A stretch of DNA of 64,000 bases from a virus. Location: positions 1-64,000 of the IMG/VR virus record IMGVR_UViG_3300027754_005655; one strand, given 5' to 3'. Below, piece by piece: positions 1 to 64,000 of this stretch (position 1 is the stretch's first letter; the number at the start of each line of letters is the position of its first letter). The notes below the pieces were generated by a model that saw only the letters and a list, made by a program, of their open reading frames with translations, was not told where the DNA came from and made no database searches. The position numbers and the translations under genes are program-made.

Positions 1-98
1 TCTTATCTTATCTTATCTTATCTTATCTTATCTTATCTTATCTTATCTTATCTTATCTTTATCTTAGATCTTATCTTATCTTTATCTTAGATCTTAGG
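1..98. repeat. TCTTA pentanucleotide satellite
   Basis: Eleven perfect TCTTA units fill positions 1-55. Degenerate units with TCTTT and AGATCTTA variants follow to about 98, where a longer unit containing TTATCTTTATCTTAGATC occurs twice. The array is cut by the window edge, so its true length is unknown. It lies directly upstream of the first gene of the glycan operon. It could be a replication or terminal repeat, a polymerase-slippage array or an assembly product; the sequence alone does not decide. Confidence 0.9.
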
Positions 99-105
99 TG
101 TCTTT

Positions 106-128
106 ATTAAATGTACATTTAATATAAT
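106..128 (+). promoter_or_regulatory. Palindrome overlapping a TATAAT -10 box
   Basis: Positions 106-123 form a perfect 18-bp palindrome (ATTAAATGT followed by ACATTTAAT). Its last base starts a TATAAT hexamer at 123-128. No good -35 hexamer is visible 16-18 bases upstream. The site is 66 bases ahead of the first glycan-operon gene, so it may be that operon's promoter with an overlapping operator. This is inference from layout. Confidence 0.4.
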
Positions 129-193
129 AATTCAAAGTATAGAAACCTTCTTAACTAATTTAAGAAATATTATTAATATCAAAGAATATAAAT

Positions 194-2146
194 ATGCCAA
201 CATTTAATACCAAAGACGAGATATTTGGATCTAAAATAAAAGACCAGCATCAAGTGATCTTTGTCGCCGACCTTTTCGTTGAGGATTATATCGGTGGAGC
301 AGAATTAACATCAGAGGCCCTTATTTCTGAATCGCCTTATGGCGTTTTGAAGCTTAAATCGCAAGACGTTACTATGGATCTCTTGCAGCAAGGTGCCGAT
401 AAGTTTTGGATTTTTGGAAATTTTTCTGCGCTTAACCCGCAACTAATCCCCAGCATAGTAGCTAATCTTAAATATTCAGTGCTTGAATACGACTACAAGT
501 ATTGTCGCTATCGATCCCCAGAAAAACACTTGTCCGTTACAGAAAAATCTTGCGACTGTCATGAACAAATTAATGGTAAATTGATATCTGCTTTTTATTG
601 CGGAGCACAAGGGATGTGGTGGATGTCAGAAGGACAAAAAGACCATTACACTAGTTTGTTTCCGTTTTTATTAGAAAAATCAAACGTTGTTCTATCCAGC
701 GTTTTTAATAAAAAAACTTTAGGGACCATCAGGGCGCTCAGAGAAGGCATTCTAAAGTCAAAAGAGGAACGTAAAAAGTGGATTGTTCTTGGGTCAGAAT
801 CGTGGATAAAAGGTTTTGATGATGCAAAAAGTTGGTGTAAGGAAAATGTTAAAGACGTCGATGTGTTATGGAACATGTCTTATGAAACGACTTTAACAAA
901 AATTGCTATAGCCGAAGGATTTGTTTATTTACCACGAGGTAAAGACACCTGCCCACGAATGGTTATTGAAGCTAAACTATTAGGTTGCACGCTACACATT
1001 AATGATAACGTTCAACACAAAAATGAAGAATGGTTCGCTACTGATGACATTGAATCGATTGAAGCATATCTTTATGCAGCGCCTGGTTTATTTTGGAATG
1101 GAATTAGAAGTATGATGAACTATAAACCAACCATCAGCGGATACACACAAACTCGAAACTGTATTGAACAAAATTACCCGTGGGAACAATCTATTAAGTC
1201 GTTACTAGGATTTTGTAATGAGGTTATTATAGTAGACGGAGGTTCAACAGACGGTACTTGGGAAAGACTTTTAGAGATTCAGCAAATCGAACCTCGAGTG
1301 AAGCCATTTCAAATAACAAGAGATTGGAATGATAAACGCTTTGCTCTTTTCAATGGGCAACAAAAAGCTGAAGCCCGATCTAAATGTATAAGCGAATTTT
1401 GCTGGCAGGTCGATATCGATGAAGTCGTACACGAAGATGACTATTCTAAGATAATTGACCTCGTAACGAAATTTCCAAAAGGTGTCGATCTTATAGCACT
1501 CCCAGTTGTTGAATATTGGGGTGGACCTGAAAAGGTTCGCGTTGATGTTAATCCTTGGAAATGGAGATTAAGCCGTAATAATCCTAACATTACGCACGGT
1601 TTACCAAAGTCCCATCGTAGATTTGATGATGAGGGTACCATGTTCTCTATTGGCTCAGATGGAGATGACTATATCTACAAGGATACTTTGGAAAATGTAC
1701 CGTGCGTATCATTCTACACGAACGAAGTTGATTCTGCTCGCCAAGCGGCGATGAGCGGCAATAAACAAGCTCTTGTGGCTTATGAAAATTGGCTTAATCA
1801 AGTTGTCGAACAACTTCCAGGAGTCTATCATTATTCATGGTATGATCTCGAGAGAAAGATCCACACATATAAGGGTTTTTGGTCGCGCCACTGGACGTCG
1901 CTCTATAATCAAGTACAAGAAGATGTATCAGAGAACAACAAGTTTTTTGACAAGAAGTGGTCCGACGTGAATGACGAAGAGATTAAAGATCTTGCAGTTC
2001 GTATGAAGGCCGAGCTGGGTGGCTGGATATTTCACCATCGTGTTGACTTTTCCAAACCGACACCATGGTTAATCATCAAAAAATCAGAGCCGGCAGTAAT
2101 GACAACCAGGGGACAAGTGTTTAGTTCGGAGATCGCCACCACATGA
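194..2146 (+). CDS. Two-domain glycosyltransferase (GT-B-like plus GT2)
   Basis: This 650-residue protein appears to join two glycosyltransferase modules. The N-terminal half has a GGAE element near residue 33 and an acceptor/donor-site-like stretch around 250-268 (RGKDTCPRMVIEAKLLG), as in GT-B enzymes. The second half is a GT2 module with EVIIVDGGSTDGTWE at about 342-356 and a metal-binding-type DIDE at about 406-409. It probably transfers two sugars, or uses the first module for binding only. It is the first gene of the operon, and its last four bases overlap the next start. The ATG has no clear Shine-Dalgarno sequence. Donor and acceptor cannot be read from sequence. Confidence 0.8.
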   Translation: MPTFNTKDEIFGSKIKDQHQVIFVADLFVEDYIGGAELTSEALISESPYGVLKLKSQDVTMDLLQQGADKFWIFGNFSALNPQLIPSIVANLKYSVLEYDYKYCRYRSPEKHLSVTEKSCDCHEQINGKLISAFYCGAQGMWWMSEGQKDHYTSLFPFLLEKSNVVLSSVFNKKTLGTIRALREGILKSKEERKKWIVLGSESWIKGFDDAKSWCKENVKDVDVLWNMSYETTLTKIAIAEGFVYLPRGKDTCPRMVIEAKLLGCTLHINDNVQHKNEEWFATDDIESIEAYLYAAPGLFWNGIRSMMNYKPTISGYTQTRNCIEQNYPWEQSIKSLLGFCNEVIIVDGGSTDGTWERLLEIQQIEPRVKPFQITRDWNDKRFALFNGQQKAEARSKCISEFCWQVDIDEVVHEDDYSKIIDLVTKFPKGVDLIALPVVEYWGGPEKVRVDVNPWKWRLSRNNPNITHGLPKSHRRFDDEGTMFSIGSDGDDYIYKDTLENVPCVSFYTNEVDSARQAAMSGNKQALVAYENWLNQVVEQLPGVYHYSWYDLERKIHTYKGFWSRHWTSLYNQVQEDVSENNKFFDKKWSDVNDEEIKDLAVRMKAELGGWIFHHRVDFSKPTPWLIIKKSEPAVMTTRGQVFSSEIATT

Positions 2147-2880
2147 AGAATCGTTTTGTCTTCGTCGTTCCGTATTACAATGCGGAAGAAGACATATCAA
2201 AGACCCTCCACTCTATAATGGCCCAAAGTTATGATGAGTGGAGGGCTATTGTTATCAACGATATGTCTACCGACAATGGATCTAATCTCACCTCGCGAAT
2301 AGTCGATGGGTCCATCCATCGAGACAAATTTACTCTCGTAGACAGGGTAGAGAAGCATGGAGAAGTTCGTAATACTCTTGTATCGTTAGATTCGATAGAA
2401 GATGATGAGGTTGTATGTCGATTGGACGGCGGAGACTGGCTACTGGAAAACGATCTACTATGGGTGCTTAACGAAACGTACAATGATCCATCTCAGGCGG
2501 TCGCCTGGACAGCGCACAGGTGGAGCTATACAACAAGAAATATCTCTGGACCTTTAAATTTACAATCGAGTCAAACTGTCTATCAACACCCGTGGGTTTC
2601 AAGTCACCTGAAGACATTTCGTGCAGGACAACTTCGTAAAGTTCCAAAAGCTAACTTTTTTACAGACTCAGGCGAGTACATAATGATTGCATGCGATCAA
2701 GCGATATTCTTACCAATGATGCATCTCTCCCATGGAGAAGGAAAAAAGTTGAACTTCGTACCTATTGTCGGATACCATTACAATATCAATCTAGGAAATA
2801 AAAATTTATTTACTTCGAATAGAGCGATCAATCAAAAGATGTCAGCTGAGACGATCCGCGAAAGAGGATTTTTAGAGTGA
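2143..2880 (+). CDS. GT2 family glycosyltransferase
   Basis: The 245-residue product starts with the GT2 signature FVVPYYNAEEDI (about residues 7-18) and has NDMSTDNGS near 39-47, the usual nucleotide-binding part of a GT-A fold. CRLDGGDWL near 91-99 sits where the DXD metal site is expected. There is no C-terminal membrane segment, so it is probably soluble and acts on a nucleotide-linked or protein acceptor. ATGA and GTGA overlaps at both ends indicate translational coupling with its neighbours. Confidence 0.85.
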   Translation: MKNRFVFVVPYYNAEEDISKTLHSIMAQSYDEWRAIVINDMSTDNGSNLTSRIVDGSIHRDKFTLVDRVEKHGEVRNTLVSLDSIEDDEVVCRLDGGDWLLENDLLWVLNETYNDPSQAVAWTAHRWSYTTRNISGPLNLQSSQTVYQHPWVSSHLKTFRAGQLRKVPKANFFTDSGEYIMIACDQAIFLPMMHLSHGEGKKLNFVPIVGYHYNINLGNKNLFTSNRAINQKMSAETIRERGFLE

Positions 2881-3767
2881 AGATATTGTTAGACAACGTT
2901 GATATCAATTCTTCCTCAGGCCCAAACTCTTTTGGTCGATTGTTATCAGAAGAACTCAAAAGAGTTGGTCACCATATTAGCTCGCGATTAATAGATCCAG
3001 ACGTTCAACTTTCTTTTATAGTCGCATCTCAAAAAAAAGCTAAACTAGCTTTACGCCTTGATGGAATATACTTTAACTCTCGACAAGATTGGGAATCCAT
3101 GAATTCGTCTATTAAGAATTCGTTTAATCTTGCAGACGTAGTAATATACCAATCTAATTTTAATAAAACATTGACTGAAAAGTTTTTTGGATATGCAAAA
3201 AACTCATTCGTAATAAATAATGGTACTTGTTTAGAAACTATTCGTAGTATTAATCCATTAGCTCAACAAGAGCTTGACGAGTATTCAGAAGTATGGTCGT
3301 GTGCATCCTCTTGGAGACCTCACAAAAGACTAAAGGAAAATATCGGTTATTTTTTAGAAAAAGCGCCTATTGATTCTTGTCTTATTGTTGCCGGTGAAAA
3401 TCCAGATCACGTCATTAAGCACCCTAGGATATTTTATGTAGGACAACTTTCTTGGAGAGATTGCATATCTCTATATAAAAGATCAACTACTTTTTTACAT
3501 TTAGCATTTTTAGATCACTGTCCTAATGTTGTTATCGACGCTGTTGCTTCTGGTTGTAAGTTGATTGTGGCATCTAGCGGAGGAACAAGCGAGATTGCAG
3601 GACTTAATGCTTTGGTCATTAAAGATTTGGATTGGGATATGTCGCCGCTTGACCTTTATTCGCCGCCTGCTTTAGATTACTCTAAAGAAAAGCAAAATTG
3701 TGTTATATCAAATATTAATATAATCGATGTCGGCACTCGCTATATAAATGCGCTAGGATCAATATGA
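2877..3767 (+). CDS. GT4-like glycosyltransferase
   Basis: A 296-residue GT-B-type enzyme. The C-terminal Rossmann half has WSCASSWRPHKRL near residue 139 and CPNVVIDAVASGC near 215, matching the donor-site helix of GT4 enzymes, followed by the glycine-rich ASSGGTSEI. The N-terminal half contains GPNSFGRLLSEEL, the usual acceptor-side start. It uses a GTG start overlapping the previous stop and ends in an ATGA overlap with the next gene. At under 300 residues it is short for GT4, as phage versions often are. Confidence 0.8.
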   Translation: MKILLDNVDINSSSGPNSFGRLLSEELKRVGHHISSRLIDPDVQLSFIVASQKKAKLALRLDGIYFNSRQDWESMNSSIKNSFNLADVVIYQSNFNKTLTEKFFGYAKNSFVINNGTCLETIRSINPLAQQELDEYSEVWSCASSWRPHKRLKENIGYFLEKAPIDSCLIVAGENPDHVIKHPRIFYVGQLSWRDCISLYKRSTTFLHLAFLDHCPNVVIDAVASGCKLIVASSGGTSEIAGLNALVIKDLDWDMSPLDLYSPPALDYSKEKQNCVISNINIIDVGTRYINALGSI

Positions 3768-4120
3768 AAAACATACACGAATCTGTTAGTTGTTTGTTGA
3801 CAGCAAAGCTTGTTAAATACAAAAACGAGAAATTGAACGTCGCCACTTGTACTTTAATATATCAAGATATATTTGAAACTTTCGTTGATGTAATTCAAGA
3901 ATCACAAATCGAAATAAGCAATGAAGCAATGAATATGATATGTCAAATGTATTATGACGTAGTTGCCATCAACGGAAATCAAGAGTTGGATCCAAACATT
4001 TTCTCACAAAGAGCTAGCGTAAAAAATATAGAAACAAAAGAACTAGCATTGTTAGCTAGCATTTTTTCTAATACGCCTTTTGCTGTGCCTTTTATTCTTG
4101 AAGTAAAAAAGAGGTCGTAA
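3764..4120 (+). CDS. Small protein of unknown function
   Basis: A 118-residue, mostly alpha-helical and slightly acidic protein without recognisable motifs, signal peptide or membrane segment. Its start overlaps the stop of the preceding glycosyltransferase (ATGA), and it ends one base before the GDP-mannose dehydratase gene, so it is co-transcribed with the sugar genes. It could be an accessory subunit, but nothing in the sequence shows that. The tight coupling supports a real gene. Confidence 0.6.
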   Translation: MKNIHESVSCLLTAKLVKYKNEKLNVATCTLIYQDIFETFVDVIQESQIEISNEAMNMICQMYYDVVAINGNQELDPNIFSQRASVKNIETKELALLASIFSNTPFAVPFILEVKKRS

Positions 4121-4121
4121 T

Positions 4122-5114
4122 ATGAGTAAGCGTGCTTTCATAACAGGCGTAACTGGTCAGGATGGTAGCTATCTTGTTGATCTTTTGGCATCAAAAGGTT
4201 ACGAAGTACACGGTCTTATCAGACAATCTACGCAATTTACGCCTGATCGTTGGGGACACTTAAAAGGAGCAATGTTGTCTAAAAAGCTAGAAGTTCATCA
4301 TGGCGATCTAATGGACGCATCAGGAATGAGAGTAATATTAGAAACCATTCAACCTGACGAAGTTTATAATCTCGCAGCGCAAAGCCATGTTGGTATATCT
4401 TTTGAACAGCCAGTTAATACTTCAGAAGTTACAGCTCTTGGCACGCTTTATCTATTAGATGCGATCAAACGTTCTAAATTAAATTGTAAATTTTATCAGG
4501 CATCATCAAGCGAGATGTTCGGAAAAGTTAAACTGACTCCGCAAAACGAAGAAACGCCTTTTTATCCTAGAAGCCCATACGGTTGCGCAAAAGTATACGC
4601 TCATTATATTACACAAAACTATAGAGAATCCTATGACATCTTTGCATGCTCAGGCATTTTATTCAATCATGAATCCGAGCGAAGAGGAGAAAACTTTGTG
4701 ACTCGTAAAATCACAAGAGCCATTGGTCGTATTAAAGCTGGTTTGCAAAACGAGTTGCGAATGGGAAATACGACGGCGCTTAGAGACTGGGGATATGCAC
4801 CTGAATACGTTGAAGCAATGTGGCTAATGTTGCAACAAGATCAGCCTAACGATTATGTGATAGGTACAGGAACGCAACACTCTGTTCAAGAATTTATCGA
4901 TGCAGCTTTCGCCATCGCCGGCCTTGATAAAGATCAATATATCAAAATAGATCAGAAATTTATGAGACCGTCGGAAGTAGATACACTTATCGCCGATACT
5001 TCGAAGGCTAAAGAAGTTTTGGGTTGGACACCTCAAGTTGACTTTAACACGCTTGTTAAAAAGATGGTAGAGCATGATATTGCGTTGGCAGAGAAGGAAA
5101 AATCTCTTTTCTAA
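4122..5114 (+). CDS. gmd: GDP-mannose 4,6-dehydratase
   Basis: Extended short-chain dehydrogenase that converts GDP-mannose to GDP-4-keto-6-deoxymannose, the precursor of fucose, rhamnose, perosamine and colitose. The NAD(P)-binding TGVTGQDGSY lies at residues 8-17, YNLAAQSHVG near 86, the SSSEMFG active-site stretch near 127-133 and the catalytic YGCAK near 152. NHESERRGENFVTRKI closely follows the GMD family pattern. At 330 residues it is slightly shorter than cellular enzymes. No fucose synthase or perosamine synthase lies next to it, so the keto sugar may be finished by the DegT enzyme downstream or by the host. Confidence 0.93.
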   Translation: MSKRAFITGVTGQDGSYLVDLLASKGYEVHGLIRQSTQFTPDRWGHLKGAMLSKKLEVHHGDLMDASGMRVILETIQPDEVYNLAAQSHVGISFEQPVNTSEVTALGTLYLLDAIKRSKLNCKFYQASSSEMFGKVKLTPQNEETPFYPRSPYGCAKVYAHYITQNYRESYDIFACSGILFNHESERRGENFVTRKITRAIGRIKAGLQNELRMGNTTALRDWGYAPEYVEAMWLMLQQDQPNDYVIGTGTQHSVQEFIDAAFAIAGLDKDQYIKIDQKFMRPSEVDTLIADTSKAKEVLGWTPQVDFNTLVKKMVEHDIALAEKEKSLF

Positions 5115-5119
5115 TAATC

Positions 5120-6019
5120 ATGAATAAAGTTTTTGTATTAAGACCATCAGAAGATTGGATCGTCGATAGACTAGTCGATGAATGGTACACGGGCAATTCT
5201 GATATGTCAGTCCATGATTCAAATCAAGCAGATGTGATATGGTTACTCGCAAACTGGTGTTATAAGCGTATTGATAGAAATTTATTGATAAGCAAAAAAG
5301 TGATCACTACTATTCATCATGTTGTTAGTGAGAAATTTGATCAAGCTAAATTGTTAGATTTTCAGTATAGAGACTCTATAACCAGTGTTTATCATGTACC
5401 CAATGGTCACACAGAAAGTATCGTAAAACAATTAACTAAAAAAGCTATACATGTAATTCCATATTGGGCTAATCAAAACATCTGGAGACAAACTGGCGAC
5501 AAGTTAATGTTAAGAGAAAAATACGGTTTGACTATCGACGGATATTTGATAGGGTCATTTCAAAGAGATACAGAAGGACATGATTTAAAGACTCCAAAAC
5601 TAGAAAAGGGTCCTGACCTACTGGTAGATGCTATAGAAAAGCTTTGGATAACTAATAAATCAATTCATGTTGTTTTAGCTGGTTGGCGCCGACAATATGT
5701 GATATCTAGACTTGAGCAAGCTGGTATACCTTATACATACTTTGATCGACCTTCGCAAGAAACAATAAATGAGTTATACCAAACGTTGGATCTATATCCT
5801 GTCACCGCTAGAGCAGAAGGTGGGCCACAGTCTCTAATAGAATGCGGATTATTGAACATCCCAGTAGTTTCTAGAGATATTGGTATAGCAAGTCAAGTTC
5901 TTCCTAAAGAATCAATTTCAGCTGACGTTGCGAGTGCTACACCGAATATACCGACAATAGATAACTTAAAATTGCCTAGTGGATATCTTAGCTATAGAAA
6001 TTTGATAAACTCGCTATAA
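5120..6019 (+). CDS. GT-B fold glycosyltransferase
   Basis: A 299-residue protein with the layout of a GT4-like enzyme. The C-terminal half contains LIGSFQRDTEG, VVLAGWRRQYV and a donor-site segment ARAEGGPQSLIECGLLNIP near residues 229-248, followed by VVSRDIGIA. The N-terminal half is poorly conserved. It lies five bases after the dehydratase gene. The sugar transferred is unknown. Confidence 0.75.
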   Translation: MNKVFVLRPSEDWIVDRLVDEWYTGNSDMSVHDSNQADVIWLLANWCYKRIDRNLLISKKVITTIHHVVSEKFDQAKLLDFQYRDSITSVYHVPNGHTESIVKQLTKKAIHVIPYWANQNIWRQTGDKLMLREKYGLTIDGYLIGSFQRDTEGHDLKTPKLEKGPDLLVDAIEKLWITNKSIHVVLAGWRRQYVISRLEQAGIPYTYFDRPSQETINELYQTLDLYPVTARAEGGPQSLIECGLLNIPVVSRDIGIASQVLPKESISADVASATPNIPTIDNLKLPSGYLSYRNLINSL

Positions 6020-6058
6020 AAACGTTGGCGTGTTTCATTGACGAAGTTGGAGTTTAAA

Positions 6059-6874
6059 ATGCAAAACAATTGGTATGATGATTTGTGCGAATATTATAAA
6101 GTGACGCCTGAAGTCGCGACACAACTAGGTACGCGTAGCGCCGGTAGAAAACCAAATTTACCAGGATCATCTACAACACATGCTGTTAGCAACAAGACAT
6201 TTGAAGAGATATGGGCTTCGGCGCCTAGAGACAACGAAGAACAAATTTTTCAATTTTATAAAGATCAAGGTGCATGGTCGGCTTTTAGACAAGTCGTTCG
6301 ACATAAAGATATGACGAACCTACACTTAGATCTTTTGTCTAGAACAATAAAAACAAATTCTACTTTTTGTGAGTATGGTTGTGGAGTAGCGCCATTTACT
6401 TATACATTGTTAAAAAATATTGATGTTAATGAATGTTTAAACATTTATATTTCAGATGTAGAAAGTGAACATTTTACATTTGGTGCTTGGCGATTAAAAA
6501 AATTAATAGAGTCTAGAGATTTAAAAAATATAAAGTTTGAACCGGTAACTATATTGCCTAATTCATTACCTCAATATTCAAAAATGTTAGATATAGTTTT
6601 TATATTCGAGGTCTTAGAACACGTTCCTAACCCAGTAACATTATTAAAAAATCTTTCGTCACAAATGAGTGCCGGCGGATTATTTTGCGAAAACTTTATC
6701 AAACATGTTCATGATCCGAACGAACAACCCGGACCTGATTTAGAATCAGCTGCAATGTTAAGAGATCAATATTATGAAAACTTGAGTACGGACTTTAAAT
6801 TATTTATTGGCGAATTTCCCAGTCTTAGTCCGAATCAAACTAGGGTTTGGAAAAAAAATGAAAATCTATTTTAA
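6059..6874 (+). CDS. Class I SAM-dependent methyltransferase
   Basis: A 271-residue protein with SAM-binding motif I EYGCGVAPFTYTLL near residue 105 and motif post-II/III VFIFEVLEHVPNPVTLL near 183, typical of small-molecule or sugar methyltransferases. ATG 6059 is preferred over an in-frame TTG at 6038 because GGAG lies at 6049-6052. Its location suggests that it methylates a sugar or a nucleotide-sugar intermediate. The 3' end overlaps the start of the next gene by 17 bases in another frame. Confidence 0.8.
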   Translation: MQNNWYDDLCEYYKVTPEVATQLGTRSAGRKPNLPGSSTTHAVSNKTFEEIWASAPRDNEEQIFQFYKDQGAWSAFRQVVRHKDMTNLHLDLLSRTIKTNSTFCEYGCGVAPFTYTLLKNIDVNECLNIYISDVESEHFTFGAWRLKKLIESRDLKNIKFEPVTILPNSLPQYSKMLDIVFIFEVLEHVPNPVTLLKNLSSQMSAGGLFCENFIKHVHDPNEQPGPDLESAAMLRDQYYENLSTDFKLFIGEFPSLSPNQTRVWKKNENLF

Positions 6875-7778
6875 TAGACGACCTGTTAAAGGTCCTTGGG
6901 GAGGCGGTTCTAAAGTGCTTTCTTCCGTCGTAGAAGAATGTCACAAGCGTAATCATGCAGTGATATTCGAAGAACAATTAGATCTTACTAATGGAGATGT
7001 TGATCTAATCGTGTGCTTGGATCCTAGACCTAATCAAAGCGTTGATTTTAAAAAGATGCTTGAATACAAGGAGAAGTTTGGAAAAAAAATTCTTCAAAGA
7101 GTCGGTGATCTTGGTACACATGGGAAACCAGAACTTTTTGAACTTTTGAAAAAAACTACGCCACTAGTAGATGTTCTCGTATTTCCTAGTAACTGGGCAA
7201 AAAAATATTTAAATCAAGACGACTCAATACAACAATATGTAATTAAAAATGCGCCATTACCAGCGTTTGTCTTTAGCAAGAATTACGAAAAATCATTTGA
7301 TGAGAAAATAAATCTTGTAACTCATCACTGGTCTGATAATGTCAATAAAGGATTCGACTTTTATCAAGAGTTAGACAATTATTGTTTAAATTCTAAAAAG
7401 TTTACATTTACATATATCGGAAGGGCTCCTCGAAATATTTCCTTTAATAGACACCTACCTCCACACGATGTAAGCGGATTAATCGATGAGTTGCCAAATT
7501 ATCACATATACGTTACAGCTTCTAAACTTGAGGCTGGCGCTAATCATGTTCTTGAGGCATTAGCGTTGAATTTGCCTGTACTTTATCACAGCGATGGAGG
7601 CAGCATACATGAATATTGCAAAGATCATGGATTTTCTTATACCAATTTAGAAGAATTAACGTATATCTTAGAAAACCATATTGAACACATCTATTCCATT
7701 TTTATAAAAATGTCTGTAACCAGGCAATCCTTAGACATGGCAAAAGAATACGTAAATTTATTTGAGACCCTCGCGTGA
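6858..7778 (+). CDS. GT4-like glycosyltransferase
   Basis: A 306-residue GT-B protein. It begins MKIYFNRRPVKGPWGGGSK, which resembles the acceptor-side glycine-rich loop of GT4 enzymes. It has YVTASKLEAGANHVLEAL near residues 218-235 and a following SDGGSIHEY as donor-site elements. A longer open frame begins upstream, but ATG 6858 is chosen because the protein similarity starts there. The 3' end overlaps the next gene (GTGA). Confidence 0.75.
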   Translation: MKIYFNRRPVKGPWGGGSKVLSSVVEECHKRNHAVIFEEQLDLTNGDVDLIVCLDPRPNQSVDFKKMLEYKEKFGKKILQRVGDLGTHGKPELFELLKKTTPLVDVLVFPSNWAKKYLNQDDSIQQYVIKNAPLPAFVFSKNYEKSFDEKINLVTHHWSDNVNKGFDFYQELDNYCLNSKKFTFTYIGRAPRNISFNRHLPPHDVSGLIDELPNYHIYVTASKLEAGANHVLEALALNLPVLYHSDGGSIHEYCKDHGFSYTNLEELTYILENHIEHIYSIFIKMSVTRQSLDMAKEYVNLFETLA

Positions 7779-8482
7779 AAATTAATATTAGTATAGACGA
7801 TGTTTCTCCGCATCCCCTTTCTTCTATACGCGTTATAGAAAGATGTAATGAGATTATATCGATATTCCCAAGCGTAAAGTTTAGTCTCTTTGTTCCGGTC
7901 GCCTATTGGCGAACAGTTAAACATGGAACTACCACTGACAAACCTTTAAATATCGATCTTTTTCCTGATTTTTGTAATTTTATTAGTAAACTTTCAAAAG
8001 AAAATTTTGAAATTTGTTATCATGGATTTTATCATGGTATACCTGGTATAAGCGACAACGATGAATTTCAACGATTAAATGCAGACGAGGCTAAACAAAA
8101 ATTTCAAACCATGTTTGAAGTTGTTGATCGAGCAGGCTTAGGGACTATTTTTAAGCCTATATTTAGACCGCCTGCGTGGAGAATGTCGCCAGACGCTATT
8201 AACGTTGCTCAATTATCAGGTATAGAAATATTAGCTCTTTCTCCAAAGACATATGCTAGAAAAATTTACGACGGCGCAGAAAATACTTTTGATAAAATTG
8301 TTTATTATAATTGCAATCCTCCGTTTGATGAGCTTAACGCTTTTTCTCCTTATACCGAAATTGTCTACCACGCTTGTGAATGGGACTCGAATTATTTAAG
8401 CAAAGAAAAAACAATAGAATTAAAAAACTTTTTGCAATTACAAAACAATGCAGAATTTTGTTTTATGAAAGATCTTATATGA
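7775..8482 (+). CDS. Polysaccharide deacetylase-like protein
   Basis: A 235-residue protein that resembles NodB/DUF2334-type carbohydrate deacetylases. An early Asp pair (SIDDV, residues 6-10) could bind metal, HGFYHG near 87 matches the metal-binding His motif, and FRPPAWRM near 130 matches the conserved RPP motif. Such enzymes remove N- or O-acetyl groups from sugars. It starts with GTG overlapping the previous stop and has no signal peptide, so it would act in the cytoplasm, fitting a role on sugar intermediates. Confidence 0.7.
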   Translation: MKINISIDDVSPHPLSSIRVIERCNEIISIFPSVKFSLFVPVAYWRTVKHGTTTDKPLNIDLFPDFCNFISKLSKENFEICYHGFYHGIPGISDNDEFQRLNADEAKQKFQTMFEVVDRAGLGTIFKPIFRPPAWRMSPDAINVAQLSGIEILALSPKTYARKIYDGAENTFDKIVYYNCNPPFDELNAFSPYTEIVYHACEWDSNYLSKEKTIELKNFLQLQNNAEFCFMKDLI

Positions 8483-8916
8483 TAATCTTAAAAAAGATTC
8501 AAAAGATAAAAACGCCGGATGGTTGTATGATTCCCATATATAGAAATTGGGATAATGAAACCAACGAAGGTCATGAACCTAAAATGGTTTATGCTACAAT
8601 GATAATGTCTAAAACAGAAAAAGATATTATACTTCACGAACGTAGAATTGCTTATATGACCTGCATACAAGGCGTTGTCCAATTAGAAACTCACGTTGAA
8701 AATACGATTAAGACAACTTCGCTGTCTTCTAAAGAAGATGTAAACGGGATGATCGACCTTGTTATTATTCCTGCCAATATGCCAATAAAGTTGTCAAATC
8801 ATGGTGACGAAACGGCGATTATCATAAATTGCCCCAGCCCGTCTTGGCATCCAAATGATCCTGACACCATAAAATTTAAAAATTGGAGTGAATTTAAAAA
8901 ATGGAAAAAAGACTAA
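8479..8916 (+). CDS. RmlC-like cupin, dTDP-keto-sugar epimerase/isomerase family
   Basis: A 145-residue single-domain cupin. IILHERRIAYMTCIQG (about residues 53-68) corresponds to the first cupin motif of the small dTDP-4-dehydrorhamnose 3,5-epimerase-like proteins. The second motif, around IPANMPIKLSNHGDETA, is followed by the typical NCPSPSWHPNDPDT ending. ATG 8479 overlaps the previous stop and is preferred to an upstream frame at 8380. Next to RmlB-like and DegT genes it could be a 3,5-epimerase or, by analogy with FdtA, a 3,4-ketoisomerase. The sequence does not decide between them. Confidence 0.7.
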   Translation: MIILKKIQKIKTPDGCMIPIYRNWDNETNEGHEPKMVYATMIMSKTEKDIILHERRIAYMTCIQGVVQLETHVENTIKTTSLSSKEDVNGMIDLVIIPANMPIKLSNHGDETAIIINCPSPSWHPNDPDTIKFKNWSEFKKWKKD

Positions 8917-9875
8917 AAAAACCTTGTCACTTTTTAGTGACAGGCGGTTTGGGGTTTATAGGTAGCTTCTTCATAGAAAAATGCTTGTCTTTAGGTCATA
9001 GCGTAACGAACATCGATAAGATCACCTATGCTTCGAATACTGATATAAAGTTTATCGGAGAATATAAATTCATTCAAGAAGACATATGCGACATTAAAGA
9101 AATACCCAACTGTGACATTATAGTAAATTTCGCCGCCGAGTCACATGTAGATAATTCAATAACTGAAAGCTTTAACTTTTTGAATTCCAACGTTAAGGGT
9201 ATTTATAACTTGTTGGAAATAATAAAGAACAACAAAATAAAAAGTGCTTTGGCGGCTCAAAAATATGCTAGTCCATTATTTGTACAGATTAGCACCGACG
9301 AAGTCTTTGGAGATATAGCTGAAGGATTTTTTAAGGAAGAAGATAGACACAAAGCCAGCAATCCTTATTCGGCGACTAAAGCCGCCGCAGAACAAATATT
9401 ATTTGCGTGGGCCAGAACTTATGATATACCTTTTTTGATGACTAGAACAACGAACAATTATGGTAAAAGGCAACATCCTGAAAAGTTGATACCGAGAGTT
9501 ATAACGAAGTTACTAGCAGGAGAAAAAGCCCCTATTCACGGTAACGGTTCATATATTAGAAACTGGATTCACGTCGAAGATAATATCGAAGCGATATTAC
9601 GAGTTATCGATCTTGGAACTCTAAATGAAGTTTATCATATTGCTTCCGAAGAAGAATATACTGTTAATGAAGTTGTCGAGCGAATTTGTAGAGTTTTAAA
9701 TTTAAACTTTAAAGACAGAACAGACTATAGTTCAGATAGAGCCGGTGCTGATTCAAGGTATGCACTTGATTTTCAAAAGATAACAAAACTAGGCTGGGTT
9801 CCAAAGAGAAGCCTTGAAGAATCACTAATAGAAATCGTAGAACACTATAGAAATAAAAATGATACCACTTTTTAA
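8901..9875 (+). CDS. rfbB: dTDP-glucose 4,6-dehydratase-like enzyme
   Basis: Extended SDR of 324 residues, probably converting dTDP-glucose to dTDP-4-keto-6-deoxyglucose. FLVTGGLGFIGSFF (11-24) binds NAD, FAAESHVDNSI near 77 and ISTDEVFGD near 130 are hallmarks of RmlB, and NPYSATKAAAEQ near 154 holds the catalytic YxxxK. RTTNNYGKRQHPEKLIPR follows the family consensus. No thymidylyltransferase (RmlA) is in the window, so dTDP-glucose must come from the host or from genes elsewhere in the phage. The gene overlaps both neighbours by 16-17 bases. Confidence 0.9.
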   Translation: MEKRLKKPCHFLVTGGLGFIGSFFIEKCLSLGHSVTNIDKITYASNTDIKFIGEYKFIQEDICDIKEIPNCDIIVNFAAESHVDNSITESFNFLNSNVKGIYNLLEIIKNNKIKSALAAQKYASPLFVQISTDEVFGDIAEGFFKEEDRHKASNPYSATKAAAEQILFAWARTYDIPFLMTRTTNNYGKRQHPEKLIPRVITKLLAGEKAPIHGNGSYIRNWIHVEDNIEAILRVIDLGTLNEVYHIASEEEYTVNEVVERICRVLNLNFKDRTDYSSDRAGADSRYALDFQKITKLGWVPKRSLEESLIEIVEHYRNKNDTTF

Positions 9876-10950
9876 GATTCATTCGCCCGCAGGCGTCGGA
9901 ACAAAAATACAAGAAGTTTTTGATGCAGGAGTTATAACTGAAGGAGAATTCTCTGATAAATTCGAAAGCGAGTTTGGTTCTTACGTTGGTAATTCAAACT
10001 GCTCTTTAGTTAATAGTTGTACTTCGGCTTTGACACTTGCATATAGATTATCAGATCTAGGTCCTGATACGGAAATTATCACGACCCCTATGACCTGTAT
10101 GGCAACCAACGAACCAGCCCATCTAACAGGAGCAAAGCTGGTTTTTGCTGACATTGACCCGACAACAGGTAATATTGATCCAGAATCAATAAAGAAAAGG
10201 TTATCAAAACGAACTAAAGCAGTCGTCGCCGTTCATTGGTCTGGTCAACCTTTCGATATTAACTCAGTACGACATGTCGTTAAACAATATAATCCAAATA
10301 TCAAGATTATAGAAGACGCCGCCCATGCGCTTGGAGCGTCTTATGAAAACAAACCTATAGGAGGTCATTCTGATTATGTTTGTTTTTCATTTCAAGCTAT
10401 CAAACACCTAACGACCGTTGATGGTGGAGCAGTATGTTCTCTTTTAACAAATGACGACGCCAGGATAAAAAAAATTCGTTGGTTCGGTTTAGATAGAAAA
10501 TACGTTGGTCCGCGGTGGGAACAAGATATAACAGAATCAGGTTATAAGTTTCACATGAATAACGTAAATGCTATCATCGGATTAGAACAGATGAAGCATT
10601 TAGACTTTATTGTTAATTCTCATAAGAAAAATGGTAAACTATACGATACAAGGATAAACAATCCTAAAATCGAAAAGCTTCGTCGAGATAGTTGCGCAGA
10701 GTCTTCTTACTGGATCTATTCGTTACTCGTTGACAACAAAGAAAAATTCAAACAACATCTTGCTATGAACGGGATAGCTTCAGATGTAGTTCACGTGCGT
10801 AACGATCACTATAGCGTCTTTGGAGATTTTAAACAACAAGACCTCAGCGGGACCGATAAGTTTTGTAATAAGATGATTAATATACCTGTAGGTTGGTGGT
10901 TGAGCGATGCCGATTTAGATAAAATAGTCGATGTCGTTAATAACTACTAA
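9859..10950 (+). CDS. DegT/DnrJ/EryC1 PLP-dependent sugar aminotransferase
   Basis: A 363-residue aminotransferase acting on a nucleotide-linked keto sugar. EDAAHALGASYENKPIGG (about 152-169) holds the PLP-ring Asp, and FSFQAIKHLTTVDGG (about 174-188) holds the Schiff-base Lys. NSCTSALTLAY near 53 is the phosphate-binding region. Set between an RmlB-like dehydratase and an acetyltransferase, it probably makes a dTDP-3- or 4-amino-dideoxyhexose, comparable with FdtB or WecE. Pyridoxal-binding residues look intact. Confidence 0.9.
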   Translation: MIPLFKIHSPAGVGTKIQEVFDAGVITEGEFSDKFESEFGSYVGNSNCSLVNSCTSALTLAYRLSDLGPDTEIITTPMTCMATNEPAHLTGAKLVFADIDPTTGNIDPESIKKRLSKRTKAVVAVHWSGQPFDINSVRHVVKQYNPNIKIIEDAAHALGASYENKPIGGHSDYVCFSFQAIKHLTTVDGGAVCSLLTNDDARIKKIRWFGLDRKYVGPRWEQDITESGYKFHMNNVNAIIGLEQMKHLDFIVNSHKKNGKLYDTRINNPKIEKLRRDSCAESSYWIYSLLVDNKEKFKQHLAMNGIASDVVHVRNDHYSVFGDFKQQDLSGTDKFCNKMINIPVGWWLSDADLDKIVDVVNNY

Positions 10951-11421
10951 ATGTATATGATGATAAGTTTAAGACGCGTTAATAAAAGCGATCTTGGTTT
11001 TATTAACACCATTAGAAATGACACGTCGACAAGAAGTCAGTTAGAGAATACTAATACTATTTCTTTAGAAGAAACAGTCAAATGGTTTAATGAAAAATCT
11101 CCAATTTGGTTTATTATTAATCGCGAAATTGAACAAGTAGGTTATATTAGAACTAGCTTCGATACGGGTACTTCTATCTGTATAGGCTGTGATATAGCGC
11201 CAGCACAAAGAGGAAAAGGATATGCCGAGGCAGCATATCGACACTTGATTCCTGAGCTATATGAAAAAGGCTATTCAATAATTTGGTTAGATGTATATCG
11301 TGACAATATACCTGCATATAACTTATATAAAAAACTAGGATTCTATGAAGTCGGATCAAGTTGTAGAATTATTAATAATAGAGAATACATCACGATGATC
11401 CACGCGAGGAAGAATACGTGA
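10951..11421 (+). CDS. GNAT family N-acetyltransferase
   Basis: A 156-residue GNAT protein. CIGCDIAPAQRGKGYAEAAY near residues 71-90 contains the acetyl-CoA loop (QRGKGYA), and VYRDNIPAYNLYKKLGFYE near 113-131 is the standard C-terminal motif B. It follows the aminotransferase stop with no gap. It probably acetylates the amino sugar made there, in the manner of WecD, a GNAT that acetylates dTDP-4-amino-fucose. An ATG at 10957 or 10960 could also be the start. Confidence 0.85.
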   Translation: MYMMISLRRVNKSDLGFINTIRNDTSTRSQLENTNTISLEETVKWFNEKSPIWFIINREIEQVGYIRTSFDTGTSICIGCDIAPAQRGKGYAEAAYRHLIPELYEKGYSIIWLDVYRDNIPAYNLYKKLGFYEVGSSCRIINNREYITMIHARKNT

Positions 11422-12224
11422 CAGTAGATTTGCAAATAGCGATACCGTGTGGTCCTAATAGCGAAAGATTCGCCAACTTTTTAATTAAGACTATCGAATC
11501 CACAATATCGAAAACATTGAATTATCGTTTTTTAATAGGTGTCAATAAACCTAAAGTCGATAAGACCATAATAATCGGTGACCATCCTGCAAATAAATTT
11601 GATTTTATAGAAGAATTTTCGCAAGAGACAAGTAGCCTAGGCCACGCGCATTGTCTTAATCTCATGTTAAAAAACATGAATTCTAAGTTTGGATTTTTTT
11701 TAGATTCTGACGTGGCAGTTCTAGAAAAAAATTGGGATATTCTATTATTGGATAAGTTAAAAGATAGAACTATCATGATAGGTAGCGAATATCATCACTC
11801 TGATGGCAAGATGGTGAAAAAGCCTAATGTTATTACTTGCGCGTTTGACATCGAAATCTTTAAAAAACTAAAGCTAAACTTTACGCCTTCTTTAAAAAAG
11901 ATAGTTACGACTCATGAAACAGCACAGTTTTATGGAACACAAATTGGGCAATCCATTATGTTGGATACAGGTTGCGAAATTATGGAAACTATCTCAAAAA
12001 ACGGATATGAAACAGACACTCTAAAAATAGTGTCTTCTCGTTATCAAGAAACCGTGTCTGAATTAAAGGTCTTAGATTCTTATCAACGCGGTGAAGAATA
12101 TCATCTAAACGATAAGCCTATTTGTACTCATATAGGACGATCATTAACTAGAGATTTCAAAAAAGACCCTATCGTCAAGGCGTGGAAAGATAGCGTTGAA
12201 CATTGGCTTTATGGGAAAATCTGA
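11418..12224 (+). CDS. GT-A fold glycosyltransferase-like protein
   Basis: A 268-residue protein that begins DLQIAIPCGPNSERFANFL and has GFFLDSDVAVLEKNW near residues 93-107. There the DSD is positioned like a DXD metal site of a GT-A enzyme. Upstream, SLGHAHCLNLML resembles the GT2 segment before the DXD. Overall similarity to classical GT2 is weak, so the class is inferred. It starts with GTG overlapping the preceding stop. Confidence 0.6.
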   Translation: MTVDLQIAIPCGPNSERFANFLIKTIESTISKTLNYRFLIGVNKPKVDKTIIIGDHPANKFDFIEEFSQETSSLGHAHCLNLMLKNMNSKFGFFLDSDVAVLEKNWDILLLDKLKDRTIMIGSEYHHSDGKMVKKPNVITCAFDIEIFKKLKLNFTPSLKKIVTTHETAQFYGTQIGQSIMLDTGCEIMETISKNGYETDTLKIVSSRYQETVSELKVLDSYQRGEEYHLNDKPICTHIGRSLTRDFKKDPIVKAWKDSVEHWLYGKI

Positions 12225-12843
12225 TCCTATTATACTCAAGGAATATGCCAGATTTCTTGAAAGCGAAATAAGTTTATGTAACTCGGTGGCATTTTTAGGA
12301 TTTAATCAAGAGAATTCTTTTACGCTTGGTGTCAAGGCAGATGTAAGACATTTTTATGATGCGCAATTAAACAATTGGGATATTAACGATGACTGGTCAT
12401 TGAAACAAAATTACGATTTAATCGTGTGTACGCGGTGTGCTTATTTCTCAAAAGAACCTTCAAGGTTTATAGAAAAGTGTAAACAACATCTTAACGATGC
12501 CGGCCTTGCGATGGTCGACTGGGGCTTAGGCGACCATTGGAGATTTAACAACTACAAGGTAGGTTGGTTACGAGATGGGGAACACGAGTTTGCCTACAAA
12601 CAAGAAAATTTTTTGTATTCTTGCTTTTGGAATGAAAATCTACGAAAAGACGTTAATGTAGAATTATTTTGGAACCAGATTTTAACAAACAAAAAATTTG
12701 GCTACACGTTAAATAACGACTTAGAAGAAGTCATAAAAGAAGAGGTGCCGAGCTTAGTCAATTATGACATAAAAAAAATTAAAACTATTTTTCTTTGGCC
12801 TGAATCTCCGCAACTTTATATTATTACATTAATTCAAAAATGA
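12211..12843 (+). CDS. Methyltransferase-like protein
   Basis: A 210-residue protein counted from ATG 12211, which overlaps the previous gene by 14 bases. An in-frame TTG at 12196 is less likely. DLIVCTRCAYFSKEPSRF near 70 and a following HLNDAGLAMVDWGLGDHW resemble the distal part of a class I SAM-methyltransferase fold, but a clear glycine-rich SAM motif is missing. The protein may be a divergent methyltransferase or an inactive relative. Confidence 0.5.
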   Translation: MGKSDPIILKEYARFLESEISLCNSVAFLGFNQENSFTLGVKADVRHFYDAQLNNWDINDDWSLKQNYDLIVCTRCAYFSKEPSRFIEKCKQHLNDAGLAMVDWGLGDHWRFNNYKVGWLRDGEHEFAYKQENFLYSCFWNENLRKDVNVELFWNQILTNKKFGYTLNNDLEEVIKEEVPSLVNYDIKKIKTIFLWPESPQLYIITLIQK

Positions 12844-12850
12844 GCGAGAT

Positions 12851-13834
12851 ATGACAGCAATGCCAAAACTAGGATTTATTCTTGACGGAATGACATATTT
12901 GAAGTATTACATTCCATTGATAGAGGAAGCAAACACACGTGGCTTTCACTCAACTTTTTTAATTTCTAGAAGCTACAAATATAACTGTCCTTATGTAAGT
13001 GACCACCAGCAGATATTAAAAAATATTTGCGATATCTATAATATAGACTTACAAATCCTCGATGAAAAAATCACTAAAAAGCTTGACGTTATATTCACTG
13101 TAGAAGGAACAAAGATACAACACATCGAAAAATCTAAAATCTTTTCTTTGTGTTACTCAACAGACTTTACATTATCGTATGAATCTTATATTGATAACGT
13201 AAAATACGCGATTATGTCTAGCAAGTTTATTGCGAACTATTATGGGAAAACAAAAAGCAATAATCTTTATCTTGGAACTCCAAAGTTTGATGTCAAGTTA
13301 GATGATGCAATAATTAGAAATAAATACAATTTAGATAACGATAAATATGTCACCATATTTTATCCGCGTTTAAGAGACATCTCGAGCGCGCCTTTAAGAA
13401 AAATAACGGAAGATTTAAATAAATTAGGTTATAAGCCTATTCTTAAAACTAGATTAAAAGATCCTATCGCAGAGGCTGATTATCATTTGTCTAAATTTAA
13501 TTTTGCAGACGCTTCATGGCATCCCCATACATCGCTTGAATTAATAAAAATTAGCGATTTTGTTATTAATTTTAGTTCCAGCGCAATAGAAGAAACTACA
13601 GCATTACAAACACCACTAATTAATTTCCATATTAAGCCATTTAAAAAGCCTTTTGAATTCTTATATGAGTCTTCTTTCGTTCAAAATATGGACACAAATT
13701 ATTCATTACAGGAATTCAAAAATGCGGTTGATAGACTAACAACGCTTGATTTTTCTAATGATTTCTTTGAAGCTAATAAAAAAATGTTCGATACAAAAGT
13801 TTCATCAAAAGATATTATTGACAAAATAACATGA
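12851..13834 (+). CDS. GT-B-like protein, capsule/CDP-glycerol transferase type
   Basis: A 327-residue protein with the two-Rossmann architecture of GT-B proteins. It starts PKLGFILDGMTYLKYYIP. The C-terminal half has KYVTIFYPRLRD near residue 165 and DFVINFSSSAIEETTALQTP near 236-255. That is the kind of segment found in CDP-glycerol glycerophosphotransferases and capsule transferases, where the donor phosphate is bound. The next gene overlaps by four bases. The transferred group is unknown. Confidence 0.55.
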   Translation: MTAMPKLGFILDGMTYLKYYIPLIEEANTRGFHSTFLISRSYKYNCPYVSDHQQILKNICDIYNIDLQILDEKITKKLDVIFTVEGTKIQHIEKSKIFSLCYSTDFTLSYESYIDNVKYAIMSSKFIANYYGKTKSNNLYLGTPKFDVKLDDAIIRNKYNLDNDKYVTIFYPRLRDISSAPLRKITEDLNKLGYKPILKTRLKDPIAEADYHLSKFNFADASWHPHTSLELIKISDFVINFSSSAIEETTALQTPLINFHIKPFKKPFEFLYESSFVQNMDTNYSLQEFKNAVDRLTTLDFSNDFFEANKKMFDTKVSSKDIIDKIT

Positions 13835-14391
13835 AAGTTACAGTAATCATTCCAGCCCGCGGAGGTTCAAAAAGATTAAAAAATAAAAACGTGTACCTAG
13901 TTTGGGGTATGCCTATGATTTATTGGGCAATTAAAGCATGCAAGGAATCTAAGCATAATCTTGATGTATGGGTCACAACTGACACGTCAGACATAGCAAA
14001 AATAGCTGAATCATTCGGTGCTAATATTATTATGCGAGATGATTCTACTTCTAATGATTTAACATTTAAGCAAGTTGCCATTAGAGAAGCCGCCGCTAAA
14101 ATAGATTCACAAAAGGGTCAAAGCGAAATTTATATTTCATTGCAACCAAATTCTCCTGAAATTAAATCTATCGATCTTGATGGTGCCATAGATTGCTTAT
14201 TGAAAAACAATAAAGATGAAATAATTAGCGTAGACTCAAACTTTATGCAAAATGGAGCGTTTAGAATTTTCAAAGGAAAATATGTTTATCAACAAGATCT
14301 ATCAACAAATTGCGGGTTTTATATTTGCAATTTAAAGGACATACATACAGTTAAAGATGTTGAGGCCTTGATAGACGAAAAGAAAAATTAG
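13831..14391 (+). CDS. neuA: Acylneuraminate cytidylyltransferase-like (CMP-nonulosonate synthetase)
   Basis: A 186-residue nucleotidyltransferase. The N-terminal VIIPARGGSKRLKNKN (5-20) is the CTP-binding signature of NeuA/PseF/LegF enzymes. VWVTTDTSDIAKIAESFGA near 49-67 and SLQPNSPEI near 110 are also family-like. Typical enzymes have 220-235 residues, so the C-terminal part is short. It probably activates a sialic-acid-like sugar with CTP. The synthase that would supply the sugar lies 79 bases downstream. Confidence 0.8.
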   Translation: MKVTVIIPARGGSKRLKNKNVYLVWGMPMIYWAIKACKESKHNLDVWVTTDTSDIAKIAESFGANIIMRDDSTSNDLTFKQVAIREAAAKIDSQKGQSEIYISLQPNSPEIKSIDLDGAIDCLLKNNKDEIISVDSNFMQNGAFRIFKGKYVYQQDLSTNCGFYICNLKDIHTVKDVEALIDEKKN

Positions 14392-14469
14392 ATTTATAGA
14401 TTGCAGTGCGAATATCGGTCAATCAATAGAGCGGGCAATTAAATGCTTTAATTAAATAGGATTAATAAC

Positions 14470-15159
14470 ATGACATATATTATAAGCGAAATTTGTGGTC
14501 AGTGGGGCGGTTCAGAGAGAAAAGCAGAACAAATGATTCTTCAATCGAAGATGATGGGAGCCGATGCAGTTAAAGTACAACTATTCGACACATATAAACT
14601 GCCAGGACAAGATCGACACCTATGGGAATATTTGTCGATGAAGAGAGAATGTTTTATTCGTTTGGCTGAGTTTAGTAAGAGATTGAATATTGATTTTTTT
14701 GCTTCCGCTTTTGACGAAGAGAGGTTTCAATGGATTCAAGACGCCAATCTAAAATATAATAAAATAGCAAGTTCATTAATAGAACTTGATCCAGATCTTT
14801 GCAGAGTTATGTTAGATTCTAATATGAAAACTTTTTTCTCTTTAGGTAAGTGGAACAATACAAACTTACCTTTCGAAGATACTAATATTGAATATTTTCA
14901 TTGCGTAGCAAAGTATCCGCATACATTCGAAGAAGCGCTTCAAACCTTGCCACAAACTTTTGATAATAGAGTGTCTGGTTACTCAGATCATGTAGTCGGA
15001 ATAGATGCAGCGAAAGAAGCTGCTCGCCGTGGCGCAAAATATATTGAGAAACACTTTACGTTAGACAAAAATTCGCAATCTAAGACTGAAGGAGCCCACG
15101 CGTGCAGTATGGACATGGAAGACTTAAGATGTTTGAGATTATTTTGTGATTCGCTATGA
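14470..15159 (+). CDS. neuB: NeuB-like nonulosonic acid synthase without SAF domain
   Basis: A 229-residue TIM-barrel enzyme that condenses phosphoenolpyruvate with an N-acetyl-hexosamine-type sugar. ISEICGQWGGSERKAEQMI (4-22) corresponds to the NeuB start, ADAVKVQLFDTYKL near 31 holds the conserved Lys, GYSDHVVG near 174 the metal-site Asp/His, and EKHFTLDKN near 197 the substrate motif. Cellular NeuB/PseI/LegI carry an extra antifreeze-like SAF domain (total about 340-350 residues), which is absent here. The domain normally caps the partner's active site, so activity would need a different arrangement. Confidence 0.85.
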   Translation: MTYIISEICGQWGGSERKAEQMILQSKMMGADAVKVQLFDTYKLPGQDRHLWEYLSMKRECFIRLAEFSKRLNIDFFASAFDEERFQWIQDANLKYNKIASSLIELDPDLCRVMLDSNMKTFFSLGKWNNTNLPFEDTNIEYFHCVAKYPHTFEEALQTLPQTFDNRVSGYSDHVVGIDAAKEAARRGAKYIEKHFTLDKNSQSKTEGAHACSMDMEDLRCLRLFCDSL

Positions 15160-15941
15160 TAGATTTTTCTATAATCGTCACAATAAAAAATAGAAAAGAA
15201 CATTTTTTAAAAACGTTTTCTTCTTTGGTTACCCAACAACAACCATGGTCATACGAGGTTAATTTTATCGATTATGGTTCTCAGGATGGCTTTGGCGAAT
15301 CTTTAAAAAAAGAGACGATAAGATACACGGATCTTTTTTCAGATTCGCTTAAAGCGATTAATAGAATCTTTATAGAAGACGATCTTAAGTTCAATAGCGG
15401 CAAAGCAAAAAACATAGGTTCTTATTTTTCTAGTGGGAATTTTGTTTCATTCTCCGACGTTGATGTATTTCTTGGTATGGATTATCATCGACATTGGCTT
15501 CAGCTGTTGATGTATAATGACAAACACTTTTTTTCTTCTCGTGTACAAGAAACTACAGAAAGATGTTCTAGACGATTAACTTCAAAAACCAATTATGGAA
15601 ATATGATAGTTGCTAAATCTAGCTTTAATGTTGTGGGTGGTTTCGATGAAAATAATCCGACGTGGGGCGGCGATGATGATGATATCGTTCATAGATTAAA
15701 GTTATATGGATTAAGAGAAATTAATCCTCATGATGTTTATGAATCACATCACACTAGCATTATTCATGATGACGAGCTTAGAACTAAATTTCTTGAATCA
15801 TCGGAAAAAGATTCTATAATATCAAAACAAAAGCTAATTGCTATTTATAATAATACAAGTTTTATTAATCCCAATTTTTTGTTTTTTTACAATGATATAA
15901 AAAGTTTAGTTAAAGTTGAAAAAATATATGAACGTACCTGA
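15156..15941 (+). CDS. GT2/galactosyltransferase-C-type glycosyltransferase
   Basis: A 261-residue GT-A enzyme. It begins FSIIVTIKNRKEHFLKTF. NSGKAKNIGSYFSSGN near 87 and SFSDVDVF near 104 give the DXD. GGFDENNPTWGGDDDDIVHR (about 166-185) matches the C-terminal module of beta-galactosyl and polypeptide GalNAc transferases (GlcT7C type). The catalytic acidic residues look intact. It is coupled to the NeuB-like gene by an ATGA overlap. Confidence 0.8.
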   Translation: MIDFSIIVTIKNRKEHFLKTFSSLVTQQQPWSYEVNFIDYGSQDGFGESLKKETIRYTDLFSDSLKAINRIFIEDDLKFNSGKAKNIGSYFSSGNFVSFSDVDVFLGMDYHRHWLQLLMYNDKHFFSSRVQETTERCSRRLTSKTNYGNMIVAKSSFNVVGGFDENNPTWGGDDDDIVHRLKLYGLREINPHDVYESHHTSIIHDDELRTKFLESSEKDSIISKQKLIAIYNNTSFINPNFLFFYNDIKSLVKVEKIYERT

Positions 15942-16548
15942 TGTTTCAATAATCGTTACTAACTATAACTATGCGCCTTATCTTCAGCGTTGTTTAAGAA
16001 GCATTTTAAATCAAGAAAGTATTAATCATGAAATCATTGTTATCGATGATTGTTCTACAGATAATTCTTTAGAGACACTAAACGTTTTTAAAAATGACGT
16101 CAAAATTCTTTCGACACAAACAAATTCTGGCGTAGCAGCAGCCGCTAACATCGGTATAAAAGCAGCCCGCGGACAATTTATAATAAGAGTTGATGCAGAT
16201 GACTACGTGTCTTCTAACATGTGCTATTTCATGAAAACATATTTAGAATCAAATCATGATGCATTCTGTGTGTCATGCGATTATCATATAGTCGATAATC
16301 ACGAAAACTCCGTACAAAGAAAATACGCAGAAAAAGATCCTATCTCATGCGGTATTATGTATAGAAAAGATCTTTTCTTACAACTTGGCGGATACAACGA
16401 CGCTATGAGACATAGAGAAGAAGAAGAACTTCGAAAAAGATTAGGCGAATATTATCAAATACATCACCTAAAAATCCCATTCTATCGTTATAGAATGCAC
16501 AATAGTAACAAGACAAAAACGTCAGAATATAGTGAATGCAAAATTTAA
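15928..16548 (+). CDS. GT2 family glycosyltransferase
   Basis: A 206-residue GT2 enzyme. VSIIVTNYNYAPYLQRCLRS (6-25), IVIDDCSTDNSLE near 37 and FIIRVDADDYV near 90 give a complete GT-A nucleotide-binding core with an intact DXD (DAD). ATG 15928 is chosen because it is close before the conserved start and an in-frame TTG at 15916 is weaker. It overlaps the previous gene by 14 bases. It has no C-terminal membrane segments. Confidence 0.85.
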   Translation: MNVPDVSIIVTNYNYAPYLQRCLRSILNQESINHEIIVIDDCSTDNSLETLNVFKNDVKILSTQTNSGVAAAANIGIKAARGQFIIRVDADDYVSSNMCYFMKTYLESNHDAFCVSCDYHIVDNHENSVQRKYAEKDPISCGIMYRKDLFLQLGGYNDAMRHREEEELRKRLGEYYQIHHLKIPFYRYRMHNSNKTKTSEYSECKI

Positions 16549-16567
16549 TATTAAAAATCGAGGTTTT

Positions 16568-17323
16568 ATGAGAGTCGGTATTCTTGGATATGGAGAGATA
16601 GGACAAGCTATTCATAAGTTGTATAGCAATTCATGCAATAACTTGAATACGCAAATATTCATTAAAGATTTAAATAGAAATGATGAATTTCAAAATTTAG
16701 ATGTTTTAAACGTGTCTATTCCATATAATGATTCTTTCAATTTTATAGATGTTGTAAGCACCATTGCGATTGAATCAAATGCAAAAATGTTGATTGTTCA
16801 CTCGACGATACAGGTCGGCACTATTAAAAAATTAAAAGAAATATTGCCGAATACAAAAATTGCGCATTCTCCGTGCAGAGGAATTCATCCAAATCTTTAT
16901 GAAGGATTATTAACATTTCCAAAATTCGTTGGAGCAACATCAACGTTAGACGCTGACGAAGTTGCGCAACATTTGCATTTAATTAATATTAAAACTTTTA
17001 TTTGCAAAAATTCTGAAACAACAGAATTAGCTAAATTATTAGATACAAGTTATTATGGAATCTGTATCGCGTTTCATGGAGAAGCTTTTAAAATATGCGA
17101 AAAAGCTAATGCAGACTTTGAACAAGCCATGACTATATACAACACATCATACAACGATGGATATACAAAATTAGGAAAACAAAACGTTGTAAGACCAGTT
17201 CTTACTTCCCCCGTTGACGGAATCGGTGGCCACTGCGTTGTAGAAAATGCAGAATTGTTATTAAAACAATTTAACTCGACTGCATTAAATTTGATTGTTG
17301 AATATAAAAAGGAAAACAAATGA
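16568..17323 (+). CDS. Nucleotide-sugar dehydrogenase-like protein, WecC-type motif, shortened
   Basis: A 251-residue protein starting RVGILGYGEIGQAIH (NAD-binding GxGxxG). VHSTIQVGTIKKLKE near 79 follows the UDP-sugar dehydrogenase pattern, and GIGGHCVVENAELL near 217 corresponds to the catalytic-cysteine motif GGHC of UDP-ManNAc dehydrogenases. The C-terminal nucleotide-sugar-binding domain of full-length enzymes (over 400 residues) is missing. ATG 16568 is favoured by GAGG at 16560-16563. It may oxidise a sugar or serve as a partner for the next gene. Confidence 0.7.
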   Translation: MRVGILGYGEIGQAIHKLYSNSCNNLNTQIFIKDLNRNDEFQNLDVLNVSIPYNDSFNFIDVVSTIAIESNAKMLIVHSTIQVGTIKKLKEILPNTKIAHSPCRGIHPNLYEGLLTFPKFVGATSTLDADEVAQHLHLINIKTFICKNSETTELAKLLDTSYYGICIAFHGEAFKICEKANADFEQAMTIYNTSYNDGYTKLGKQNVVRPVLTSPVDGIGGHCVVENAELLLKQFNSTALNLIVEYKKENK

Positions 17324-18261
17324 CACCAATTGCGATTGCAATTATCGGACAAGGTTTTGTAGGAGGGTCTTTAGCTACTATTTTTTCCGAACGAGGTTTT
17401 GATGTTTATGCTTATGATAAAGCAGGAAAGTATGCAAAAGGATCTCTACCAAGCCATGGAGATCCAGTTGCAAGTTACCCAGGATCCATTGCAGAATTAA
17501 TTGGGGATAATGAGAATGGTGGAACACCGGGGTTTTCTAATGTTTATTTTGTGTGTCTTCCAACACCAATGAATGAAGATGGATCAGCCGATCTTTCTAT
17601 CGTAGAAGGTGCATTAAAAGAATTGGCAGCTGTTCCTGGTGAACGAATTGCAGTAGTTAAATCAACTGTTCCACCAGGATCGACTGATCGCTGGAATAAA
17701 GAGTTTTTAGAATCTGGACTTCATGTAATTTTTAATCCAGAATTTCTAACAGAAGCAAATGCGTTAGATGATATGCGAAACCAAAGTCGTATCATTCTTG
17801 GAGGTCCACGCCCGTGGATTAATACCGTTAAGCAAGTTTTTCAAACAGCATTTCCAAAAGTTCCTCTTATTAAAACATCATCTACTACTGCTGAAATGAT
17901 AAAATACGTTACTAATAACTTTTTAACTGTAAAGGTTATGTTCGCAAATGAAATGTATCAAATTTGCAATGCTTTAGATAAAGCCGGCGCCAATGTAGAC
18001 TATGATAAAGTAATTGAATATGCAAAATATGACAAGAGATTAGGCGATAGTCATTGGGCAGTGCCAGGTCCAGATGGTCATCTTGGAGTAGGTGGAAGCT
18101 GCTTTTGTAAAGACATCAATGCAATGACATATGTTGCTGATCAATTGAATATTGACACGCCTGTGTTGGACGGCGCGTGGAAAAAGAACTTAGAAGTCCG
18201 TCCTGAAAGAGACTGGGAATTGCTTATAGGCCGTGCTGTCTCCACTAAAAATAACAAGTAA
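17320..18261 (+). CDS. UDP-glucose/GDP-mannose dehydrogenase family protein, shortened
   Basis: A 313-residue NAD-dependent nucleotide-sugar dehydrogenase. IAIIGQGFVGGSLATIF (5-21) binds NAD, VKSTVPPGSTDRW near 109 and FNPEFLTEANALDD near 135 are signature motifs, and LGVGGSCFCKDINAM near 254 carries the catalytic Cys. The sequence stops soon after this domain, so most of the usual C-terminal UDP-binding domain is absent. It overlaps the preceding related gene by four bases, suggesting the pair works together, for instance to make a uronic acid. Confidence 0.8.
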   Translation: MTPIAIAIIGQGFVGGSLATIFSERGFDVYAYDKAGKYAKGSLPSHGDPVASYPGSIAELIGDNENGGTPGFSNVYFVCLPTPMNEDGSADLSIVEGALKELAAVPGERIAVVKSTVPPGSTDRWNKEFLESGLHVIFNPEFLTEANALDDMRNQSRIILGGPRPWINTVKQVFQTAFPKVPLIKTSSTTAEMIKYVTNNFLTVKVMFANEMYQICNALDKAGANVDYDKVIEYAKYDKRLGDSHWAVPGPDGHLGVGGSCFCKDINAMTYVADQLNIDTPVLDGAWKKNLEVRPERDWELLIGRAVSTKNNK

Positions 18262-18297
18262 TGAACTAACACATGCTTGCGTAATATAATTGTTTTA

Positions 18298-19119
18298 ATG
18301 GAAGAAGATGTTAAGTTTGAGATTCTGCCTACAGGAAAACAGCATGTTTCTTTTTCAGAAGTAAAGCTTTGGAAAGAATGTTCTTATCATCACAATTTAG
18401 TTCACATCAAAAAGTTAAGTCTTTTTAAGCCTTCACCGGCGCTTGATTTTGGAACTGCTATTCACGCTTCATGTGAACACTATCTTTTAACTCGCGAAAT
18501 GAAACCTGAAATTGCTTTCGACAGCATGGAAAAAGCATGGGCAACAAATTCGACGCCTGAAAATCCAGACTTTACCCAAGCTTCATTAGCAAAATCAAAA
18601 TTAGAAGCCGCAACAATTCTTTCTGAACTCCCAAAATTTCTTGATGAAACATTTCCTGAATGGGAAACAATTTCTGCTGAACATCAGCTATACGAACCGA
18701 TCAATAATCATCCTCATGCCTTTAAGGGGTTTATCGACGGCGTGATTAAAGCGAAAGGAAAACGTGGTGAAACAATCTATTGGGTTATCGATTGGAAATC
18801 GACCGCTCGTGGATGGTATCGAGATAAACGTTCAGATCCAATGGTAGCAGCGCAGTTAGCATTATATAAAAACTATTGGTGCCAAAAAAATCCCGAGATT
18901 CCATTTAAGGATGTTCGTTGCGGTTTCGTTCTTCTTAAGAAGTCTGCGAAACAAGGAGAGCATTGCGAGCTATTTTCAGTTCCATTAGGCGAAGTACCAA
19001 TTAATCGTTCTCTTAAGGTCGTTAGTAACATGATAACTGCTGTAAAAAAAGGAATTGCTTTAAAAAATAGAGACGCTTGCACTTGGTGTGAATATAAAGA
19101 TACTGAACACTGTATCTAA
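18298..19119 (+). CDS. PD-(D/E)XK nuclease with candidate Fe-S cysteines
   Basis: A 273-residue RecB/Cas4-like nuclease. HVSFSEVKLWKECSYHHNL near 16-34 is the N-terminal part, FGTAIHASCEHYL near 51 the conserved GxxxH helix, and the core is DGVIKAKG...WVIDWKST near 142-168 with a following QLALYK. One cysteine (KECSYH) plus three at the C-terminus (ACTWCEYKDTEHC) match the four-cysteine iron-sulfur staple of AddB and Cas4 proteins. It probably cuts or resects DNA. It lies unexpectedly among sugar genes. ATG 18298 is preferred to TTG 18277. Confidence 0.8.
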   Translation: MEEDVKFEILPTGKQHVSFSEVKLWKECSYHHNLVHIKKLSLFKPSPALDFGTAIHASCEHYLLTREMKPEIAFDSMEKAWATNSTPENPDFTQASLAKSKLEAATILSELPKFLDETFPEWETISAEHQLYEPINNHPHAFKGFIDGVIKAKGKRGETIYWVIDWKSTARGWYRDKRSDPMVAAQLALYKNYWCQKNPEIPFKDVRCGFVLLKKSAKQGEHCELFSVPLGEVPINRSLKVVSNMITAVKKGIALKNRDACTWCEYKDTEHCI

Positions 19120-19154
19120 AAAGATTACAAGACTCAAAAAATAGTTACGATAGG

Positions 19155-20405
19155 ATGGTAATGAGCGACAAGAAAACCATATTAATGTTAAGCGACCACC
19201 CACTCTCGACCTCGGGCGTGGGTACACAAGCCCGATGGTTGATTCATGGATTGATTAATACAGGAAAATATAGCTTCAAGTGTTTTGGCGGTGCAGTAAA
19301 ACATGATGACTATAATTTAAACGTAGTCAATAAAGATTTTATTATTAAACCAACCGACGGCTTTGGAGATAGAAACTTATTAAGACAAACGTTGGTTCAA
19401 CTTCGTCCAGATGCGTTAATGCTTTTTACTGACCCACGATTCTTTATTTGGGTTTGGGAAATGGCAGATGAGATTAAACAAATTTGTCCAATAACTTATT
19501 GGCATCTTTGGGACAATTATCCTTGGCCAAGTTTCAATGAAGTTCTTTATGAGTCGACGGATTTAATCAATTGTATTAATTGGCCAACTTATGAAATGGT
19601 TAAAGAACGATTTCCTGAAAAAGCGAATTACGTACCTCATGCAGTACCAAAAGAAGTCTATAAGCCACTTCCTGAAGCTAGTGTTTTAGCATTTAAGAAA
19701 AAGCTTTTAGGAGAGAATAGAGCTGATCACTTTGTAGCTGGTTATGTAAGTCGTAATGCAAGACGAAAGATGCCAGGCGATATTTTAATTTCTTGGAAGA
19801 TGTTTTTAGAAAAGCTGGAAGAAAAACATGGACATCGTAAAGCTACGATGGTTATGCATACTGAACCGTTAGATCCAGAAGGACCAAACCTATATCACGT
19901 TATAGACATGTTAAACATACAAAATGATGTTATTTTTTCCAAAGATAGAACGCCGTTTGAAGATATGGCATTGTTGTATAACTCTTTCGATACTATTGTT
20001 AATCGTAGTTGTAATGAAGGATTCGGTTTACCTACACTAGAATCAATGATGTGTGGTAAACCTATCATAGCAATTAAAACGGGCGGTCTAACCAGACAAG
20101 TTGAAGACTTAGAGACAGGCGAACAATTCGGAATAGGATTAGATCCTGAAGTAAAATCATTGGTTGGGAATCAAATGGTTCCATATATCTACGAAGATTT
20201 TATTTCGCATGAAACTATGGCCAATGCGTTTATGAAGATGTACGAGTTAGGTCCTGAAGGACGTAAGGAATTAGGATCTAAGGCGATGGCACACGCTCAT
20301 AAAAATTACAATATAGAAAAAACAGTTGAAACTTGGGATAAAACATTGTCAAATACAATAAACACATGGAAAAACGATAAGTTATGGTCTCACAAGGAGA
20401 TTTGA
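19155..20405 (+). CDS. GT4 family glycosyltransferase
   Basis: A 416-residue GT-B enzyme of usual GT4 length. It begins with ILMLSDHPLSTSGVGTQARW, the acceptor-side loop. The C-terminal half contains GYVSRNARRKMPGDIL near 197, RSCNEGFGLPTLESMMCGKP near 280-299 with the conserved ExxxxxxxE-type donor motif, and AIKTGGLTRQVED. The start could be ATG 19155 or ATG 19161; an AGG lies just upstream. It follows the nuclease gene by 35 bases. Confidence 0.88.
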   Translation: MVMSDKKTILMLSDHPLSTSGVGTQARWLIHGLINTGKYSFKCFGGAVKHDDYNLNVVNKDFIIKPTDGFGDRNLLRQTLVQLRPDALMLFTDPRFFIWVWEMADEIKQICPITYWHLWDNYPWPSFNEVLYESTDLINCINWPTYEMVKERFPEKANYVPHAVPKEVYKPLPEASVLAFKKKLLGENRADHFVAGYVSRNARRKMPGDILISWKMFLEKLEEKHGHRKATMVMHTEPLDPEGPNLYHVIDMLNIQNDVIFSKDRTPFEDMALLYNSFDTIVNRSCNEGFGLPTLESMMCGKPIIAIKTGGLTRQVEDLETGEQFGIGLDPEVKSLVGNQMVPYIYEDFISHETMANAFMKMYELGPEGRKELGSKAMAHAHKNYNIEKTVETWDKTLSNTINTWKNDKLWSHKEI

Positions 20406-20406
20406 A

Positions 20407-21573
20407 ATGAAAAAAGTTGTTGTAAGAGGTCCCGCTTTAACTCAATCAGGATACGGTGTTCATTGTAGGCAAGTTGCTGCGTGGCTTTTATCCAAATCGA
20501 ATGTCGACGTAAAGTTTCAAGCGCTACCTTGGGGAAACACTCCTTGGATATTAGATAAAAATGTCCAAAGAGGTTTAATAGATAAGATTACAAAGAATTC
20601 TGTAGAGCTGTCTGTGCCCGACGATAAGCGGTATGATGTTTCTTTTCAGCTACAGCTTCCTAACGAATGGGACCGGTCTATAGCAAGGTTTAATGTTGGT
20701 ATGACAGCCGCAGTCGAAACTGATACGTGTAATCCAGCATGGGCCGAAGCATGCAATAAAATGAACTTAATCATAGTTCCATCGGCTCATGCAGCAAATT
20801 GTTTAAAAAATGGAGGAACAATTAATGTTCCAATTGTCGTAGTTCCCGAATCTTTTTGCGATGAAATATTAGAAGAAACCAATGATCAATTGCCAGATTT
20901 TTCTACGAACTTTAATTTCTTAATATTTGGTCAAATCACTGGCGACAATTCGCTTAATGATCGTAAAAATATCATACTTACGATTAAGTGGCTTTGCGAA
21001 GTTTTTAAGAACGATAAAGATGTTGGTATAGTAATAAAAACAAATCTTGGTCGTAATACGGCGATAGATAAACGTCGTACAGAACAATTGATAAATACTG
21101 TGGTTAAACAATGTAGACATGGAGATTTTCCTAAAGTACATTTATTGCATGGTGAGATGTCAAATTCTGAAGTTGCTACGCTTTATAAACATAAGCAAAT
21201 AAAGGCACTCGTATCTTTGACCCGAGGCGAAGGTTATGGTTTGCCGATTCTTGAAGCCGCAGCCAGCGGTTTACCTGTAATAGCGACAGGATGGTCTGGT
21301 CACACTGAGTTCCTTAAACATGGAAAGTATATTTCGATATCGTATGATCTAAAGCAAATACATGCATCTAGGGTTGATAATCAAATATTCGTTCCTCATG
21401 CGAAATGGGCAGAAGTAATTGAGGAAGATGTTAAGAAAAAATTAATAAAGTTTCGAAACAACCCTACGATTCCTTGCGAATGGGCAGTAGAATTAGCTTC
21501 TGTTATAAAACAGAAGTATTCTTCTGAGGCTATATTCAAAACTTATGATGAGGTGACTAAAGAAATAATATGA
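20407..21573 (+). CDS. GT4 family glycosyltransferase
   Basis: A 388-residue GT-B enzyme. VVVRGPALTQSGYGVHCRQV at the N-terminus is the acceptor-side glycine loop, shared in style with the upstream enzyme. TRGEGYGLPILEAAASGLPV near 274-293 is the donor-site motif of GT4, followed by ATGWSGHTEFLKHG. AAGGAG lies shortly before the ATG and supports the start. It is the last clear sugar gene of the run and overlaps the following membrane-protein gene by four bases. Confidence 0.88.
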   Translation: MKKVVVRGPALTQSGYGVHCRQVAAWLLSKSNVDVKFQALPWGNTPWILDKNVQRGLIDKITKNSVELSVPDDKRYDVSFQLQLPNEWDRSIARFNVGMTAAVETDTCNPAWAEACNKMNLIIVPSAHAANCLKNGGTINVPIVVVPESFCDEILEETNDQLPDFSTNFNFLIFGQITGDNSLNDRKNIILTIKWLCEVFKNDKDVGIVIKTNLGRNTAIDKRRTEQLINTVVKQCRHGDFPKVHLLHGEMSNSEVATLYKHKQIKALVSLTRGEGYGLPILEAAASGLPVIATGWSGHTEFLKHGKYISISYDLKQIHASRVDNQIFVPHAKWAEVIEEDVKKKLIKFRNNPTIPCEWAVELASVIKQKYSSEAIFKTYDEVTKEII

Positions 21574-21890
21574 TTATTTTGATTTTTGTTTCGTTGATCG
21601 TTTCTATAGCTTCATTTTATGCTCTTTATTATAGTGTAAAAAGAAACTTCGAACTTATCGATTTGCTAGAAGAAACTAACGAACAAATTGATAAAGCCAT
21701 AGAAACGTTAGACGATTGTTATAAAAGAATAGATAAAAAAGCTAAGCTAGAATTATTCTCGAACGAACCTGCAGTTCGCGAATTAGTCGAAGACATGAAG
21801 ATGGCCCGCTCCGCGATTCTATTAATTTCTGAAAAACTAACTGGAGATAAAAATGAAGAGCGCCTCGCCGCGGCCGCGCAAGAAAGTTAA
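21570..21890 (+). CDS. Small single-pass membrane protein with coiled coil
   Basis: A 106-residue protein. Residues 2-22 (IILIFVSLIVSIASFYALYY) form one strongly hydrophobic segment, followed by a charged, heptad-rich helical region (LIDLLEETNEQIDKAIETL). The form suggests an inner-membrane-anchored coiled coil. No family is recognised. It is coupled to the glycosyltransferase before it, and its 3' end overlaps a strong ribosome-binding site and ATG at 21853 in another frame. Confidence 0.65.
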   Translation: MIILIFVSLIVSIASFYALYYSVKRNFELIDLLEETNEQIDKAIETLDDCYKRIDKKAKLELFSNEPAVRELVEDMKMARSAILLISEKLTGDKNEERLAAAAQES

Positions 21891-21895
21891 CGACG

Positions 21896-22723
21896 ATGAT
21901 AAGAAAAAACAAAAAAGAACAAGATAAGAAACTCGATGAAAAATCTTGTTCTGTAAACATTGTAGACGTTGTAGATGCTGTAGATGCTGTAGTCGTAGTG
22001 CAAGAAAAAGAGCAAAAAGAAAAAATAAAAAAAGTAGATCCTGCAAAGCTATATTTTAATGCAGATACACAACGTGCCATCGTCGAATTTCAATCTACCG
22101 AAGATCGTGTCGTTCGTGAACGACTTTACGTATTGGAGATAATGCCAGCTTTTCAAAAGTTGGTAGAAAATCTTATTAATATTCATAAATTTGCAGGATT
22201 ACACGACTCGTATGATGATCTAAGAAATGATTGTATTAATTTTTTATTTGAAACTATTTGTAAGTTTGACGACTCCCGTGGAACAAATGCGTTTTCTTAT
22301 TTTAACGTCGTAGCTAAAAACTGGTTGATAATAAAGTCTAAACAGAAATCTCAAAAATCTAAAAAGAATGTTAGCCTAGACGATCTTAGTCTTCTTTCGG
22401 CTCATGAAAAAAATATACTTGAAGAACATAACGTTTTGCCTTCGCAAGATTTGTTTTTAGATAGTTTAATATCATCTAAATCAATAGGCGTCTTACTATG
22501 CGATATTAGGGAAAAGTTGCGAACAGAAAATGAATTAACGTGCATTAATTCTATCATAACGATATTTCAAAATATAGAAGATATAGATTTATTAAATAAA
22601 AATGCAATATTGTTATATATGAGAGAATTGTCTGGGCTTAGTCCAAAACAATTGACAACGACAATGCAAGTTATAAAAAAACATTATAAAAAAATTAAAA
22701 ACGAACAAAGAAATGAGTTGTGA
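21896..22723 (+). CDS. gp55-like late-transcription sigma factor
   Basis: A 275-residue protein whose middle part resembles the core of T4 gp55-type sigma factors. KFDDSRGTNAFSYFNVVAKN near 125-144 corresponds to sigma region 2, the part that binds polymerase clamp and -10 DNA, and DDLSLLS follows. The N-terminal 60 residues are a lysine- and valine-rich low-complexity extension. Such factors direct late gene transcription, fitting its place just ahead of structural genes. ATG 21896 lacks a ribosome-binding site. A strongly served ATG at 21853 in another frame encodes a basic peptide running into the same A-rich stretch, so the true start is uncertain. Confidence 0.75.
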   Translation: MIRKNKKEQDKKLDEKSCSVNIVDVVDAVDAVVVVQEKEQKEKIKKVDPAKLYFNADTQRAIVEFQSTEDRVVRERLYVLEIMPAFQKLVENLINIHKFAGLHDSYDDLRNDCINFLFETICKFDDSRGTNAFSYFNVVAKNWLIIKSKQKSQKSKKNVSLDDLSLLSAHEKNILEEHNVLPSQDLFLDSLISSKSIGVLLCDIREKLRTENELTCINSIITIFQNIEDIDLLNKNAILLYMRELSGLSPKQLTTTMQVIKKHYKKIKNEQRNEL

Positions 22724-23080
22724 GTGGAAACGTCGCTAGAAAATTCCGAACTTAAACTAGAAACCAAAGTAAGAGATTTTTCCAGTTTGCTAGATCAAAT
22801 AGACGGTTTATCAGATAAAAAGAAAAAACTTTGGAAAGAAATATATGAGAACGCTATTTGTGATAGACAAAATGCTTATGTTCTATTCGCAAAACTAGTC
22901 AACATCGTCGAGGACAAAAGTTCAGAACATGCGGTGCACGGTAAATCGTTATCTTCTTATATAGAAAAGATGAGTAAAGCCAACGATCAATTAATTAAGT
23001 TAGCTGAACTTATCTCAAGAAATGAAAAGACGAATGACGAGATAGACTCGGACGAAATGTTTAAAAAGATAAACGGATAG
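22724..23080 (+). CDS. Small helical protein of unknown function
   Basis: A 118-residue, acidic and predicted mainly helical protein with a GTG start directly abutting the sigma-factor stop codon. SLLDQIDGLSDKKKKLWKEI and YIEKMSKANDQLIKLAELI look like amphipathic helices. There is no motif that fixes a role. Its position between a late sigma factor and baseplate hub genes would suit a transcription or assembly partner, but this is only context. Confidence 0.6.
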   Translation: METSLENSELKLETKVRDFSSLLDQIDGLSDKKKKLWKEIYENAICDRQNAYVLFAKLVNIVEDKSSEHAVHGKSLSSYIEKMSKANDQLIKLAELISRNEKTNDEIDSDEMFKKING

Positions 23081-23081
23081 T

Positions 23082-24608
23082 ATGTCGCTATTTAATAATA
23101 CAAAACCTGGTAACATGATCTCTCGCCTCGGTGAAGGCGGAATATCAAGAGTTACAAATCAGATTAAAGATGCGATTGATCCGCCTCAACCAACTTTTAA
23201 ACGTATGATAGTCTTGGACGTTATTCACGATCCGCAAATAATAGACGACAATAAAATAAGCTATTGGGAAAACGTAATTAGGGTTACAAATTCTAGATTT
23301 GCTAAAATGTTGCCTCGCAATTCTGTTATTGCGCAACCTGCGACCATCTCGTCCACGCGTATTTCTCAACCAATGTTTTTGTTGCCTTTTTTCCCCTCGC
23401 ATCTAGCCTTGCCATGCAAACCAGGAGAAATGGTTTGGACAATGTTTGAAGATCCAAATGCAGAAATTAAAGAAATGGGATATTGGTTTTGTAGAATTTC
23501 AGAACCTCATTTTATAGATGACGTAAATCATACGCATCATGCTATGCAGCTTGATCAATCTCTAAAAGCTTCTATAAAAAAGAATATGCAGGGAGAAGCC
23601 GGTACAGGTCCTGTTTATGAATTAAGAAATGGAAAAACTATAAGTACCAAAGATGGTGTTAGAACAACAATTATCGATTCAAAATTAATACAAACAGATG
23701 ATGAATCAGTATTCGAAAAATTAATAACAAATTCAGATGCTGCACAAATTATTCAATACGAAGCGATTCCAAGATTTAGAAAACGACCAGGCGATATTGC
23801 CTTAGAAGGTAGCAACAATACACTAATAGTCTTAGGAACTGATCGCACTGGTGAGGCTGCAAAAATTTCGTTAGACGCGTCACAACCGGGTAGAGGAATA
23901 TTACCAGATCGTACATTTGATTTTTTTGGATACTCAGGTGCTATCGATCTTGTCGCAGGAAGAGGAATGACACCTACGACTGGCGGCACCTCCGCAATAA
24001 CAAAAAAAATTAGCGATGGACAAGAACTAAAAAAAGAACTTTTAAAAATACCGGACGAATTGTCACCCGCCGAAGGAGATCCAGACTTTACACAAGATCG
24101 TAGCAGAATACTGATATCGCAAAGAACTCTCCCAGACGCAAACTTTGGTCTAAAAGACTACATAAGCAAAAAATTATCAATATCTGATACCGCATCTGGC
24201 GATGCTGGCATCGTAATAAAGTCGGATAAAATTAGAATCATAGCTCGTTCTGATATTTCTTTCATAGTTACAAACTTCGAAGATCTACAAGTCGCAGAAC
24301 AAACAGTAAAATCTGGTTCATCAGATACAGCAAAGTGGGCGTCAATTACTATAAGAGCTAATGGCGATATAATTTTTACCCCTAGCGACAAAGGTTATAT
24401 CAAATTAGGCGGAGACGATGCAAAACAGGCTATCGTTTGTACAGCAAATCCAGCCACCACGACTGAAGGATCAGTCACATCGTTGCCGATTGCTTCAACG
24501 TCAGGAGGATTTATTGGTACAACAGGTGGCAACGCCGATGCCTCAGCAACAAAATTGTCTTCAGCTCCTGATTTAGGAACTTTTTCGAAAAAAGTTTTAA
24601 TTAAATAG
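23082..24608 (+). CDS. Baseplate hub/central spike protein, gp5-like
   Basis: A 508-residue structural protein. The N-terminal 150 residues hold an OB-fold-like region (FPSHLALPCKPGEMVWTMFED), as in T4 gp5 and VgrG-type spikes. RKRPGDIALEGSNNTLIVLG near 231-250 is a segment typical of marine T4-like hub proteins. ITIRANGDIIFTPSDKGYI near 421 resembles beta-helix spike repeats. No lysozyme domain is present; the next gene may carry that function. It would form the membrane-piercing centre of the baseplate. Confidence 0.75.
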   Translation: MSLFNNTKPGNMISRLGEGGISRVTNQIKDAIDPPQPTFKRMIVLDVIHDPQIIDDNKISYWENVIRVTNSRFAKMLPRNSVIAQPATISSTRISQPMFLLPFFPSHLALPCKPGEMVWTMFEDPNAEIKEMGYWFCRISEPHFIDDVNHTHHAMQLDQSLKASIKKNMQGEAGTGPVYELRNGKTISTKDGVRTTIIDSKLIQTDDESVFEKLITNSDAAQIIQYEAIPRFRKRPGDIALEGSNNTLIVLGTDRTGEAAKISLDASQPGRGILPDRTFDFFGYSGAIDLVAGRGMTPTTGGTSAITKKISDGQELKKELLKIPDELSPAEGDPDFTQDRSRILISQRTLPDANFGLKDYISKKLSISDTASGDAGIVIKSDKIRIIARSDISFIVTNFEDLQVAEQTVKSGSSDTAKWASITIRANGDIIFTPSDKGYIKLGGDDAKQAIVCTANPATTTEGSVTSLPIASTSGGFIGTTGGNADASATKLSSAPDLGTFSKKVLIK

Positions 24609-24609
24609 C

Positions 24610-27327
24610 ATGGGCGTTTTAGATGATATTGGCGTTTTAGAAAAAGGAGGAGTACTTTCTACAAGCGCTTTTTCTGGTTTTGTTAATGACGTAAAAAAAA
24701 GATTAACAACAGGCAAAGGCATTTTTAAATCGCCGACTATCGGCAAACAAGCTGATCCAATAGAAAATTTTAATCTTGCAAAAATAGAAGATCCACTTTT
24801 GTTTCCAGATTTTCATAGAATTTGGAAAGATAGATACACAAAAACAGTTCAACAATTAAATGTCGTAGGTGCATTTAATTCTGTTCCTAAGATTCCGGCG
24901 GCGCCGTTAATAGACCCCACTGCGTTAGCTAAAATAATGGGCGCGCCGTCGCCACCACCTGCAAAGTTTCCTGACGTGCTGCTCGAGATGCAAGGATTGT
25001 CTGCTCCTGGAAACAACCTACCACCTCCTACCATCAAGGATGTTATTGTACTCCCCCAACCCAACATAAATACTGCAATATTTTTTGATAAATATTTAAA
25101 AGGGTTAGATCCGCTCGACCCTAAAATAATACCAAAACTGATAGCCGCGCTCAATAAAGAGCCGGCCAAGATAAGTCCTAAACGACCTAATCCATTAACA
25201 AAAAAACACGGTTATATTGAACAACACGATTTTGAAAATGCTGTATATGCTGCTCAAATAAACGCGCATGCACAATTAATGATTCGCGCAGCAGACCCAA
25301 CGTTTTTGCCTATGTTAATAGCGCAAATGGCATCTGGACAAAATGAGATGCTTCTTACTGAAGTATATGCTTTAGTCGCCCAATACCAACCGACACAAAT
25401 GGCTACAAGCGTATTTGAGCTTGCAGCACAAGAAGTGCTAATGCAACATCAGGTAAAGTTGCAGTGTATCGCTCTCCTAGGACAAAATATAGGCAGCGGT
25501 GAAGTAATAAAGGCGCTTGCAGCTACTCCTGAAGATCAAGGCGGATTAGGTCTATTGAATATGTCAAAATCCAAAAGTGACCAAATACCTGGCGACGAGA
25601 AGCCGGCATACGCGAGTGATGCAAACGCAGGATCGACTGTATCTTCTCCTACGCTTTCAGGCGGTGGGTCGCAGGCAACGACCACGGGAGATCAAAATCC
25701 TTTTATGCAAGGCCAGTCTGTACAAGATGAAATACCACCAGGACCTACTCCTACAAGCGAGACGACTTATGGAGGTGGCAACACAATAGGAGGAGACACT
25801 CCCCCAGATGAATATCCTCCTGCAGCTAGCACAAGTCCTGACGCACCATCGCAACAACCATCAGGATTTGGATTTGGAGGACAACCTGATGAATCACCAC
25901 CTGCCGAAGGTCAAGCGGGTTCTTCGAATCAAAACGCCCAAAACTCCGGCGCATCATCAACACAACAACAATCACCATTTGGGTTTGAACCACCGGATGA
26001 AGTACAACCTTCTGGTGTACAAGGTAACGGAGGCAGTTCTCAATCTAACGTTTCTCCATGGGCTAGCCCGCCTGCAGACGATTATCCTACTCAAGGAAAT
26101 CAAGGTCAAACTTCTCCGCCTGGCGCAGGTGGTGGCTGGGGCGGCGCGCCGGCAGACGAAGGTTCAATATCACAAGAGCCTGCGAAACTACCACAAGAAG
26201 CACCCGAAGGTGGTCAAACGGGGGAAATAGAAAACCCGTCAGATCCTGCTCAAGACCCCGATGTACCGTTAGAGCCGGTACCAATTATCTCTTCAGACAA
26301 AATGGAGGTTCCTCCTGGGCCCACGGGGAGTGCCAATTCTTCTAATGACGATGACGACGAATATGCGAGTCCTGCTGGCGGCAAAAGTAGTAAAAGCGGA
26401 ATGAAACCGTCAGGCAAAATCAGACAAAGACTTAAAGACCTAATCGAAGGCGGAGATTCTTGCGATGGATGCTTAGGACCATTACCCAACTGGAGCAAGG
26501 ATCATGGCGCGCCGAACACAAAGAATCAAATCAACTTTGTAGGCTACGCGCAAGGTGCATCAAGCCCCAAGTGGAAAGACCCAATTCGAGGCGCCGATGG
26601 CATCATCGGCGCTGGCTTTGGCGACAAAGAGACAATCCAGAAGCTGCTTGACTCACCAAATAAGGGCAACCCCGTTCAAGCTGTTCCGACTTCTTGTGGA
26701 CAATTGTCTAGTTGGATATTCAATAATTTAGTAGGTACTGGAACAAAACAGATAACATTTATTGTTAACGAAGGTAATGACAACAGACAGACAACGAATT
26801 CGACCTTCGCCCATGGCCAAAACTCGTATGGTCGAAATAATAGCGTAAAGCTTGGAGGGACAGGCTTCGAATTCGTATATCTTGGCGCCACGCTCGGCGC
26901 GTGGACAAGCATGTTTAAAACCGAAGACCTTGTTAATAGGACGCCAAGATATGGAGATGTTTATCTCACTTGCGAAGGGTCCGGCGGCGGAGGGCCAGGC
27001 ACCATCCGCCACACAGGTGTTATAGTAGAATGGCGTCCTGACGAAGGTTGGTTTGGTACCGCCGACGCCGGTCAAGGCAATATGGGATCCGCCGTCGGGG
27101 GGTCGGCGAGGGACGCGACGCAAGGTATGGCGTATACTATAAGACTGTTACGTCTCGATGCACCGGGGACATCATACTTCGTCACGGCAGAAGGTCACCA
27201 AGCCAAGGCACCTGTCTATTTGGCAGGATTTATGAATATGCAAGTTTTTATTGAAAAAATCAAATCTTATGGCGGTGCAGTATGGGGCGAGGATAACAAG
27301 AATAAACCTACGTGGATACCTGGGTAG
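24610..27327 (+). CDS. Tail hub protein with low-complexity linker and C-terminal cysteine-peptidase-like domain
   Basis: A 905-residue protein in three parts. Residues 1-310 are helical and structural in appearance. Residues about 320-600 form a Pro/Gly/Gln/Ser-rich linker containing repeated PPDE/PADE-type motifs. Residues about 615-905 resemble an NlpC/P60- or CHAP-like hydrolase, with candidate nucleophile Cys696 in TSCGQLSSW, His801 in RHTGVIVEW and a following TADAGQG. It probably degrades peptidoglycan during DNA injection, supplying the activity that T4 gp5 has in its lysozyme domain. The catalytic assignment is by eye. Confidence 0.65.
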   Translation: MGVLDDIGVLEKGGVLSTSAFSGFVNDVKKRLTTGKGIFKSPTIGKQADPIENFNLAKIEDPLLFPDFHRIWKDRYTKTVQQLNVVGAFNSVPKIPAAPLIDPTALAKIMGAPSPPPAKFPDVLLEMQGLSAPGNNLPPPTIKDVIVLPQPNINTAIFFDKYLKGLDPLDPKIIPKLIAALNKEPAKISPKRPNPLTKKHGYIEQHDFENAVYAAQINAHAQLMIRAADPTFLPMLIAQMASGQNEMLLTEVYALVAQYQPTQMATSVFELAAQEVLMQHQVKLQCIALLGQNIGSGEVIKALAATPEDQGGLGLLNMSKSKSDQIPGDEKPAYASDANAGSTVSSPTLSGGGSQATTTGDQNPFMQGQSVQDEIPPGPTPTSETTYGGGNTIGGDTPPDEYPPAASTSPDAPSQQPSGFGFGGQPDESPPAEGQAGSSNQNAQNSGASSTQQQSPFGFEPPDEVQPSGVQGNGGSSQSNVSPWASPPADDYPTQGNQGQTSPPGAGGGWGGAPADEGSISQEPAKLPQEAPEGGQTGEIENPSDPAQDPDVPLEPVPIISSDKMEVPPGPTGSANSSNDDDDEYASPAGGKSSKSGMKPSGKIRQRLKDLIEGGDSCDGCLGPLPNWSKDHGAPNTKNQINFVGYAQGASSPKWKDPIRGADGIIGAGFGDKETIQKLLDSPNKGNPVQAVPTSCGQLSSWIFNNLVGTGTKQITFIVNEGNDNRQTTNSTFAHGQNSYGRNNSVKLGGTGFEFVYLGATLGAWTSMFKTEDLVNRTPRYGDVYLTCEGSGGGGPGTIRHTGVIVEWRPDEGWFGTADAGQGNMGSAVGGSARDATQGMAYTIRLLRLDAPGTSYFVTAEGHQAKAPVYLAGFMNMQVFIEKIKSYGGAVWGEDNKNKPTWIPG

Positions 27328-27429
27328 ATTTGATCTTATAGGAAAGTTACTATCCTTAACGAATAGTTCTAGTGGTATTGTAGTAAGTAAGTAGGTTTCA
27401 TTTTAACAAATTAGCATAGATAGAACTGT

Positions 27430-27900
27430 ATGGCGACGATAAATTTTAAAAGCGTAGGTACAACAGGTAAAAAGCTCATTGAGAGTAATTTAATGCCTAG
27501 TTTAAAGCCTATTGGAATAAAGACGCCATTAAAATTAGGTAAAAAATACGGAATATTTGACATGTATACGAACATGTCAGATACAATCCATGATAACTTA
27601 AGAAATCTTATACTCACAAATTGGGGCGAAAGATTAGGACTTTATTATTTCGGTGCTAATTTGAAACCGTTAGTTACTGAGTATTCGGTTCAAGAACAAT
27701 TCGATTCAGAGGCTGTAATTAGAATAAAAACAGCTGCTAGCTCATGGATGCCATACATAAATTTAATTGATTATGTATCGGATTTTGAAAGTTTCACGAG
27801 TCTTTCGTCGGTTGCACATATGAAAATATTGATAACCTATTCAGTTCCGCAATTAGCGGTTGAAGATCGTCAGTTACGAGTTAATTTATTCGTATTATAA
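27430..27900 (+). CDS. Baseplate wedge protein, gp25/GpW family
   Basis: A 156-residue protein of the gp25 (lysozyme-like GPW_gp25) family. GKKYGIFDMYTNMSDTIHDN near 40 leads into NLILTNWGERLGLYYFG near 59-75, which carries the conserved RG/ER-type wedge motif. FDSEAVIRIKTAASSW near 97 matches the family C-terminal part. T4 gp25 has 132 residues. With the next gene it forms the inner wedge core that starts sheath assembly. A 102-base spacer separates it from the hub protein. Confidence 0.82.
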   Translation: MATINFKSVGTTGKKLIESNLMPSLKPIGIKTPLKLGKKYGIFDMYTNMSDTIHDNLRNLILTNWGERLGLYYFGANLKPLVTEYSVQEQFDSEAVIRIKTAASSWMPYINLIDYVSDFESFTSLSSVAHMKILITYSVPQLAVEDRQLRVNLFVL

Positions 27901-27915
27901 TGGAAAATTAAGAAA

Positions 27916-29772
27916 ATGGCCACTGACCCTAAAAAAATCACAAAAGAGATAAGACAACGTCGTTATTTGGCTCGCGACTTCGATTCGTTTCGTCAAACGT
28001 TGTTAGATTATGCTCGTCAATATTATCCAGATCGTATTCAGGACTTTTCTGAAGCCTCTATAGGCGGTTTGTTTTTAGACATGGCTGCGTACGTTGGTGA
28101 CAATCTATCGTTTTATTTGGATCATCTTTATGGAGAGTTAAATCCAGAAACTGCAGTTGAGAATGGCAGTATCGAGCGGGCCCTTCGAAGTTCTGGCGTG
28201 GCCATTGCTGGCTCGGCACCTGCGTCTGTCAACGTCACTGTGTATATAGAGGTGATGACAGCAAATTCTGGCGATGATGGTCCTGACATAAGTCTTTTGC
28301 CCGTGATTAAAGAAGGTTGTCTTTTTACAAGTGACAGTGGTATACCCTTTACGCTGGTCGATGATATAAAGTTTATAATAGATCCTGATGAAAATGGCGA
28401 ATATACTATAAATCCAGCAGTGAAAAAGAAGATTGGACGTCGAAGAACAGACGGTGCTATAGTAAGTTATTTTCTTTCGCTAGATGGACTTTGCGTTTCA
28501 GGTAGAGAAACGCGACAAGTTGTTTCTGTCGGCGGATTTATCCCGTTTCGAAAGATTCAATTAGCACAATCAAATATTACAGAAATAGTGAATGTATATG
28601 ACGATTATGGCAATACATATTATGAAGTTGGCGCGCTATCACACGATGTAGTCTATAGAAATGTATTGAATTCGTCCTATGATAGTAGTCTTGTAAAAGA
28701 CGGACTAAGAGTCGTTCACGCGCCATATAGATTCACTAAATTAACAGATTTAGCCACGCGAAAAACGATATTGGTCTTCGGAGGTGGTTCGGCAGCTTCG
28801 CTCGAAGATGATGTCATTCCAGATCCGACAGAGTTTGCATTGCCATTGCCATACTCAAAAACGATTAAAAGAACTTCCTTAAATCCTGAAAAGTTATTAA
28901 CGACAAATACGCTTGGCGTAATTTCTTCTGATACTAATATAACAATTACGTACAGACACGGTGGAGGCTTAAGTCACAATATTTCTCCAAATTCGTTAAC
29001 AACTATTACAAGTCTAACGATGGATTTTCCAAAAAACCCCTCTAATGCCGATGCTGTTAAAGTTAGAAACTCTATAGAAATAGGTAATACCATGATGGCT
29101 TCTGGCGGTGAAGACGCGCTATCTTCAAGAGAATTAATCGCCTTAATTCCTGCAGTGAAAAACTCGCAAGAAAGAATAGTGACAAAAGAAGATTTGTTGG
29201 CCCGCGTATATACGATGCCATCTAACTTAGGAAGAGTATTTAGAGCATCTATAGCTGCGAATCCGAATAATCCGCTTTCTACGCAATTGTTTATTATATC
29301 GCGAGATAATAATCAAAGACTTATCATGTCGCCTGATAGTTTAAAAATAAATTTAAGAAAATATCTTAATTCCTATAGAATGATATCTGACGCAATTGAT
29401 GTCCTAGACGCGCAAGTTGTCGACCTACAACTAAAATTTACTGTTGTAGTTGACCCTTCGTTGAATAGAACATCGGTGCTCTCTGTAGTTTTAACTAAGC
29501 TTCAAAGACAGTTTGAGATTAGAAAAATGTATATAGACCAGCCGCTTATTATATCCGATATAACTAACACGATTTATTCGACACAAGGCGTTGTGGCTGT
29601 TGACTCAGTAGAGCTAGCTAACATTTCTGGCGTTGTTGATAATAGAGTTTATAGCGATGTCTTTTATGATGTAAAAAGCAATACGAAACGCCAGATGTTG
29701 TTCCCGCCGATGGGAGGAATATTTGAAATAAGATATCCTGATGTCGATATCATAGCTAAGGTGGTGACCTGA
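27916..29772 (+). CDS. Baseplate wedge protein, gp6/GpJ family
   Basis: A 618-residue protein, similar in length to T4 gp6 (660). The N-terminus YLARDFDSFRQTLLDYARQYYP and FSEASIGGLFLDMAAYVGDNLSFYLDHLY near 49-77 follow the gp6/GpJ pattern closely. The C-terminal half has ITKEDLLARVYTMPSNLGRV-like text and a ferredoxin-like ending. It builds the ring of the baseplate with gp25 and the next proteins. It overlaps the next gene by one base (TGATG). Confidence 0.85.
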   Translation: MATDPKKITKEIRQRRYLARDFDSFRQTLLDYARQYYPDRIQDFSEASIGGLFLDMAAYVGDNLSFYLDHLYGELNPETAVENGSIERALRSSGVAIAGSAPASVNVTVYIEVMTANSGDDGPDISLLPVIKEGCLFTSDSGIPFTLVDDIKFIIDPDENGEYTINPAVKKKIGRRRTDGAIVSYFLSLDGLCVSGRETRQVVSVGGFIPFRKIQLAQSNITEIVNVYDDYGNTYYEVGALSHDVVYRNVLNSSYDSSLVKDGLRVVHAPYRFTKLTDLATRKTILVFGGGSAASLEDDVIPDPTEFALPLPYSKTIKRTSLNPEKLLTTNTLGVISSDTNITITYRHGGGLSHNISPNSLTTITSLTMDFPKNPSNADAVKVRNSIEIGNTMMASGGEDALSSRELIALIPAVKNSQERIVTKEDLLARVYTMPSNLGRVFRASIAANPNNPLSTQLFIISRDNNQRLIMSPDSLKINLRKYLNSYRMISDAIDVLDAQVVDLQLKFTVVVDPSLNRTSVLSVVLTKLQRQFEIRKMYIDQPLIISDITNTIYSTQGVVAVDSVELANISGVVDNRVYSDVFYDVKSNTKRQMLFPPMGGIFEIRYPDVDIIAKVVT

Positions 29773-31280
29773 TGTTCCGTATATTAAAGGCTAATAAAGA
29801 CACATATATTACTAACAAGTATGTAGATAGCGTTCAAGCAAAAAGCGGTAACGTTGGTACTGCAGGAACGGTGGATCTTTTTAAGTTGTATGGAATTACT
29901 AATATTGATGGTACACCTCAAAGCGAGCTATCACGAATTTTAATACACTTTGATTTGGATCCGCTTATAGATCTAGTAGACAAAGGAAAAATTGATATTT
30001 CGCATTCAAGTTTTAAGTGTCACTTAAATTTAAAAGACGTATATGGAGGACAAACGACACCTAACAATTTTGTGGTAAACGTTTTCCCATTATCTGCGTC
30101 GTTTGATGAAGGCTTAGGTAAGGACACATCATATTATGTAGACGAAGATATTGCAAACTTTTTTTCAGCATCTAGGACAGCTAAATGGTTTGGAGAAGGA
30201 TGCACTTTAGCATGTTTTTCAACTGGTAGCGGAGACTATATAACAAGTTCTGTCACGATTAATGACACGCGTGTTTCTCAAACATTTATAACGGGAGAAG
30301 AAAACCTGTTCGTTGATGTAACTAGGATAGTATCTGCAACATTAAAAGGAGATCTACCTGATACAGGATATCGAATTTCTTTTAACGATGCTATCGAGAC
30401 TGACACTTACACTTACTTCGTTAAAAGATTCGCATCCAGACATGCGTATGATGAAACCAAACACCCGCAACTGTTCGTTAAATTCGATGACTCTATATTT
30501 GATGAAACATCAAACTTGCGAATTGATCTGCCTGTTTCTTCAAGCATATTTCTTTATAACTATGTTCATGGTCAATTAACAAATTTAGTTTCTGCCTCGA
30601 ACCACGTTACTGGAAGTAATTGTATTTTGTTAGAACTCAAAACAGAGGCTTCAGGCGTCGGTGCTTATTCGCTATTTTTTACTGGGTCGCAACATTATTT
30701 TGGCACGCTACCTGTTGCAGGAATATATTCTGCATCTATATCGATACCATTAACAAACGCTAATATCAAAGCGAGTTATTTACAAACAGGTTCTATTAGC
30801 TTTGTGCCTGTATGGAGTTCTATCGATCGAAAGCTAGCATATGTAACAGGATCTAGTATCATTGCATACGCGCCTGATAGAACTAACAGTAAATTAAATC
30901 CGCGAAAATATACGGTTAACGTATTGGGAATAAATAGCGATTACACAGAAGAAGAAGAAGTTTCTTTAAGAGTAAATATTTTTGACGAAAACAGTCCAAT
31001 AATTAAAGCCGTTAGATTGCCACATGAACTACCCGGATTAGTGTTGAAGAACTCTTATTACGCTATTAGAAATTCAATAACTAATGAATATGTTATACCT
31101 TTCGACACTATAACAAATTCTACAAAGTTAAGTAGCGATTCTAAGGGCATGTATTTTAATTTTAATACGACGGCGCTGACGTCTCAACGATCATATACAG
31201 TCGATATAATGACTATAGTTGATGGTCAACAACAGAAATATCTAAACGCTTCTCCTACGTTTAGAATAATAAAAATCTAG
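29772..31280 (+). CDS. Baseplate/tail structural protein, DNRLRE-like beta domain
   Basis: A 502-residue beta-rich protein. The N-terminal 200 residues (ANKDTYITNKYVDSVQAKSG, SRILIHFDLDP, YFVKRFASRHA) have the layout of DNRLRE-like jelly-roll domains. Later parts resemble Ig-like or carbohydrate-binding sandwich domains. Given its place between gp6-like and gp7-like genes it is probably a peripheral baseplate part. No enzymatic motif is seen. Confidence 0.6.
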   Translation: MFRILKANKDTYITNKYVDSVQAKSGNVGTAGTVDLFKLYGITNIDGTPQSELSRILIHFDLDPLIDLVDKGKIDISHSSFKCHLNLKDVYGGQTTPNNFVVNVFPLSASFDEGLGKDTSYYVDEDIANFFSASRTAKWFGEGCTLACFSTGSGDYITSSVTINDTRVSQTFITGEENLFVDVTRIVSATLKGDLPDTGYRISFNDAIETDTYTYFVKRFASRHAYDETKHPQLFVKFDDSIFDETSNLRIDLPVSSSIFLYNYVHGQLTNLVSASNHVTGSNCILLELKTEASGVGAYSLFFTGSQHYFGTLPVAGIYSASISIPLTNANIKASYLQTGSISFVPVWSSIDRKLAYVTGSSIIAYAPDRTNSKLNPRKYTVNVLGINSDYTEEEEVSLRVNIFDENSPIIKAVRLPHELPGLVLKNSYYAIRNSITNEYVIPFDTITNSTKLSSDSKGMYFNFNTTALTSQRSYTVDIMTIVDGQQQKYLNASPTFRIIKI

Positions 31281-31293
31281 GCTTTAATCGATT

Positions 31294-34200
31294 ATGATTA
31301 CAAAAAAAAATTATATACAAGCGTCGTCATTTATCAAAGCCGCGTTGACCGAAACCAGGCCAGTACAACTAACGTTTAAAGACTTGTTACATACCAACAT
31401 CGAGAGTACATCGTCTTTTCAATATGACCCGTTAGATTATCCTATAAAAAGTACGCAACAGCTTAACATCGATTGGTCGAAATTCGAAGAACACACTTTC
31501 TTTCAATCAGCAGAAGTAAAAACTAATATTGCGTTCGATCAAATCATCAATGGGTTTCCTTTTGATGGTACAAGAATTGAAGTAGAAAGATTTTTTGAAA
31601 AGCTAACAGGATATGAAAAGTGGATATATGATCAATTCCCAAAATTTGCAGGACAGCTGCACTTTTCAGGTACTCAAGTAGGGGAAAATCCATTAAACGG
31701 GTATGCAGCAGGTCGAGGTTCACGTGTCGAAGTTAAGGATTCTGCAGGATGGATGTTTCCTGAAATATCAAAAAACGATTCAGGCGCCGCTGTGTTAAAT
31801 CCGCCTATCGATAAATCATTCACAATCGAAACGCATATATTCGTTCCTAATCAAAGCAATGATAGACAAGTTGTTTTTCAAAAGTTGTCTTCAAATAAAA
31901 GTCAAGGTTTTACTTTTTACTTAGAACCTTCAACTAACTCTTATGTAACTGGCACTTTTTGTATAGTTTCTGGCGGCGTTAGCAATTTTGTAGATTGCAT
32001 TTTCGCTAAAGGAGAATTTAACCATCTATGCATGTCTTTAAATCGAGAAGCAGGAGATAACTATCTACAAGTTTTTGTTAATGAACAACTACGAAATGAA
32101 AGTAAAAAGCAAAAAGTCATTAAAGAATTTACTGACACTTCTTCTTTAATCATCGGTTCAGGCTCTTCTTTTTATGTAGACAACGTCTACAAAACGCCTG
32201 AACAAACATTTAGTGGAACGTTAGACGAATTTAGAATTTTCCACGCGTATAGAACTATTCAACAGCAACGAGCCTATTCGTCTAAAGGTCTGTACTCATC
32301 AGAATATTTGAAGCTATATTTTAGATTTAATGAACCATCGTCTTCTTTGTCTTCAAATCCTAGTGACACAGTTAATTCTATCGTTTTGGATAGTTCGGGA
32401 AATTCGCTTCATGGACTTATCGAAAACTTTGACGTGTCGTTAAGACAATCTACAGCCAGTGATTCTTTAAGTTTAATGACGGCAGAAAGACCTGAATTTA
32501 AAACTGTACTGTTTCCATACAATCCTGACATAATATCGTTAAATGAGACGCTACTATTTTCTGCTAGCGTATATGACGAAGCTAATCCAAACTTAATTAC
32601 GAAATTAATTCCGAGACATTATCTTCATGAAGGCGGAGAAGTTGAAGGATTAAAACGTACTGAAATAGAAGGAACCATTGGCACTTCTTATGGTGGAGAA
32701 GGAATACCTGGACAAGGCCAATTAGGCTCATCACAAATAATACTGACGTTTCTATACATCTGGGCAAAGTTTTTTGATGATATAAAAATGTTTGTCGACG
32801 CGTTTGGCACGCTGAAAACAGTCGATTATGCGCTGCCAGGTACCATGCCAGATAATTTCTTAAATAGCTTTGCAAATTCATATGGCGTATTTTTGCCTCC
32901 ATTTTTTAACGATGCTAGCATGCTTCAATACATCGATGGAGAGGACATTAGCAAAAGCGAATTGTCAACTTCAACGCTTAAACAAATACAATCTAATTTA
33001 TTGCGACGCATCTTAGTGAATATGCCTGACATTCTAAAGTCCAAAGGCACGCAGCATAGTATTAGATCTTATTTAAGGTCAGTGGGAATAGATCCTGACA
33101 ATAGTGTTAGAATAAGAGAATTCGGTGGTCCTTCTTTAAATCAATTCGGTATAAGTAGAGAGAAAAGAACCGAATATTCTTCTGCGGTAGATTTTCAAAC
33201 TGCATCATTGGTAACAACATCGTTTCTTTCTGCTTCAAGAGTAGAACCTGGATTTCCTTATGCTGTTGGTCCGTTTAGCGAAGGTGTGTCTACAAATAAT
33301 AGCGATGGTTTATTGACGTCAGGTTCTTGGACATACGAAGGTTGCTATCGATATACTGCAAAAAGCTTAAAAAAATTCGGCGGCTCATTGCAGTCTCTTG
33401 CAAGACTAGAAGTAACTGGATCAGCAGCAACCATACGACCAGGTGTTATTCTTAATCTTGTAGCTTCTAGTTCATTAATCGCTTATATTCGACCAGGTAT
33501 GTCTTCAACTTCGCCTACGTTACAATTGACTTTACCTGTTAATATACTTAATGGAGAAAAGTGGAATGTGTCAGTCGGTTGTTATCGTAATGATTCAATA
33601 AAGAGCACTGTGTCTTCATCTTATTTTCTTAGAGCCGGAACACAAAATGATGGCGATATTTCGAAGACATATACAACGTCTTCTTTCTTTTATGAAACAC
33701 CATCTGGCGAAGCTAACGCTTTTAGAGTACTGTCTTCGACGAATAACGCCTCAGGTTCAAGAATAGCAATAGGAAAAAACAGCAGCATTCCCGAAGGAAA
33801 CATGGGTTATTTATATCTTAATAACACCGTTGCCGCCATCGCTGATGCTCGCGAAACCGAATGCGTCGGGCAAGTCAGTAACGTTCGCTTTTGGTCAAAA
33901 GGACTAACGGAATCTGAATGGAGAGAGCATATTAGAAACCCGAAGTCTGTCGGCGTAGACGATGCTTTAACGAATTACAATTATGTAACTGCTAAAACTG
34001 GTTCATTTGAAAAATTACGTTTAAGTACTTTAGAAAAGCAAACCGCTAGAACAGCTTCTTTATCTGGTGAAATAATATTTAACGACTTTAGCGAAAACGG
34101 CATTAATGTAATTGGTTCACAATTCGTCGCTGCTCAACAAGTATTTGTAGGCGATATTTACGGATACAGTTACTTATCTCCGTATTTTGATGAATACTCT

Positions 34201-34743
34201 TCCACAGAAAAGATTCGAATTAGAGGATTTAACGAGCTAGAATATCTCAAGGACGCGCCTTACGCTACGATAGGTCCTGCATACGAACTTCCTCCAGGAG
34301 AAACTCCTCAAGACGATGTCAGATTCTCGATAGAGTTTTCATTAATAGATGCGCTAAACAAAGATATCATTAATATGTTCGCAAATCACGATGTCCTGGC
34401 AACAGCTATAGGCGCTCCTGAATTGATGTTCTCACCAGATTATCCTGATTTGGAAAAATTACGAGACATTTATTTTAATCGACTAAAAGATAAAATGAAC
34501 TTTAGAAACTTCTTTGAGTTCTATAAATGGTTCGATTTATCAATGAGTAATTTCATAGAGCAACTTATTCCAAGAAAAACAAGATTTAAAGGAATGAATT
34601 TTGTAATAGAATCTCATATTCTAGAACGCCACAAAGTGGAATATAAGTCAAATGAAATTTATTTAGGTGATTCAGGTCTTCGTAGTCGTCTTAAGGACGT
34701 TCTACTAGCGCAGCAGGTCGTAGGAACTATAAATAGATTTTAA
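31294..34743 (+). CDS. Large baseplate wedge protein with LamG domain, gp7-like position
   Basis: A 1149-residue structural protein. About residues 165-350 form a concanavalin-like LamG domain (SFTIETHIFVPNQSNDRQVV, FSGTLDEFRIFHAYRTIQQQ). The middle part (FLYIWAKFFDDIKMFVDAFG near 484, LRRILVNMPDILKSKGTQHS near 571) resembles a tail-protein module common in wedge proteins. A second LamG-like stretch lies near 780-890 (VSNVRFWSKGLTESEW). The glycan-binding type domains suggest it both links wedges and contacts surface sugars. Confidence 0.7.
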   Translation: MITKKNYIQASSFIKAALTETRPVQLTFKDLLHTNIESTSSFQYDPLDYPIKSTQQLNIDWSKFEEHTFFQSAEVKTNIAFDQIINGFPFDGTRIEVERFFEKLTGYEKWIYDQFPKFAGQLHFSGTQVGENPLNGYAAGRGSRVEVKDSAGWMFPEISKNDSGAAVLNPPIDKSFTIETHIFVPNQSNDRQVVFQKLSSNKSQGFTFYLEPSTNSYVTGTFCIVSGGVSNFVDCIFAKGEFNHLCMSLNREAGDNYLQVFVNEQLRNESKKQKVIKEFTDTSSLIIGSGSSFYVDNVYKTPEQTFSGTLDEFRIFHAYRTIQQQRAYSSKGLYSSEYLKLYFRFNEPSSSLSSNPSDTVNSIVLDSSGNSLHGLIENFDVSLRQSTASDSLSLMTAERPEFKTVLFPYNPDIISLNETLLFSASVYDEANPNLITKLIPRHYLHEGGEVEGLKRTEIEGTIGTSYGGEGIPGQGQLGSSQIILTFLYIWAKFFDDIKMFVDAFGTLKTVDYALPGTMPDNFLNSFANSYGVFLPPFFNDASMLQYIDGEDISKSELSTSTLKQIQSNLLRRILVNMPDILKSKGTQHSIRSYLRSVGIDPDNSVRIREFGGPSLNQFGISREKRTEYSSAVDFQTASLVTTSFLSASRVEPGFPYAVGPFSEGVSTNNSDGLLTSGSWTYEGCYRYTAKSLKKFGGSLQSLARLEVTGSAATIRPGVILNLVASSSLIAYIRPGMSSTSPTLQLTLPVNILNGEKWNVSVGCYRNDSIKSTVSSSYFLRAGTQNDGDISKTYTTSSFFYETPSGEANAFRVLSSTNNASGSRIAIGKNSSIPEGNMGYLYLNNTVAAIADARETECVGQVSNVRFWSKGLTESEWREHIRNPKSVGVDDALTNYNYVTAKTGSFEKLRLSTLEKQTARTASLSGEIIFNDFSENGINVIGSQFVAAQQVFVGDIYGYSYLSPYFDEYSSTEKIRIRGFNELEYLKDAPYATIGPAYELPPGETPQDDVRFSIEFSLIDALNKDIINMFANHDVLATAIGAPELMFSPDYPDLEKLRDIYFNRLKDKMNFRNFFEFYKWFDLSMSNFIEQLIPRKTRFKGMNFVIESHILERHKVEYKSNEIYLGDSGLRSRLKDVLLAQQVVGTINRF

Positions 34744-34758
34744 TAAAGCGTAATAACC

Positions 34759-35682
34759 ATGGCCTTATTTTCAAAGAATTTTTATTCATCGATCCAGCAG
34801 TATAGCGCGCTAGAAAAGCGAGCCTTTATCGAGGCGCCCCTTATCTATGACACGGTGATTGGTGTAAACTCCTCCAGTATTAATACTTCGGGGTTCGACG
34901 CCTATAGACAAGGTGTAGAAATTACTTTAGAAAAACATTCTGTTGGTTCTTTTAAAATAACCGCCGGAACGCCTGGTCATATTATCAAACCTGTTTGTTA
35001 CGGTATTAATGATTTAGACATTATCTCGACAGGCTCTTTCGTTGAGATGGATTATTTTAAACCTATTAATTACGTGCTATTACAGGAATCCATCAAAGCG
35101 CCCATAGTCGTTTCTGATAATAATCAAGCAGAAAATTATATCTTAAATGGCATCATCGAACCTTTAACAATCCGTTCCGTTATTTCTTTTTTCTCCATAG
35201 AGTTTCCTTATGAATCTCACGCTTTTCGTGCAGATATGATGGCCGGTAATCAAGAACACTTTAAACGTTCTAGTGATAGAATTTTAACTATAGACTATAC
35301 ACCTAAAAAACTTGTTCCACTAAAGACATTAGCTTCAGGGACGGTATCTAGACGAGCGTTTGTTAATAACGAATTATTCCTCGACGCGTTCGAAGTCATA
35401 CATTCAGGTTCATCCATCGCCCGCCAAAGCATGGGTTTCTTAGACGATCAACACAACTATATAGATAGCTTCGTTGATGGTGCTACTTACGATTATTTAA
35501 AAAATCTAGGAATTACTGTTGCAACCCATGGTGAAGACATGGTGAGGGTTTTTCAAATAATGACGGGCTCCACAGACAACTACGTACCGCCTGGTAAAAA
35601 ATCTGCGACATGTGGTTTTATATATGATAATATAGGGAATGTAGGAACTGACTCGATCGCCTTTGGAGGCATGACATACTGA
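34759..35682 (+). CDS. Structural protein of unknown role
   Basis: A 307-residue protein with no known motif. It begins ALFSKNFYSSIQQYSALEKR and has a beta-rich centre (GVEITLEKHSVGSFKITAGT). The ending IMTGSTDNYVPPGKKSATCG is ordered rather than repetitive. It follows the wedge gene by 15 bases and precedes another virion gene by one base, so it is probably part of the baseplate or fibre attachment assembly. Function is inferred only from context. Confidence 0.55.
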   Translation: MALFSKNFYSSIQQYSALEKRAFIEAPLIYDTVIGVNSSSINTSGFDAYRQGVEITLEKHSVGSFKITAGTPGHIIKPVCYGINDLDIISTGSFVEMDYFKPINYVLLQESIKAPIVVSDNNQAENYILNGIIEPLTIRSVISFFSIEFPYESHAFRADMMAGNQEHFKRSSDRILTIDYTPKKLVPLKTLASGTVSRRAFVNNELFLDAFEVIHSGSSIARQSMGFLDDQHNYIDSFVDGATYDYLKNLGITVATHGEDMVRVFQIMTGSTDNYVPPGKKSATCGFIYDNIGNVGTDSIAFGGMTY

Positions 35683-35683
35683 A

Positions 35684-38644
35684 ATGGCAACGACTAAAGC
35701 ACTGCGCGCTCGAGCGCCTCGTAAGACAGAAAATTACGTTGCGTCAATTAAGCGATTGTTTGGAGATCCACAAACAGTGCCAGATAAACAATTTCTGGCA
35801 GGGAAATATATCATTTCTGGTACTAATCTAATAACTCCGAGTGCAAATGAAGAAGCTTATTCCATCGTAGAACCGATCGGATTCGGAATAGAAATAAACG
35901 GTAAAACGTATACAGAGTTTTCTGTCGCCATGGCAGGCTGGATATTTTTAAGAGACCCAGCAGGTGGTTCGACAGCCGTCGACTTTTGGACCGATATCTT
36001 AAACGGATTTACTAACATTTACGATAATAACTCGATAAGCGCCTCGTTTTCTTATAATCACATTTTTTTACCTATTTGGTTCGACAGAAATCATAGTCCT
36101 GGCAGCACTGTCGCCGCGATCAAAGCATTTGATGCTTCTTCAACAATAACTGACAACATACAGGCTAACATCGAAGCAGGAATTGATACTGATCAATGGC
36201 CATATGATTCGCTAGATTATGGTGTACGTTATGTTAACTATTATGATAGCAATAAGGGTAAATGTTTGCTGGTTAGATGGACAGCTTCACAAAGATTTTA
36301 TAATCATAGACTAAAGTTTGAGATTGCATTATTCGAAAATGGCGTAATCGAATATCGTTATTGGCCGTTAAAAAAGTTTAAGTCTCCTTATCCTGCTGCA
36401 GCAGCCGCTTCGTCGGCCACGGTAGGCGTATTTTGGCATGAATCAGGAAAGTCTTATCAGTGGCGAGATTTTGCGCCACTTTTAGGTTATCAATTAGGCC
36501 AAAGAAATATGTCGCAACTCGGTGGCGCAACTTATTCGACCACGTACACTGACAACTCCGCGGTGTATGCTAATAGACTTAGTGCGACTGAGTGGCCCAA
36601 GAATGGCGCGATTATAACCTATACCCCACCTGTAAATCCAGGTAAGTTTTTGCCTAGAAAGATCTCTTCTCTTATTGGCACGACAAGACATCTAGCTCCT
36701 AATAGCGGATTGTTTGATGATAGAAAAACAATTAACTTTTATTCTGGCAGCGCAACTCGCACAGTAAATATGCCTTCCACGATACCATCTAGATTATTAG
36801 GCGACACAAGCGGAGATGTGAACATTTCTTTGAGACAGCTATTGTTTACATCTGGTAGTTTAGAAATCCACGGTGCGATGAAAAAAAGCGTTATTGACTC
36901 AAATCTCGAAATATTAAATGTTCTAGACGTTTTACAAAAACCATTCAATAATTCTTTTAACGAATCTCAAAAAAATTATCAAGAAACTGCATCAACGTCA
37001 AGTTTCTATATGACAGGATCGGCCCTCGAAATTTTCGGAGACGGTTTTACCGCGCCGCTTAAATCAAAAACGCAATTTCACTTTTCTTTGCCAGTGACAA
37101 AACAAGTCACGATGCCTTCGCTCACGTCATCGCTTTATTATTACGATTCGAATAGAAAAACGTGGACAATGGTTGATTCAAGCGGTTATAGAAATCCTGA
37201 AAGAATTTTTTCTGAATTTGACAATATCACCTATGCTGATAGCTATAACACCGATTTCACAACTATATATCGAGTTGTAGAGACCTCGAGAGGTTTCGAT
37301 TCGGTCGGTAGAAAATTAGTTTCTGGTTCTAATGTAAGCGACTTTGCTTATAATAACGCCGGTTCCGGTGCACTAACGTTTCAAAGCTCCGACGCGTTAG
37401 GAGCGATTGTCAATGATTACAATAATGTGCTACCGCAATTGAGAAGCAATGTTACTCCTATCTCACGAGACTACAATAATTCTATAACTGATAATCCTGC
37501 ATTTTTCCCAACGACCGATCAAACGTTTAGCTTTCCTGTTGAAGAGGCTTTTTTAGTAGAAAAGATCGTTGTTGATATACCGTTATATATAAACGGCGCG
37601 TGGTTTAATGATTTGACGACGTGCGTTCGCCCTCATGCACATTTTACAGGCGCAATAGCAAACGATCCCCAAGCAATTGGAAGATTTTTAGGTCCTATAG
37701 ATTTTGGCGGACCTGGTATCACATTCGCATTAATGTGTGGAAGAAGAGGCGAAAACAATACGTACTTGGATCTAATAGCATCAGGCACGATTACACACAT
37801 GAATGATGCAATAGCAGATGTAATATTAAAAAAGGATCCTAGCGCGCACTATCACAGTATGCGTCCTACGGGTTTTCTTTCGTTTTCTAATCCGACTTAT
37901 ATTATTTCTGGTAGTAATAATATTTTTGAAGGAACTGTCAAACTCGAGATGGAAGCTTCTGTAGCAGGCGGCCTAACATTCGCTAGAAATGACAGGTCAC
38001 TTTTGTCAGCTTCAGCTGATCCATTCGATCCTGATGAGTATGACTATCTAGTTAGCAATAGAAATAAAGCGATAGAACTGTTAACAACAAAATCAATTCT
38101 CACTGATGGTGGAGTTGCCTTTAACACCTATGATCGACTTAGAACAACATTAGGTGACTATCTAACAAGAACTCCGCGCGTTTATCTACAACAAGTAAGT
38201 CCTTTATCCCGCGGCTCTGCAAAATTTAATTTCAATGGTAATTCAATATTAGGCGGAAATATAGCTAGTTTTAATCTAGAACCTGTCGTAAAAAATCCGC
38301 TATATTCTGGTTACGCTACATCTGCTGAGCTATCAGCAAAATACACTGACCAAATTAATAGTGCGAGTTTTGGTTTCGATGCAGTTTCTATTTACTCTAC
38401 AGTAGATAGTCGTCCTGCGCCATATTTGATATTACCTGGTGACAAACTTACAATTTCCATGTCGAAAACTAGACCTGTGATTCATAAGGCTGTCGATACA
38501 GGCGATGGCTTTGTGAATTTCGGTGCACGCTACGAAACATATATATTGACAGGCAGTCATGGAACTGTTATGTTGAATACAGGTTCTATTAATATAACAG
38601 TCTATGGTAGCTATATCCAGGAAGGCATGGAATATCACCCATGA
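35684..38644 (+). CDS. Large virion structural protein
   Basis: A 986-residue protein, mostly beta-strand in character and rich in Asn, Ser and Gly. Its N-terminal 300 residues (KYIISGTNLITPSANEEAYS, YNHIFLPIWFDRNHSP, RWTASQRFYNHRLKFEIALF) look like a globular domain often found in proteins with nidogen-like edges. No catalytic motif is visible. It starts one base after the previous stop and overlaps the next gene by four bases. It is probably a baseplate, neck or proximal fibre component. Confidence 0.6.
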   Translation: MATTKALRARAPRKTENYVASIKRLFGDPQTVPDKQFLAGKYIISGTNLITPSANEEAYSIVEPIGFGIEINGKTYTEFSVAMAGWIFLRDPAGGSTAVDFWTDILNGFTNIYDNNSISASFSYNHIFLPIWFDRNHSPGSTVAAIKAFDASSTITDNIQANIEAGIDTDQWPYDSLDYGVRYVNYYDSNKGKCLLVRWTASQRFYNHRLKFEIALFENGVIEYRYWPLKKFKSPYPAAAAASSATVGVFWHESGKSYQWRDFAPLLGYQLGQRNMSQLGGATYSTTYTDNSAVYANRLSATEWPKNGAIITYTPPVNPGKFLPRKISSLIGTTRHLAPNSGLFDDRKTINFYSGSATRTVNMPSTIPSRLLGDTSGDVNISLRQLLFTSGSLEIHGAMKKSVIDSNLEILNVLDVLQKPFNNSFNESQKNYQETASTSSFYMTGSALEIFGDGFTAPLKSKTQFHFSLPVTKQVTMPSLTSSLYYYDSNRKTWTMVDSSGYRNPERIFSEFDNITYADSYNTDFTTIYRVVETSRGFDSVGRKLVSGSNVSDFAYNNAGSGALTFQSSDALGAIVNDYNNVLPQLRSNVTPISRDYNNSITDNPAFFPTTDQTFSFPVEEAFLVEKIVVDIPLYINGAWFNDLTTCVRPHAHFTGAIANDPQAIGRFLGPIDFGGPGITFALMCGRRGENNTYLDLIASGTITHMNDAIADVILKKDPSAHYHSMRPTGFLSFSNPTYIISGSNNIFEGTVKLEMEASVAGGLTFARNDRSLLSASADPFDPDEYDYLVSNRNKAIELLTTKSILTDGGVAFNTYDRLRTTLGDYLTRTPRVYLQQVSPLSRGSAKFNFNGNSILGGNIASFNLEPVVKNPLYSGYATSAELSAKYTDQINSASFGFDAVSIYSTVDSRPAPYLILPGDKLTISMSKTRPVIHKAVDTGDGFVNFGARYETYILTGSHGTVMLNTGSINITVYGSYIQEGMEYHP

Positions 38645-40071
38645 GTCACTACGTAAATTCAGAATCGATATTTAGTGTTATTGGTGACTATCCTATAGTT
38701 GATCAATATGATATTTTATATTCAAATCTGCAAGCAGGTTCAACTTATGACAACTATGTTACGGGATCATTGTTAGCCAAAGTAAACGTGCTTGGAAGAA
38801 CCGTGTATGTTCAAGGCGAAAGAGGACTGGCATTTAGTAAACTCACCGTCGACCGTGATGCAAGACCTTCAGCGTTATTAACAAGCCAGAAGGCTTCATA
38901 TAATTTGCAACCTTGGCGTGAGCGCGCAGGGACAATAAGAAACGTTAAACTATTTTCGACTGACGAAAGATTCTTCGACTCGCTAATACCTTCATTAATA
39001 GAGACTTTTAAAAAGCTCGACGGACAAATATTTAAACTAGATCTCAGGATACCATCTAGTCTTGGCGAGCATAATGTTGTTGTATTCGATAATGATCCAT
39101 TTAATCCATTTGAAGAACTCGTTGGCGCATCGCCTATAGGTTTTGAAGCTTCATTTCCATTCGAACCTATGTTCTCTGGAATAAAAAGGAGTAAAACAAT
39201 TGCGGAGTCATTCTCTTCAAAAATGGAATGGACGTCGTCGTCGGGCCTAAGCACAATGTCAAGCATCGCCGAATTTAAAACCAGAAATTTGCTAATTGTA
39301 GAACTAAATTCTGGATCAAATTTCGCTACGCCATATTCATATGATGCTAATTATTGGCTTGGAGATCTTAGATATACTCTTTTTGGTAACGGAACACCAG
39401 CAATAGATGCTTCAAAAATATTATTTGGATTTGGAGACAGAAGCTCGATTAAGAGCAAAGTCTCACCCTTCACAGGTTTATCGCATATTACCGGAAGAAG
39501 AAACTTAGTCGAACGCCGCCTGACGGCCAATGTAGCGTCGGCCTACTATTTTTCGTTAAGCCCAATCATCCGCGGATGGAAGTACGGATTAATCGATGGC
39601 AATCCTTGTTATACGAACTGTTTATATCGGCGTGATCGATATGGACAGTTTAGAGATATGCTTGAACAACGTTTGAATTCTGCTTTTTATACTGATGAAA
39701 GTAATTCCCCTTTAAAATACTCAATGAGTGTAGAGCAACCTGCTGTATCAGGAGAATTGCCTGTTAAATCTACGTTTAGCTCCGTAAATTCGTCGCAAAT
39801 AGCAAGTATGCCTTCTCTCGATAGCGTGATCAATGAGCCACCTATTCGTGTCAATTTTATGAGACAAGCATACATCGAAAACACGAGAGAGTTAGTGTAT
39901 TATTCAGAAAAACCAGAAAATACATGGTCTTCAAATTTAAGTCAATATGCTACATCTTCACTTCCATACTTCGATGACATTAGTAGAAATAGGAATCAAA
40001 CAACAATACAGCGTGGGTCTACCGTTTTGTCTTCTCTTTCTGATTTGTTCGGCAATAGAACTATCGGATAA
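38641..40071 (+). CDS. Virion structural protein, fibre-adjacent
   Basis: A 476-residue protein with mixed composition and no repeats. It begins with an ATGA overlap. Segments such as NLQPWRERAGTIRNVKLFST and HITGRRNLVERRLTANVASA do not identify a family. The C-terminus ends in Ser/Thr-rich text before the giant fibre gene, which starts 15 bases on. A role in anchoring the fibre is plausible because tail-fibre operons usually place connector proteins first. Confidence 0.55.
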   Translation: MSHYVNSESIFSVIGDYPIVDQYDILYSNLQAGSTYDNYVTGSLLAKVNVLGRTVYVQGERGLAFSKLTVDRDARPSALLTSQKASYNLQPWRERAGTIRNVKLFSTDERFFDSLIPSLIETFKKLDGQIFKLDLRIPSSLGEHNVVVFDNDPFNPFEELVGASPIGFEASFPFEPMFSGIKRSKTIAESFSSKMEWTSSSGLSTMSSIAEFKTRNLLIVELNSGSNFATPYSYDANYWLGDLRYTLFGNGTPAIDASKILFGFGDRSSIKSKVSPFTGLSHITGRRNLVERRLTANVASAYYFSLSPIIRGWKYGLIDGNPCYTNCLYRRDRYGQFRDMLEQRLNSAFYTDESNSPLKYSMSVEQPAVSGELPVKSTFSSVNSSQIASMPSLDSVINEPPIRVNFMRQAYIENTRELVYYSEKPENTWSSNLSQYATSSLPYFDDISRNRNQTTIQRGSTVLSSLSDLFGNRTIG

Positions 40072-40086
40072 TACAGGAACGTAAAG

Positions 40087-43000
40087 ATGCCTATCCCGCC
40101 AACAATCAAAAAAATTGAAGAATCTGGCCTCGTCTTTGCTAAAGACAAGACTACGAATCAAGTCACTACTATTGCAACAACTGCAGACATGCAGATAGGA
40201 CTATCTAATAGTCCTGCAAATTTATCGATAAATGGAAGTCTTAGTGTTAAAACCATTGATATTGCTTTAGCAGCAGGAACTGCTTATGATATTCCAAACG
40301 CCGTCACGAATGTTAATGTTACTACGTCAGGCGCTTCAGGAACAGTTACACTTCGTCTACCATCGAATCCAAAAAAAGGTCAACTAATATACATTAAAGA
40401 CGCCGCGGGAAATGCTACGGTAGTTTCCATTACTGTCATAGGGTCTCCTTTAGGAACAAAAAAGAACAATAATGTCACGGCGCACTTAATTGATAAAAGT
40501 AATTCAAGTTTAATAACAGCCAGTTATGGTGCGCTTCAGTTATTGTGGAACGATGTTGAATGGTACACAGTTTCCACGGCGGCGCTCACGGCAGGCGGTG
40601 GCGGCGGTTCCGGTGATGTTGTAGGTCCTGCCAGCGCAACAGACAACACTATCGCTAGATTCGATTTAACTACTGGAAAGTTGATACAAGGTTCTGGCGT
40701 TGTAATCGATGATAGTAATAACATCACGACAGCTGGCGATTTTGCTGTTAATGGTGGAGATCTAACATCTAGCGCAGTTACATTTAATCTTTTAAATTCT
40801 ACAGTAACGACCCTTAACGTCGGTGGAGCAGCTACCACAATCGAAATAGGCGCTGCTACAGGAACTACTTCTATCAACAATGCATTGACTGTCGATGGTA
40901 GCACAACACTAGGCGATTCATCAGTCGATACGGTCACAATAAATGGGACGACGACGTTTGCTGGCTCTTCAGTAACTACGACGTTTAACGGAGATATTGC
41001 TGTTAACGGTGGAGATTTTACCTCCTCGGCAGCGACCTTCAATCTTCTCAACTCGGGCGTCACAACTCTTAACATCGGCGGCGGCGCATCGACTGCGACG
41101 AATATCGGGCATGCGAGCGGTCTCACGACAATTGCTGGCGATCTCAAAGTTGCAGGAAATAATATCAGGTCATCTGGCGGATCAGCCGCGATCAACCTTT
41201 CTGGCACTAATGTTACCGTCTATGGTGATCTAGAGGTCGCCGGCGATGACATCCTGTCGTTTGGCGGCGTTTCCGCGATCAAATTGAACGGTAGTGGTAA
41301 CGTTGCTATCTCAGGTGATCTCACTGTCACCGGCAATAATATCAAGGCATCTGGCGGAACAACCGCAATCAGCCTTTCTGGTGCTGACGTAACAATCGCC
41401 GGCGACCTTGCTATTAACGGTGGAGATATAACTACCACTGCTGCAACGATGAATCTTGTTAATGCTGCAACAACTGTTAATTTAGGTTCAACAGCCGTTG
41501 CTAGAACCACGAATATAGCTACAGGAGGTGCTGTTCAAACTGTTACACTCGGTTCTACAACGGGAGCTTCTGCTACAACAATTAATGCAGGTACAGGCGT
41601 TGTTACAATAGCATCTACCACGACATCTAATGCTGATGCATTGATCGGTGCAGCTGAAATTGGTACACATCCATATGCAGGTAGCAACTACGCTATGTTT
41701 GGTCATAAGGATTTAAACCATGCTGTAGACGGAAATTATGCCCTTGTTCAAAGTAACGTTGGTGATACATTTCTTGGGGCTGCTGCAGATAAAATAATTT
41801 ATTTAAAGAATGGAACAAAGTTTCTAGGTTCTTTTTATTACGACAGTAGCTTCTTTAACAAAACATTTCTTTATTTAGACGGTGCCGTAGGATCTCCAAC
41901 AGTTGTCACGATAGGTTCAACACATACCACTTCGACCACAACAATTAATGCAGGCTCAGGCTCAATTGATATTGGTGTAACTCCTCAATCAAGAAGTATA
42001 AATATAGGAACAGGTACATCGGTTCAAACAATTGGTATCGGCACGGGAGCTGCTGCCAATGCAATCACGATAGGCAGCAACGCTGCCTCGATCGTTTCAA
42101 TTAATGGCGGCGATGCTTTAAATCTATACACTGATAACGGTTCATTAACGATTGATAGCGGTACAGGCAATACAAATATCGGAACCTTCGGTTACGCAAG
42201 AACCACAGATATAGCTACGGGAGCAGCCAATCAAACTGTTACACTAGGTTCAACACACGGCGGTTCTTCTTTAACTTTAAGCGCAGGTTCTGGGAGTTTA
42301 AATCTAGGCACGTCAAATACTGCAAGAAGTATAAATATAGGAACAGGTACATCAATTCAAACAATCGGCATCGGAACAGGAGCTGCTGCCAATGCAATTA
42401 CGATAGGCAGCAATGCTGCCTCGATCGTTTCAATTAATGGCGGTGATGCTTTAAATTTGTACACTGATAACGGTTCATTAACGATTGATAGCGGTACTGG
42501 TAATACAAATATCGGAACCTTTGGTTATGCAAGAACCACAGATATAGCTACAGGAGCAGCCAATCAAGTTGTTGCACTAGGTTCAACCCATGGAGGTTCT
42601 TCTTTAACTTTAAATGCAGGTTCTGGGAGTTTAAATCTAGGCACGTCAAATGCTGTAAGAAGCATAAATATAGGAACAGGTACATCGGTTCAAACAATTG
42701 GTATCGGCACAGGAGCTGCTGCCAATGCAATCACAATAGGTAGCAACGCTGCCTCGATCGTTTCAATTAATGGCGGTGATGCTTTAAATCTGTATACTGA
42801 TAATGGTTCATTAACTATTGATAGCGGTACAGGCAATACAAATATCGGAACCTTCGGTTATGCAAGAACTACAAGTATAGCTACGGGAGCAGCCAATCAA
42901 ACTGTTACGCTGGGTTCAACGCATGGCGGTTCTGCTACAACAATTAATGCAGGATCAGGCTCTATTACAATCACATCTACTACAACATCTAGTGCTGATG

Positions 43001-45336
43001 CATTAATCGGTGCCGCTGAAATTGGTACACACCCATACGCAGGTAGCAATTATGCTATGTTTGGTCACAAGGATTTAAACAACGCTGTAGACGGAAATTA
43101 TGCCCTTGTTCAAAGTAATGTTGGTGATACATTTCTTGGGGCTGCTGCAGATAAAATAATTTATTTAAAGAATGGAACAAGGTTTCTAGGTTCTTTTTAT
43201 TATGATAGTAGCTTCTTTAACAAAACATTTCTTTCTTTAGATGGTGCCGTAGGATCTCCAGCAGTTGTTACAATAGGTTCGACACATACCACTTCGACCA
43301 CAACAATTAATGCAGGCTCAGGCTCAATTGATATTGGTATAACTCCTCAATCAAGAAGTATAAACATAGGAACAGGCACGTCGGTTCAAACAATTGGCAT
43401 TGGCACGGGAGCTGCTGCAAATGCAATCACAATAGGCAGCAACGCTGCCTCGATCGTTTCAATTAATGGCGGTGATGCTTTAAACTTGTACACTGATAAC
43501 GGTTCATTAACGATTGATAGCGGTACAGGCAATACAAATATCGGAACCTTTGGTTATGCAAGAACCACAGATATAGCTACAGGCGCAGCCAATCAAGCTG
43601 TTACACTAGGTTCAACACACGGCGGTTCTTCTTTAACTTTAAATGCAGGCTCTGGTAGCTTGGGTATAGGCACATCAAACGCTGTAAGAAGCATAAATAT
43701 AGGAACAGGTACATCGGTTCAAACAATCGGCATCGGCACAGGAGCTGCTGCCAATGCAATTACGATAGGCAGCAACGCTGCCTCGATCGTTTCAATTAAT
43801 GGCGGTGATGCTTTAAATCTATACGCGGACAACGGTTCGCTAACGATTGATAGCGGTACGGGTAATACAAATATCGGAACTTTCGGTTATGCAAGAACCA
43901 CAGATATAGCTACAGGAGCAGCCAATCAAACTGTTACGCTGGGTTCGACGCATGGCGGTTCTTCTTTAACTTTAAATGCAGGTTCTGGTAGCTTGGATCT
44001 AGGTGTATCAAATGCTGTAAGAAGTATAAACATAGGAACAGGCACATCGGTTCAAACAATCGGCATCGGCACAGGAGCTGCTGCAAATGCAATTACGATA
44101 GGCAGCAACGCTGCCTCGATCGTTTCAATTAATGGCGGTGATGCTTTAAATTTGTACACTGATAATGGTTCATTAACGATTGATAGCGGTACAGGCAATA
44201 CAAATATCGGAACCTTTGGTTATGCAAGAACCACAGATATAGCTACAGGAGCAGCCAATCAAACTGTTACACTAGGTTCAACACATGGCGGTTCTTCTTT
44301 GACTTTAAATGCAGGCTCTGGTAGCTTGGGTATAGGCACATCAAACGCTGTAAGAAGTATAAACATAGGAACGGGCACATCGGTTCAAACAATCGGCATC
44401 GGCACAGGAGCTGCTGCAAATATAATCTCGATTGGATCAACAACAGGCGCCGCTTCTCTAACACTTAATGCAGGTACAGGTTATATTAAAGCGAGTACCA
44501 GAGTCGGAATAAATTTAAGTAGAGCTCCTAGCTCTATGCTGGATATTAAGCAATCATCAGATCCGACATTTTCTTCGACAACTATAACAAATAATGGAAG
44601 CGCGATTCGCATAGAAGATGCTGATGCTGACCCCAATGCTTGGATTATAGGAGCAGGTAGTAATGATAATCTCTGGTTTGGCTGGACTACCACTGCTTCA
44701 TCAACAACGTCAACCGCGCAAGGTTTTCTAAGCGCTACCGCAAACGCCTTTACGCTAATGAATTTTACAGGCCAACATAGGTGTATCCCAGAATCAAGAA
44801 ATATAGATGATTATTCTAACAAAGTAGGATTAATCGTAATAGCGATCGGTCAATACCAGAATCCAACATCCGGATCTACTATAGGAGCATATAATAGAAA
44901 TATTGCAATTAATGATGCTACACCTATTATAGAATTAGCATCTCAAAGAAATGATAAAAGATCTTTTGGAGTAGTTTCAGAACTAGAAGATGTTTCTGAC
45001 GGTGCCCGAGAATTTGCTATAGGTAAATTCGTAAGTGTGACTGAATCAGGCGGTGCAGAAGACAATCGTTTATTTATTAATGCTATTGGAGAAGGTGCAA
45101 TTTGGGTGTGCAATATTAATGGTAACTTAGAAAATGGCGATTATATTACAACATGCGAAATACCAGGTTATGGGATGAAGCAAGAAGATGATATAATGCG
45201 TAATTATACTGTAGCAAAAATTACATGTGATTGTAGTTTTGATTTAAATAGCAGCATGTACGAATGTGAAGAATTCTATAGCAACGGAATAAAACTTATT
45301 CGGGCATTTGTAGGTTGTACCTATCATTGCGGGTAA
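40087..45336 (+). CDS. Giant repetitive tail fibre protein
   Basis: A 1749-residue fibre. Residues about 1-180 form a globular N-terminal part ending in GGGGGSGDVVGPASATDN. Then come Gly/Thr/Ile-rich beta-repeats with the recurring signatures INIGTGTSVQTIGIGTGAAA and TNIGTFGYARTT. The C-terminal 250 residues (SMLDIKQSSDPTF onward) form a distinct domain with AIGEGAIWVCNINGNLENGD near 1659 and a GDYITTCEIPGYGMKQEDD stretch, of a type shared by fibre and capsid-decorating proteins of aquatic viruses. No S74-type chaperone motif was recognised. Confidence 0.85.
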   Translation: MPIPPTIKKIEESGLVFAKDKTTNQVTTIATTADMQIGLSNSPANLSINGSLSVKTIDIALAAGTAYDIPNAVTNVNVTTSGASGTVTLRLPSNPKKGQLIYIKDAAGNATVVSITVIGSPLGTKKNNNVTAHLIDKSNSSLITASYGALQLLWNDVEWYTVSTAALTAGGGGGSGDVVGPASATDNTIARFDLTTGKLIQGSGVVIDDSNNITTAGDFAVNGGDLTSSAVTFNLLNSTVTTLNVGGAATTIEIGAATGTTSINNALTVDGSTTLGDSSVDTVTINGTTTFAGSSVTTTFNGDIAVNGGDFTSSAATFNLLNSGVTTLNIGGGASTATNIGHASGLTTIAGDLKVAGNNIRSSGGSAAINLSGTNVTVYGDLEVAGDDILSFGGVSAIKLNGSGNVAISGDLTVTGNNIKASGGTTAISLSGADVTIAGDLAINGGDITTTAATMNLVNAATTVNLGSTAVARTTNIATGGAVQTVTLGSTTGASATTINAGTGVVTIASTTTSNADALIGAAEIGTHPYAGSNYAMFGHKDLNHAVDGNYALVQSNVGDTFLGAAADKIIYLKNGTKFLGSFYYDSSFFNKTFLYLDGAVGSPTVVTIGSTHTTSTTTINAGSGSIDIGVTPQSRSINIGTGTSVQTIGIGTGAAANAITIGSNAASIVSINGGDALNLYTDNGSLTIDSGTGNTNIGTFGYARTTDIATGAANQTVTLGSTHGGSSLTLSAGSGSLNLGTSNTARSINIGTGTSIQTIGIGTGAAANAITIGSNAASIVSINGGDALNLYTDNGSLTIDSGTGNTNIGTFGYARTTDIATGAANQVVALGSTHGGSSLTLNAGSGSLNLGTSNAVRSINIGTGTSVQTIGIGTGAAANAITIGSNAASIVSINGGDALNLYTDNGSLTIDSGTGNTNIGTFGYARTTSIATGAANQTVTLGSTHGGSATTINAGSGSITITSTTTSSADALIGAAEIGTHPYAGSNYAMFGHKDLNNAVDGNYALVQSNVGDTFLGAAADKIIYLKNGTRFLGSFYYDSSFFNKTFLSLDGAVGSPAVVTIGSTHTTSTTTINAGSGSIDIGITPQSRSINIGTGTSVQTIGIGTGAAANAITIGSNAASIVSINGGDALNLYTDNGSLTIDSGTGNTNIGTFGYARTTDIATGAANQAVTLGSTHGGSSLTLNAGSGSLGIGTSNAVRSINIGTGTSVQTIGIGTGAAANAITIGSNAASIVSINGGDALNLYADNGSLTIDSGTGNTNIGTFGYARTTDIATGAANQTVTLGSTHGGSSLTLNAGSGSLDLGVSNAVRSINIGTGTSVQTIGIGTGAAANAITIGSNAASIVSINGGDALNLYTDNGSLTIDSGTGNTNIGTFGYARTTDIATGAANQTVTLGSTHGGSSLTLNAGSGSLGIGTSNAVRSINIGTGTSVQTIGIGTGAAANIISIGSTTGAASLTLNAGTGYIKASTRVGINLSRAPSSMLDIKQSSDPTFSSTTITNNGSAIRIEDADADPNAWIIGAGSNDNLWFGWTTTASSTTSTAQGFLSATANAFTLMNFTGQHRCIPESRNIDDYSNKVGLIVIAIGQYQNPTSGSTIGAYNRNIAINDATPIIELASQRNDKRSFGVVSELEDVSDGAREFAIGKFVSVTESGGAEDNRLFINAIGEGAIWVCNINGNLENGDYITTCEIPGYGMKQEDDIMRNYTVAKITCDCSFDLNSSMYECEEFYSNGIKLIRAFVGCTYHCG
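41632..44430 (+). repeat. Coding repeats: 333-bp units in a 1362-bp duplication
   Basis: Within the giant fibre gene the marker AATATAGGA/AACATAGGA begins at 42001, 42334, 42667, 43363, 43696, 44029 and 44362. Spacings are 333 bases (111 residues), except one of 696. A second marker, GCTGATGCA/GCTGATG, recurs at 41632 and 42994, and both markers show a 1362-base (454-residue) larger period. Copies differ mostly at synonymous third positions, so the protein is more conserved than the DNA. The units probably form stacked beta-prism or beta-helix rungs of a trimeric shaft. Confidence 0.9.
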
Positions 45337-45341
45337 CAAAC

Positions 45342-45361
45342 ATGAACTACGATTAGTTCAT
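45342..45361 (+). terminator. AT-rich stem-loop after the fibre gene
   Basis: ATGAACTA and TAGTTCAT form an eight-pair stem around a CGAT loop just after the giant fibre stop codon. The stem is AT-rich and is followed by ATTTATTGATG rather than a real T-run. It may act as a weak terminator or an RNA-stabilising end. The convergent gene ends 66 bases further on. Confidence 0.35.
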
Positions 45362-45427
45362 ATTTATTGATGAAAAAGCCATGATGGTACCTACACTAGG
45401 TAATATGTTAACAGTTTAGAAAATAAC

Positions 45428-45892
45428 TTAATTAACATCTTTGTGAGTAGTCGGGTCTTTTTCCAATAAGCCTCTAGACTCGAATATCTCGTCGATGTTA
45501 AATTTGTGTTTTGATTTATTGGTAAGCCTTGTTCTTTTAATGATATCATCAGAACCTTTTTTAAAAGAAATCATATCTTCAGTAGTCCAGCCAGCATGAA
45601 TTCCAATAACCTTATTCGATGATAGCAATTTTGCTTTCATGGTTTTAGCTAACCTTACCTGATCTATTCTAATAACATTATCTCCATCATCGATAAATTC
45701 GCAGCCTACCCACTCTATTTCCATTGTTTCGCCAGGTTTAAGCGTCACGACGGATCCTAAATCAGGATCTATTCGAGAAGCTTCTCGAAGCTCAGGATCA
45801 TTTATCCACACATATAGAGATTCAGGACTATTAAATATAAAAAATTTTTTCCCTGACGCACCTTTATTAATGACTATTCTAATCTTTTTCAA
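45428..45892 (-). CDS. Protein of unknown function
   Basis: A 154-residue protein. The first 85 residues look like a compact beta domain (KKFFIFNSPESLYVWINDPE, LKPGETMEIEWVGCEF). The rest is basic and helical. No signal, membrane segment or catalytic motif is seen. It is the last gene of a short minus-strand group with the PTH2-like and NADAR genes, but 190 bases separate it from them, so it may have its own promoter. Confidence 0.55.
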   Translation of the reverse strand: MKKIRIVINKGASGKKFFIFNSPESLYVWINDPELREASRIDPDLGSVVTLKPGETMEIEWVGCEFIDDGDNVIRIDQVRLAKTMKAKLLSSNKVIGIHAGWTTEDMISFKKGSDDIIKRTRLTNKSKHKFNIDEIFESRGLLEKDPTTHKDVN

Positions 45893-46082
45893 AATATCTT
45901 GTCCTATAACAATAAACTACTAATCTTCTTATCGAAAGATACGTGTTTCTGAGCGTCTGACGTTCATTAAAAATATTAATTTTAAACTTACGTGGTTCTA
46001 TAAGACTTAATAGTTCTTGTTTTTTTAAGAAGCTCGGGGTGAATATCATCTTCATATCGATTTCATATCGATTCTACAACAA

Positions 46083-46466
46083 CTAAATGGATTTTAAATT
46101 ACCCATGATTCTATTAATCAATTCTTCGTCGTCTGGACCGAATGCAGCACATAAAACTGAATCGTCTTCTGTAGACTTTGCATAAGAACCCGTGATTGAG
46201 TGAACGCTAATACCCAATAGTTTGGCTCGAAAAATTAAATCATCAATCGCTAATTGCGATTCAACGCCTAAGATGACAGGTTCACCGGAACCTTGAAGCC
46301 AAGCGACTTCTTCGTACGATAACTTAACGTATAATTCGTCTAATCTATCTGATTCGTTGTTCTCTGTTAAAAACTTTGTCGCTGCTTGTGAAGTTAGCGA
46401 AGCCACAGTTGCGCGTCTCAGCTTAAGATCTTTTCGCACAATAATAACTTGTTTTACATTTTTCAT
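46083..46466 (-). CDS. Peptidyl-tRNA hydrolase 2-like protein
   Basis: A 127-residue protein of PTH2 type. The family enzymes release peptidyl groups from drop-off tRNA. KQVIIVRKDLKLRRATVASL (5-24) matches the N-terminal PTH2 core including the conserved Lys and Arg. The C-terminus LCAAFGPDDEELINRIMGNL (about 105-124) closely follows the family ending. A glycine- or alanine-rich strand between them is less conserved. PTH2 is typical of archaea and eukaryotes and also found in some bacteria and viruses. It neighbours a tRNA-like gene and a NADAR gene. Confidence 0.8.
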   Translation of the reverse strand: MKNVKQVIIVRKDLKLRRATVASLTSQAATKFLTENNESDRLDELYVKLSYEEVAWLQGSGEPVILGVESQLAIDDLIFRAKLLGISVHSITGSYAKSTEDDSVLCAAFGPDDEELINRIMGNLKSI

Positions 46467-46499
46467 TTTTGAGCAAATTTAATACTATTTTTATTCAAT

Positions 46500-46985
46500 T
46501 TAAAAAACTTGTATATCGTTATTGCTAATTAGTAATTCTTGTCGTAGCTCTTCCCTAACTTCCTCTAAAATCTTGCCTATTTTATTATCGCCTTCGCCAT
46601 TATATACGCCCCAAAATCTATCATTAAACCTGTTATTCATAACTAACTTCATAACGCCTGTTTTTAATAATAAATCTCCTAAAAAAGGATTTTGAAACTT
46701 TTCTTTAATTAATACTTTCATAATATCGACCTTAATATCAGGCCAATCATTTTGCAATTGAAGACATCGTCCCATTTTTTTTGCCTCCAATGGTGTTGCA
46801 GCGTTTCTAATTATTTTCCTTAATTTATCATCGACTGTTTTGGCGGCCTGGTATGCATGTTCTACGGTCGGGTATAACATACCTTCGAAACGAATAGTTG
46901 ATTGATAAAAATTTGATAAGAACTCATAACCAGCTTCTTTCGTGAAACGATCGATTACCTTTGAGTTTTCGTCTTTTTGTTCCAT
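46500..46985 (-). CDS. NADAR/YbiA family N-glycosidase-like protein
   Basis: A 161-residue protein of the NADAR (DUF1768) family. FLSNFYQSTIRFEGMLYPTV (about 18-37) with the following EHAYQAAKT is the family's signature, and NRFNDRFWGVYNGEGDNKIG near 117-136 is its conserved C-terminal part. NADAR proteins are linked to cleavage of N-glycosidic bonds in riboflavin intermediates and to removal of ADP-ribose from guanine in DNA. In a phage it could counter a host ADP-ribosylation or NAD-based defence. It heads the minus-strand group. Confidence 0.82.
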   Translation of the reverse strand: MEQKDENSKVIDRFTKEAGYEFLSNFYQSTIRFEGMLYPTVEHAYQAAKTVDDKLRKIIRNAATPLEAKKMGRCLQLQNDWPDIKVDIMKVLIKEKFQNPFLGDLLLKTGVMKLVMNNRFNDRFWGVYNGEGDNKIGKILEEVREELRQELLISNNDIQVF

Positions 46986-47068
46986 CGCTAATAATTATCG
47001 ACAGGACAATATCGCAGTTAAATAATCGTGACTATTTGACAAAATATTTTCTATAACGAGTTAATTAT
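46986..47068. promoter_or_regulatory. Divergent intergenic control region
   Basis: This 83-base spacer lies between the minus-strand NADAR gene and a plus-strand small gene, so it should hold start signals for both. On the + strand GACTATTTGA occurs at 47030-47039. The overlapping TTGACA at 47037-47042 is a perfect -35 hexamer, though no TATAAT lies at the best distance. The same decamer occurs in two other intergenic regions (47970 and 49546). Confidence 0.45.
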
Positions 47069-47260
47069 ATGCAAAACCTTGCTGACGAACCTAAACCAAA
47101 AACTAAAAAAGAAATTCTTGTTGAAGAAATTAAAGAAATAGAACGTCAAATAGAAAAATGTCGTCTAGCAAAAAAGAATTGCTCCAAGTTAAAGTCTGAA
47201 TTAGTACGATTAATTATAGAGCTTGACAGCGTGGAACAAGATAACGAATATGACGATTAA
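47069..47260 (+). CDS. Small coiled-coil protein
   Basis: A 63-residue, highly charged protein. Residues about 12-55 (KKEILVEEIKEIERQIEKCR) show heptad spacing and predict one long helix. No hydrophobic signal is present. It has its own upstream region with the GACTATTTGA element. It could be a small host-takeover factor, but nothing identifies it. Confidence 0.5.
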   Translation: MQNLADEPKPKTKKEILVEEIKEIERQIEKCRLAKKNCSKLKSELVRLIIELDSVEQDNEYDD

Positions 47261-47346
47261 AAACGTTAATTTAAAATAAAAAGTCTAGTGACAATTCGAG
47301 ATGATCGTTATCATCATCGATTGAATTAGCACGAATTGCTTATAGG

Positions 47347-47420
47347 AGATCCTGACGGGAGTCGAACCCGCTTCTCTCAAATATACTTTGAGTATTTCGT
47401 TCCGCGATTACTGCAGGATC
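47347..47420 (-). tRNA. tRNA-like gene, possible anticodon UAU, no encoded CCA
   Basis: Read on the minus strand from 47420, GATCCTG and CAGGATC form a perfect seven-pair acceptor. The T-arm GCGGG-TTCGACT-CCCGT has the invariant TTCGA. CTCAA-AGTATAT-TTGAG forms a perfect five-pair anticodon hairpin with a seven-base loop and central TAT (isoleucine AUA codon). The D-arm does not pair well, although the loop contains GG. Loop position 33 is G instead of the usual U, and the 3' end reads TCCT, so CCA must be added. It is either a divergent functional tRNA or a degenerate one. A plus-strand frame here gives the DPDGSRTR pattern typical of tRNA antisense. Confidence 0.6.
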
Positions 47421-47448
47421 TATCAATACTATTAGATTGTTCGAAAAT

Positions 47449-47691
47449 TCACTTTCTAACAGGCGTTTCGGTAGTTGTAGTCGTCTTTGTTCCAGCATTG
47501 CTAGCCGGGACGTTTACAGGAATTGCTTCTGCAACCGTCGCAGATGCCGACGTAACTGTCACGACTGCAACGGTGTCAGACTTAACAACACTAGAAACTG
47601 ATGCTCCTGCATCAGTCACTTCGGTCTTAAGCTCAGGAGTCTTACAACCACCAAGAATAGCGCAACACATAACAACAATTAAATTCTTCAT
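47449..47691 (-). CDS. Small phage lipoprotein
   Basis: An 80-residue protein with a short signal peptide KNLIVVMCCAILGGC. The lipobox LGGC puts the lipidated Cys at residue 16. The mature part is Thr/Val/Ala-rich and unordered (TVTSASATVAEAIPVNVPAS). AGGAAG lies about ten bases upstream of the ATG. Phage lipoproteins of this size act in superinfection exclusion or as outer spanins (Rz1-like), but there is no overlapping inner spanin here. It lies just upstream of the tRNA-like gene on the same strand. Confidence 0.7.
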   Translation of the reverse strand: MKNLIVVMCCAILGGCKTPELKTEVTDAGASVSSVVKSDTVAVVTVTSASATVAEAIPVNVPASNAGTKTTTTTETPVRK

Positions 47692-47713
47692 TTTGTCTTA
47701 TCTTCCTATATAA

Positions 47714-48058
47714 CCTTTTCAGGTGCACCTAAATATACACTAAAAATAAAAATTATATCATAAAATTTTTCTACAAAAAGCTATAACTTTTGATGACGCG
47801 TAAAATAACGCGTCAGAATACAAATAGAATCTTTTTCATCATAGTTGTTGCGAATGATGATAAACATTATTTACATTGTGTCCAATGCAGCCGATTATCT
47901 ATACGGAGATAAAATGCCAGGCTTAACATTGACATTGATATTGAGTTCGCTGGTCACGGTCTGAGATGCGACTATTTGATAATAGTTTTTAAACTATAAT
48001 GATACTTAAAGTAAGAAACACGTCAAAAAATCTCGATGTTGATAGAAGCTAATAAGAT
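47714..48058. other. 345-base region between genes with hairpin and promoter-like motif
   Basis: No long gene is seen here. TGACGCGT and ACGCGTCA at 47794-47815 form an eight-pair hairpin with an AAAATA loop. GACTATTTGA occurs at 47970-47979 and a TATAAT follows at 47993-47998, 13 bases after the TTGATA; the spacing is shorter than sigma-70 prefers. The part near 47700 on the minus strand would carry the lipoprotein promoter. The part near 47960-48058 would serve the plus-strand fibre gene. Confidence 0.5.
47914..47964 (+). CDS. Possible 16-residue hydrophobic peptide
   Basis: A short open frame MPGLTLTLILSSLVTV with GGAG at 47905-47908, five bases before the ATG. This is a much better ribosome-binding site than those of many longer genes here. 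It could be a leader peptide or a small membrane peptide, or simply chance. It is upstream of the GACTATTTGA element, so it would belong to a separate transcript from the fibre gene that follows. Confidence 0.25.
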   Translation: MPGLTLTLILSSLVTV

Positions 48059-49462
48059 ATGGTTGTCAAAAAAATCATTAATGACAGACAAAGAACTCGA
48101 AAAACCTACGGATTCGTGCGGCGGGTGCCTGATATCGTGTCTGCAGGGGTCAATAATAGCGAAGCGAGCATTATGTCAACAAACTTAGATTGGAAAGAAT
48201 CTGTTAGGTTCGCGACAACAGGTAGCGTAACATTGCCACCTGGCAATGCAAGTCGAGCTATTGATGGCGTGGGGAAGACCCTCGCCGACGGTGATAGAAT
48301 TTTATTAAAAAATCAATCAACTGGTTCTGAAAATGGAATTCACATAGTCGATCTTACGAATAACAGCTGGACAAGAACAGATGACGCAGTACCTGGAGAT
48401 ACTTTGACTAGCGGTGCTACCGTATACGTCGAAGATGGTACATACAACGAAGGTTCCAAATGGGTTCTTGCTACAAAAAATGTGACTTTAGGTGGATCTC
48501 AAGATTGGGTACTATTTGATAGAGGCAACGATTGGATAGTATCAGGTTCAGGCGGACAGATGAAGACACAGGACTCTGTCGTTATTGGAGCTGATTTTGC
48601 TGAAAACATAGCTTCCGATATTTTCTTTTATGTCAGCGGTTCGAGAGCATCGCTAGGTTCCACAGGCGTTATAGCCGACAGATCAGTATTTGCCGGCGAC
48701 GTTGTTATTAGCGGTTCTTTAAACATGACCTCCGGCGACGGCTTTTTTGGTGACATGTTAGAAGTTAGCGGCTCAGCAAAAATTACGTCGGGGTCGCTAT
48801 ACTTTCAAAAAGCCGGTACAAACGATTACTACTATTTTATCAACTCAAATGATGGTTCCTCATCTCAAAGTGGATCGTTTTATTTGTCAGGTACCTTATC
48901 ACAAGGCTTCAGCTCACGCGCAGGCGCAGTGTGTTCTTCAGCAACAGGTCTTTTTTCAAAGACAACAAGATTTGGCGAATATTCTCAAGCAAGTAGCGGA
49001 TTTACAGCGAACTATATAAACAATGTTCTTGGAAAAACGCAATATTCGAGAGTCGTTTGGTGCGGCGAGGCGACAAATGGAGCAGGACAACTTCTATTTA
49101 AGGGGTACGATTCCGCAGGCAGTCTAACGCAATTCTTTTCATTAGAAAATGATAAGACATATGCGATAAGAGCCACGGCGACCGTGTCGGATACTGCAGA
49201 TCAGTCTGATAGTGCTGTATTTGTTAGAGACGCGTTGTTTTATAAAACGGCTAATGTTGTGACGCGTCTAAATATTAATTCAACGTTGTCATTACCAAAT
49301 GCCAATACGCTCGACTTGGACATTACTGTCAGCGGTTCATTAGCACCGTATAATTCAGACATAACTTTTATTATCGATCCTGTATCACCAGCTACGTTTA
49401 GTGTAAGCGGCGTTCTACGAAGTACGATTACCGTTGAATTAACTGAAATTCAGGTAACTTGA
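48059..49462 (+). CDS. Tail fibre or head-decoration protein
   Basis: A 467-residue protein. ESVRFATTGSVTLPPGNASR with IDGVGKTLADGDRILLKNQS and GSENGIHIVD (about 42-96) is the repeat-like domain found in many phage fibre and head-fibre proteins. The middle has SGS-rich strands (VFAGDVVISGSLNMTSGDGF), and the C-terminal 150 residues form a globular beta domain. VFAGDVVISGSL is shared almost exactly with the next gene (VFGGDVVISGSL), suggesting related parts. It has its own upstream region. Confidence 0.75.
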   Translation: MVVKKIINDRQRTRKTYGFVRRVPDIVSAGVNNSEASIMSTNLDWKESVRFATTGSVTLPPGNASRAIDGVGKTLADGDRILLKNQSTGSENGIHIVDLTNNSWTRTDDAVPGDTLTSGATVYVEDGTYNEGSKWVLATKNVTLGGSQDWVLFDRGNDWIVSGSGGQMKTQDSVVIGADFAENIASDIFFYVSGSRASLGSTGVIADRSVFAGDVVISGSLNMTSGDGFFGDMLEVSGSAKITSGSLYFQKAGTNDYYYFINSNDGSSSQSGSFYLSGTLSQGFSSRAGAVCSSATGLFSKTTRFGEYSQASSGFTANYINNVLGKTQYSRVVWCGEATNGAGQLLFKGYDSAGSLTQFFSLENDKTYAIRATATVSDTADQSDSAVFVRDALFYKTANVVTRLNINSTLSLPNANTLDLDITVSGSLAPYNSDITFIIDPVSPATFSVSGVLRSTITVELTEIQVT

Positions 49463-49467
49463 TTTGA

Positions 49468-49588
49468 TATAAATCAAATTATAAACCGATATAACGCAAT
49501 TATTACAATAAAATCGCTTATGAGCGCAAGTTGTCGAAATGATTTGACTATTTGATAGTATTTATTATGCGTCGATCATGACGCACAA
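49468..49588 (+). repeat. Inverted 121-bp upstream cassette, copy A
   Basis: This segment matches the reverse complement of 52786-52906 at 113 of 121 positions, without gaps. It holds AAACCGATAT, ACAATTATTACAATAAAA, GACTATTTGATAG and, at its gene-side end, the dyad GCGTC-GATCAT-GACGC (49570-49585). It lies directly ahead of a fibre gene, so it is probably a promoter region. The last 11 bases overlap the candidate start codon at 49578. Confidence 0.9.
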
Positions 49589-50261
49589 TATGCAGTCGAA
49601 TAGAAAAAAACAAAGTACAGATCTTGCAATACGATCTAATTCGCTTGTTGAATCTGTCTACATGCCGCCTAATAGCACGTCTAGATCACCTTATATTGAA
49701 ATTGGTAAAGACGTTACTTGGTATGTTAGCGGATCTAAAAACGTAGTTTCTGATCAAGGCACCGGTCGCCGTGTAGCAGTCTTCGGAGGCGATGTCGTTA
49801 TTAGCGGGTCATTGCGTGTAGACGGCTGCGAGTTATCTGGTTCTTTTAATTTCGATTGTGATATACTAGAATTGACTGGCTCAATCGATGTTATGGGTAC
49901 TGCTCGATTTACAGAAAACGTGGCAACCTCAAATTTGACGACATTATTAGGGAATCAATTTCTTGCTGCAGGAACAGGTTTGTCATCATCTATCGCTGCT
50001 GACGGTCAAATAATAATGTCTTTGTCTTCGTCTCCTAACACAATCGAGTGGAATGACAGATTAAGCGGTACTGCGGATGGATCTAATACACTATTTGTGT
50101 TGACATATCAACCTGTTAATTCGACTTCACTGATGGTTTTTATCAATGGTATTCTTCAAGAGTTCGGCGCTGAGGCTGATTTCATCATTAGCGGAGCGAA
50201 CGTTACATTTAACTTTCCGCCTATTACAAATTCAAAAATAACCGCCACGTATTCAAGATAA
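49578..50261 (+). CDS. Fibre/decoration protein with SGS-type strands
   Basis: A 227-residue beta-rich protein. TWYVSGSKNVVSDQGTGRRV and VFGGDVVISGSLRVDGCELS (about 50-92) resemble the preceding fibre protein. The C-terminal ALTYQPVNSTSLMVFING-type region (VLTYQPVNSTSLMVFINGIL) is a domain often found at the ends of marine phage fibres. ATG 49578 lies inside the shared upstream cassette and ATG 49590 just after it; neither has a good ribosome-binding site. Its 3' end overlaps the convergent gene by nine bases. Confidence 0.7.
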   Translation: MTHNMQSNRKKQSTDLAIRSNSLVESVYMPPNSTSRSPYIEIGKDVTWYVSGSKNVVSDQGTGRRVAVFGGDVVISGSLRVDGCELSGSFNFDCDILELTGSIDVMGTARFTENVATSNLTTLLGNQFLAAGTGLSSSIAADGQIIMSLSSSPNTIEWNDRLSGTADGSNTLFVLTYQPVNSTSLMVFINGILQEFGAEADFIISGANVTFNFPPITNSKITATYSR

Positions 50262-50903
50262 TTTTTTCTCATATTTTTTGCGGCGCGCTGCAAGATCTAA
50301 TGCGGCTCTACCTGTACGAGTATTAGGATCCTGGTCAGGTCTTATTTTCTTCTTTAATTTATTTTCGCCGACGTCTTGTGTAGATCCTTCGATAGAGGCT
50401 TCTTTTGATTTTTTAGTATTTTCTTTTAATGTACTCACGGTTAAGTCATTAACACAAGATTCGTCTTTGCTTAAGCGTTCTTTATCTAGTACTTCAACTT
50501 TTTGTTCATATTCAAGTTTTAATTTATTTAATTTCTCTATTTCTTGTTTAAGAAACATGAGCTCGCCTTGTTTAAAAAAGTATAATTTTTCTGCATCGCC
50601 GCAAACCGAACTAACGAATAGTTTGACATTTTCAAGAATCATATTAATAAAATTTGAAATTTCAAGCGTTGTCTTTTGTTGCGATACCATGTCTCCAATA
50701 ACAATCTGTTGTTTTTTGATGTGATCGCTTGTTTTTTCGATTAGTTCTTTTGAACCTATTGAATGACCTTCATGTCTTTTTATAGACTCGACCAACTCAT
50801 TAAATTGAATTATTTTTTCAGAAATAATTTCCTGCAAAAACAAAATTCTTTTTAACAAAACATCTTTATCTATTAATTCGCTTTGATTCATTTCAACATT
50901 CAT
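50253..50903 (-). CDS. Coiled-coil protein of unknown function
   Basis: A 216-residue protein from ATG 50903; a TTG frame from 50945 would start inside the terminator's T-tract and is rejected. It is dominated by charged heptads (ELMFLKQEIEKLNKLKLEYE), followed by an unordered polar part and a basic end (DPNTRTGRAALDLAARRKKY). No enzyme motif. It could be a chaperone or tether for the fibre proteins around it, or a regulator. Confidence 0.6.
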   Translation of the reverse strand: MNVEMNQSELIDKDVLLKRILFLQEIISEKIIQFNELVESIKRHEGHSIGSKELIEKTSDHIKKQQIVIGDMVSQQKTTLEISNFINMILENVKLFVSSVCGDAEKLYFFKQGELMFLKQEIEKLNKLKLEYEQKVEVLDKERLSKDESCVNDLTVSTLKENTKKSKEASIEGSTQDVGENKLKKKIRPDQDPNTRTGRAALDLAARRKKYEKKLS

Positions 50904-50941
50904 GTACAGTAATTTAATATCAAATTTTGTCAAGTAAATAT

Positions 50942-50977
50942 GCAAAAATAAAAAGGCTCGGAGTTTCCTCCGAGCCT
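50942..50977 (-). terminator. Rho-independent terminator with GAAA tetraloop
   Basis: On the minus strand AGGCTCGGAG and CTCCGAGCCT form a ten-pair GC-rich stem (50954-50977) closed by GAAA. A TTTTTATTTTT-like tract follows. It sits 45 bases after the stop codon of the minus-strand fibre gene and is the clearest terminator in the window. Confidence 0.92.
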
Positions 50978-51021
50978 CGCAACTTGTTAGTCTAAGTTGC
51001 TATCGCAAAAGCCATTAACTA

Positions 51022-52770
51022 TCAGCCGCGTGCAACAACAACGATGACGTCGTCTGCCATGAGGCTGCTAGCGATTCCTGCTGCTAACGTAACCGAGGTG
51101 GTCGTGATTGCAGTAAGATCATATACTGGTGATAACATTACACCGTTAAGGAAGACATCAACTAGTTTGTGATTAGCTGATGCTAACGTTTGAGAGATGA
51201 ATGTAAGCACACCGGCGGAGATTGCTGCAGAGTTACCTGCATAAGAAACCTTTGAAAGATTTCCACCTGCAGAACCTGCATCCACATCTTGGCGAAGCTC
51301 ATTAAGCATGCCAACGATAGTCGAAGCTGCGAAGCTGGCATCTGGAACCTGCGCCGCAGAAGCGAAGGCGATTGCAGCGTTACCAGCTGATTGAAGCTTA
51401 AGTTGTGCACCAGCATCAACAGCAGCGACAAGGAAATCGCTGCCGCTCTTAGAAAGAGAACCAACCATCGTTCCTTCATTAGCACCGATCTTTGCGACCG
51501 ACATCCATGCTGGAACGAGAGCAGATGCAGCTATAACAGCTGGGGAATCAAAAGCTGTTTGTACAGCTTGCTTCGCGAAGACGATTTCGCCTGCGCCGAC
51601 GCGTTGGCCCATGATAAGATCCCATGAAGCGCCAGCGCCTCTAGACAATACGAGACCAGAATCAGAAGATCCTGCAGATCCAGTTGCAAGATAGATGAAT
51701 GCATCCTTTACTATCATGTTATCAGTCTGGATGTATGTGGTTGCACCCTTAACGTATAGATCGCCGTTAACTGTTGCGTTTCCAGCAACTAACAAGTTGG
51801 ACGAAATAGAAAGTCCATTGCTACCAGTGATAGAAAGACCATTCATCACGTTGCTTGGTGAATTAGCACTTAATATGCCAGTAATACCAACTGCTCCTAC
51901 GAGCGAAGATGGTCCTGCAACTGCGAGCCCGTTGCTACCAGAAACAGAGAGCGCGTTGAATGAGTTGCTTACGTTAGCAAACTGTGAAGCACCTAATACA
52001 CCGAGCGTAGATGCAAACGTAGCAGCTCCGGAGGCTCCAACTGCTGCGAGTGAAGATGCACCCGAAACGGTCAAAGATGAGAGTGTTGAAGCGCCTGCGC
52101 TTAATGTAGAGGCAAGTACCACTGCACCTGATGCTCCAACTGTTGCGAGTGAAGATGCACCCGAAACGGTCAAAGATGAAAGCGTTGAAGCGCCTGCTTG
52201 AAGTGTAGAGGCAAGTACCACTGCACCTGATGCTCCAACTGTTGAGAATGAAGATGCGCCGGTGACACCGAGCGTTGTTCCAACTGTTGCTGCACCTGTA
52301 ACGCCGAGAGATCCAAGCGTTGAAGCGCCGGCACTTAGTGTAGAGGAAAGCGCCACAGCGCCCGAAGCATTAATCGCTGCAAATTGTGCTAGCTGTGCAA
52401 CTCCAAGTGTACCTGCAATTACTGTGTTACCGCTGCCAGATGCTACTGTAAACTTATCTGTAGCGATAGCAAAATTGCCGGACGCATTAATTGCTGCTTG
52501 CGTTGAAGTACCACTGACGCTAAGTGTACCTTGAAGTGCAGAGTTTGCACCAGATACGCGAACAGCGGCGTATATATCTGCAAGATCTTGACTTCCGTCA
52601 AGTGCAGAATACCAATTGCTCTTACCAACGATTTGCTTAATCTGCGAACGAAGCGCGTCGAGGTCGCCCTTTAGATTTGCCTTGCCAGCTAAGCCTGCGC
52701 CTGCTTCAAGCGTATCGTCGAAAGAAAGTGAACCACTGATTTGTGTTTGTTGAACTTTTGTAATAGCCAT
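51022..52770 (-). CDS. Repetitive tail fibre/tailspike-like protein
   Basis: A 582-residue Ala/Ser/Gly-rich fibre protein. About residues 130-300 contain repeats such as SLTVSGASSLATVGASGAVV with a 33-residue (99-base) period. The same DNA text begins at 52046 and 52145. Later text has NGLSITGSNGLSISSNLLVA and NATVNGDLYVKGATTYIQTD, and the C-terminal 150 residues (VDVFLNGVMLSPVYDLTAIT) form the tip domain. AAGGA precedes the ATG by about ten bases. It has a strong terminator and a control cassette shared with 49468-49588. Confidence 0.8.
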   Translation of the reverse strand: MAITKVQQTQISGSLSFDDTLEAGAGLAGKANLKGDLDALRSQIKQIVGKSNWYSALDGSQDLADIYAAVRVSGANSALQGTLSVSGTSTQAAINASGNFAIATDKFTVASGSGNTVIAGTLGVAQLAQFAAINASGAVALSSTLSAGASTLGSLGVTGAATVGTTLGVTGASSFSTVGASGAVVLASTLQAGASTLSSLTVSGASSLATVGASGAVVLASTLSAGASTLSSLTVSGASSLAAVGASGAATFASTLGVLGASQFANVSNSFNALSVSGSNGLAVAGPSSLVGAVGITGILSANSPSNVMNGLSITGSNGLSISSNLLVAGNATVNGDLYVKGATTYIQTDNMIVKDAFIYLATGSAGSSDSGLVLSRGAGASWDLIMGQRVGAGEIVFAKQAVQTAFDSPAVIAASALVPAWMSVAKIGANEGTMVGSLSKSGSDFLVAAVDAGAQLKLQSAGNAAIAFASAAQVPDASFAASTIVGMLNELRQDVDAGSAGGNLSKVSYAGNSAAISAGVLTFISQTLASANHKLVDVFLNGVMLSPVYDLTAITTTSVTLAAGIASSLMADDVIVVVARG

Positions 52771-52785
52771 ATAATTAATATCCTT

Positions 52786-52906
52786 TTGTGCGTCATGATC
52801 GACGCATAATAAGTACTATCAAATAGCTAAATCATTTCAACAACTTGCCCTCATAAGCGATTTTATTGTAATAATTGTGTCATATCGGTTTACAATTTGA
52901 TTTATA
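52786..52906 (-). repeat. Inverted 121-bp upstream cassette, copy B
   Basis: Reverse-complement copy of 49468-49588, 113 of 121 positions identical. It sits 15 bases upstream of the minus-strand fibre gene. The dyad GCGTC-GATCAT-GACGC is kept. The decamer is AGCTATTTGA here. The gene-proximal end, not the outer end, is the best conserved part. Confidence 0.9.
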
Positions 52907-52943
52907 GCAAAAACCGCTTATAGCTAATGATCGTGTCGTATCA

Positions 52944-54281
52944 TCAATCGATGATTGAATCCTTGATTCTCAGCAAGTTTTGATCGACATCGCGAATATC
53001 ACGTTCACGAATAAATACAGGAAAGCGAATTTTGCCATCAGAAGTTAATCCATCACCAGTTAATGGATCAGGCTGACCTTCTACCTCTACAACTCGCCCA
53101 ATCCATACATCGGGATCTAGATTGATTTCAGATTTAAGTTTATCTGTGAAACCACCACCAACTCTAGTTACGATGTTGTTTGGTAGTTTAACTTCAAATC
53201 CGCCCCATAAACCTTCTCGTTTAGTTCCTCTGTTCCCCTCATAGTGGCCTACAACAACTCCTTCAAATGTCATTGTTGGTTTCAGTTTTTTAATATTAGA
53301 AGATCTTTTAAAGAGATACAGAGCATCAAGATCCTTTAGCATAACGCCTTCGAATCCAGCACTGGTCTCAGACGCATACATTCCTAATAATTCTTCCTGG
53401 TTCTTTACCAATCGGCCTGGAACTTGTTTAACTACAGGATTATCGCATTTTGTAACAAGCTCGCCAACAAGTGCTACACGATTCGTAAGGGTAAGTTCTG
53501 ATACTTGATCTTGCCAATCAATAAATGGCATTGCATCAAAAACATGAAAGATCATGCTTGAATCGTCTTTGCCTTTCTTGTGAGACATTACAATAGAAGC
53601 TGATTCATTCCAGCTTTCTCCCATAATTTCGCCATCAAGCACGAATTCGTCCCATTGGGCTTTTTCTAACGCTAACTTAATTTTAGGAAGAGTTTCAAGT
53701 ACATTTCCGCTTCTGGTAAACATCGTTACCGTGCCTTCGTGCTTTACAGCAATACACCTAAGGCCATCCAACTTTGGTTCAACACGAATTGGATAGTTTA
53801 CATTATCTTCAATAATGATTCCTTTCCCGTTTTCGTGGCGTGTCGTTAGGCTTTCCGCAAGTTGAACAGAAAACTTTGTAATAGCTCCAGGCCAAACTTT
53901 ATTAACAGTTGAAGATTGAACACCACACCGCAGATTTTTTAGCAAAATTCTTTGACACCACTTTGCCTGCCGGGCATCGATTCCTTCAAAAAAACTTTCG
54001 ACAAGGCGCTTTGCTGCATTCCCAGTAACTTGTCGAGTAGAAAGCTTCTCATGAAGCATTTCAATAAAAGCCATAATGGCATCATTATCAGATATCGTAG
54101 ATTTTTCTAGAGGCTCCGGAGCTTTAAATTTATTGATGTAAAAATTGGTATATGGATCACCAACAACAGTAAAAACTCGCTTTAATAAAAGATCGTCATT
54201 ATAAACTTCTAAAAGTTCCTCTTTGAATAGACGAGAATTATCCGATTCTAGTTTCTCGAGAACATCGATGATGGATGACAT
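52944..54281 (-). CDS. ATP-dependent DNA ligase
   Basis: A 445-residue ligase that seals 3'-hydroxyl/5'-phosphate nicks. EPKLDGLRCIAV near 162 carries the adenylated Lys of motif I (KxDGxR), FVLDGEIMGESW near 211 motif III, GFEGVMLKDLDALY near 309 motif IV and KRSSNIKKLKP near 324 motif V. The C-terminal 110 residues form the OB domain (GVVVGHYEGNRGTKREGLWG). The length is close to that of T4 and related phage ligases (about 440-490). All catalytic motifs look intact. Confidence 0.93.
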   Translation of the reverse strand: MSSIIDVLEKLESDNSRLFKEELLEVYNDDLLLKRVFTVVGDPYTNFYINKFKAPEPLEKSTISDNDAIMAFIEMLHEKLSTRQVTGNAAKRLVESFFEGIDARQAKWCQRILLKNLRCGVQSSTVNKVWPGAITKFSVQLAESLTTRHENGKGIIIEDNVNYPIRVEPKLDGLRCIAVKHEGTVTMFTRSGNVLETLPKIKLALEKAQWDEFVLDGEIMGESWNESASIVMSHKKGKDDSSMIFHVFDAMPFIDWQDQVSELTLTNRVALVGELVTKCDNPVVKQVPGRLVKNQEELLGMYASETSAGFEGVMLKDLDALYLFKRSSNIKKLKPTMTFEGVVVGHYEGNRGTKREGLWGGFEVKLPNNIVTRVGGGFTDKLKSEINLDPDVWIGRVVEVEGQPDPLTGDGLTSDGKIRFPVFIRERDIRDVDQNLLRIKDSIID

Positions 54282-54318
54282 ATATTTAATATAACATGTC
54301 TATCGAAAAGATTGCATT

Positions 54319-54834
54319 TCATTTTAGGTTTTTTAACATAGAAAGTTTAAGCGCTGAAGAATCAATATCGTCCTCAACGCTAGTCGTTTCTCCTAAGCCG
54401 AAAGTTGAAGTTTCGATATTAAGCGTTCCTATAGAAGTGACGAATGTACTTTCATCTATTTTTGGATTTTTGTTTTTTTTTAATGTTTCATCTACACTTT
54501 GTTGCACTGGCAAAATTTCTAATATTTTTTTCGATAATGAATGAACGCCTCCCATGTCATCGACCATAATTAATTCTCCTGTATTTTCGCTTAGAAGCGC
54601 TGGGGAATCAAGTACAACTATTCCTTCTTGCGGAGAAGAAATTGCTACATTAACGATTTTTTTGAACTCTGCTTCAGAAGGAGGAGAAACACCCATACTA
54701 TCACATTTTGTTATTAACGTCGAGTGAGTGACAATTCCATAATCATCTACGAATCGCTTTAGTGTTGTTTTCCGCTTTTTTAATAGATCGACTAATTTAA
54801 TTTGCGGTAGTCGTTTTATTTTAAAATTTGCCAT
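54319..54834 (-). CDS. Protein of unknown function
   Basis: A 171-residue protein. The first 90 residues (LPQIKLVDLLKKRKTTLKRF, STLITKCDSMGVSPPSEAEF) look like a small helical domain with a predicted helix-turn-helix-like arrangement. The rest is acidic and Ser/Thr-rich (DEVDSSALKL-like ending). It is ten bases downstream of the sigma-4-like gene on the same strand. Its relation to transcription is possible but unproven. Confidence 0.55.
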   Translation of the reverse strand: MANFKIKRLPQIKLVDLLKKRKTTLKRFVDDYGIVTHSTLITKCDSMGVSPPSEAEFKKIVNVAISSPQEGIVVLDSPALLSENTGELIMVDDMGGVHSLSKKILEILPVQQSVDETLKKNKNPKIDESTFVTSIGTLNIETSTFGLGETTSVEDDIDSSALKLSMLKNLK

Positions 54835-54843
54835 ATACTTGTC

Positions 54844-55149
54844 TTAATAAGTAATTTCTTCTTTTCTAGTTGCTTCTAAATTGTGCAAAAGATCAGAAAT
54901 TACATTTTGAAATTGTGGCGAAGTTGCAGCTAACTTAACCTTGTCAGGTGATAACTTCATATCCCATTCTTTATCGAAACCTTCAACAAACTTTGTCATC
55001 ACGCGTAGGATATAGTTTCTTGCTGAGGAGTGATTCATTACGAATCCGATTTCTGACATGATCTCAGCAATCTCACGATAATTTATGCCTTCCTCGTCGA
55101 GAACAGTCGCATAACTTTTAGTAACTTTTGATTCCTTCTTAGATGTCAT
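54844..55149 (-). CDS. Small helix-turn-helix protein, sigma region 4.2-like
   Basis: A 101-residue protein. YREIAEIMSEIGFVMNHSSA (about 24-43) and the following RNYILRVMTKFVEGF form a helix-turn-helix of the kind found in sigma-70 region 4.2, which contacts -35 DNA and the polymerase beta flap. It lies two genes downstream of a sigma factor that lacks this region. The middle loop is two or three residues longer than usual. It may supply region 4 in trans, like T4 gp33 does for gp55, but it could also be an ordinary regulator. Confidence 0.6.
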   Translation of the reverse strand: MTSKKESKVTKSYATVLDEEGINYREIAEIMSEIGFVMNHSSARNYILRVMTKFVEGFDKEWDMKLSPDKVKLAATSPQFQNVISDLLHNLEATRKEEITY

Positions 55150-55369
55150 TTTCTCTTCTCAGATTTGCTTTAATTGAATATTTTCTATTTTGAATATCTA
55201 ATAAACGATTACTTAAAATGTTTTGAACGTTAGATTCTTCGCTCTTTTGTGTGAGAGATTCCTGCCTTCGATCTAAACCTAAATTCGCCATTAATAACGT
55301 TTTTCGATAAATCATTATTAACAATAGAACGTTTATCGATCCTAAAACGATAGGCGCAAATTGCAACAT
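55139..55369 (-). CDS. Small single-pass membrane protein
   Basis: A 76-residue protein. Residues about 4-21 (FAPIVLGSINVLLLIMIY) form one transmembrane helix, and the rest is polar and helical, likely cytoplasmic. It starts with a TAATG overlap at the end of the sigma gene and overlaps the next gene by 11 bases. The three genes are therefore co-translated. No family is recognised. Confidence 0.6.
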   Translation of the reverse strand: MLQFAPIVLGSINVLLLIMIYRKTLLMANLGLDRRQESLTQKSEESNVQNILSNRLLDIQNRKYSIKANLRRENDI

Positions 55370-56157
55370 TACATTGACCCTTTTCCTGACGCAATTAGTT
55401 TTGCTTCTTCGTCGGTCACCTGATACGATTCGGAAGAAATGTCATCATATAAACCAAATCGCAATCGCAAAATAGCTGCTTCTTTTGTAGACAATTCGCA
55501 CATGACTCGTTTAACAATTTGCATCATTTCCTTTTTCGCCAAAGACTCAAAAGGATTGACTATAGGATTCATATCCTCTAATCTATCGCCTATTGTGGCA
55601 GAACCATCGTTGCTAATAGGTTGTTGCAACGAAACTACACTTCTACTCGATTGCACTGTAGCTTTAACGACTGTTTCTGAAACAGAAATCATTTCAGCTA
55701 ATTCTTCAGAAGATGGTCCATATCCATTCATCTCCTTGAATGAATCAGTCGCAAGTAACATCTTTTTCTGCGCAGAAATAGCGTGAGCAGGCAATCTAAT
55801 GATTTTTTTTCTCGTTAAAACATATTGACTAATTGCCTGTTTGATCCACCAAGTCGCATAGGTTGAAAAACGAAATCCTCTTTGCCAATCGAATCGATCG
55901 ATTGCCTTAAGTAAACCTAGATTTCCTTCTTGAATAAGATCTTCAAGCGGAATATCTTTGCTTTTTTGCTTTTTGGCAACGTAAACGACAAGTCTAAGAT
56001 TGGATTGCGCTAGCTTTTGGCGAGCTTTAATAGAATCATTTCCGCCTTTTTCATAAACCTGAAATAATTCAATTAGTTTATTATGTTCAAGTTGTGGATA
56101 TAAACGTAATGAATTTAAATAACTCGAAATCACGGTTTTAGAAGAGTTTTCTAACAT
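55369..56157 (-). CDS. RpoD-type sigma factor lacking region 4.2
   Basis: A 262-residue sigma-70 family protein. SNLRLVVYVAKKQKSKDIPL near 69 (region 2.1), EDLIQEGNLGLLKAIDRFDW near 90 (2.2), FRFSTYATWWIKQAISQYVL near 113 (2.3-2.4) and IRLPAHAISAQKKMLL near 137 (3.0) are strongly conserved. GYGPSSEELAEMISVSETVV continues region 3. Region 4.1 (LSTKEAAILRLRFGLYDD) is present, but the product ends about 25 residues later with no helix-turn-helix. It could direct polymerase to -10-only promoters or pair with the small HTH protein downstream. Confidence 0.9.
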   Translation of the reverse strand: MLENSSKTVISSYLNSLRLYPQLEHNKLIELFQVYEKGGNDSIKARQKLAQSNLRLVVYVAKKQKSKDIPLEDLIQEGNLGLLKAIDRFDWQRGFRFSTYATWWIKQAISQYVLTRKKIIRLPAHAISAQKKMLLATDSFKEMNGYGPSSEELAEMISVSETVVKATVQSSRSVVSLQQPISNDGSATIGDRLEDMNPIVNPFESLAKKEMMQIVKRVMCELSTKEAAILRLRFGLYDDISSESYQVTDEEAKLIASGKGSM

Positions 56158-56158
56158 A

Positions 56159-56497
56159 TCAGCTTAACTTTTCGAGACCACCAGATTCTTCAATTTTTGT
56201 GACAGTGTTGAGATCTACATCTCCTGATGAATCTCGTCCACTAGACCTTTGCGTAAACTCCATATGCGCATGCTCTCTATCATTTCGAATGATATCCTCA
56301 CGGCGAAGGTATGCAATTTCGACCTCCCAAAGGTATGGATCTCTGCCCGCCCCAGAAAGTCGATTCCTTTCACCTTCAAGACGATCTATTCTATCGTGAA
56401 TTGCTTCATCAGATGTGTATGCAATGTCGTCCATGCTATAGATTTCAGGAGCCTCATTCGCGAAATCCTTATTAACGTTTTTGTTCTTTTTAAACAT
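56159..56497 (-). CDS. Protein of unknown function
   Basis: A 112-residue, acidic and charged protein without motif, signal or membrane segment. DRIDRLEGERNRLSGAGRDP is likely a helix. Its stop codon lies one base before the sigma-factor ATG on the same strand, so it is the first gene of the sigma operon. It might be a regulator or chaperone of that factor, but only position suggests this. Confidence 0.5.
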   Translation of the reverse strand: MFKKNKNVNKDFANEAPEIYSMDDIAYTSDEAIHDRIDRLEGERNRLSGAGRDPYLWEVEIAYLRREDIIRNDREHAHMEFTQRSSGRDSSGDVDLNTVTKIEESGGLEKLS

Positions 56498-56618
56498 TGT
56501 GATGTTACTCGTTTCGTTTCTAAATATAGATTTAATCGTTACCCGTAGAACACACTATATGTTCTATTCGTTATCTTCTATCTTCAATTTACTGCATTAC
56601 TGACTGCTATTGCATGAG

Positions 56619-56975
56619 TTAAAATTCTATTACGCCCCATTCATCATGCGAGATTGTATAAACTGCCTTCTTCACGCCAGCAGATCGCATTCGACCTTGA
56701 CAACTAACACAAGGTCTCGAAGTCGTCCATTCGTCGGTTGATCGTAATACTCTCGCCACCCATACAATAGAATCTGGCGTTAATTTTTTTATGAGTCGAG
56801 CTTCAGCATGGTGCGTTGGTACAATATCTCTAGCAGAGATATTCCTTGCTGCAACAATTACGCCGTCGGATCGAAGACCAACGGCACCAAGACAAAAAGA
56901 TCTATTTTCGAATTTTTCAGGATTGTCTCTAGCAACGCTTGCAGCCATCACCAACATTCGTCTATCAATCGACAT
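56619..56975 (-). CDS. Cytidine/dCMP deaminase-like protein
   Basis: A 118-residue deaminase-fold protein. HHAEARLIKKL near 55 holds the zinc-ligand His and catalytic Glu (HAE), and RPCVSCQGRMRSAGVKKAVY near 87-106 holds the PCxxC zinc ligands. The size matches compact CDA-type or tRNA/nucleotide deaminases. Substrate is uncertain: dCMP, cytidine or an unusual base. Phages use such enzymes to balance pyrimidine pools. Confidence 0.75.
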   Translation of the reverse strand: MSIDRRMLVMAASVARDNPEKFENRSFCLGAVGLRSDGVIVAARNISARDIVPTHHAEARLIKKLTPDSIVWVARVLRSTDEWTTSRPCVSCQGRMRSAGVKKAVYTISHDEWGVIEF

Positions 56976-57043
56976 AAGGAAATTTTATCATAGTTTTTTG
57001 ATTTTTTGCATTATTTAGCATTATTTAATATTAGGAGATCTAT

Positions 57044-57742
57044 ATGGGAATTAATGATGAAATTATAACGTCAAAAAGCGGTCTTGAATTTATTTCAAAA
57101 TGGGAAGGATGTATATTAAAACCATATAAAGATATAGCCGGACTCAGAACAATAGGCATAGGACATCTAATTAAACCTGGCGAAAACTTCCTCAATGATG
57201 TAGAGATCACAAAAGAAAAAGCTCTTGAAATCCTCGCAAGCGATGTAAAGATTTGCGAAAGCTCAATCAAGGCAAGAATAAAAGTTCCGCTAAATCAAAA
57301 CCAATTTGATGCGCTAGTGTCTTTTGGCTTTAATTGTGGAACAGGCGTGTATGTTCAATCAGACGCTTGCAAAGCATTAAATGAAGGAAAATACGACGAA
57401 GTTCCGCTAAGATTATTAGTTTGGTGTAAAGCAAGAGTCAATGGCGTTCTTCGAAAAAATCAAGGTCTATATAACCGCAGAAAATCAGAAGGCGAATTGT
57501 TCGTAAAACCCGTTATTGAACAATCATTAGTGAAATTGATTCCTTGGACAAAAAAATCTTTAACTGAGGCACAAAATTGCTTAACAAAATTAGGCCTCTA
57601 CAATATACGCGTTGATGGACTATGGGGACCATCAACTTCGGCAGCAATTACGAAATTCGCTCTTGATAAAAAAATCGATATTGGACCAAATCCAAGGTTA
57701 GAAATCACAGAAACTCTTTTAGAAACATTAAAAAAAGCTTAA
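57044..57742 (+). CDS. Endolysin: GH24 lysozyme plus peptidoglycan-binding domain
   Basis: A 232-residue muramidase. ISKWEGCILKPYKDIAGLRT (about 17-36) carries the T4-lysozyme-type Glu, Asp, Thr catalytic set, and IGIGHLIKPGENF follows. FDALVSFGFNCGTG near 88 is conserved in GH24. The C-terminus (about 165-230) is a PG_binding_1-type domain with LTEAQNCLTKLGLYNIRVDG and WGPSTSAAITKF. AGGAG at 57033-57037 is well placed. There is no signal peptide, so a holin elsewhere would release it. The protein is needed for host lysis. Confidence 0.93.
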   Translation: MGINDEIITSKSGLEFISKWEGCILKPYKDIAGLRTIGIGHLIKPGENFLNDVEITKEKALEILASDVKICESSIKARIKVPLNQNQFDALVSFGFNCGTGVYVQSDACKALNEGKYDEVPLRLLVWCKARVNGVLRKNQGLYNRRKSEGELFVKPVIEQSLVKLIPWTKKSLTEAQNCLTKLGLYNIRVDGLWGPSTSAAITKFALDKKIDIGPNPRLEITETLLETLKKA

Positions 57743-57936
57743 TCCTTCCGCGAAGAAGAATAATTGTCTGCTGCCCAACACTCGCCCTTTAATGTGAATG
57801 TTGTATTTTTTGAAATTAACCTATTGCAACAAAAAACCTTGCACGACGGACAGTCCACACCAGACTCTTCCTTAATAGATTGTTGCACTTCAAATTCATT
57901 GTTACAAACGACACATTCATATTCATACGTAGGCAT
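57739..57936 (-). CDS. FmdB-type zinc-ribbon protein
   Basis: A 65-residue protein. MPTYEYECVVCNNEFEVQQS and VDCPSCKVFCCNRLISKNTT (about 27-46) give two CxxC knuckles of the FmdB/CxxC_CXXC_SSSS family. Members bind zinc and are of uncertain, possibly regulatory, function. The gene ends in a four-base convergent overlap with the endolysin gene. Confidence 0.75.
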   Translation of the reverse strand: MPTYEYECVVCNNEFEVQQSIKEESGVDCPSCKVFCCNRLISKNTTFTLKGECWAADNYSSSRKD

Positions 57937-57946
57937 ATTTTCTCCA

Positions 57947-58735
57947 TCAAATAACAGGCAAATTACTCGAAATAATAGTCGGAAACATTACAATTAGTCC
58001 TTTAACAAGAGAAACATTGGGTTGTCTAGTAACCTTTAACGGCCCTTGATGACTAACTAGTGACGCTAAAGCTGGGTCGACTAACACCTCGCAAAATCTC
58101 TTTTCTATTCCATCAATCCAACAAATTTGCGAAACTAATTGACATATTTGCGAATAGTCGGTGTGTAACACGTCATGCGCAGTAGCGTTAGGTTGTATTA
58201 CTCTAACTGGTTTTGATCCAAGCGAATTAAATTTCGAAGTAACCGGAAATCCTACTATGCCTTGATAAGAAGCTCCCGCGAAATGCCATCCGTAGTTACA
58301 CGCGCGTTTAGGCAATGATTCCAGCTTTTTATCAAGAATCCAATGCTTGCCAGGATCAGCAATAAGACCTTCATTAATACCTAATTTTGCTAATTTTGTG
58401 TCGGTGCTTGAAGAATGTTTTATCATCGAAATATTCGATGTTGAAATTGCCATCGGCGACGGATTAATCCGCCTGATCGCATTAATATAAGCTAGATCTG
58501 CTACTTGCGCAGTCATTAATGATGCATCAAAAACATCAGCTAATTGTTGTTGCAAAGTCGCAGAAACGTTAACTCTAACACCATCAATTTTTAACGCGTC
58601 TTCCATGATGTTAAGCACAACATTCTTACCACCTATAGAATATGACAAATTAGTCCACCGCGCTTCAAACGTTCCAGCTAATATCCTGTCAAAAATATAT
58701 CTTTCTCTTTCTGCAATTTTTTCTGGGAAAGTCAT
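57947..58735 (-). CDS. Conserved-looking protein of unknown function
   Basis: A 262-residue protein. It begins MTFPEKIAERERYIFDRILA. DALKIDGVRVNVSATLQQQL near 46-65 is followed by a helical middle, then NYGWHFAGASYQGIVGFPVT near 147-166 and NATAHDVLHTDYSQICQLVS near 181-200. The His and Asp cluster (HDVLHTDY) could form an active site, but no family can be named. It lies ten bases downstream of nothing else on its strand and precedes the FmdB gene. Confidence 0.55.
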   Translation of the reverse strand: MTFPEKIAERERYIFDRILAGTFEARWTNLSYSIGGKNVVLNIMEDALKIDGVRVNVSATLQQQLADVFDASLMTAQVADLAYINAIRRINPSPMAISTSNISMIKHSSSTDTKLAKLGINEGLIADPGKHWILDKKLESLPKRACNYGWHFAGASYQGIVGFPVTSKFNSLGSKPVRVIQPNATAHDVLHTDYSQICQLVSQICWIDGIEKRFCEVLVDPALASLVSHQGPLKVTRQPNVSLVKGLIVMFPTIISSNLPVI

Positions 58736-58795
58736 GATTTTTTAATTATAACATAAGAAGCGTATGTTTACAATAACACAAAAAGACTTTTTATG

Positions 58796-58823
58796 TTGTA
58801 AACCTGTAACTTTATCGTATAGT
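58796..58823 (+). promoter_or_regulatory. Sigma-70-like promoter
   Basis: TTGTAA at 58796-58801 and TATAGT at 58818-58823 are separated by 16 bases. This agrees at four of six and five of six positions with the -35 and -10 consensus. It lies 45 bases upstream of the lipoprotein gene at 58869, with no other gene between them. Confidence 0.6.
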
Positions 58824-58868
58824 ATGAAGTCTTATCCGTTGAGGTTTAACGGGCAAAGGTAAAATAAC

Positions 58869-59165
58869 ATGTTAAAGAAATTATTTGGAATTGTTTGCGT
58901 TCTCGCTACGTTTACTGCGTGCAGCGATAAGGAGGAGTCATGTGAAGTAGCAGTGACTGTTTCTTCATCAACTTCGACTGTCGAGGTTGCAAGCTCGTCT
59001 TCAGGCGGTGGAACAGTATCAACTGGTGTTGAGTCAGGAGGCACCGGCGGTTCGGTTGCATCAGCAGGCGGGGCAACGAGCGCTGAAACTTCTTCAGTAG
59101 CTAGCGTTGGTGGCTCAGGCGCTGGTGGCTCAGGTGCTGGTGGCTCAGGCGCCGGCGGAAACTGA
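58869..59165 (+). CDS. Small Gly/Ser-rich lipoprotein
   Basis: A 98-residue protein. The signal KKLFGIVCVLATFTAC places a likely lipidated Cys at residue 18 (FTAC; Phe at -3 is unusual). The mature part is entirely low complexity and ends in GGSGAGGSGAGGSGAGG, coded by 15-base repeats at 59110-59160. Such flexible chains can extend from the outer membrane. It has its own promoter and terminator, so it is expressed as a single-gene unit, perhaps early. Confidence 0.7.
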   Translation: MLKKLFGIVCVLATFTACSDKEESCEVAVTVSSSTSTVEVASSSSGGGTVSTGVESGGTGGSVASAGGATSAETSSVASVGGSGAGGSGAGGSGAGGN

Positions 59166-59182
59166 TCACTAAATAAACATGA

Positions 59183-59221
59183 CAAATTAAGCCCTAATAA
59201 TCTGGGCTTAATTTGTTTTTT
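59183..59221 (+). terminator. Rho-independent terminator
   Basis: CAAATTAAGCCC (59183-59194) pairs with GGGCTTAATTTG (59204-59215) in a perfect twelve-pair stem with a nine-base loop, followed by six T. It lies 17 bases after the lipoprotein stop codon. The minus-strand gene ends at its edge, so the element could also limit read-through from that side. Confidence 0.92.
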
Positions 59222-59579
59222 ATTGTTTTAAGGTCATTGTTTCATCGAAGCAACCTTTGTATGTGTCTGCTAACGGATCACATTGTAAGGGAACTTCTAT
59301 ATATATTAATTCGCCGGCAGGACCCTTAACAACGATGATTTCATAACCACATTGCCAAAAGCTGTTCTGGTTTTGAACGGCGTCGTTTTGAGTTGTACTA
59401 CTTGTAGAAGATGGCGCCGGATAAGATCCATGAAGCTGTTCTGGCATATCATTCTCAGGTGTGATAGAATTTTCGCTGGTATCTATTGAACAAGAGAATC
59501 CGACGAATAATAAAAATAGTATCCCTAAATAACCAATCGGAGATTTCGGTAGATACTTAATCGCTGCGGATAAGACCAT
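59220..59579 (-). CDS. Possible membrane-anchored or lipid-modified protein
   Basis: A 119-residue protein. SPIGYLGILFLLFVGFSC (about 13-30) is a hydrophobic segment ending in Cys30, which may be a lipidation site, though FS-C is a weak lipobox. The rest is Ser/Thr-rich and then a small ordered domain with three cysteines (FWQCGYEIIVVKGPAGELIY, LQCDPLAD, KGCFDE). Ligand or target is unknown. It converges on the terminator of the neighbouring lipoprotein gene. Confidence 0.55.
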   Translation of the reverse strand: MVLSAAIKYLPKSPIGYLGILFLLFVGFSCSIDTSENSITPENDMPEQLHGSYPAPSSTSSTTQNDAVQNQNSFWQCGYEIIVVKGPAGELIYIEVPLQCDPLADTYKGCFDETMTLKQ

Positions 59580-59659
59580 TTTACACCTTCAATGCCACCA
59601 CGCTAAACTTAAAATGCGCGAATTCATCATTCGATACATCTTCAATAATATGTATTATC

Positions 59660-59884
59660 GTGACAAATAAAAAGCTCAATGTCGTTGAACAATTGATTAG
59701 GGAATTCGTTAAAGAATATGCGAGCAGATCAGGCTCTGCACCGGAAGAAAACTATCATGACGAATTACTAGATGATCCAGCATATACAGCCGGCTCAGTT
59801 TATGTGCCAGATGACATCAAAGAGAAAATCAATAAGTGGGCACTTGATATGGGACTATCAACGACTAAAAAGAAAGATCGATAG
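59660..59884 (+). CDS. Small acidic protein with LIREFVKE start
   Basis: A 74-residue protein with a GTG start. KLNVVEQLIREFVKEYASRS at the N-terminus resembles the helical beginning of the next small gene. VYVPDDIKEKINKWALDMGL near 47-66 could be a short dimerising helix. The ribosome-binding site is weak. No function is visible. The N-terminal helix pattern recurs in short proteins of aquatic T4-like phages. Confidence 0.5.
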   Translation: MTNKKLNVVEQLIREFVKEYASRSGSAPEENYHDELLDDPAYTAGSVYVPDDIKEKINKWALDMGLSTTKKKDR

Positions 59885-60023
59885 TTTCGATACAACTATC
59901 CTATTCAACCATACTTCAAAAAACGAAAGATTAAATTAGCGTAATAAAACTACAATCCTTCGTTCACTTCATGAATAATAATATAGCGTAAGAATAGTTA
60001 CAATCAATAAAGGAAATACAACA

Positions 60024-60236
60024 ATGAAAATTAGACTCTTTCAACTTCGACAAATCATTCGTGAAGCTATCGAGGAAATCGCAAGCTCAAAAAAAGCCGA
60101 TAAGGATGCTAATGATGATGGCGAAAATGACTTCGAAGATGTTATGATCGCTCGTATGAAGGCAAGCGGCATGGATAAAGAAGACGCTATAGAGAAAGGC
60201 GAAAAAGCCGCAAAGGTCGCTGCAAAAAAGAAGTAA
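60024..60236 (+). CDS. Small acidic/basic helical protein with LRQIIREAI start
   Basis: A 70-residue protein. KIRLFQLRQIIREAIEEIAS (2-21) is an amphipathic helix of a type seen in many small proteins of marine T4-like phages. The rest has an Asp-rich patch (DKDANDDGENDFED), which could bind divalent cations, and a lysine-rich end. AAGGAAA lies nine bases before the ATG. It is four bases upstream of the next gene and probably co-transcribed with it. Confidence 0.55.
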   Translation: MKIRLFQLRQIIREAIEEIASSKKADKDANDDGENDFEDVMIARMKASGMDKEDAIEKGEKAAKVAAKKK

Positions 60237-60240
60237 TAAA

Positions 60241-60912
60241 ATGGGTCACGCTCGACTAAGGAAAACAGGAAATGGCGGACTTAAATTCAAACGGTCACTT
60301 AGCATAGACTGGGTGACTGCCGATTTAAGCCCAGAAAATCTAGTCGGATCTGACGGAATTCTAGTACATGCAATTATATTCGGTGACCCATACGCTTCAA
60401 ATATAAAAGGTCCGATATCAATACTCGATATCTCTTTTTGCTTTTTCAAAACATCGTCGAATATAAATCTAGCCTCATCAACAGGTAGAACACACAAAAT
60501 CGTTGATGGACCATTCTTTAGATTATACGATCAAACAATAGATAACTTTAAATCGCTAATGTCACTCGGAGCCACGGCGCATAATCTGCCACAAGAAGAA
60601 TGGCTAGATTTAACTATCAAAAATCTAAAGCCAGACAAAGTCTATCAAATTAATTGCGCGTTTTTTGACGAGAAAAACAAAGTGTCTCCTCTAATTACAT
60701 TGAATCCAGGAAATCATCAAATCGCTTATGATAGACAACAAGGATGTATAGCAATCGGAGTATTCACTGCACCAACAGAAGAAATTACAATTAAAATTTC
60801 TTCGTTATCAATAGAATCGCCTCATATCAACGCTCTTGTCATCCGCGAAATTGGCGACAACCCTCGCGTGGTCATCTCCCGAATTAAGACAATCGCTCAC
60901 TTAAAATCTTAA
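60241..60912 (+). CDS. Beta-rich protein of unknown function
   Basis: A 223-residue protein. SIDWVTADLSPENLVGSDGI at about 21-40, DLTIKNLKPDKVYQINCAFF near 122 and IAIGVFTAPTEEITIKISSL near 170 suggest alternating beta-strands of a fibronectin-like or jelly-roll fold. No active site is recognised. Its 3' end overlaps the convergent 426-residue gene by 29 bases. It could be a virion decoration or sugar-binding protein. Confidence 0.5.
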   Translation: MGHARLRKTGNGGLKFKRSLSIDWVTADLSPENLVGSDGILVHAIIFGDPYASNIKGPISILDISFCFFKTSSNINLASSTGRTHKIVDGPFFRLYDQTIDNFKSLMSLGATAHNLPQEEWLDLTIKNLKPDKVYQINCAFFDEKNKVSPLITLNPGNHQIAYDRQQGCIAIGVFTAPTEEITIKISSLSIESPHINALVIREIGDNPRVVISRIKTIAHLKS

Positions 60913-62164
60913 TAAGAAATTCCTTTTTATCTTTTGGCATCGCTTCCGCAAGTTCAAGCAAAAACGCGTCCGCACCAGCTGAATTTAATAAAATATCAAA
61001 ATAAGCCAATACGTCATCACCCTTATTTAAAATTACGTCGCCACGAGGTCCTTCAACTGATAAGGCTGTATACCTCTCGAGTAGTTCAACGTCTTGAAGC
61101 ACGTCGGCATGTAATCCACAAATTAATGCAGGGAAACCCATCGCTGGACCGCCACCATATAATTTAACTTTCGCCGCAGAAATAATTGAAGTAGGAATCT
61201 CTCGGCAAACTAAATCTTCTATTCGCTGGGTGATAGTTCTAGACCGATCTAAAAAGCTAGTATGAACTTGCTTCAATGACGTCGACTCTTTTAATATGCC
61301 CAACCTGCGAAGCGTCGGATTACACGCTGGATCACCAAAAATCAAAGGAATACTTTTTTCATCAATAAGTCGTTGCCATCCATTTTTGTCAATATAAACA
61401 AGATCAATATCAGAAATAACTTCTATGCCTTCACTAACAGGTTTTGGCAAAACTGTAAAATAAGAAACATAAGCCCTATCAACAAAAGACGCATGCTCAA
61501 AGTTCTTAGGACTTAAATATGAAACTACAAAATCAGACGATCCTCCCGAAGGCGCAGAAACACTCACGATAAACGCTCTGCCATCTAACTTCAATTGAGT
61601 AGTCATCGTAACACCCGTATCCAACTCAATCAATAACTCATCGTTAGAATTAACTCGCAAAGATACACCACGCCAACCTAATCCACCGGCGACTATACCA
61701 GAAACATCTAAAGAAACAATCGGCGTACCACCACCACGCCCCGTTCTTACAAAACATCGAGATTTTTCAAGTCCAATCTCAATTCCACCGCTAGTCTTTC
61801 CATCTGGACTAATCGCAATATATGACCCACGAACCCCTCGCGTCATAATATTAACTTCTCTTCCTCCAGCAACCAAACAAAAATCAGTCGCCTTATAACG
61901 ATAATCAGTCATTCCTGTGGAAACATACGCAGAAGGATCAACATGCTTTAATCTGTCACTATCTAAGGCTACTATTCTAGAATCCGTGCTACCATCGACA
62001 GGTATCATACTTCGCAAGCGCTCGGTTCCTAAATCATCAATCGTCAAATCTACAACTCTTAAAGACGTTAATGCCCCAGCGGCAACTAACTCGTCGGTAA
62101 TTCTCAACAATATTGGTAATGTCGTTTGATTTCTTACAACAGTCGTCAATGTAATCTGTCGCAT
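60884..62164 (-). CDS. Large protein of unknown function
   Basis: A 426-residue protein. The first 100 residues look like a Rossmann-type domain (LRITDELVAAGALTSLRVVD). The middle is beta-rich with a glycine patch (RTGRGGGTPIVSLDVSGIVA), and VDLVYID-type text (ISDIDLVYIDKNGWQRLIDE) and VKLYGGGPAMGFPALICGLH occur later. It could be a virion protein or an enzyme. It is three bases downstream of the HAD phosphatase gene on the same strand. Confidence 0.5.
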   Translation of the reverse strand: MRQITLTTVVRNQTTLPILLRITDELVAAGALTSLRVVDLTIDDLGTERLRSMIPVDGSTDSRIVALDSDRLKHVDPSAYVSTGMTDYRYKATDFCLVAGGREVNIMTRGVRGSYIAISPDGKTSGGIEIGLEKSRCFVRTGRGGGTPIVSLDVSGIVAGGLGWRGVSLRVNSNDELLIELDTGVTMTTQLKLDGRAFIVSVSAPSGGSSDFVVSYLSPKNFEHASFVDRAYVSYFTVLPKPVSEGIEVISDIDLVYIDKNGWQRLIDEKSIPLIFGDPACNPTLRRLGILKESTSLKQVHTSFLDRSRTITQRIEDLVCREIPTSIISAAKVKLYGGGPAMGFPALICGLHADVLQDVELLERYTALSVEGPRGDVILNKGDDVLAYFDILLNSAGADAFLLELAEAMPKDKKEFLIKILSERLS

Positions 62165-62167
62165 AAT

Positions 62168-62725
62168 TTATTTTACCCTAGTCGCAATAATCTGTACGCT
62201 TCTTGGAATCGCAGGATCCTGTCTCATCGCCAGAACGGCAGCGACATTCTTCGCCGAATCATCGTAAAATCTAACTATCTGTACACCACGCTTAATGATC
62301 TCATCTCGAATAACATCAACTTTATGTTGCGGATTAGAACTACCCAAAGCAACAACGCGGATTCCACTAACACCCAATCCATCTAAAAATCGCGAGATCG
62401 GTTTACTGGAATTCCTCGCAGTCAAAATAAAAACGTTGTTCAAGCCTAAATTTCTTATCGCATATTGCAACTTCAATATCATGTGAGCGATCGGTTGCGC
62501 ACCATCAACTAACTCAAAATCAGAAAAATCAAACGAATCACCCTCAACAGGACGATATACAGCATATTCGGCAGAAGTTAACTCTATACTCTTCCCCTCT
62601 TTCGTCGTTAAATGTATACGAGATGTCGTATGAACCAACGTGTCATCAAAATCAAAAATATTTACCTCAGACGGTGCAGCCGTCTCAAATAAAGTTCGAT
62701 ACAAATCGCGCAATTTATAACTCAT
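62168..62725 (-). CDS. HAD superfamily phosphatase
   Basis: A 185-residue phosphatase. VNIFDFDDTLVHTTSRI near 21-37 is motif I with the nucleophile Asp and general acid Asp. VFILTARNSSKPISRF near 98 is motif II, QHKVDVIRDEI near 131 holds the motif III Lys, and IVRFYDDSAKNVAAVL near 148 is motif IV. The shape resembles the 3'-phosphatase half of T4 polynucleotide kinase, without the kinase half. It may remove 3'-phosphates from broken RNA or DNA, beside a phage with its own ligase. Confidence 0.82.
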   Translation of the reverse strand: MSYKLRDLYRTLFETAAPSEVNIFDFDDTLVHTTSRIHLTTKEGKSIELTSAEYAVYRPVEGDSFDFSDFELVDGAQPIAHMILKLQYAIRNLGLNNVFILTARNSSKPISRFLDGLGVSGIRVVALGSSNPQHKVDVIRDEIIKRGVQIVRFYDDSAKNVAAVLAMRQDPAIPRSVQIIATRVK

Positions 62726-62754
62726 AACAATAATCTATACTCGACGCCACACCA

Positions 62755-63036
62755 TCATTCGCACATCTTTACACGCTTTACCAACAACGTCCCCAACGCA
62801 ACCAACGCATTAATAACTTCGGGCCGGGTTAATAATGTTTCCGCAATTAATTCTCCCGCAAAAGAATCATCATCAAAAGAATCAGGCAACATCATCTCCT
62901 CTCCATCAGCAATACCCAATAATCGTAACGCTTCATCAGTAACGGCAAGAGAACTACCTCCAATAGACTCAACAACGGAATCCACTAACGAAGCTGCCAT
63001 CTCTTCAACAATTTCTCGCTCTTGGCCTCTACCCAT
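62755..63036 (-). CDS. Small acidic protein of unknown function
   Basis: A 93-residue acidic protein. MGRGQEREIVEEMAASLVDS begins a helical region, and PDSFDDDSFAGELIAETLLT near 51-70 is followed by an alanine/leucine-rich helix ending in a single Cys. No signal or motif. It is upstream of the HAD phosphatase gene on the same strand and may be co-transcribed with it. Confidence 0.5.
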   Translation of the reverse strand: MGRGQEREIVEEMAASLVDSVVESIGGSSLAVTDEALRLLGIADGEEMMLPDSFDDDSFAGELIAETLLTRPEVINALVALGTLLVKRVKMCE

Positions 63037-63262
63037 TATTCACACCTATCAATATTTCTTCAATAACTATAACTCAACCAATCTAGAAATACCAAAAGTT
63101 ATATGCACTCATACCAACAACATATCAAAAGACACACCAGTCACAACATAAATGCCCCCAACAATCACTCGATTAATCTTTTCATGGATATACAGCACAT
63201 ATATTCGTTCATTTTACCGGGGCGCTCTAGCATCACGGATCGATATCGACGGAACACAAAAT

Positions 63263-63448
63263 TCAATGAGCACCAGAATCATCCACATCATCATGGCCAC
63301 CAAGCAACGCCTCGATTAAGTCTTCTTTAAATTGCAACAAATTATTGTGCATCGCTAACTCATAACGCTCAAAGGCATTCGATATATTATCTGCAATCTC
63401 ATTAAAATCATCCCGATCTCCATCGTCATTTTCGTTTGGCATGGTCAT
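63263..63448 (-). CDS. Small acidic protein
   Basis: A 61-residue protein, strongly acidic (NENDDGDRDDFNEIADNISN), with one central helix and an Asp/His-rich end (GGHDDVDDSGAH). No homology can be named. Such DNA-mimic-like charge occurs in small phage inhibitors of host proteins, but this is only a compositional remark. The frame is intact, and a similar composition on neighbouring genes supports reality. Confidence 0.45.
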   Translation of the reverse strand: MTMPNENDDGDRDDFNEIADNISNAFERYELAMHNNLLQFKEDLIEALLGGHDDVDDSGAH

Positions 63449-63489
63449 ACTATATCACGAAATATAGAGATTTTTCAAAATATCACAAA

Positions 63490-63666
63490 TCATATTTTTA
63501 CATCAATCAACTTAATCGAATCAACTAAGTTACCCTTGTCATCATAAGGACAATGTCGACAACTACCATTACAACAATACCCGCGATCAATTAAATACGC
63601 GGCGGTCCACGTCGCGTTTCCGCTGGCTGGATCTCTATACCAATCGACTCCTTCTATCAACTTCAT
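63490..63666 (-). CDS. DUF5522-like cysteine-rich miniprotein
   Basis: A 58-residue protein below many length limits. IDRGYCCNGSCRHCPYDDKG (about 26-45) contains the CCxxxCRHCPY signature of the DUF5522 family, preceded by the family's TWTAAYL-like strand. Four cysteines and one histidine could bind zinc or a metal cluster. Biochemical function of the family is not established. The gene lies between two other short minus-strand genes, and its start is eight bases from the upstream gene's end. Confidence 0.75.
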   Translation of the reverse strand: MKLIEGVDWYRDPASGNATWTAAYLIDRGYCCNGSCRHCPYDDKGNLVDSIKLIDVKI

Positions 63667-63674
63667 AAAAATAT

Positions 63675-63857
63675 CTATTTGACAACGTCAATATACAACG
63701 CAACCCCACCATCTTGATACATCACAGCGCTGGGGCTTATATCATAAATGTATATAATGCTACGTTTGCTTCGGCCGCGATTTACAACAAACCTACAATC
63801 GAAAAAATCATAAGCACCGCCCATACAACTCGCCCAACAGACAATATAATCTCGCAC
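63675..63857 (-). CDS. Possible small protein
   Basis: A 60-residue frame with GTG start. Its sequence (MRDYIVCWASCMGGAYDFFD, VNRGRSKRSIIYIYDISPSA) is fairly hydrophobic and has three cysteines. It lacks recognisable features. A competing 35-residue frame starting at ATG 63889 (ending with a hydrophobic VVWAVLMIFSIVGLL) overlaps it. One of the two may be the real gene. Confidence is limited. Confidence 0.35.
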   Translation of the reverse strand: MRDYIVCWASCMGGAYDFFDCRFVVNRGRSKRSIIYIYDISPSAVMYQDGGVALYIDVVK

Positions 63858-64000
63858 GCATTTTCAATATCAATTTTGCTATAGCGCATTATCTCAATGT
63901 CTCGATTTCGATTAATAAACACACCAGAGTCTCACAGCGTGTCTTGCCATCGGCAATCCACAAGTGAGCCACATATATCACACGCATTCATTCTATCATG

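Follow-up and report, generated by a model that had tools for sequence, protein, structure and literature searches.

A truncated RpoD-like sigma factor and a separate region 4.2 homologue in uncultured giant bacterial viruses: a probable sigma factor split inside region 4

Results

The window analyzed here is a stretch of 64,000 nucleotides, positions 1 to 64,000 of the 66-kb IMG/VR virus record IMGVR_UViG_3300027754_005655. It contains a cassette in the order UP, SIG, (TM), HTH and D4, and a gp55-like gene that lies apart from it. The features are:

56159 to 56497, minus strand: UP, a conserved 112-residue protein upstream of SIG (cassette comparison)
55369 to 56157, minus strand: SIG, a truncated RpoD-like sigma factor of 262 residues ending after region 4.1 (Pfam regions 2 and 3; PHROG_351 positions 484-691; IMG/VR relatives)
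55807 to 56013, minus strand: sigma region 2 of SIG (PF04542, E 4.2e-22)
55567 to 55752, minus strand: sigma region 3 of SIG (PF04539, residues 136-197)
55450 to 55527, minus strand: region 4.1 of SIG, up to the motif RLRFGL (profile alignment with full-length sigma factors)
55372 to 55449, minus strand: 26-residue tail replacing region 4.2 of SIG (alignments; in relatives usually Y.IT.EE......G)
55139 to 55369, minus strand: TM, a putative membrane protein of 76 residues that overlaps SIG and HTH and begins with a hydrophobic stretch at its N-terminus (ORF, neighborhood comparison)
54844 to 55149, minus strand: HTH, a 101-residue protein linked to SIG at all loci, a possible accessory factor (linkage, profiles, fold model)
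54319 to 54834, minus strand: D4, a conserved 171-residue protein downstream of HTH (cassette comparison)
21896 to 22723, plus strand: a gp55-like late sigma factor of 275 residues (PHROG_234, E 2.3e-4; E 6.5e-7 in a genome search)

The same window carries a cluster of glycosyltransferase-like and sugar-nucleotide genes at 15916-21573 and also at 2143-2880.

The initial annotation had described SIG as a sigma factor that reaches region 4.1 and stops short of region 4.2, and profile searches bear this out. Pfam matches Sigma70_r2 (PF04542) at E 5.9e-20 (4.2e-22 in another profile search) and Sigma70_r3 (PF04539) at E 2.5e-9, detects no full Sigma70_r4 in the chain, and the helix-turn-helix of region 4.2 is absent. 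On the sigma factor profile PHROG_351, SIG covers positions 484-691. The chain ends 26 residues past RLRFGL, where a complete RpoD used for comparison continues for 48. Relatives of SIG were found in at least 120 IMG/VR stretches; most match only positions 1-22 of Sigma70_r4, which correspond to region 4.1, and this region is strongly conserved across the family alignment. The stop falls 12-36 residues past RLRFGL in 80 distinct C-termini (26-28 residues in 65 of them), and most relatives share the tail type Y.IT.EE......G. Because 80 distinct sequences end alike, a frameshift or sequencing error was ruled out as the cause, and the truncation is a genuine, conserved property of a family from uncultured giant bacterial viruses. 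Scanning 1.5 kb downstream of SIG genes in six frames with a region 4.2 profile built on S4 (described below) gave no match, and the 12 best region-4 matches in that search were SIG's own region 4.1.

Two observations concern other phage records. The sigma factor of Salmonella phage Munch (L001) gives no Pfam region 4 match; its C-terminus resembles a helix-turn-helix whose turn carries a long insertion, and is possibly another deviant region 4. Three loci filed as phages (L276, L277 and L278) appear to be ordinary host rpoD/sigA genes with host neighbors.

The open reading frames agree with the overlapping operon initially described, in which the putative membrane protein (55139-55369) lies between SIG and the 101-residue protein (54844-55149). 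It had been proposed that this HTH protein supplies the region 4.2 that SIG lacks. The association of the two genes, which the initial annotation had suggested looking for in related phages, holds at every locus examined: the HTH gene lies downstream of a truncated SIG in 80 of 80 relatives in a sigma-first search, and SIG is present at every locus recovered by an HTH-first search. TM is missing or unrecognized in a subgroup of relatives, which keep HTH. The HTH family is very conserved (consensus NYREIADMMTEIGFKMNHSSARNYVLRVMRKFA), was not found in cellular genomes, and its AlphaFold model (pLDDT 81) has a confident short helix followed by a long one; faint sigma-like matches exist, to SigR (E 0.3) and to the three-member phrog_1190 (best E 0.007). 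The tight linkage, the two helices and these faint matches would all suit a region 4.2. However, none of 50 HTH family members matches Pfam region 4, hhalign gives a probability of 0.4% against region 4 of full-length sigma factors and 0.5% against S4, Foldseek matches the model to no sigma structure in the PDB, and a clear region 4.2 exists elsewhere, in S4. On these HMM, profile-profile and fold tests the HTH protein was rejected as region 4.2, a role we now regard as very unlikely. Since the tests were negative, we treat it as a linked protein, possibly a regulator or accessory subunit. The UP and D4 families always flank the SIG-HTH pair; neither gave a match as region 4 or as gp33.

The protein that fits region 4.2 is S4, a separate small protein of about 95 residues (range roughly 80-110) encoded in six of ten large relatives. 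Its layout is four invariant cysteines followed by TLQEIGxIxGLTRMRICQIEK. S4 matches Sigma70_r4 above the Pfam cut-off over its helix-turn-helix, from position 12 or 20 to 49 or 50 (E 1e-9 to 1e-10), and hhalign places it on full-length sigma factors with 96-97% probability (E 1e-9 to 1e-11), the 35 aligned residues being 43% identical. In profile-profile alignment it falls on E. coli σ70 residues 568-602, with numbering taken from a Klebsiella ORF after subtracting its 19 extra N-terminal residues. The predicted structure reached moderate quality (pLDDT 76, pTM 0.51); all nine of its PDB matches are to sigma region 4, with Foldseek E values of 0.9 or more that are weak because the match is short. 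By homology, then, S4 is a sigma region 4.2 encoded apart from the SIG gene. It covers positions 691-725 of PHROG_351, so that the two halves meet where SIG (484-691) stops, and SIG together with S4 from relatives jointly covers the sigma regions on that profile. The claim that an RpoD-like sigma factor is split thus gains support, and the partner first named for it is probably the wrong one. The N-terminal four-cysteine module is perhaps metal-binding, as predicted from the motif.

At least 166 IMG/VR stretches encode S4, of which 80 were kept. A close S4 sequence gave no tblastn match in isolate phages, and a divergent one matched five records, all weakly (E 0.02-0.07); the match that carries an annotation is an rpoD. 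In the reference jumbo phages checked, region 4 lies within one ORF or has no match. Four S4-carrying contigs in GTDB (L285-L288) are binned in MAGs of Flavobacteriales, Halobacteriovorax, Methylococcaceae and Legionellales, and at least one of them is clearly phage-like, with SIG and HTH; because such a contig sits in a bacterial MAG, the hosts that these bins suggest should not be relied on. Upstream of S4, at about 60-100 bases, a TTGTACA element (palindromic TGTACA) followed by TATACC or TAAAAT recurs in many loci (for example L163, L170, L178, L198 and L215), with TTATAC and TTGAAC as variants in other groups; it is perhaps an S4 promoter or operator.

The viral genomes compared are metagenomic records and possibly incomplete. 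Each of the ten IMG/VR records of at least 187 kb that encode S4 also has SIG and the neighboring HTH gene, and SIG is truncated wherever its end was read, including in the deepest branches. A 306-kb contig in a Methylococcaceae MAG likewise has truncated SIG, HTH and S4. Where both are on one contig, about 39-270 kb separate SIG from S4. No S4 is present in the 66-kb source record, in the SIG-bearing records shorter than 120 kb that were searched or in G003 (216 kb), which counts against the pairing, although the SIG-bearing records that lack it are probably fragments; a 142-kb contig from the same sample as G003 carries S4, so both contigs may derive from a single genome. The source phage itself presumably has S4, encoded outside its 66-kb record. 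Also counting against the pairing, SIG occurs in only two of 12 S4-bearing records of 90-187 kb, perhaps owing to fragmentation. SIG and S4 identities are correlated across 15 genomes (Mantel p 0.0005), a correlation that is partly shared phage ancestry, which alone could produce it. A single gene matching sigma region 2 was found in 12 of 15 records, which leaves these phages with no obvious full-length alternative. One relative (G007, 133008-133580; L255) has, next to the usual truncated SIG, another sigma gene in which part of a region 4 C-terminus is retained.

An S4 gene that is unlinked to SIG and bears an invariant four-cysteine motif could also point to a mimic of sigma region 4 with a modulating effect on the host's sigma factor or promoters, or to a stand-alone regulator, rather than a sigma subunit; other small cysteine proteins, such as WhiB, do bind sigma region 4. 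The break point of S4, which complements the truncated SIG, and the consistent co-occurrence of the two genes speak against such a role, and we consider it very unlikely.

A gp55-like gene was also noted initially, and we confirm it at 21896-22723 (PHROG_234, E 2.3e-4). Such genes are present in 12 of 12 records checked, with weak to moderate E values to PHROG_234. S4 co-occurs with the gp55-like gene as consistently as with SIG, which counts against a specific SIG-S4 pairing. S4 might therefore be the partner of the gp55-like late factor and a functional analogue of T4 gp33, with SIG working without region 4.2, for example at extended −10 promoters. The regular presence of gp55-like genes, the lack of region 4 in gp55 and the failure to recognize a gp33 homologue in the cassette are all compatible with this arrangement. 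Against it, S4 starts on the profile exactly where SIG stops, and region 4.1 of SIG is strongly conserved, which is not expected of a factor that makes no use of region 4; we therefore consider it rather unlikely and retain the pairing of S4 with SIG as the better reading.

We compared promoter motifs upstream of genes (regions from loci L301-L310 and L316-L360). The invariant TRMRICQIEK of S4 corresponds to TRERIRQIEA in σ70, with Met for E585 and Cys for R588 (E. coli σ70 numbering), and these changes in the recognition helix predict a −35 element other than TTGACA. Over the genomes of four large relatives, the regions upstream of genes show no enrichment of TTGACA, and we found no −35 motif there attributable to SIG-S4. 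In G001, G006, G025 and G027, by contrast, the density of ATA[CT]TTA upstream of genes is about ten times its genome-wide value, with 6-31 sense matches in the four genomes versus 0.7-4.8 in shuffles; this motif may be the late promoter that the gp55-like factor recognizes.

Discussion

We consider it likely that SIG is an RpoD-like sigma factor split inside region 4 that acts in trans with S4. The sequences show that the truncation is conserved, that S4 has the complementary homology, that the two genes co-occur and that their divergence is correlated; beyond these, we infer a physical association of SIG with S4, a position at the β flap and regulation. SIG would bind host RNA polymerase and supply core binding, −10 recognition, region 3 and region 4.1, with region 4.1 placed at the β flap. 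S4 would dock in trans at region 4.1 and the flap, rebuilding region 4 and contributing the helix-turn-helix (region 4.2) that reads the −35 element. The result would be a phage-specific holoenzyme whose −35 specificity could be added or withheld through control of S4.

A more speculative extension, which we think doubtful, is a three-part promoter-recognition apparatus in which the HTH protein, always adjacent to SIG, joins truncated SIG and the S4 that acts in trans. S4, with its cysteines, would then serve as an interchangeable −35 module that might respond to metal or redox state. If such a machine exists, it would let the phage direct host RNA polymerase from one class of promoters to another.

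In primary sigma factors, the two halves of region 4 normally form a single domain and together bind the β flap and read the −35 element. A region 4 consistently cut in two would allow a direct test of whether flap binding is separable from −35 recognition, and the placement of the half that reads DNA on an unlinked gene would make it testable whether −35 specificity can come in trans.

The T4 system, which the initial annotation had invoked, resembles the present one in combining a phage sigma factor that lacks region 4.2 with a small separate protein, and the comparison is apt for the gp55-like gene found here. It does not extend to the partners: SIG, unlike gp55, is RpoD-like with regions 2, 3 and 4.1, and the homology of S4 is to region 4.2, with none to gp33. 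By profile, S4 and the HTH protein are both unlike gp33, and no gp33 homologue was detected among S4, HTH, UP and D4 (hhalign at most 0.2%, with a single gp33 sequence as target). In phage SPO1, gp33 and gp34 jointly act as the late sigma factor, a functional parallel to the proposed SIG-S4 pair.

The literature searched, which leaves out most subscription journals, yielded no phage sigma factor split inside region 4, and a break at this point on unlinked genes appears undescribed there. Two-subunit sigma factors as such are already known, but not with the SIG/S4 break point. SigO and RsoA (YvrI and YvrHa) of Bacillus subtilis jointly constitute a sigma factor, encoded in one operon of a cellular genome and split between σ2 and σ4 (PMC8103513, PMC10141391). 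SIG and S4, judged by their profile coverage, are likewise two genes that together span the sigma regions. They differ in that the break lies inside region 4 of an RpoD-like factor, the phage genes are unlinked (about 39-270 kb apart, as noted), and the small part, S4, has a cysteine module.

Group 2 jumbo phages, in the part of the survey by Iyer et al. (2021, PMC7824862) considered here, have both a minimal single-HTH sigma and a more complete RpoD-like sigma. That part of the survey describes them as two types and not as complementary halves, and S4 itself was not found in the isolate phages that we searched. As far as this portion of the survey goes, the arrangement of SIG and S4 suggests a functional pairing for its single-HTH and more complete sigma types.
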